The translations under genes were made by a program, and so were the position numbers. Below the pieces are notes generated by a model, which worked only from the letters and a program-made list of their open reading frames with translations, searched no databases and was not told the origin of the DNA. 32,684 bases of DNA, from assembly GCA_021378535.1 (NCBI GenBank), contig JAACJV010000012.1:1-32684 (forward strand), in the 5' to 3' direction. Below are positions 1 through 32,684 of this stretch, piece by piece; position 1 is the stretch's first letter; every line of letters begins with the position of its first letter. Source of the stretch: Ureaplasma sp. Hg1 (GTDB lineage: Bacteria; Bacillota_I; Bacilli_A; Mycoplasmatales; Mycoplasmoidaceae).

Positions 1-1
1 A

Positions 2-1021
2 TATTTACTATCATTCTTATTTGGTGTTATATCTGGTTTATCAACACTTTTTTTTATCCAAAATACTGGATTATATTCACCCGGGCTTTCGGGAGCACTT
101 CAGGGAACAAGCCGGATTGTACGGGCTTCAATTTCAGATGAAGCAACCGCGACTACTGTTTATAATATAATGTTCTGGGGACTATATTTTGTGGCAAACA
201 TTCCGCTTTGTATTTTTGCTTATTACAAAGTTGGGAAGCATTTTGCAATTATGACAATGCTTCAAATTACGGGGTGCCAAATTACTGGTTTAGCAGTTAG
301 TTTCATCCCAGGTGCAAGTGAAATTATGGTTTTTGGGAGCACCTTGATTGATCGAGGGACAGGTTACGACGATTTGATTAATAACGATATTCAATTATTA
401 AGTTGATCTAATGCTGCCCAAGCGGCCAAGATTCCAAGCTTAATCGCTTACGGATTAGCAGCGTCGTTTACAGATGCTATTCCGATTGCCTTAAGTTACA
501 TTATTGGTGGTTCTTCGGGTGGAACAGATGTAATTTCATTTTATTATGCACGCAAGAAAAATAAACCAATAGGGGCAAGCCTAACATACTTAAACTCCTT
601 AACATTAGTGTTTGGAATCGTTATTGGGTCATTCGGTGCGGCTAGCATGATTAACCCAAGCTACGCACAATTACCAAACTTCTTTAGCCCTAATATGGTG
701 GTTTCAATTTTAATGACCATCTTAATGGGATTGATCTATAATCACTATTTTCCAAAACATAAGATTATCAAGGTCCAAGTTTATAGCGATAAGGTGCGTG
801 AAATTAGGAATCATTTAGTGGATGAAAATTATAGTCATGCATTAACAATTAACAATACAATTGGGGGTTATAAATGAACCAGTAATCAAAACATTGATAC
901 TGTTTGTATGTATGTTGAATTGCCAGAATTAATTTATCAAATTAGGAAGATTGATGAAGATTGCTTGATTACAACACAACGAATAATAGATGTTGATGGT
1001 TATATGGCGGTCTCGCATTAA
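2..1021 (+). CDS. YitT family (DUF2179) membrane protein, copy 1, 5'-partial
   Basis: The frame is open from base 2 to TAA at 1019-1021 when TGA is read as Trp; 339 residues are visible and the start lies left of the window. Hydrophobic segments come first. A GGSSGG motif sits at about residues 169-174 of the fragment. A soluble C-terminal domain of DUF2179 type follows, with the pattern KVQVYSDK, EIRNHL, TINNTIGGYK, TVCMYVELPEL. YitT proteins are polytopic membrane proteins of unknown substrate, typically about 280 residues. The two downstream genes are clear paralogs sharing NTGLY, VYN..FWGLY and NIPLCIFAYY. Both TGG and TGA are used for Trp. Family assignment is firm; function is unknown. 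Confidence 0.85.
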
Positions 1022-1037
1022 ACGGAGTATTTATAGA

Positions 1038-1079
1038 ATAATAAAAAAATAAAAACGTCAAAGTTTTTATTTTTTTATT
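1038..1079 (+). terminator. Hairpin terminator between YitT copies 1 and 2
   Basis: A perfect 17-bp inverted repeat (arms 1040-1056 and 1063-1079, loop GTCAAA) lies 18 nt after the stop of YitT copy 1. The 3' arm is T-rich with a run of seven T. The stem is almost entirely A-T, but its length and T-tract suit an intrinsic terminator, so copies 1 and 2 are probably separate transcripts. Confidence 0.6.
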
Positions 1080-1155
1080 AAAATGTTTAATAAATAACAC
1101 AAATATTTTTTTTGATGTTATATTTATAGCATTATTTATTAAGCGAGCAAAGGTA

Positions 1156-2475
1156 ATGGCAAAAAAGGATAAACCCAACAAGGAAACTACAAAACTTTTA
1201 AAAACTGAAAAGAAAACAATTAAACCTTTTTCATCAACACGAAGCGCCATTGCTAAAATTATTAACATTGACGGAGTTGGGGATGTTAATAAAGTTTTTC
1301 AAAATTCAGATGGTGAAACAGTTAGATTTCATTCTACAATAGTTAAATTTAGTCAACTATATAAAACTCAAAATAAGTGAATACGGTATTTATTAGCGGT
1401 TTCAATGGGTATAGTTGCTGGAATTTTTGCTTTATTTTTTATTCAAAACACAGGATTATATCAGCCTGGTCTTGGAGGTGCATTACAAGGAGTCGCTCGA
1501 TTAGTTCAAACTGAAATGCTAGAATCAGGTAGCGCCGCTGGAATTTCGGAAACTGTTTATAATGTTCTTTTCTGAGGTTTATATTTAATTGCCAATATCC
1601 CTTTATGTATTTTTGCCTACTATAAAATTAACAAACAATTTGCTTATCTTACGATACTATTTATTATCGGCGCACAAGTCACCGGTTTCTTGTTATCAAT
1701 GATTCCTAATATTGACGAACAAGTTATGTTAGGACAATGCGACCTTAGTCTTTTTAAAGGGACTTGAAATGAAAATAATGGGATGCCAAAACCTGAATGA
1801 AATTATATTGAGCAACACTACGATGTGTTGATTAGAAACAACATCCAAATGTTAGACTGAGGAAATCCGGCCCAAGCTGCAATGGTGCCGCAAATGTTTC
1901 TTTATGTAGTCATGGGAGCAATTGGTTTTGCGTTGCCTGTTTCATTATTATATATTGTTGGAGGTTCATCCGGTGGCGCTGATATTGTTTCCTTTTATTA
2001 TGCTAAAAAGAAAAACAAACCGGTTGGGAATATCTTAACTTATTTGAATGTTGTAACTTTAATAATTGGGATTCTATTGGGTAGCTTCATTCCCGCGGGA
2101 ATGATTAATGGTAAATATTTTGCAGCCAACTATTTATTTTCACCCAATATGATGTGTTCCCTCCTATTAAGTGCTTTGATGGGAATAATCTTTAATTTCT
2201 ATTTCCCAAAACATAAAACTGTAAAAGTACAAATTTACAGTACTAAAGTAATGGAAATTAGAGATAACTTAATGGCTTTAAAATATAATCATGCTTTAAC
2301 TATTAATAATTCAATTGGGGGATATTCTTTAAAGGAAAATAAAAACTTTTACACAATATGTATGTTCGTTGAATTGCCTGAGTTAATATATGCAATTAGG
2401 AAAATTGATAAAGATTGTTTAATCGTAACAACTAGAGTTATTGGGTTAGACGGATTTATGGCAGTTAGAAAGTAA
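1156..2475 (+). CDS. YitT family (DUF2179) membrane protein, copy 2
   Basis: The gene encodes 439 residues with TGA as Trp. The ATG at 1156 follows AAAGG by a few bases. An N-terminal hydrophilic, Lys/Thr-rich extension of about 75 residues precedes the first membrane segment (starting near IRYLLAVS). Then come the family core with NTGLY, VYNVLFWGLY, a variable loop of about 50 residues, GGSSGG, FSPNMM, YFPKHK, and the C-terminal DUF2179 domain (TINNSIGGY, ELPELI). It is much longer than the usual YitT of about 280 residues because of the N-terminal extension and the loop. It lies 16 nt upstream of copy 3 and is probably cotranscribed with it. The transported substrate is unknown. Confidence 0.88.
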
Positions 2476-2491
2476 CGGGAGAAGATTATAA

Positions 2492-3850
2492 ATGAAAGAT
2501 AATTCTAATAAAAAAAATGATCAATCAAACAAGAAAATAGATGAGCAATTTTTTAGTAATGAATACATTGACCCAAGTAAAGACGTTGTAACGCACAAGG
2601 TTGATACTAAATCAGAGCAACATGATCACAACCAAACAAATAGCCATGAAAATAGCCATATAAATAGTAAGGAATTTGTTAAAAAAGCAATTAAAAATTT
2701 TAATAAAATTGAGGATCCTTACAAAGGTTGTGTATCTAGACAGGAATTCGACCGAGTTAGAAAGACATCCGGTTTATTAAGATTCAGTGGCCTGTATTCT
2801 GAAAAAAGAGTTTGAGTACGTTATTTAATTATTGCAATTGGTGCTCTTTTCTTTGGCTTCATTTCCTTAATATTTGTTAAGAACACAGGTTTATATTCCG
2901 CAGGTCTTGGAGGTATTTTTCAAGGATTAGCACGGTTTACGCAAACAGCTATGTTACAAGGTAATGATTCTATGAAGGCGGCAGCACCAGCTGTTTATAA
3001 TGTTCTTTTCTGAGGATTGTATTTCCTTGCAAATATACCATTATGTATTTTTGCTTATTATCGAATTGATAAAAGGTTCGCTAAATTGTCTTTTCTTTAT
3101 TTAGCTCTAAACAACCTTTTTGGGTTAGGTTTATCATTTATTCCTGGTTTAAATACTTTTAGTATTTTTGGAAACATTGAATCATTAAACCCAATTTTAA
3201 CAGATAATTCAATAGTTTTGTTAGATTGAGATTTTGGTCAAAAAAGTGGTGGTGATTTAGCTCAAATTGTACCGTTGGTTTTTGCCTCAACCTTCTATTC
3301 AATAATAGGTATCGTATGATATGCAATTATGTATATTTCTGGTGGATCATCAGGCGGCGGTGATATCGTCGGAATGTGATATTCTAAGAAAAAGAAAAAA
3401 TCATTAGGTTTTAGTTTAATGATTATTAATATGGTATGTATTTTTCTATCAGCAACCATTGGTAGTTTTGGATCCTCATGTTTAGTTGACGGTGTTCATG
3501 TGACGCGGCTGATATCACCTAATTTTTTATGTTCAATTGCTTCAGCTATCATGATTGGAATTGGTGTAAACACTTTATATCCTAGATATAAAATTATCCA
3601 AGTACATGTTTATACTTTGAAAGGGATGAAAATTAGGGATAATTTATTTAATAAAAAATATATTCATACTGTAACAATTCATAATGATATCGGGGGATAT
3701 AGTTTAGACCCTGTACAACGGATTACAACCGTTTGTACTTACACAGAGTTACCAAGAGTTATAAGCGCAATTAGAGAGGCTGATCCAGATGGTATGATTA
3801 TCACAATGAAAGTCAGGGACTTTGATGGATATATTAAAATAGAGAAATAA
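2492..3850 (+). CDS. YitT family (DUF2179) membrane protein, copy 3, with polar His/Asn-rich N-terminus
   Basis: The gene encodes 452 residues with TGA as Trp. The ATG at 2492 is preceded by GGGAGAAG. Residues 1 to about 107 are a soluble tail unlike that of copy 2, rich in Asn, Asp, Ser and Lys, with a His cluster around residues 43-56 (EQHDHNQTNSHENSH). Membrane segments then follow with NTGLY, VYNVLFWGLYFLANIPLCIF, FIPG, GGSSGGGDIV and a C-terminal DUF2179 domain (TIHNDIGGY, TYTELPRV). It is the most diverged of the three paralogs (for example SKKKKKSLG for AKKKNKPVG). It is followed by a strong hairpin terminator. The His-rich tail could bind metal, which is inference only. Confidence 0.87.
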
Positions 3851-3870
3851 TAAACTAACTATTTCACACT

Positions 3871-3914
3871 ACTATTAAAAAACTAGATATATCAATATCT
3901 AGTTTTTTAATAGT
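3871..3914. terminator. Bidirectional intrinsic terminator after YitT copy 3
   Basis: A perfect 20-bp stem (3871-3890 with 3895-3914) has a 4-nt loop ATCA. A run of six T is present in the descending arm on either strand. It lies 20 nt past the YitT stop and downstream of the convergent hpt, so it can serve both directions. Confidence 0.8.
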
Positions 3915-3934
3915 TCTTTTTTAAATTAGTAGAA

Positions 3935-3999
3935 TTTGTTGAACTCCGATTAAGTTCAACAAAACGATTATATAGTAGACCTAATTATATTTAGGTCTA
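3935..3999. repeat. Two further hairpins in the convergent intergenic region
   Basis: There are two perfect inverted repeats. The first is 11 bp (3935-3945 with 3953-3963, loop CCGATTA). The second is 9 bp (3976-3984 with 3991-3999, loop TTATAT). Neither is followed by a convincing T-run on either strand, so they are structured RNA or DNA elements rather than obvious terminators. Confidence 0.6.
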
Positions 4000-4030
4000 G
4001 TGTTACGCCATTCCATATAAAGCATTGATT

Positions 4031-4064
4031 AAAAAATATAATCTGCGATTAAAAGATTATATTT
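4031..4064 (-). terminator. Terminator of the purA-purB-hpt operon
   Basis: A perfect 10-bp stem (4034-4043 with 4055-4064, 11-nt loop) is followed on the - strand by a run of six T (the A-run at 4031-4036). It lies 45 nt beyond the hpt stop. The stem is AT-rich, so strength is uncertain; the bidirectional hairpin at 3871-3914 offers a backup. Confidence 0.55.
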
Positions 4065-4108
4065 AGTATTCTAATATTCACTAAATTAGATAGATATTAA
4101 TTGTTTTA

Positions 4109-4642
4109 CTATTCAATAATACCAAAGTCCCTTGCGTTCCGATATTTACCATTACTATCGATTCCAAACCCTGCAACCCAAGCATTAGGAATGTCGAAAA
4201 TTGTTCAATTTACCTTTACATCAACGCTCCGAGCACTACTGTCTTTTTTAAAAAGGACACAAATTTTAACATCTTTAGCGCCAAGCTTTAATAAGTAATT
4301 TTTAAACATAGCTAAAGTTTGTCCAGTATCTATCATGTCCTCTAATATCAATATTGTTTTATCTTTAACCATTGACATATCTACAGCTAATAAAATTTTT
4401 GGTTCATTATTACTTTTGCGATTGTTACCATAGCTAGTTATTTTAGTTGCACGTAAACTTAAATCAAAATCTAACATCGGTAGTATTTGACCACAGAATA
4501 CAATAGATCCGTCTAAGATAGGAACGACTAGAACTTCGCCTTTGTCCTTATAATAATTGTTCAATTTTTTTGCTGTTGTTTTGATTCCGCTTAATATTTC
4601 ATCATAAGTAAATAAAATTTCTTTAAAGACTAGTTTTTCCAT
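4109..4642 (-). CDS. hpt: Hypoxanthine (guanine) phosphoribosyltransferase
   Basis: This 177-residue cytoplasmic enzyme converts hypoxanthine or guanine plus PRPP to IMP or GMP. The PRPP-binding loop EDMIDTGQTL is at residues 101-110 and PILDGSIVF at about 41-49. The C-terminus (NAWVAGFGID, RNARDFGI) matches the HPRT end, reached only by reading TGA as Trp. The ATG at 4642 is chosen over an in-frame ATG at 4696 because AAAGGG lies just upstream and the protein then begins like other HPRTs. The first 20 nt overlap the end of purB, implying translational coupling. The IMP made here is the substrate of PurA, so the operon forms a complete hypoxanthine-to-AMP route. Confidence 0.93.
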
Positions 4643-5933
4643 TGAATACCCTTTCATAAATATCATCGACATAACGACAATGATATTTATAATCAAATAA
4701 TTTATCTAGTTCGTCTTTAGAGATATAGTCCATTATTTTAGAATCCTTTATATTGGATTCAAAGGGTTGCTTTGAATTTCATGTTTTCATAGCAACAGCT
4801 TGAATTAAGTCATATGCTTTTTCACGTTCTAGACCTTTAGTATTAATTAAATACAAAAGAACTGTTTGAGAAAATATTAATCCGTTAGTTATTTTAATGT
4901 TGTCATTCATTTTAGTTTCATTAACAATTAAGTTCGACATTATATTATTAAACCGTCGTAGCATATAAACGATTGTGATAGTGCCATCAAGGAAAACTAT
5001 TCTTTCATTTGACGAATGACTAATATCACGTTCATGTCAAAGGTTGATATTCATATTAATGGTAGTACTATAGCCTTGCAACAATCTACTCATGCCACAA
5101 ATATTTTCACAACCGATTGGGTTTTTCTTATGGGGCATTGCTGAGCTACCCTTTTGATTTTTAGAAAAACCTTCTTGAACTTCATTAACTTCGGTCCGCA
5201 TTAAATGGCGAATCTCGGTAGCAAAATGCTCAAGTGAAGCTCCGATTAATGCTATTACATTAAAATAATTAGCATGATTATCACGTTGTCACACTTGGGT
5301 TGAAATAGCAGCTGAATTTAGATTTAATTTTTTTGCCACATAATCTTGGATGAAACAGCCAGTATTAGCGAATGTTCCGACTGCTCCACTTATTTTTATT
5401 GTTTCCACGTCTTCACAAGCGTCATTGAAGCGCTTTAGTTGTCGTTCTAGTTCGTTATATCATAAGGTTAATTTTAATCCGAACGTTGTGATTTCTGCAT
5501 GGATTCCATGCGTTCGACCGATTTGATATGTGTTTTTATATTTCATTGCTAACGTTTTTAAAGTTAGCATTAAGTTAACAATGTCATCTCTAATAATATT
5601 GTTGACTTGTTTAAAAGCCATTGCATTAGCAGTGTCAACAATATCAGTAGAAGTCAAACCATAATGAATTCATTTTTTAGCTGGCGTTTTAGTTGCTTTA
5701 CTAATAGCTCTTGTGAAGGCTACAACATCATGTTTAGTTTCTTTTTCAATTTCTAATATATCTTTTAATTTAAATGTTGCTTGTTTTTTTAATTCAATGA
5801 TATCATTCTCTGGAATGACACCTTCTTGATTTCACGCTTCACAAACTAATAATTCAATTTTTAATCAATTATTAAATTTACTTTCATCAGATCATATCGC
5901 TTCAATTACTGGAATATTATATCTTTTAATCAT
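4623..5933 (-). CDS. purB: Adenylosuccinate lyase
   Basis: This 436-residue cytoplasmic enzyme splits adenylosuccinate into AMP and fumarate (and SAICAR in de novo synthesis, for which no genes are seen here). The fumarase/aspartase-superfamily signature [11 protein letters not shown] is encoded near 5110-5150, about residue 260. The [11 protein letters not shown] and GRTHGIHAE segments are also present. Several Trp residues are TGA. The ATG at 5933 follows directly on the purA stop (TAA then ATG with no gap). The C-terminus ([17 protein letters not shown]) resembles that of Bacillus PurB. Middle member of purA-purB-hpt. Confidence 0.95.
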
Positions 5934-7220
<1,287 letters not shown>

Positions 7221-7237
7221 CTATTCCTTAATATATA

Positions 7238-7273
7238 ACTAAAAAATTATATCATTAGATATAATTTTTTAGT
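7238..7273 (-). promoter_or_regulatory. 16-bp hairpin in the purA leader
   Basis: A perfect inverted repeat (7238-7253 with 7258-7273, loop ATTA on the + strand) has a six-T run in the descending arm. It lies between a candidate -10 box and the purA start codon, so it would form at the extreme 5' end of the purA mRNA. It could be an attenuator, a 5' stabiliser, or a terminator for stray leftward transcription. Confidence 0.55.
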
Positions 7274-7667
7274 ACAAAGTGAATTATATTTATAGTTGGA
7301 TTTCATTTTCTACTACATTTTAAAATAACTATCTTTAGAATTTACATAAAATAATCGACAATCCAATAAAGAATAATATTACTGACCCTTCTCTAGTTTA
7401 GTCGCTAATACTTATTTAATATCATTCTGTATTTTCCTATTGTGAGTTGATGTTGAATAATAACTATCAATTTAAATATTGATAGTTATCTGACTTAATT
7501 ACATTTAGATAAGGTAGATTAATATAAGCTAAAAATCTTTATTAACGTCTTCTAAAACTACTATATAATAATGGTTACTAATTTAATATTTTTTGAACTT
7601 ATTGATACACGATTACTATTTAATTACTTTTGTGTTTTCTCCTTAAATACAAATTTTATAATATCCT
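7274..7667. other. Non-coding stretch between purA and the zinc-ribbon gene
   Basis: No convincing gene is seen. The stretch contains a perfect 12-bp inverted repeat (7460-7471 with 7478-7489, 6-nt loop TTAAAT). A 35-codon open frame at 7571-7678 lacks a ribosome binding site and has no recognisable composition. No tRNA or conserved RNA was recognised. Confidence 0.5.
7283..7288 (-). promoter_or_regulatory. purA: Candidate -10 box of the purA-purB-hpt operon
   Basis: TATAAT on the - strand, with start of transcription expected near 7276. There is no recognisable -35 box, which is common in Mollicutes. The genome is so AT-rich that single TATAAT hits carry limited weight. Confidence 0.4.
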
Positions 7668-7710
7668 TATTTAATTAGTTAGTTTATGATAGAATTTAAC
7701 TAATTAAATA
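7668..7710 (+). promoter_or_regulatory. Palindrome enclosing the -10 box of the zinc-ribbon gene
   Basis: Perfect 14-bp inverted arms (7668-7681 and 7697-7710) flank a 15-nt spacer holding TATGAT (7685-7690), a candidate -10 box. Transcription would start near 7697, at the first base of the right arm. The arrangement resembles a repressor operator. The right arm is directly followed by the GGGGGA ribosome binding site. Confidence 0.5.
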
Positions 7711-7721
7711 GGGGGACTATA

Positions 7722-7907
7722 ATGAGGGGATATTGTGCAAATTGTGGAAGAGAAGTTGATTCTCAACTAACCGGAGGGCAAGTTACTTCAGCTGTACTTC
7801 TATTTCTATTGTTACTTATTGGATTATTAATATGGATACCAGTGCATGCTAGAAAATGTCCTTTTTGTAAATCCGAAATATGTAAATTAGGGAATAAACC
7901 CATTTAA
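7722..7907 (+). CDS. Small zinc-ribbon membrane protein, LITAF-like layout
   Basis: This 61-residue protein has CANC (Cys5, Cys8), a hydrophobic stretch of about 20 residues (roughly 24-42), and KCPFC (Cys46, Cys49), plus a further Cys54. Two CxxC knuckles separated by a membrane-inserting segment is the plan of the LITAF-like zinc ribbon, which sits on the membrane face with both knuckles on the same side. The start follows GGGGGACT. It has its own promoter and terminator, so it is monocistronic. Its only Trp is TGG, whereas most neighbours mainly use TGA, a weak hint of acquisition. The function is unknown; it could instead be a generic zinc-ribbon TM protein. Confidence 0.8.
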   Translation: MRGYCANCGREVDSQLTGGQVTSAVLLFLLLLIGLLIWIPVHARKCPFCKSEICKLGNKPI

Positions 7908-7927
7908 TAGTAAATAACGAAATAATT

Positions 7928-7953
7928 ATCTATGATCACTCATAGATTTTTTT
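7928..7953 (+). terminator. Intrinsic terminator of the zinc-ribbon gene
   Basis: An 8-bp perfect stem (7928-7935 with 7940-7947, loop TCAC) is followed by seven T. It sits 20 nt after the stop codon. Confidence 0.7.
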
Positions 7954-8538
7954 ATTCCTTAATTCACCTTAATTTATAGTTTCTTTATATTTCACAACAA
8001 GCATTATAGTTATTAGTAATAATTGTATTAACTTGAATTAAAAGCATTATCATATTTTAATCAGTAATTACTATATATAAATAGGTTATTAACAATAGTT
8101 GGTATTTTATTGAAGTTAATATAAAAGGTTACTATTCCAATAGACCCCAACATTAGTACGTTTTGGTAATCAATAATTTTATATTCATAATATGATTTTT
8201 TTCAATCCTAGGGTATTGGTATTTCAAGATTAATAAATCTATAAAAATTGAAATTTTATTTTTTGATATGGCATTATTTTAAAACTATTTTTAATAAATT
8301 ATTTTATCTAATTTTCTAAGATGAAAAGTAATTTATCTCTATAATAGGTTGTAATATGTATGGATAGGTAGTAAAATTTATATAGATGTATAATGTTATA
8401 CTTTAATTTTAATATTATTTAATATAAGTTTTATGAGCAAATTTATACTATTTAAAATTAAAGTTTTCCATCATACATTAATATTTGAAAGGAGTTATAT
8501 ATAATGATATATTATTTAAAATTTGAAAGGAGCAAACT
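7954..8538 (+). other. Long non-coding region and leader of the MFS-ldh operon
   Basis: No gene is seen in the first 430 bases, which look like very AT-rich decayed sequence. Candidate -10 boxes (TATAAT) lie at 8340-8345 and 8389-8394. The last 140 bases would be transcribed leader from the second box, and hold a long stem (8400-8464) and two nearly identical ribosome binding sites (8485-8494 and 8523-8532). Confidence 0.5.
8389..8464 (+). promoter_or_regulatory. Candidate promoter and 5' stem of the MFS-ldh transcript
   Basis: The extended -10 box TG-TATAAT (8387-8394) predicts a start near 8400. Exactly there a 13-bp perfect inverted repeat begins (8400-8412 with 8452-8464, 39-nt loop). 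The mRNA would therefore open with a stem-loop, about 75 nt ahead of the MFS start codon. No -35 box is evident. Confidence 0.45.
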
Positions 8539-8557
8539 ATGTTTGGAGATAATTTAA
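8504..8557 (+). CDS. Possible 17-codon leader peptide overlapping the MFS start
   Basis: An ATG at 8504 follows GAAAGGAG with good spacing and opens a 17-codon frame (MIYYLKFERSKLCLEII) ending in TAA at 8555-8557. It covers the MFS ribosome binding site and overlaps the MFS start by 19 nt in another frame. The sequence around its own SD (TTTGAAAGGAG) repeats at the MFS SD. It could be a translated leader that gates MFS translation, or a by-product of a local duplication. Confidence 0.3.
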   Translation: MIYYLKFERSKLCLEII

Positions 8558-9954
8558 AAAAAGTATGAAACAATAGAAAATTTGTTGATGCTGAAAATAA
8601 TCGTAAATCGTACGGTTTACTATTATGGGGATTAGTCCTTTTTGGCTATTTCTTATTCGTTTTTGAATGAGTAATGATGAACAAGCTAGCAGGATCTGTT
8701 GGTGGAATAGGATGAATGGATAGTTTCTTTACTGTAAAACCAGAAAGTACTACAACACAAGCTGTTAACTATTCGATAACCGCTATGCGTGGTCTTGGAT
8801 CAATTGGTGCAGGATTCGTTTTAGCGAAAGTAGGTCATAAATATGCAGTTATTATTGCAATGATATTACTTTCCTTCGGTTTAGTTGGAGTATGGATGCC
8901 TAATTATGCATCATTTATTGTTTTTAGAATGATTATGGCTGTTGGTGGAACTGTATTAATTACATATACACAACCAATTATTGCTAGATTCTTTGAACCT
9001 AAAGAAAAAACTTATTTATCAAGAATTAATTCGTTAGGATTTAATTTGGGTGCAGCAATCCCATTAATTCTTTGATGTATACCGTCAGTTTCAAAATATT
9101 TGACTACAAACTGACAAGTATTCTCTTCAATCGTTGCTGCAATACCTTTAGCTTTATTAATTTTCTATTTTTTATTCGCTAAAGATATTGAAATTAAAAA
9201 ATCAGCTAAATTCGACAATTTTGTTGAAGGTGATGATGGCTTAAAAAAAGCAACATGATTGAATGTTGGAATGGATTTAGATACTTGAAAATATGTATTA
9301 TTTTTCGGTGGATGATTAATCGCTGCTGTTAGTGTAATTTTAGTTACACCAGGTAGTTTCAAGCAATTACATAATCATAATTTTGATACACCTTATCAAT
9401 CATGAGAATTATTGCTACCAATTGTATTATTCTTATTATCGTTCATCCCAGCAATCTGATTGGTTGGATGAATATCTAAGACTAACATTGATAGAAGATA
9501 TTACATCGCAGGATGAACCTTCTTTGCATTAGTTTGTATTACTTGTGCTTATTTATGTACTGCATATACAAAAACATGTGCTGGAACTAGTATCTTCATG
9601 TTCTTAGCTGGTTTAGGTATTTGAGGTATTCAAGGACCAACATTAAACTTACCACACGAACAAGTGACAAACTCACCACAACGTGTTGCGATAGTTATTG
9701 GTTTTATTTGAGGAGCTGGATACTTAATGTATACTATTGCTAATGTTATTGAAGCTGAAGTTTTTGATGCTTTTAATGTTAAAGCTAGTTCATCAGCTGG
9801 GGCTATAAGCAATGCAGCTTGAACTGAATTTGGAGTGTTTATGCTTATGGCACTAATAATGCCTATCTTTGCATTAACTATGCCTAAGACAAAAGATATT
9901 CCAATTACTAAAATTTTCAAAAAAGAAAGTAGAGCAGCAGGTGCAGTAGCTTAG
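8539..9954 (+). CDS. Major facilitator superfamily transporter
   Basis: This is a 471-residue polytopic membrane protein with about 12 hydrophobic segments. The family loop motif between TM2 and TM3 appears as AGFVLAKVGHKYAVII (about residues 93-108). Numerous Trp residues are TGA. The ATG at 8539 follows GAAAGGAGC. The gene ends 9 nt before ldh, whose ribosome binding site (TAGGAG) overlaps its stop codon, so the two are cotranscribed. The link to lactate dehydrogenase suggests transport of a fermentable carbon source, lactate or pyruvate. The substrate cannot be read from the sequence. Confidence 0.85.
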
Positions 9955-9963
9955 GAGTTTATT

Positions 9964-10923
9964 ATGGGAAAAATTAATAAAGAAAAAGAAGTCGTTGTTA
10001 TCGGCTCAGGATTTGTAGGAACATCATTTATTCATAATTGTGTTAGCAGAAATATTGCAAGACATTATGGAATAATTGATATCGACAAAGAAAAAGCATA
10101 TGGTAACGTAATGGATTTTGAAGATGCTATTGCTACTAATGAATACCAAATCGATTTCAAAGAATATAATTATTCTAATTTAAAAGATGTTGATTTAATT
10201 GTTATTACGGCAGGTTTTAATCAAAAAGTAGGTCAAACTAGATTAGATCTATTAGAAAAAAACGTTAGTATTATAGCTGACATTGCTAAACAAGTAAAAA
10301 AATCTGGATTTTCAGGTATATCAATAATGGCAACAAATCCTGTTGACATAATGACACAAATATATCAAGAAGTAACCGGATTTGATTCTAGTAAAGTAAT
10401 TGATTCAGGAACATCATTAGACTCAGCAAGATTGCAATATTATATCGCAGAAAAATGTAAAGTTTCTCTTCGCGATGTATCAGCTTATGTTGTTGGAGAA
10501 CATGGTGATTCGTCAGTTTCTGTATTATCATCTGCAACTATCTCTGGAGTTAAATGAAATAGTTGAAGTGAAGAACACAAGAAATATATAACTGATACCG
10601 ATGCTGTTAGCACGCTAGTAAGACAAAGAGCTGGCGAAATCTACAAAAGAAAAAAACTAACTAATTTTGGAATAGGTTCATCATTAGCTGAATTAGCATT
10701 TGATATTTTAAATGATCAAAAAAGAATTCACTCTGTTGGAGTTAAACTAAAAGGTCAATATGGTTTTAAAGGATACTACTTTGGTACTCCTGCACTAATT
10801 GGTGCTGGTGGTATAGAAAAAATACTAGAAGTAGACCTTGATAATCACGAAACTGAATTAGTGAAAAAATCTTTTGAAGTTGTTGTGAAATCTGTTGAAT
10901 CTGCAAGAAAATTCATAAAATAA
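9964..10923 (+). CDS. ldh: L-lactate dehydrogenase
   Basis: This 319-residue cytoplasmic enzyme reduces pyruvate to L-lactate with NADH and regenerates NAD for glycolysis. The Rossmann motif GSGFVG is at residues 14-19. The substrate loop NQKVGQTRLDL carries Gln87 (the LDH rather than malate-type residue) and Arg93. ATNPVD contains Asn125, LDSAR contains Asp153 and Arg156, and GEHGDSS contains the catalytic His180. Length is normal for LDH. The Shine-Dalgarno AGGAG overlaps the MFS stop. A terminator follows directly. Confidence 0.95.
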
Positions 10924-10945
10924 GATTGAAGAATAACAAAAAAAT

Positions 10946-10978
10946 AAAAAGAGAGACTGTAAAAAGTCTTTCTTTTTT
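10946..10978. terminator. Bidirectional terminator between ldh and uvrB
   Basis: A 13-bp stem with one G-T pair (10946-10958 with 10965-10977, loop GTAAAA) has a run of six T on the + side and an A-rich flank giving T-runs on the - side. It lies 22 nt after the ldh stop and 6 nt from the uvrB stop, so it can serve both convergent operons. Confidence 0.8.
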
Positions 10979-10983
10979 GATGT

Positions 10984-12981
10984 CTATTTTTTTAATTTAT
11001 CTTTCTCAGCCTCTAATTCTAATACCATATCGCGTAAATCTGCAGCCCTTCGATAATCTTGTGTTTTGGCAGCTTGGAGCATATCCTTTTTTAATGAACG
11101 GATGGTGTCGTTTAAAAGTTTTTTACTTTTATTCGCACGACTAAGATAGACAGCAACATCTCGAACTGAGTCGTGGCCTTGGATATCTTGTCTAATAGCT
11201 TTTACAATTGTTGTAGGGGTTATATTATGATCTTTGTTATATTGAATTTGGATGTCCCGACGTCGTTGTGTCTCATCAATTGCAGTTTGCATTGCCTTAG
11301 TAATTGAATCACCATACATAATGACTCTACCATTAACATTTCGTGCTGCTCTCCCGATTGTTTGAATTAAAGATTTATCACTTCTAAAAAATCCAGGCTT
11401 ATCAGCATCAAAAATAGCTATCAATGAAACTTCAGGAACATCTAAACCTTCTCTTAATAAATTGATTCCAATAATGCAATCATAGATTCCTCTTCTTAAA
11501 TCATTAATAATTTTAGAACGTTCTAATGTTTTTAACTCACTATGAAGGTATGCGACCTTAAATTTTCGATTTTTCAAGTAACCTGCTAACTCTTCAGCCA
11601 TTCTAATGGTAAGAACCGTTACAAACGTTTTAGCGTTTGCGTTGACTTGCTTTTTAAGTTCTACAATTAAATCATCAATTTGATTTTTAGTAGGTCGGAT
11701 TTCGATGACAGGGTCAAGTAATCCTGTCGGACGAACAATTTGTTGTACAACAATGTTGTTTGCTTTATTGATTTCTCATTCATTGGGAGTAGCTGAAACC
11801 ATAATTGCTTTATCTATTTTTGATTCAAATTCCTCAAAGTTAAGAGGTCTATTATCTAAGGCAGATGGTAATCTAAAACCATAGTCAACAAGTGTTTGTT
11901 TACGCGAACGGTCTGTGTGATACATTCCTCTAATTTGCGGGATTGACATATGTGATTCATCCATTACAATTAATCATTTGTCTTCCAAATTGAAATAGTC
12001 GAAAAGTGTATAAGGAGTACTTCCTGCAGGTCTTAGTTCTAAATGTCTAGCGTAATTTTCTATTCCTGAACATACTCCAAATTCCTTAAGGGCTTCCATA
12101 TCATATCGGGTTCGTTGATCAATTCGTTGAGCTTCGATTAATTTATTTTCTTTATTAAAAAAGGCAATTCTTGTTTTTAATTCTTCAGTGATGAGTTTTG
12201 TTGATTCGTCTAAACGATCTCGATTCATAATATACTCATCAGCCGGTGCAACTACAAAAGTTTCTCATCTTTGAGTAACGGTACCTGTTAATGCGTCCAT
12301 GCAATCAATTGATTCAACTTCGTCACCATAAAGCGATACTCTAATAGTATATTGATCAGTATACCCTGGTGCAATTTCAAGGACATCACCTTTAATACGA
12401 AAAGTTCCAGGTTTTAAATCAATTTGATTACGCTGATAATTCAAACGAATTAAGCCTTCTTTAATTTGCTTAAGCGTTTTAGTTTTTCCTTTTGATAAAA
12501 TTAAACGATACTTTTCAAAATCTTCAGGAGCAACTGAAGCATAAATTGCAGCAACCGAAGCGACAACAATAACGTCATTACGATTAGCCAAAGAATTAAT
12601 TGTAGATAAACGTAACATTTCAATTTCCTGATTTGTTTGAGCTGTTTTTTCAATGTATGTATCAGTTCTAGGCATATAAGCTTCTGGTTGATAAAAATCA
12701 AAATAAGAAACATAATATTCAACACGATTGTTAGGGAATAATTCTTTTAATTCAACATATAATTGTCCAGCTAATGTCTTGTTATGTGCCATTACTAGCG
12801 TTTTTCTTTGAGTTTGTTGAATCACATTTGCTATTGTAAAGGTTTTACCAGTTCCGGTGGCACCCAATAAAACTTGAATTTTTTTATCTTCTTTAATACC
12901 TTGCATTAATTCCTTGATAGCCTGTGGTTGATCCCCTTTAGGAACCATTTCTGTTACCATCTCAAATTGATGTCTTTCCAT
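10984..12981 (-). CDS. uvrB: Excinuclease ABC subunit B
   Basis: This 665-residue DNA-repair helicase-like protein receives damaged DNA from UvrA and recruits UvrC for incision. Walker A GATGTGKT is at residues 40-47. The beta-hairpin region [20 protein letters not shown] is present, as are the Walker B-type MDESH (about 340), the GRAARN helicase motif, and a C-terminal UVR coiled coil ([16 protein letters not shown]). ATG at 12981 is preferred over an in-frame GTG at 12993 because AAGGTGG stands 8 nt before the ATG. Trp codons are TGA. Confidence 0.96.
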
Positions 12982-13094
12982 TATATTGTCCACCTTTTTA
13001 GATTTTTATTATTAATAGCAAATGAATTATAATTAATTATAAACATACTAAATGTGTTGTATGGTGTAATATCATTATCAATTATTTAATTTTT

Positions 13095-13135
13095 AAAAAA
13101 TAACTTCAACTAAATAAAATTAGTTAGAAGTTATT
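13095..13135 (-). terminator. Terminator of the dnaX-ybaB-recR operon
   Basis: Read on the - strand, a 15-bp stem with a single bulged base (arms 13099-13113 and 13120-13135) is followed by six T. It begins 6 nt after the recR stop codon. Confidence 0.7.
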
Positions 13136-13140
13136 AATTA

Positions 13141-13743
13141 TTAAAATTTTATTTTACGCTTGTTATTAAGTGCTTGCTTTAATGTTTCATCATCGGCATA
13201 ATCCACATTAGAATTCATTGGTAAACCAAATCCGATACGAAACACATTAACTTTTGTTGGTTTCAAAAGATTATAAATATATTCAGCTGTCATTTCACCA
13301 TCATGTGTATAATTGGTAGCAATTATAACTTCTTGAATATTTTGTTTTTCTACTCGCTTTAACAGACTATCTAAATTAGTATGTTGAACTAAAACATTTT
13401 TACGAATTGATAATTCGCCATGCGTTACATGGTATAAACCATCAAACAAATTACTTGATTCAAAGCGATCTAAATCTTCTGATGTAGCAACGACACAAAT
13501 TTTTGTTTTATCGCGATCAGGATTAATACAAATTGAACATATGTCATCGCTCGATATATTTCCGCATTCTTTACATAATTTTATCTTCTCTTTAGCATCA
13601 ACTAAACGTTTTGCAAAATTATCAACGTACTTTTTATCTTGATTTACAATATGATAAGCTCATTTTTTAGCATTTTTGCTACCAACGCCTGGTAATGATT
13701 TAAAAGCATCAACAAGATGTTCAAATTCACTTGGTTTTATCAT
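13141..13743 (-). CDS. recR: Recombination mediator RecR
   Basis: This 200-residue protein helps load RecA in the RecFOR pathway. An N-terminal helix-hairpin-helix (LPGVGSKNAKKWAYHI) is followed by a four-cysteine zinc finger (Cys57, Cys60, Cys69, Cys72). A Toprim domain includes CVVATSEDLDRFE and ATNYTHDGEMTAEYI, where most RecR have ATNPT..GEATA. The ATG at 13743 is 4 nt after the ybaB stop. Length equals the Bacillus protein. It is the last gene of dnaX-ybaB-recR, an order conserved across bacteria. Confidence 0.95.
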
Positions 13744-13747
13744 TAGT

Positions 13748-14050
13748 CTAGAACATACCTGCAGTTGCTGGACCAGCAATTTTTTGACTTAATTCATTTT
13801 TTCCGCTTGTTGTTTCACTAACTGCTTGATTAATAGCAGTTTGAATAACATCTTGCAAGGTATCTATATCGTCAGGATCAACAACATCTTTATTGATTAC
13901 AATGTCTTTGATTTCTAAACTTCCCATAATTTTAATTTGAACTAATCCTTTATAATCAAATTCAAATTCTTGTGAATCGTATTCACCTAATTTTTTTTGC
14001 ATAGATTTTTGAATTTTTTGGGCTTCCGCCATTAATTTTTGAATATTCAT
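13748..14050 (-). CDS. ybaB: YbaB/EbfC family nucleoid-associated protein
   Basis: This is a 100-residue cytoplasmic DNA-binding protein of the YbaB/EbfC family. It starts with the typical coiled-coil helix (MNIQKLMAEAQKIQKSMQKK). Beta strands with VQIKIMGSLEIKDIVINKDVV follow, and then a C-terminal helix. It lies between dnaX and recR as in most bacteria, with 12 nt to the dnaX stop and 4 nt to the recR start. The SD is AGGAG. Confidence 0.95.
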   Translation of the reverse strand: MNIQKLMAEAQKIQKSMQKKLGEYDSQEFEFDYKGLVQIKIMGSLEIKDIVINKDVVDPDDIDTLQDVIQTAINQAVSETTSGKNELSQKIAGPATAGMF

Positions 14051-14062
14051 TAAATATCACTC

Positions 14063-15865
14063 CTATTTTTCAATTACTACATTATCGCCTAGAATTTCTA
14101 AAACCTTTTGTTTGCTATGGTTAGTTTCTTCCAATAATGCTTTTATATCATTAATTCTAACATCACTACGTGATTTGTTAGAACTTAATTCTTTTTTATA
14201 AATTTTAGTTAACTCACGAGCTTCTTTTTTAGTAACGCCTATAACATTTTGAATATAACCAAATTCCTTTTTAAAAAAGACTATGAATTCTTTTTTCATG
14301 GAACAACTATTAAAACGTCTTACAGTAATTTCCGTTTCAAAAAGTAAAACGGATCCATTTTTACTTGCAACAAGGAATTTCGTAGCTTCCGATAACGTAC
14401 CCGCAACAATCGGTAAAACAACTGCTGATTCTTGAATTTCATCTAAGGTATTGTTAAGTGATGCTTTAATATCATTATCATTATTATGAGCAATAGCAAG
14501 AAATTCATCGCGGCAATCCTTTGGTTCAAACTTAACCATTTGTGTAGCTTTAATATTTATTGGTGCATCATCTTGTTCTAGGAAAGCTGTAATTTCTTTC
14601 GGAATAACATTAGGTTCGTCATTTGTAACAACTATTGCTGGAGTCTTTCGTGTTCTTGTTGTAAACATGTTTACAGAGAAATGTGGGCGTTCCATTACTT
14701 TATTATACTTTGCCGGCTTTTGTACAACAGGTTGACTAATAGTCACATTATCTTGAGTAGTGTTAATTTGCGGATGAACACTAGCGTTAATATAACGATA
14801 ATTAATTGATTTAAGACTTAGTAATTCAAAATAAAACCTAGTATCATTAGAAAACCTAATTTTATTCAAACCTTCACTTCAAATTTCAATTAAATGCAAA
14901 GCCTGAATGGGATTAATTAAAATTTGTAATATATCTTTTTCACTAGTCCATTTTAAAAGTTTGATATTTTTAGTTTCACTATAAATTACCTTATCCATCA
15001 AAATTCCAATTAAATCCTTTGCTAAAATTTCGAAATTAGCACCTTGCGATTCATAATTATTAATTTGTTCAATAACATAATCACTCTTTTTGCCAACTAA
15101 AGCATTTAAAAATTTTATTTTATTTACTATATCAATAAGTCCAAAAACTAGATTAATAGAGCCAATATCTATTTTATTAGCACTGAAGACACTCATTTGA
15201 TCTAAAATACTTAGTGCATCTCGTCCAGCCCCATCGGCTAATTCTACAATCTTATCAAGAGCGTCTAAGTCGATACTTATTTTTTCTTTTTGAGCACAGC
15301 TTTGAATCATTTTTTTAAGGTCTTTAGGTGACAACTTACTAAAATCGTAACGTTGGCAACGGCTTACGATGGTAATAGGTATTTTATGAAATTCTGTTGT
15401 AGCAAAGACAAAAACAACGTGCTTAGGTGGTTCTTCAATTGTTTTTAATAATGCATTTCATGAACTTGTCGAAAGCATATGCGCTTCATCAATAATATAG
15501 ATTTTATAATTTAACATTGAAGGTAAATAAGGCACAGTATCAATAATGTTACGCACTTCAGCGACCCCACTATTACTTGCGGCATCTAGTTCAATAATAT
15601 CTAGTGTCTCGTTATTATTGATAGATAAACAGCTTTTACATTTATTACAAGCATCACCTTTTTTAGGAGATTCACAATTAATTGCTTTAGCAAATATTTT
15701 AGCTATTGAAGTTTTTCCAATGCCGCGAGGTCCACTAAAAATATAAGCATGATTAATATTGCCTCTTTCAATAGAGTTCAATAGAGTTTGTACAACATGT
15801 TCTTGTCCGTATAGTTCCTTAAAATTATTGGGTCTATATTTTCGATAAAGTGCTTTTTGAGACAT
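14063..15865 (-). CDS. dnaX: DNA polymerase III subunit gamma/tau
   Basis: This 600-residue clamp-loader ATPase loads the sliding clamp at replication forks. Walker A GPRGIGKT is at residues 45-52. Zinc-binding cysteines are 64, 73, 76 and 79, DEAH is at 126-129, and an SRCQRYDF sensor/arginine-finger motif follows. The C-terminal 250 residues are a poorly conserved tau-like region. Two TGA codons (Trp) split the gene under the standard code. The ATG at 15865 has AAGGA upstream. A - strand TATAAT at 15901-15906 is a likely promoter. Confidence 0.95.
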
Positions 15866-15900
15866 TGTTATTAATCCTTAAATTTATATTTGTTATATAT

Positions 15901-15906
15901 ATTATA
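15901..15906 (-). promoter_or_regulatory. dnaX: Candidate -10 box of dnaX-ybaB-recR
   Basis: TATAAT on the - strand, placing the transcription start near 15894 and leaving a leader of about 29 nt with the AAGGA site. No -35 box is recognised. Confidence 0.45.
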
Positions 15907-16161
15907 TATGATATAAAATATTATCTACTTTTTTATTATTCTTTACAATCATTTAAAATAAATTTCTGTCCTTCTATAAAGTTTAGGAATCATTATTATA
16001 AAAGATAGTGTATTGTTTCACTTATATTCATAGGTTATTTTCAAAATTATAATTTTTAAAAAACAAGTAAATTAGTGGACGTAATAATAATTTTAAGGTT
16101 TAATCAACTCGGTACATTAATCATACTTTATTAAGTATTTATTTTTATTGAACTTAGGTTT
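15907..16161. other. Divergent intergenic region dnaX / 113-residue gene
   Basis: AT-rich sequence with no gene seen. In Bacillus the 4.5S RNA gene lies near dnaX. No GC-rich hairpin resembling it is visible here. Confidence 0.4.
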
Positions 16162-16188
16162 ATTAATATATATGATTAATATATTAAT
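16162..16188 (+). promoter_or_regulatory. Palindrome over the -10 box of the 113-residue gene
   Basis: A 10-bp perfect inverted repeat (16162-16171 with 16179-16188, 7-nt centre) overlaps TATGAT (16171-16176). That box would start transcription near 16183, 32 nt before the ATG. The layout, a palindrome centred on TATGAT, is like the one at 7668-7710. Confidence 0.4.
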
Positions 16189-16214
16189 TTACAACATACA
16201 TTAGGAGGTGCAAT

Positions 16215-16556
16215 ATGCATTCTATTGAAAAATTATTAATAGCTAAAAAGCAGCTACAAACTTATATTAACGAACAAGATAATCTAGATCTTGAAGTTAT
16301 TCAAAAGTATAAAGCAGAAGTTAAAAGCATTGAAAAAATTGCTGAAAAGGATTTGGAAAGACTAGCTAGCGTTGGTAAATTTGAACCATCATTTTTTAAT
16401 GATAATGGTAAATTCATTTATCGAATTAACGGGTTTGAAGTATCTAAGCAAGAATATCATAACTTTTGACAAGCAGCACAACAACATAGTAAAAATTCTG
16501 AAAATCGTTTCTTTGATTTAATAAGTTGAAGTGATGAAAAATTAGAAGAAGAATAA
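16215..16556 (+). CDS. Hypothetical protein, 113 residues
   Basis: The product is not recognised. The ATG at 16215 follows a full Shine-Dalgarno, AGGAGGTG. The product is soluble and charged. A predicted coiled-coil-like helix (residues 1-50) is followed by a short segment with aromatic residues (FIYRINGFEVSKQEYHNFW) and an acidic tail. Two Trp are TGA. No Cys, signal peptide or membrane segment is present. It is monocistronic, with its own promoter and a strong terminator, and divergent from dnaX. Confidence 0.8.
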
Positions 16557-16598
16557 AAACTCATTCCTATAAATTAAATTTTATGGAAAAAATAACTT

Positions 16599-16626
16599 AA
16601 AAGTCTAGCCGCAGCTAGACTTTTTT
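16599..16626 (+). terminator. Intrinsic terminator
   Basis: A perfect 11-bp stem (16599-16609 with 16614-16624, loop CGCA) with GC pairs next to the loop is followed by a T-run to 16626. It lies 42 nt past the stop of the 113-residue gene. Confidence 0.9.
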
Positions 16627-16779
16627 CATTGCTTAATAAATAAAAAATTAGATTCTATATTAAATTATTTTTATTCTCAATTTAATATTAACCATTTATT
16701 TAAAGGTTATTTACTTCTGTTAGATTAATTCATTAGTAACATTTTTTTCGTTCTATGGAATTTAAATTTTATTATAAGA

Positions 16780-16785
16780 TATAAT
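16780..16785 (+). promoter_or_regulatory. -10 box of a leaderless transcript
   Basis: TATAAT ends exactly 6 nt before the ATG at 16792, which would itself be the first transcribed base. No Shine-Dalgarno is present. The same spacing is seen before 29056 and 31023. Confidence 0.6.
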
Positions 16786-16791
16786 AAAATC

Positions 16792-17454
16792 ATGAACATT
16801 AATAGCATTACCATTCTTGTAGCTGTTCTAATTGGATTAACTGTTGTTATAGTTAGTTTTATTATTTTTTACAGCAGATTAAAGAAAACCAAGTTTGTCT
16901 TTAACGAAAAACCAACGATGAAAAAACGTAATTATTATCAAATCATTAGTTTAGCAAGAATGCTAAACATTTTTCAATGATGCCAAGAAAATAATTTGCA
17001 GCATCATTTTAATTTTATAATGGTTGAATTAAGTGGCCGCAAGGATATAAAAGAAATTCCCGAATATTTGTCTTGACTACAAAATTATAATCATAAAAAA
17101 TTAACACGAAAACAAATTTTAAAATATTCTTTACAATTATATAAAGATTTAGAAAAACGTTTAACTATTTTTGAGAAATTATTAAATGATATGATTGAAA
17201 CAGCTCAAAAAAATAATCAAAATAACGATGAAACCAATAATCTACGTGATTGTATTACAGAAGCTAAGAAAAAAATAAAAATAATATTACGCTCTCCAAA
17301 AAAGAGGGCAATTAAGGATCAACTTTGAGATATTGATCATAATGTTATAAGTTTATTTAGTCTAATCTCACGAGATCACCCATATTTTCTTAAAATTGAG
17401 ATCGAGATTGTATTTGTACATATTATTATGGAGATGCTAATTCAAATTTATTAA
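16792..17454 (+). CDS. Hypothetical single-pass membrane protein, 220 residues
   Basis: The product is not recognised. One N-terminal membrane segment (about residues 6-28, ITILVAVLIGLTVVIVSFII) has few residues ahead of it. A basic segment and then a largely helical, Lys/Asn-rich soluble domain follow (about 30-220). The long helix around 100-165 (LQLYKDLEKRLTIFEKLLND) could be coiled coil. Trp codons are mostly TGA. No ribosome binding site is seen; the ATG sits at the expected transcription start. It ends tail-to-tail with the repeat gene, with only 8 nt between the stop codons. Confidence 0.75.
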
Positions 17455-17462
17455 ACTTAATT

Positions 17463-18887
17463 TTAAGCAACAATTGAAGCTGATTTTAGTTTCTTAGTTT
17501 TCTTTTCATCAGACTTATCTAATTTTTCATCAGTTTGAATTTTAGCAGTTTTCCTTTTTAAACCGAATCGTTTAGTAGGTATTAATTTAATAGTCTTTGC
17601 TTTAGCTTCCACATCAAGTTGTTTAGTGGGGTGCAGCTTTGCAGTCTTTGCTTTAGCTTCCACATTAAGTGGCTTAGTAGGTATTAATTTAACAGTTTTT
17701 GCTTTAGCTTCCACATCAAGTTGTTTAGTAGGGTGTAGTTTTACTGTTTTTGCTTTAGCTTCCACGTCTAGTTGTTTAGTAGGGTGCAGCTTTACAGTCT
17801 TCGCTTTAGCTTCCACATTAAGTGGCTTAGTAGGTATTAATTTAACAGTCTTAGCTTTAGCTTCCACATCAAGTTGTTTAGTAGGGTGTAGTTTTACTGT
17901 TTTTGCTTTAGCTTCCACGTCTAGTTGTTTAGTAGGGTGCAGCTTTACAGCCTTCGCTTTAGCTTCCACATTAAGTGGCTTAGTAGGTATTAATTTAATA
18001 GTCTTTGCTTTAGCTTCCACATCTAGTTGTTTAGTTTTGCGCAATTTACTTGTTTTAGCAATAGTTGTAGTATTTGTGTTACTTTCATCGTCAGTAATAT
18101 TTTTTACTTTTTGTTTTTTATCGTCTAAAAAAATTTTACTATTGGTTTTTTCAATTGATTTTATTAGGTCCTTTTGTTTGGTGTTAAGAATACGTAATTT
18201 ATCCTTCTCGATTTCAAACCTATTTGATTTAACAACTGCCACCTTTTTATAATATAAAACATTTGAATTCAACTCTGGAAGTAAATCATTTATTTTATCT
18301 ACTTTTTTTTGTCGTCATCATGAGTCACTTTTTGATTCAGTTGTTTTTAAACTTTCTTTTTGAGTTTTAAAAAATTTTTTAGAATCAACAACCCGTTCCT
18401 TATATTCCTTAGAATCGTGAGCAATTAAATCAATATTTTTTTCAAGTTTGATTATTTCCTTTTTGTTAGCATTAAAGCGTAATAATTGTTTAAATCAAAT
18501 TGGATCTGGAATTTCTACTAGATTTACTCTAAATTGTTTTCTTAATGCAATTAAAATAGGGTCAAATAATTCAAAACACTTTTTCTTTGTTAGGAATACT
18601 ATTAATGTATCAACTAAATTAGCTTTCTTGCATTCAATTCATCCACTCTTCCACACGTCTGAAGATTTAAATTTTAAATGTCCATAATATTCACCAACAC
18701 TTTTCCCAATAAGCCGATATTCCTGCACTTCTTTAGAAGGATTTAATGAACATTTAGGTGTGAAATATTTTATGTCATATCTAACAGGAACTTCGTGGCG
18801 TACTAATGTAAGGCTATATTTTAATAGAATTTTCTTTGGTGACAATTTAACTTCAATGATTATTTCATGATAGATATTAAATTCCAT
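17463..18887 (-). CDS. Hypothetical Lys/Ala-rich protein with nested 17-residue repeats
   Basis: The product (474 residues) is not recognised. TGA as Trp joins what would otherwise be fragments. Residues 1-160 form a non-repetitive, probably folded part with no signal peptide or membrane segment. Residues 160-284 are charged linker. Residues 285-437 are nine copies of a 17-residue unit (consensus TKQLDVEAKAKTVKLHP), with a degenerate tenth to 454 and a basic tail ending KLKSASIVA. Start ATG 18887 follows TAGGGGGA, and a - strand TATAAT is at 18912-18917. The basic repeats could bind nucleic acid or polyanions, which is inference only. Confidence 0.8.
17577..18035 (-). repeat. Nine 51-bp tandem repeats with a 153-bp higher-order period
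   Basis: These are in-frame coding repeats of 51 bp. Three unit types alternate: QLD..LIP, PLN..LHP and QLD..LHP. The order gives a 153-bp (three-unit) period repeated about three times. A tenth unit (17526-17576) has decayed. Near-identity at the DNA level points to recent expansion. Confidence 0.92.
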
Positions 18888-18911
18888 AAATCCCCCTACA
18901 TTGATGTTTTA

Positions 18912-18917
18912 ATTATA
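18912..18917 (-). promoter_or_regulatory. Candidate -10 box of the repeat gene
   Basis: TATAAT on the - strand, about 25 nt ahead of the ATG at 18887, leaving a short leader containing the GGGGG ribosome binding site. Confidence 0.45.
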
Positions 18918-19307
18918 ATTTTTTTAGAAATAAACGGAGATTTAATATTTAAAAAAGGATAGAAATACAACATTTTATTAAAAAAAAGTTTAAATACCAT
19001 ACATTAAAGTATAAGAACAACTATTTTTAAAATCCAAATTTGTTAAATAATACTAATGAAAATTTATTATATTTTTACCAATTAAATCAATTTTTAAATA
19101 ATGTGCAAATAATTTAGAAATGTTACTTATAACCTTAGATACAAACGGGATTATACTATTTTGATAATAAATAAATTACGAAATAATTAGAAAAAATTAA
19201 TTAGAGATATCTAATTAATTTTTAATAGATAATTATATAAAATTTTCAATGATTTATCCATATATTTAGATATTTTGTTTTTACATTACATTTTATTGTT
19301 AAAATAG
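18918..19307. other. Divergent intergenic region with a terminator-like hairpin
   Basis: No gene is seen. A perfect 13-bp stem (19192-19204 with 19211-19223), extendable by one A-T pair and with a run of five T, stands between two divergently oriented genes where a terminator has no upstream gene to serve. Confidence 0.55.
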
Positions 19308-19313
19308 TATAAT
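19308..19313 (+). promoter_or_regulatory. upp: Candidate -10 box of upp
   Basis: TATAAT, with transcription expected from about 19320, leaving an 18-nt leader containing AAGGAG. ATTACA at 19285-19290, 17 nt upstream, is a weak -35 candidate. Confidence 0.5.
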
Positions 19314-19337
19314 TAAGTTAATCATAAGGAGAATAAT

Positions 19338-19958
19338 ATGCACAAAATAATTAATCACCCACTAGTGAAGGATAAATTAACTAGAATGCGAAAGGAAGAC
19401 ACTACCGTTACTGCCTTTAGATCAAATTTAGAGGAGTTAACACAATTAATGGTTTATGAGGCTACAAAAAACTATGCTATTTGTGAATTACCTATTACAA
19501 CTCCGGTTGGACGAACAACTGGTTATAAATTACGTGACAAGATAAATATAGTACCAATCCTTAGAGCGGGATTAGGCATGGCTGATGGCGTTAAGTCTTT
19601 AATTCCAACAGCTTCTATTGGGCATATTGGGTTATATCGTGATGAAGAAACACTAAAGCCAATTAAATATTATTCTAAATTTCCTAAAAATATTTCTGAA
19701 GCAAATGTTTTGGTGTTAGATCCGATGTTAGCAACTGGTGGAAGTGCTATAGAGGCTATTAATATTGTTAAGGAAAAAAACCCGAAATCGATTCAATTTA
19801 TAGCAATTGTTGCTGCACCGGAAGGTTTAGCTGCCCTTGAAAAAGCGCACCCGGATGTTGAAATATATTTAGCAGATTTAGATCAAAAATTAGATAAAAA
19901 CGGATATATAGTTCCAGGTTTAGGAGATGCTGGGGATAGGATTTTTGGTACTAAATAG
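19338..19958 (+). CDS. upp: Uracil phosphoribosyltransferase
   Basis: This 206-residue cytoplasmic enzyme makes UMP from uracil and PRPP. The PRPP-binding motif LDPMLATGGSA is at residues 127-137. The uracil-binding C-terminus GLGDAGDRIFGTK is at 194-206. PILRAGLGM is also typical. Length is that of the family. The start follows AAGGAG. It is the pyrimidine counterpart of the hpt salvage route in this window. The next gene begins 38 nt downstream and may be cotranscribed. Confidence 0.97.
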   Translation: MHKIINHPLVKDKLTRMRKEDTTVTAFRSNLEELTQLMVYEATKNYAICELPITTPVGRTTGYKLRDKINIVPILRAGLGMADGVKSLIPTASIGHIGLYRDEETLKPIKYYSKFPKNISEANVLVLDPMLATGGSAIEAINIVKEKNPKSIQFIAIVAAPEGLAALEKAHPDVEIYLADLDQKLDKNGYIVPGLGDAGDRIFGTK

Positions 19959-19996
19959 TAAATACCTATGAAAATTTTAGTAGAAGGCGAGTGTTA

Positions 19997-20746
19997 ATGA
20001 GACAGAAATTACCAATTAATTTATGAAAAATAATAGATCAAGAAACGTATAGTTATATTCAAAATCAGTTATTGGTTGAAAACGTTAAACCTTGTTGTAA
20101 TTTGCAAAATTTAGAATTATGAAATCCTAATTGTATCGAACAATGAATATACAAACCAGAAGATAAACAAATTATTTTTCAAGGCTTTAAACCTTTTTGT
20201 GATGCTCATGCAACTCGAAAAAAATATGAAATATTAAATTTTAATAAGTGGAAAAATATGATTTTAACTATAGATATTATGGTGCCACTAAATGTGATGG
20301 ATACTATCGATGTAGACCCAAAGATATTTATAAAGGCAACTAGCAAAATTACTAAATATCATATAAAAATGATTAAAAAGGAAATCAAATTATTATCTAA
20401 TACTAATTACAATAGAGAGGCTATGCGTCGCTTGGAACAAGTTAGTAGAGCTATTTTATTTCTTTTAAAAATAGATCAACCCACATTGGTGGAATTAGAA
20501 GAATATTATTGATTTTTACTAACTTCTGCTGTTAAATTAGAAAATTCTTTATCTATTAACGATACTTTAAAAATGAGACCTATAGATAAAAATTTAGAAG
20601 AAATATATTGTGGTTTAGCTCAGAGAAAGAATCAAATTTATATTAATACCGAAAGTACATTGCAAAATGTTGAACTTAAAAAAAACAAATTAAAATTAAG
20701 TCAAAATTATCTTGCAAAAAAATCATTCAGTAATCGACGTAGATAG
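19997..20746 (+). CDS. Hypothetical protein, 249 residues
   Basis: The product is not recognised. Reading TGA as Trp gives one frame from ATG 19997 (preceded by AAGGCGAG) to TAG. The N-terminal 90 residues hold a Cys pair (about 33-34), Cys46, and an FCDAHATRKKYE segment (Cys about 68, His 71). These could form a metal site, but there is no CxxC motif. The rest is helical and charged, with a basic end (NRRR). There is no membrane segment. It lies 38 nt after upp, with no terminator visible between them. Confidence 0.75.
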
Positions 20747-20957
20747 ATAAAATATTACACCGCATAGAGTAAATAAAACTATACACATGTTAGAAAGATA
20801 GACTAACTATTATAATTATGTTGCAATGTTTTTTTTCTTTGTTAGAATATAATGAGTTTTTATAAAAACTATGATTCACATGAGCATTTTTATTTAATAT
20901 GTTTAATATAGAATACTTATGTGTGAATATTTATTTAATATAATATGAGGTGTGATC
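20747..20957 (+). promoter_or_regulatory. Intergenic region with three TATAAT boxes before the glycosyltransferase-like gene
   Basis: TATAAT occurs at 20811-20816, 20848-20853 and 20939-20944. The last leaves a leader of only about 7 nt before the ATG at 20958, although GAGGTG is present. A short palindrome (AGTTTTTATAAAAACT, 20855-20870) follows the second box. Which box is used cannot be decided from sequence. Confidence 0.35.
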
Positions 20958-21926
20958 ATGTATAAATTAGGCTTTATTGTTTTGGTTGATGACTCAGCAG
21001 AAGCAATTAACATTACTTATGATTCCATAAGAAGAAGATTTTCTAATGAAAAAATTTATTTTATTGATGATTGTTCATCAGAACAATTAGTTAGTACGAT
21101 TGATAGTATTAAAGAAAACGATAGCAATATAATTGTTCATCGCAATGAAACTAAACAAGGCAGTGGTATATGTAAAAATATTGGAATTAATATATGTGTT
21201 GATGATTATTTTTGAATTCTCCATGCAGGTGATAAAATAATTGTTGAAACACGAGAAAGATTAACTAATATTTTAGATAATAAAGTGGATTTTCTCTCAT
21301 TTCTACCATATGTTGAAGATAATTTATATAGTAAAATGAAACGAAGAGTAGTTATTAAAAGTATTGAAGATGCTTATTATTATGATCTTAGCGAAACGCT
21401 AATGTATGCAATTGATAACAACATAAGTACTAAAATATGAAGCACTAGATATTTTAAAAAGGCAAAATTCCAATTTTCTAATAAGGGTTTTGAAGATATT
21501 CAAATTAAATATTTCATAAGTAAAGCTCGCCATATTCATTATTCATCGAAAGAACTTTATAAACCATTTAAAACTCTAACAACACCTAAAACTATAAATG
21601 ATATTGAATTATTGCAAGATGCTATAATTAGTGTTATTCGCCAATTAAAAACAGAGGGTAATTTGGATCGTTTTATTAATGCTATTTCAATTTGAGCGGG
21701 AATTTTAGTTTTAACGAATGTTAAGGAATTATTATTTAACATACATGACCGTGTCAAAGCTCACGAAATCGTAAGTGAATTTAATCGAGAAATTAATGGT
21801 TACGACTTTTATACAAATTTATTTTTCAAAAAAAATGTAAATGCTATTACAAAAGTTGAACTTAAAACAATGGTTAAAAATTTTAGTGGTTTGGTATCAC
21901 TATTGAAATTAAAAGGAAAGATTTAA
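20958..21926 (+). CDS. Glycosyltransferase family 2-like protein
   Basis: This 322-residue protein has an N-terminal half that follows the GT-A fold plan. It has a first strand with an Asp pair (LGFIVLVDD), YFIDDCSS (about 34-41), the NETKQGSGICKNIGI segment typical of GT2 enzymes, and WILHAGDKI (about 86-94) where GT2 enzymes carry the metal-binding DxD-type motif. The C-terminal half is unassigned. ATG 20958 is preferred over an in-frame GTG at 20952 because GAGGTG precedes it. The cysS gene follows after 12 nt. The single Asp in HAGD makes metal-dependent activity uncertain. Sugar donor and acceptor are unknown. Confidence 0.7.
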
Positions 21927-21938
21927 CAAGAGGTTATC

Positions 21939-23240
21939 ATGAAATTATATGATTCACATACGCATAAACAAATATTAATATCAGATAATAAAGTTAACAT
22001 TTATAATTGTGGCCCTACAGTTTATAACCATATTCATATTGGAAATGCTCGTCCACTAATCATTTTTGATGTTTTAAATAGATTTTTGAGTGCAACAAAT
22101 CATGATGTTTTGTATGTCCATAATATTACCGATATCGACGATAAAATAATAAATGAAGCTAAAAAACATAATAGAGGCGAATTAGAGTTGTCTAGTGAAT
22201 ACACAATTGCGTACAAGAATATAATGAAGGATTTAAATGTTATGCCAATGGCTAACCCAAAAGTGAGTGAAAATATCGAACCAATCATTAAATATATTGA
22301 AAAATTAGTGCTTAATAATTCAGCCTATATTGTTGATGGCAGTGTTTATTTTGATACTACTTGTGTTAAAAATTATGGTTGCCTAAGCAATCGTAAAATT
22401 GAAACTCAAAAAGCTGGAAATAGAGTTGAAACCAACAATGATAAAAAAAATCAAAATGATTTTGTATTATGAAAAAAAACCTCAATTGGGATACAATGGA
22501 AATCACCATGATCACAAGGTAGACCAGGCTGACATACTGAATGTGCCGTTTTAATTAATAAATACATTGGTGAACAAACTGATATCCACGGAGGCGGAAT
22601 CGATTTAAAATTTCCTCATCATGAAAATGAAAATGCTCAAAATGAAGCTTTGTATAACAAAAGTTTATCACATTTATGAATGCATGTAGGGCATGTAAAT
22701 ATTGATAATGAAAAAATGAGTAAATCATTAAACAATTTTATTTTGGTAAAAGATATTTTAAATAAATATACAAGCAATACAATCCGATGATTTTTTTATC
22801 AATCGAACTACAGAAATCCAATAAATTATGATGATAACGTAATTTTGCAAGCAAAAAAAGATATTGATAAAATTCAACTTACTATAAATCAATCTCGTAC
22901 AAATTTAGTTCTAAATAAAATTAATGAATTACCACTTATGCTATCAACTAATTTTAGTGATATATTAAATAATGATTTAAACATAACTAATGGAATAGCC
23001 TATATTTGAGATTTAATTAAAACTTTAAATAAGTTAAACCGCACTAAAAAGTGTGTTCAATTAAATGAAACCCTAGCAGAACTTCTTTGATGTATGGATA
23101 TTTTAGGAATAACGATTACTAATAATCATAATGAAAAAATTATTGAATATCTTATAGAATGAGAAAACATGTTAAAGGCTAAAAATTATGACGATGCTGA
23201 CATATTAAGAAAAAAACTAATAGATTTAAAGGTGATGTAA
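21939..23240 (+). CDS. cysS: Cysteinyl-tRNA synthetase
   Basis: This 433-residue class I aminoacyl-tRNA synthetase charges tRNA-Cys. HIGN is at residues 33-36, KMSKS at 259-263. Zinc-binding Cys24, the WHTEC segment and the HHENE motif are all present. It is slightly shorter than the usual 460 or so residues, mainly at the C-terminus. SD AAGAGG lies before ATG 21939. Its stop overlaps the next start by one base (TAATG), as in the conserved cysS-rlmB pair of Firmicutes. Trp codons are TGA. Confidence 0.96.
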
Positions 23241-23977
23241 TGAAAACACAAATAATTGGTCGTAAAGCAGTTATAGAAGCTATTAATAATAATGTTAAAA
23301 TTAGCCATATATATTTATTAAAATATCAAAGCAATATTGTTGATTTAGCCAATGCAAAAAAAATTCCTATTAGTTACCAAAATAACGAAGAAGTATTTAA
23401 ACAATTAGATCGCAATGTGAATCACCAAGGTTGCGTTGCGACAAGATTAACTAGCGAAATTAACTATATGAATTTTGAATGATTAATTAAAAGGGTAAGT
23501 CAAAAGAGTAAAGCTATTATAGTGGTACTTGATGAAATTGCTGATGTACATAATTTTGGAGCTATCCTAAGAACGTGTGAAGCGATGCAAGTGGATGCAG
23601 TAATATTTAAAAAAAATAATCAAGCGCCAATAAATGATGTTGTTGAAAAGGTTAGCATGGGTGCAATTAATTATTTAAACTTAATTCAAGTTGCTAATTT
23701 AAATAGTGCCATTAGTAAATTAAAAGATCACAATTTTTGAGTTTACGGTAGCGCTTTAGAAGGATCTAACAGTCTATATGAATCAAAATTTGATGATAAA
23801 TCTATTATTGTAGTAGGCAATGAACAAAAAGGAATATCACAATTATTGCTTAAAAATTGTGATTTCAAAATACGCATCCCGATGCACGGAAACGTTCAGT
23901 CATTAAATGCTTCTGTTGCCACTGGAATTATTTTAAGTTATGTAAAAAACCAAATAATAAATAGCAATAAAAACTAA
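23240..23977 (+). CDS. rlmB: 23S rRNA 2'-O-methyltransferase, TrmH/RlmB family
   Basis: This 245-residue SPOUT-class RNA methyltransferase is likely to act on guanosine 2251 (E. coli numbering) of 23S rRNA. An N-terminal substrate-binding domain ([15 protein letters not shown]) is present. The knotted domain has NFGAILRTCEAM, VVGNEQKGIS and IPMHGNVQSLNASVATGI. The start overlaps the cysS stop. Position next to cysS matches Bacillus RlmB (YacO). A tRNA target cannot be excluded from sequence alone. Confidence 0.92.
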
Positions 23978-24068
23978 TAAATATTGTAATTTTAATATAG
24001 TTATTTGGTAAAAAGTTAGAATTTATTATTTTTGTTTTACTCCATAATTATATTAGGGGGTAAATATT

Positions 24069-24647
24069 ATGGAAGATAATGAATTAGTCTATTTGTATAA
24101 TTGTAATAATCCGCAAGTTAAGGATGTGTTGTTTAAAAAATATTTTAATTATTGTTTAAATGTTAGTCATAAAACAGTAATTCAAAAGTTTTATAATTTG
24201 CCAATTGAAAGGGAGGATTTGTATAGTTTATGTTATATTTGTTTTGATCGTGTTCTTAAAAACTATAATTGTAATCAAAGAAAATATACATTTTCACAAA
24301 TTTTAATAAATTCAATAAAGCAGGAAACATTAAGATTTTGTCACCATCATTTAAATCAAGGTCACTATATTTTAAATCATGCACATGAACAGGAATTTGA
24401 ATTTGCGTGTGGGAAGCTAGATTTAGTTACTGAAGAATATCATCAAGTGATCGATAATGAAGAAAAAATGGAAGCAGTTTTTTCAACAATTAGAGAATCA
24501 AATGATGTGACAAAAAATATTATTACACTTAAAGCAAAGGGTTACAGTAATACTGAAATCGCTTTAGAATTAAATATTACTAAGAAATCAGTAATTAATA
24601 GAGTGCACTTCTTAAAGAAAACAATTCAAAATAATATGAAAAATTAA
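24069..24647 (+). CDS. Sigma-70 family factor, SigH-like
   Basis: This is a 192-residue protein. Residues about 1-80 resemble sigma region 2 (EREDLYSLCYICFDRVLKNY). Residues about 145-188 form a sigma region 4 helix-turn-helix (KNIITLKAKGYSNTEIALELNITKKSVINRV). A linker with several His and Glu residues lies between. The ATG follows GGGGG. Its place between rlmB and rpmG-secE-nusG is that of sigH in Bacillus. In Mycoplasma genitalium a comparable alternative factor (MG428) controls recombination genes. Divergence is strong, so target promoters are unknown. There is no Trp. Confidence 0.8.
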   Translation: MEDNELVYLYNCNNPQVKDVLFKKYFNYCLNVSHKTVIQKFYNLPIEREDLYSLCYICFDRVLKNYNCNQRKYTFSQILINSIKQETLRFCHHHLNQGHYILNHAHEQEFEFACGKLDLVTEEYHQVIDNEEKMEAVFSTIRESNDVTKNIITLKAKGYSNTEIALELNITKKSVINRVHFLKKTIQNNMKN

Positions 24648-24667
24648 CATTTCTTTTTTTTCCATTG

Positions 24668-24718
24668 TATAATATATTGTTAAATAAAATAATTATAAAG
24701 GAGCGCGACTCCTTTTTT
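24668..24718 (+). promoter_or_regulatory. Promoter followed at once by an intrinsic terminator, ahead of the permease
   Basis: TATAAT at 24668-24673 predicts a start near 24680. From 24697 a 7-bp GC-containing stem (24697-24703 with 24709-24715, loop CGCGA) runs into six T. The hairpin may simply end the sigma-factor transcript, or act as an attenuator for the permease. The permease SD lies 23 nt downstream. Confidence 0.55.
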
Positions 24719-24751
24719 ATTTACCAAACTTAAAATTTGGAAGGAGATAAA

Positions 24752-26260
24752 ATGACTGTATCTAGAAAAACAACAAAAAAAATTGGGTTAGCAACATCAA
24801 TTTCTATGCTTATAGGTTCCGTTGTTGGAATAGGAATATTTTTCAAAAACGGTTCTGTTTTTGATATTAATGATAATAATTCAATAGGAATCTTAGTTTC
24901 ATGGATTTTATCAGCTATTATCGTAATGGCTACAGCATATAGTTTTGCAGAAGTAGGCTCTACTTCAAGAACAAAAGCTGGATTAGCTGGTTGAACTAGA
25001 AAACTTCTAGGGCAAAAAATGGGACGTTTCATTAAATTAGCAATGCCTCTATTTTATTATGGTATTTTAGTATTAATAATTGCGACGTATTCAATTGAAT
25101 CAATATTAAAAGTTTTTGATGCAGCTGATTCCTTTAATATAATAGGAGTTCTTTTCTTAGGATTTTTAATTCTTCTAATTTTCATGGTTTTCAATTATTT
25201 ATCAACCACCGTTAGTGGTAATCTTCAAATTGTGGCAACAAGTTTGAAATTCATACCATTAATAATTATCGGTTTAGGTGGAATCATTTATGGTTCAATG
25301 CACGCACACGAAATAAATCCCGATGCCACGTCTAACTTGTTTACGAACTCTAGCGGGGCTTTTAATTTCGGTAATGTTTTAACATCGATCCCAGCTATTT
25401 TGTTTGCTTTTGATTCATTCCTTTGTGTAGGTAATTTATCGTCAGAAATGGGTAAACCAAAACGGGATGTTCCATTAACAATAGTTATAGGAATTTCTTT
25501 ATGTGCATTCTTTTACTTATTTGTAACAGTAGGTCAATTAGCAACTGGGGAAGGAACAGCATATGGTTTGTTTTCTTTAATTAGTAATGGTAATTCAATT
25601 GCCGACACAGTTGTTAGTGTCTTTATTATGATATCTATCTTAGGAGTCTTAAATGCTTTATGTGCAGCAGCACTACGTTCATATCAATCATTAGTTGATG
25701 AACAAATTATTTATCGCCACAGTGCATTAAATAGAATGGGACGTTCCGGCGGAGAATTAAAATCAGGTTTAATTTTAGGGATTATTGTTTTTATTTTTTG
25801 ATTAATAGTTATTATTATTCCAAGTGCAATAAGTAATAATGATTCCTACGTTGATGGAATAAGTAATTTCCCTACATTGTTCTTTTTCGCGGTTTATGGA
25901 ATAGTTATTTTAGGGGCGATTGCTAATCGCTTTACACAAAGAGTTGAAGTTGATAAAGTTCCCGGATTTTTAATTGTTGCCCCGATTGCTGTCATTGGTT
26001 GCGCGCTAGTTTTTTGTTACCAATTCTTCTATGCTTTTATAATTCAAGCAATTATGGATCCTAATCTAGCATTATCGTGAGGATTATTTGTAGGTCAAGG
26101 AGAAGGAGCATATCAAGTTCATGAATGACAAGCCGCACTTGTATTCTTCTCAATGTTCGTAGCATTTATTGGATTGCCGTTCGTTAATGATTATTTGTTG
26201 AGAAGAGAACACCGCAATTCACCTAGTAAATGTATGGTACATACATTGCTAGTAAAATAA
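24752..26260 (+). CDS. APC family amino acid permease
   Basis: This is a 502-residue polytopic membrane protein with about 12 hydrophobic segments. The first helix carries the APC substrate motif GSVVGIGIF. The FAFDSFLCVGNLSSEMGKPKRD segment in the middle is typical of amino acid/polyamine antiporters of this superfamily. ATG 24752 follows GGAAGGAG; an in-frame TTG at 24737 is discarded because it includes the ribosome binding site. The gene sits inside the otherwise conserved sigma-rpmG-secE-nusG cluster. The substrate is unknown. Confidence 0.88.
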
Positions 26261-26291
26261 TTATGATAAAAAGGATTAAATAGTATATATT

Positions 26292-26438
26292 ATGAATAGT
26301 AAAGTTACATTAATTTGTGTAGATTGTTTATCTAGAAATTATCATACAACTAAAAATAGAAATCGGCAAACTAGGTTGGAATTGAAAAAATTCTGTCCGA
26401 CTTGTAACAAAACAACTTTACACAAGGAGGCGCGATAA
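26292..26438 (+). CDS. rpmG: 50S ribosomal protein L33
   Basis: This 48-residue protein has the L33 zinc ribbon: CVDC and CPTC with basic residues between ([14 protein letters not shown]). Its stop overlaps the secE start by one base. The ATG lacks a close ribosome binding site; AAAAGG is 16-21 nt upstream. The rpmG-secE-nusG order is conserved in Firmicutes. Confidence 0.93.
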
Positions 26439-27130
26439 TGGATAATAATAATGACAACAATGTTGCTAACTCCAACGAAGAAGTTGTTAAAGCAAATAAA
26501 ATAGATAAAAAAACTTCCAAATTAGAAGCAAAAAAATTAAAAAACAAGAGTAAAAAATTCAAGCAAGCAAAAAAAGCTAAAAGAAAAAAATTAACCAAGG
26601 AAGCTTTAGATCTTCAACTGAAAAAAGAAAAAAATAGTGAAGCAAAAAAAGATTATGAAAAAAGAATTATAGAAGCTAAAAAGAAATACTTATCAGCGAA
26701 AAAAAATAATAAGAAATTAGGTAAAGAGTTTAAATCAACTCGTTCCAAATATGCTACAAAAGATGCTTATAAATTTGCTCATGAACAAAATCGTTCCGAA
26801 CGCGAGGCGATTGTAATAAAATTTAAAGGCGAATATAACACGCTCCAAGATGAATATTATGAAAAATTTGAAATGGGAAGTTATAAATTTAAACGTTGGT
26901 TTTTCGGTATGGGTAAAGAATTTAACCGAACGGCATGATCGACAAAACGATCATTATTAGAAAATTTCATTATCGTAGCAATTGTAATCTTGTTTTTAGC
27001 ATTAATTTTCTTTGCAATAGATTCAATCGCGCAAGCAGTACAAGGTGTAATCACTGATGCACCACAAGCAGATGATGGTTCAATAACATCATCTGCGATA
27101 CATATCATAAAAGATATTTTTCAAAATTAG
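26438..27130 (+). CDS. secE: Protein translocase subunit SecE with long basic N-terminal extension
   Basis: This 230-residue protein is three to four times the usual Gram-positive SecE. Residues 1 to about 150 are extremely Lys-rich and helical (for example KKLKNKSKKFKQAKKAKRKK). The SecE-like part is the amphipathic stretch (FKRWFFGMGKEFNRTAWSTK) followed by one membrane helix (about 177-197). A further tail of about 33 residues follows. The identification rests on that hallmark and on position between rpmG and nusG. Start overlaps the rpmG stop, SD AAGGAGG. SecE stabilises SecY in the translocon. Confidence 0.88.
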
Positions 27131-27145
27131 AGAGGACAAAATAAA

Positions 27146-27874
27146 ATGGCGAAAAAAGATAATTTAATGGATCAGTCACAATGGTATGTTATTACTACCA
27201 TAAGTGGCAACGAAGATTCAGTAGTACAAAACTTAAAAAGTAAAATTAAAGCATATAAATTAGATGATTTAATTCAAGATATAAAAGTTATTAAAGAGGA
27301 AACTAAAACAATTGAGGAATTTACAGCAGACGATGTACCATCTTCGATGAATAAAAATTTAAAAAATACCACTTGATCAACACTACAACGTAACGGGAAA
27401 ACAGTTTATGTTAGAACTAAAACTCAAAATAAGAATCTTTTCTTAGGTTATATTTTCATTAAAATGATTATGACTGAGGAAGCATGATTTACAATTCGTA
27501 ACACCCAATTAATTACTGGAATTGTTGGGTCTTCAGGTAAAAATGCTAAACCGGTTCCGGTTTCAGAATATGAAATTCAAAGGATTTTAGATAATAATAA
27601 TAAAGAACCTTTAAGTCAAGAACAAGTTGATGGCGGAATTCACAAAATTGAATCTAACGAAGACGAAGTTGTGATTTCTAAAAAGGAATATGTATGTAAT
27701 TTTGAAGTTAATCAAAACGTAAAAATATTAGGTAGCCAAATGACTGGACAAGTAGGAGTGGTAAAAAGTATTAGCACAACTAAAGGGACAGCAATTATTG
27801 CAATCGATATGTTCGGAAGAACAATGGAAATTGAATTAGGCTTTGATGAAGTAGAAAAAACAACACTGGAATAA
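27146..27874 (+). CDS. nusG: Transcription termination/antitermination protein NusG
   Basis: The protein is 242 residues, against about 177 in Bacillus. An N-terminal NGN domain opens with WYVITTISGNEDSVVQNLK. An insertion of about 50 residues interrupts it before FLGYIFIKM. ITGIVGSSGKNAKPVPVSEYE follows. A C-terminal KOW domain is at about 180-240 (VNQNVKILGSQMTGQVGVVKS). SD is AGAGGAC. It is the last gene of rpmG-secE-nusG, with a strong terminator directly behind. Confidence 0.95.
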
Positions 27875-27878
27875 TTGT

Positions 27879-27903
27879 AAAAGTAGGGAATGCCCTACTT
27901 TTT
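27879..27903 (+). terminator. Terminator after nusG
   Basis: A perfect 10-bp stem with three GC pairs by the loop (27879-27888 with 27893-27902, loop AATG) is followed by T. It starts 5 nt after the nusG stop. Confidence 0.9.
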
Positions 27904-27935
27904 CATTATTACTCACGATAAGAAAGTACAAAATT

Positions 27936-28994
27936 ATGAAAAATAAATTTAATGATACCAAACCATATAAAGATTACAAACCAGAAATAGAAGCTTCACT
28001 TAAAAAGAATGTTAAATCATACTTTACAAGTATTCGCCACACCGATGTGGGGAAAGAATATTTTAAGCTCAAATCACCATTTTTAATATTCGGTATTCCA
28101 GCTTTATTTTTAACCGCAACCATTCTTTTAATTATTAGTTTAGTTTTTGCTGGAATTAACGGCTTAGGTGAGTGGAATTGATATCAATATTCATTAATTG
28201 CAGCAATTGCTTTAGATGTTATTAGCGGGTTATTATATATCAACTACGTTAATCAAATGCGAAATTTAGCACGATTCATTGGGAATAATATTAATGCTCC
28301 TGAAATTTTTAAACATTTCATTAAGGAATTGGATTGAATTGATTGTAACGACAAGACTTTAAAAAATACAGTAAATGAACGCGACGTAGAATGATGAATT
28401 CACCAGTCTAGTTGAGCCGCAGGTGCATCAAGAGGTTCAATGGTATCAATGGACCAACCTTTAAGTGGCACAATTAATCACAACCCCTTTACAATCACAT
28501 TTGCTCAATACTCGGTTGTCAATACTAACAATCGAGATAAGGAATATATCAACGCTTTATTTATGGAAGTAGACACACATATTCTTCCAGAGTTGAATAT
28601 GTTTATTGGGCCATCACATAGTTCTGTTACCGTTCCTAATCTTAAAGAAGACGTTATGGAAGCACAAGCTTTTACAAAGCAACATAAAGTATTTGATAAT
28701 AACCAAATTAAAGGAAGAATGTTCCTAACGCCATATGCGCAAGAACAATTAGTTAATATTAAAAAATGGGAACCAGACATGAAATTCCAATTTATCAAAC
28801 AAGGTTCTAGAATTATGATAATGGCTCCAACTGATTTTATGCAATTCATGTCATACCATTTAGATGAAACGAAAACAATCGCAAAATTAAACAAAAAAAT
28901 TGTTAATGCATTTAGCGAGCAATTTGAATGGGTTTATACGATGGCTTCATATTTAAACTCAATCCCTATGTTACAAGCAGAAGTATATGAGTAA
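27936..28994 (+). CDS. DUF3137-like membrane protein
   Basis: This is a 352-residue protein. A hydrophilic start (residues 1-45) is followed by two membrane segments (about 48-73 and 86-104). A soluble domain of about 240 residues follows, with PLSGTINHNPFTITFAQYS, then MEVDTHILPELNMFIGPSH, and later IKGRMFLTPYAQEQLVN. This plan fits the DUF3137 family found in Mollicutes and other bacteria, whose function is unknown. The ribosome binding site is weak (AAGAAAG). It uses both TGG and TGA. It is monocistronic between two terminators. Confidence 0.75.
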
Positions 28995-29000
28995 AAAATT

Positions 29001-29032
29001 AACTTGAAACATGTAAATGTTTCAAGTTTTTT
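29001..29032 (+). terminator. Terminator after the DUF3137-like gene
   Basis: A perfect 12-bp stem (29001-29012 with 29017-29028, loop GTAA) is followed by a T-run (29027-29032). It lies 6 nt after the stop and only 12 nt before the next -10 box. Confidence 0.88.
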
Positions 29033-29043
29033 ATATGTTTGAT

Positions 29044-29049
29044 TATAAT
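29044..29049 (+). promoter_or_regulatory. -10 box of a leaderless transcript
   Basis: TATAAT ends exactly 6 nt before ATG 29056, so the first transcribed base should be the A of the start codon. No Shine-Dalgarno is present. The box is squeezed against the preceding terminator. Confidence 0.65.
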
Positions 29050-29055
29050 TAGTTT

Positions 29056-30903
29056 ATGCAGATAATATTAGATTCTTCGTTTTTTACATCAATCATCTTA
29101 TTACTCTTCTTAACTTTATGTTTTTTTACAATTATTTATTTTCTTGTTGCTAGTTTAGAACGCAAGCAAGTCATTAAAGAAAAAATTCTGAAACACAAAA
29201 TAAGAAGAAATTTTTTCTATTGTGTTATTGGTTTATTGGTTGGATCAATATCGTTTATTCTAGTCTTTGTTTTGAATATTTTAGGTGGCGCATACATTAG
29301 CACAATTTTTATTGCACTAACATTAGTATTTGCCTTATTAGCATCTCCAATTATTTTTTATGCAGGAGCAATACCCATGATGTTAGCCAACATCGCATTT
29401 AACGTCCATAGCTGGTCAGTTCAAGCTATTTTATTCCCTATTATTGCAATCATCATTTCAGGTTTTATGTTATTTGTTTTAGAATGATTTAAATTGAAGA
29501 AAATGCATCATTTAATTTATGGTTATCTATTAGTATCTATACTTAATATTTTAATTGCTTTATTCATGACTTCAACAGCAATGTATTTAGCTAATGTTAT
29601 TGATATTATTGTAAATTATTTTGTTGCTTTAATATTATTTTATATAGGCAATTATATTAAAAATTTAATTGCCAGTAGTTATAGTTTACAACAATCAATT
29701 ATTTATGAAAATATCCATTTCATTAAAGCTAGTTTTGCCAAAAACGCGATAGATAATTTTATCAAAAATAATAATGTTGAAACTGGTTTTGTTTTTATTT
29801 TTAGTTTTCTTGGAATCGACAAGGTGCCGATTGAATCAGGTAATGCAGCAAGTCATATTATTAAGGCAAATATTTTGAACCGTCTAGTTAATTTATTTAA
29901 GGGTAGTGATGTTATTTTCTTTAAGACTACAACAAATAAATTTGCAGCTTTTATGAAGGTAGATCGCAACAATATAAATTTAATTGAAATGTATAAAAAT
30001 AACCAACATATTTCAAGGGATGAAACGGATGCCTTAAAATTATTATCAGAACAATTAAAGCTTATTCCTAATGACATTATTTATAATGATCGTAATTATC
30101 AAATTTTAACTTTTGCTGATGTTTCAATTTATGGAGTCCATTCTTGTGATATTAATTACTTAGTATCAACTTGTGAGCGAATCATGGAACAAATCAATGT
30201 TTATCAAGGTTATAATAATATTCAAGTTTTCAATCCAAATGAAGATGAAGAAGTAAATAACCGTGCTAATGAAATTGCTGTTTTAAAAAATTATATTCAA
30301 CCTAACGAAGTAAATATTTTAATTGAAGCGGTTACACCTATTACTCCCATAAACAAAACCCTTTATGAAATAAGAGCAAATATTTTTAAACGACTTTTAT
30401 TTACTAAAGAACAAATTTATGATATTGGCAATAAACGAAACATTAGAGTAATCATAATGAAATATATTTCAGCTAATGGTTTGAATGTTTATTCACAACT
30501 TAGTGGAACCGAAATTAAAAATAGTAAATTAATTATTGATTATCCACTATATGAAATAGAAAGAGAAAAGTTTTCTGCTACAGCTTTATATAAGAAAATA
30601 CAGTCCTACAATGTGGATCCAAAACAAATAGTGATTAATTTAAATTTTAAATATAACTATTTATTATCAAATAATTTAATAAACAATATTAATCGGTTAA
30701 AGACTATGGGATTTAGCTTTTGCATTTCAAAAGTAAATGAGCAAACATTACCATCAGTCATTAAAATTAAACCCGAATATGTATCGTTGAGTCTTCCAAA
30801 ATTTAACGGATACAATACTGAGAAAAACGAGATTTTAAATTATTTAGCAATCCAAATTAAATTTTTAAAGGAACAAAACATTACCACAATTCTTTTGCAC
30901 TAA
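29056..30903 (+). CDS. Membrane protein with degenerate GGDEF- and EAL-like domains
   Basis: This is a 615-residue protein. Residues 1-200 contain six or seven hydrophobic segments, and a TGA Trp at 144 joins the parts. Residues about 240-385 look like a GGDEF-type fold with the active-site signature replaced (TTNKFAAF at 292-299). Residues about 412-615 follow the EAL pattern. The EAL position reads YEI (437-439), and the INLN strand (527-530) and LKTMGF (548-553) match. ISKVNE stands where the metal-binding DDFG lies, then IKIKPEYVSLS. No catalytic residues are recognisable, so a binding or scaffold role is likelier than c-di-GMP turnover. Assignment rests on pattern only. Confidence 0.7.
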
Positions 30904-31010
30904 TTTAAAAAATAGAGTTAATAATTTAATATTTTAGACGAATTAAAGGATTTTTTACTCTAATAGCAATTAGAATGTATTATTTTCTTTTTTTAACCCT
31001 TAATATCAAG

Positions 31011-31016
31011 TAAAAT
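31011..31016 (+). promoter_or_regulatory. -10 box of a leaderless transcript ahead of the diadenylate cyclase
   Basis: TAAAAT ends exactly 6 nt before ATG 31023, with no Shine-Dalgarno. This is the same geometry as 16780-16785 and 29044-29049. Confidence 0.5.
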
Positions 31017-31022
31017 ATTTAT

Positions 31023-31637
31023 ATGATTTTTGAAGATAAAATTTTAATTGCTATTGTTGTAATTGTTACGGCAATATTATTATTAACACTTCTACTTACT
31101 TTTAGTAAGGAGAAGGTTTTCACTTCTCTAGAACGCATCGGCTTGGTTCATAAAAGGAAGAATAAAATAGAAAACGCACTTAATTATAATGAAATTTTAG
31201 CAAGTACATTAATTAAACTATCAAATGATAAAACAGGTGCAATCATTATTTTTGAATTAAAGGATGACCTCAAGCGTTTCGTTGAGTTAGGTTATGATGT
31301 GCGGACTAGATTTTCGCCTGAATTTGTAACCTCAATATTTTATAACAAAAAATCACCTCTTCACGACGGAGCCATGATTGTTAAAAATTGAGAAATTATT
31401 TCAGTTTCTAGTTATTTACCAATGACTATACAATTTATCAATGTCCAACTAGGAGCGCGTCACCGTGCTGCGATAGGGGTGTCGGAATGTTCGGATTCAA
31501 TAAGCTTTGTTGTTAGTGAAACAACAGGTGGAATTTCGTTAATTGAGAATGGTGTGATTACCCAATTGCCCGATACAATGTATCAATTAGTGAATACAAT
31601 AACCAAAACATTTGCTGGTAAAATAAAACCTAATTAG
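31023..31637 (+). CDS. cdaM: Diadenylate cyclase, CdaM type
   Basis: This 204-residue membrane-anchored enzyme condenses two ATP into cyclic di-AMP. One N-terminal membrane helix (about residues 7-27) replaces the three of Bacillus CdaA, as known for Mycoplasma pneumoniae CdaM. The DAC domain has the catalytic DGA at 115-117 and RHR at 146-148 (GARHRAAIG), plus SEETG-like SETTGGIS. Trp123 is TGA. The start appears leaderless. A magnesium channel gene begins 12 nt downstream and is probably cotranscribed. c-di-AMP typically controls potassium and other ion or osmolyte transport. Confidence 0.93.
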
Positions 31638-31649
31638 GATGTGAGTTTC

Positions 31650-32684
31650 ATGATTAATAATAATCTAAAAGAAAAACTACATAAAAAAACTACTAAGATT
31701 GAAGCATCAATTCATACTATTAATAAACTTTGTCAAGATAAAGATGTTAAAGGATTGTTACGTTTTATTAAACAAAAAAGTATTGATGTTATCGTAGAAT
31801 CGTTGGATGAAATCGATGATATTCAAATAACTTTATTTGTTTTGATTGCGACAAAGGATAAAGAATGTGGCGAAATATTTAAATATTTATCTGATTCCAA
31901 ACGCGAAGACGTAATATCAACTGCAACATTTAAACAATTAAAAATTATTGTAAATGAAATGTGACCTGATGAAGTTTTAGATTTAAGTGATGAATTACCA
32001 CAATATTTTAAATCAATTCTTTTGGCGTTAGATAGTGACATGCGTGTAGCTGTTAAAAAAATTGCTAAATTTACTGAAGATGAAGCTGGTAGTGTAATGA
32101 ATCCAGACTTTATGACGCTAAGAGAAAAGTGGACAATTAAAGAAGCAATAATAGAAATTAAGCGGAACCGGGATGAATATGAACCACAAGTTGTTTATTA
32201 TGTAACTGATGATGAAGGTATTTTGAAAGGCAGTGTTACTGTTAGTGAAATATTTTTCACTGATGACTTTAACGATACAATTGAGCATATCAGTAATGTC
32301 CGTCAAACGGCAGTAAAAGCGAATGATGAATTGGAAGAAGTAATTGATATTTTTGAAAAATATCAATGTGAATCTTTGCCTGTTGTTGACGAGGAAAACA
32401 AAATAGTAGGATATATTAGTGATAACGATATTTTACCTGCTATTAGTGAAGAAGCAACTGAAGATATTTACAATATGTACGGGATTACTGATCTTCAATT
32501 TCCTTATATGAAATCATCGATTTGAAGTATTGCTAAATCACGTTTATTATGACTAATTATTCTAATGGTATCAGCGACATTAACAACAGTTGTTATTGAT
32601 CAATTTCAACAACTAGGATTCATTTTAACGGCTGGTTTATCGACTGTTGTTTTAATTCCTATTTTACCAGTTATTAGTGGTTCA
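31650..32684 (+). CDS. mgtE: Magnesium transporter MgtE, 3'-partial
   Basis: 345 residues are visible before the window ends. A helical N-domain (about 1-140) has repeated short helices (VIVESLDEIDDIQITLFVLI). Two CBS domains (about 150-275) follow, with VMNPDFMTLREKWT and ESLPVVDEENKIVGYISDND. The first membrane helices then appear, and the fragment stops at the conserved PVISGS. MgtE is a magnesium channel gated by cytoplasmic Mg2+ through the N and CBS domains. ATG 31650 is preferred over an in-frame GTG at 31641, with AGGATGTGAG upstream. Close coupling to cdaM hints at joint control of cation homeostasis. Confidence 0.93.

Follow-up and report, generated by a model that had tools for sequence, protein, structure and literature searches.

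A GGDEF-EAL-like gene in the window, the 32,684-nucleotide stretch of Ureaplasma sp. Hg1 DNA analysed here, encodes a membrane protein of 615 residues whose GGDEF-like and EAL-like domains have both lost their catalytic residues, and which is under strong purifying selection. The protein is probably a regulator or scaffold and not an enzyme. Our preferred reading, to which we give an even chance, is that of a membrane-anchored, catalytically dead GGDEF-EAL adaptor or regulator, ancestrally co-expressed with a c-di-AMP/Mg2+ module and having in addition a function of its own. The open reading frame (29056-30903, plus strand) is read with genetic code 4, its single TGA codon encoding a tryptophan (W144); its features and those of the following genes are listed in Table 1.

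Table 1. Features of the GGDEF-EAL-like gene and of the downstream genes in the window.
Feature	Position	Strand	Residues	Basis or remark
-10 box TATAAT	29044..29049	+		6 nt to ATG; predicted leaderless start; sequence
Membrane part	29056..29694	+	1-213	~7 TM helices; hydropathy and model
Signalling-type helix, continuation of last TM helix			174-213 (model helix)	Predicted model
Degenerate GGDEF-like domain	29695..30255	+	~214/240-400	GGDEF position is TTNKF (292-296)
Family motif SIYGxHS			357-363	Inside GGDEF-like domain
Degenerate EAL-like domain, C-terminally truncated, with stop codon	30256..30903	+	~401-615	
-10 box TAAAAT of cdaM	31011..31016	+		6 nt to ATG; sequence
cdaM-like diadenylate cyclase	31023..31637	+		PF02457 2.2e-31; DGA and RHR motifs intact; one N-terminal TM segment
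mgtE, Mg2+ transporter, N-terminal part	31641..32684	+		Gene cut by window end

Residues 7-213 are predicted to form about seven TM helices, from Kyte-Doolittle peaks and the helices of the predicted model, in line with the six to seven membrane segments of the first-pass annotation; this part matched no Pfam model. A mixed alpha/beta cytoplasmic part follows in the predicted structure, to which GGDEF and EAL folds had been assigned by pattern. Single-sequence searches with the 615-residue protein (hmmscan, phmmer) gave no match to Pfam or NCBIfam models and no noteworthy PDB chain, so that the protein alone did not suffice to confirm this call. Its relatives were more informative. Eleven homologues were found by tblastn among 59 relatives, and three of them (L008, L009 and L011, the last at 2.1e-20) pass the curated cut-off of the Pfam EAL model (PF00563), which the 615-residue protein itself does not reach. 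A seven-row family alignment used as query recovered three named loci. In an alignment of 49 family members, 24 match Pfam EAL (best 1.7e-22), while other members match the NCBIfam models for RimA, LapD (12/49) and CsrD (8/49). Moreover, the family profile retrieved the EAL domain of FimX from the PDB at 8.9e-7.

Two template-free AlphaFold2 models of the protein, built from four-row alignments, are of modest confidence (mean pLDDT 64.7 and 63.4, pTM 0.40 and 0.43). Their top structural matches in Foldseek are GGDEF-EAL tandems, with DosP first (1.2e-12 and 1.0e-15), followed by PA0861, PA0575, MorA and LapD (LapD at 1e-8). The first domain is predicted to adopt the GGDEF fold, with a target TM-score of up to 0.76 against GGDEF structures, and the second an EAL (beta/alpha) barrel that lacks its last element, with a target TM-score of about 0.5-0.56. 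Sequence evidence from the relatives and predicted structure agree on the GGDEF-EAL fold despite the modest confidence of the models, which bears out the assignment by pattern. In a class-wide search, the matches listed from outside the order covered only the GGDEF-EAL region and never the membrane part; among them there was no intact orthologue sharing this N-terminus. A search of a viral collection returned nothing.

Catalytic positions were taken from a MAFFT alignment with PdeL, PdeR and CsrD of Escherichia coli; the aligned sequences are very divergent, and these positions may be shifted by one residue in single members. The EAL catalytic set E, N, E, D, D, K, E, Q reads L, D, N, S, K, S, L, gap in the 615-residue protein. 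The EAL glutamate, the NxS asparagine, the ELTE glutamate, both DDFG aspartates and the lysine are replaced, and the protein stops just past the strand expected to bear AEGVE, the last glutamate and the glutamine being absent. With the GGDEF motif also replaced, the original observation that every signature had been lost stands, and it extends to the family. None of the 49 members keeps the EAL glutamate or a complete EAL catalytic set, none has a GGDEF or GGEEF motif, and the DD, K, E and Q positions are overwhelmingly replaced or absent. An ExLxR string in L080 was considered as a retained EAL motif and dismissed as a chance occurrence, as it sits away from the position of the EAL motif. Families f1 and f11 have a shortened C-terminus, with at most 60 residues past residue 560 of P0001, compared with about 86-112 in f5, f7 and f8, and within f1 the EAL end has been lost progressively. 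Among the best-conserved positions of the family are Y359-G360 in the GGDEF-like domain, Y496 and F506 in the EAL-like domain and G59 in the membrane part; conserved polar positions are few in the EAL part.

No GGDEF domain (PF00990) was found in the organism's own genome, which is 85% complete, and no convincing diguanylate cyclase was found in the order, where PF00990 gave weak matches in 6 of 320 genomes and one above the cut-off. In the published view c-di-GMP is not used by mollicutes apart from Acholeplasma laidlawii (PMC11535214), and the near-absence of GGDEF matches in the order fits this. Mycoplasmatales relatives that carry the family thus appear, from their sequences, unable to make c-di-GMP. 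An active c-di-GMP phosphodiesterase or cyclase was rejected, as the catalytic residues are lost and no convincing diguanylate cyclase was found in the 320 genomes. A c-di-AMP phosphodiesterase of the GdpP type was likewise rejected, the 615-residue protein giving no DHH-DHHA1 match. Two genomes of family f4 (G315 and G038, loci L099 and L100) encode a different EAL-like protein, undetected by the family profile. Another mollicute protein with an EAL-like region, U1 of Ca. Oceanoplasma callogorgiae, is described as having one TM segment and a signal peptide (PMC11535214), and by this description would differ from the present family.

Could the dead domains still serve as a receptor, with c-di-AMP or another nucleotide bound in an altered EAL or GGDEF pocket? 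Nucleotide receptors do occur among inactive EAL domains, FimX for one, which is also the family profile's best match in the PDB, and the gene is linked to cdaM. However, all canonical pocket residues are replaced, the barrel end is absent in the clade of the 615-residue protein, the EAL part has few conserved polar positions, and the gene is kept in genomes that have no cyclase. We consider a receptor unlikely, although either the barrel or the GGDEF-like domain may have gained a new pocket for a ligand, a possibility that counts against the adaptor reading.

Selection on the gene was estimated by comparing the window with L101, a congeneric MAG ('Ureaplasma sp. Hg2'). The complete gene has an omega of 0.065; taken by region, omega comes to 0.073 in the membrane part, 0.048 in the GGDEF-like domain and 0.063 in the EAL-like domain, and high dS makes all of these values rough. 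The neighbouring nusG (0.053), DUF3137 gene (0.056) and cdaM (0.067) give similar ratios; the gene is under strong purifying selection, comparable to that on its neighbours. The loss of catalytic residues, the progressive loss of the EAL end in f1 and a patchy distribution might evoke a functionless, decaying relic of ancestral c-di-GMP signalling. Such a relic is contradicted by the omega of 0.065 between two species of the genus, and the open reading frame is intact in most families and retained in small genomes of about 0.4-0.8 Mb; we find this explanation scarcely credible.

In the window the gene is followed by cdaM after a gap of 119 nt, each with its own leaderless-type promoter. The first-pass annotation had named the next gene as a diadenylate cyclase, which its domain match and intact motifs corroborate, and had described both genes as leaderless with identical spacing, as the two putative -10 boxes also indicate (Table 1). 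This arrangement of -10 box, 6 nt and ATG recurs for both genes in the sister species L041, where the orthologue of mgtE matches MgtE, CBS and MgtE_N. Many other genes of the window bear Shine-Dalgarno-like sequences; a 220-residue gene of unknown family at 16792-17454 has the same TATAAT-N6-ATG start. Between nusG and the GGDEF-EAL-like gene lies a gene for a DUF3137-like membrane protein (27936-28994, 1.6e-6), also found in the sister species.

Gene order was read at 59 loci, fewer than the 84 genomes that carry the family (f, g, L and G are our labels for families, genera, loci and genomes). The gene lies directly upstream of cdaM at 19 examined loci from three families (the window, L041-L043, L048, L050-L055, L061, L067, L068, L071-L073, L075 and L076); L103, which comes from an uncultured member of the Mycoplasmatota, shows it too. 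It overlaps cdaM by 14 nt in L071, by 1 nt in L072 and L073, and by 8 nt in L075 and L076, with a Shine-Dalgarno-like (GGAG-type) site for cdaM within the upstream gene. Tandem duplicate diadenylate cyclase genes occur directly after the GGDEF-EAL-like gene in L073 (G115 contig 4, 101401-102432). The order rnr-smpB-[GGDEF-EAL-like gene]-cdaM-mgtE is common to f7 and f11 and is probably ancestral, as judged from its occurrence in these families. In genus g9 of f1 the pair with cdaM has been kept while the flanks on both sides differ from this order. The pairing with cdaM does recur in related genomes, with 19 adjacent loci from three families and some overlapping genes, but it is not obligatory. 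Of about 29 scorable genomes with both genes, about 10 have them apart. Many genomes of the order have cdaM next to mgtE but no GGDEF-EAL-like gene (e.g. G070, G072, G073, G086, G101 and G124).

A profile of 12 members, searched against 320 genomes of the order, found the family in 84 of them. These are draft genomes of unequal completeness, and absence of the cyclase or of MgtE here means absence of a Pfam match. On this basis 34 of the 84 have a diadenylate cyclase and 50 have none detectable, and MgtE is undetected in 32. Both are present in 15 genomes, the cyclase without MgtE in 19, MgtE without the cyclase in 37 and neither in 13; the organism's own genome is scored as having MgtE, since the window contains the start of that gene. 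The cyclase occurs without the GGDEF-EAL-like gene in 186 genomes. No diadenylate cyclase was matched in any f5 genome searched, unlike in most other families of the order. In genus g47 of f5 (G208-G218, G220 and G221) the family gene is kept in the absence of any detectable diadenylate cyclase or MgtE; at 4 of the 5 loci examined there a trmB-like methyltransferase gene comes next, then others, and never mgtE. The gene is independent of both cdaM and mgtE, and its retention where both are missing shows that the protein also has a separate function.

These counts bear on the two roles first envisaged, a receptor for c-di-AMP or a dedicated regulator of the cyclase, neither of which is supported as stated, given the 50 genomes without detectable cyclase and the 13 without cyclase and MgtE. 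The latter role would make the protein a mollicute counterpart of CdaR that touches CdaM at the membrane and sets c-di-AMP synthesis. YbbR/CdaR gave no match in the 615-residue protein and none among 20 relatives, which leaves the cyclase there without a known regulatory partner and makes a CdaR-like role possible where both genes occur. Adjacency and translational overlap with cdaM in several lineages, the intact pair amid changed flanks in g9, and the same kind of leaderless promoter for both genes in the window also speak for it. A dedicated regulator would be expected always together with the cyclase, however, and this fails in the 50 genomes; the two genes are non-adjacent in about 10 others, and 186 genomes run the cyclase without the gene. 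A dedicated CdaM regulator is in our opinion doubtful. We also lean against a broader version, in which a dead seven-TM GGDEF-EAL family was recruited after the loss of c-di-GMP as a membrane sensor and regulator of both CdaM and MgtE, replacing CdaR.

Alternatively, the protein might be a regulator or partner of MgtE, or of Mg2+ or osmotic balance, its link to cdaM being secondary. In 23 of the 30 cyclase-less loci examined mgtE follows the gene directly, at a distance of 2-31 nt in the f5 loci that retain it there, and cdaM-mgtE adjacency exists without the GGDEF-EAL-like gene. Adjacency to mgtE in cyclase-less genomes is nonetheless automatic once cdaM is deleted from the three-gene order, and 32 of the 84 genomes have no detectable MgtE; we regard this role as quite improbable.

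The adaptor or regulator reading accommodates both the linkage and the independence of the gene. c-di-AMP has been reported to bind MgtE in Bacillus subtilis (PMC8844918; PMC8316131), so cdaM and mgtE make sense as a unit, and the ancestral co-expression of the GGDEF-EAL-like gene with this c-di-AMP/Mg2+ module points to a role in regulating or scaffolding it. The approximately seven TM helices would act as an input or anchoring domain, continued by the signalling-type helix into the dead GGDEF-like domain and then into the dead, partly dismantled EAL barrel. Protein-protein contact would be the most likely mode, a membrane or ionic signal being relayed to partners, or partners being held at the membrane. 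Where cdaM and mgtE are present, the genes would be co-expressed and c-di-AMP synthesis and/or Mg2+ transport plausibly tuned. This mode is modelled on the inactive GGDEF-EAL proteins LapD, FimX and CsrD, but would be free of c-di-GMP; it is by this analogy that we infer the mechanism, and the adaptor role, the partners and the lack of nucleotide binding are likewise inferred. Against the adaptor or regulator reading, the linkage may be leftover ancestral order beside the housekeeping genes rnr and smpB, 186 cyclase-bearing genomes do without the gene, and the structural models are of modest confidence.

Comparison with known systems helps to place the family. LapD is likewise membrane-anchored, with a signalling helix, a dead GGDEF and then a dead EAL domain. 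LapD has a periplasmic output domain and uses its EAL site to bind c-di-GMP, whereas the 615-residue protein has no canonical site, a membrane part of about seven TM helices and no c-di-GMP cyclase found to serve it. FimX shares the inactive GGDEF-EAL tandem but is a soluble c-di-GMP receptor that retains its c-di-GMP-binding residues. CsrD, the E. coli RNA-decay adaptor, is a membrane protein with both domains degenerate; its EAL site is better preserved (E, R, E, K, Q) and its membrane part differs. CdaR, the regulator of CdaA in other Firmicutes, is also a membrane protein encoded next to a diadenylate cyclase, but has YbbR domains and no sequence relation to the 615-residue protein. Finally, GdpP combines TM segments with a degenerate GGDEF domain in a c-di-AMP context, and bears DHH-DHHA1 instead of EAL.

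At the head of a cdaM-mgtE operon, a conserved GGDEF-EAL protein that is dead but under selection offers a concrete candidate through which the membrane could feed into c-di-AMP/Mg2+ balance, and bears on how mollicutes regulate CdaM without CdaR. The family also provides an example of a second-messenger enzyme pair that has outlived its catalysis, and probably its messenger too. Since many complete genomes of 0.9-2.2 Mb carry it, those of cultured spiroplasmas probably among them, the question would be testable.
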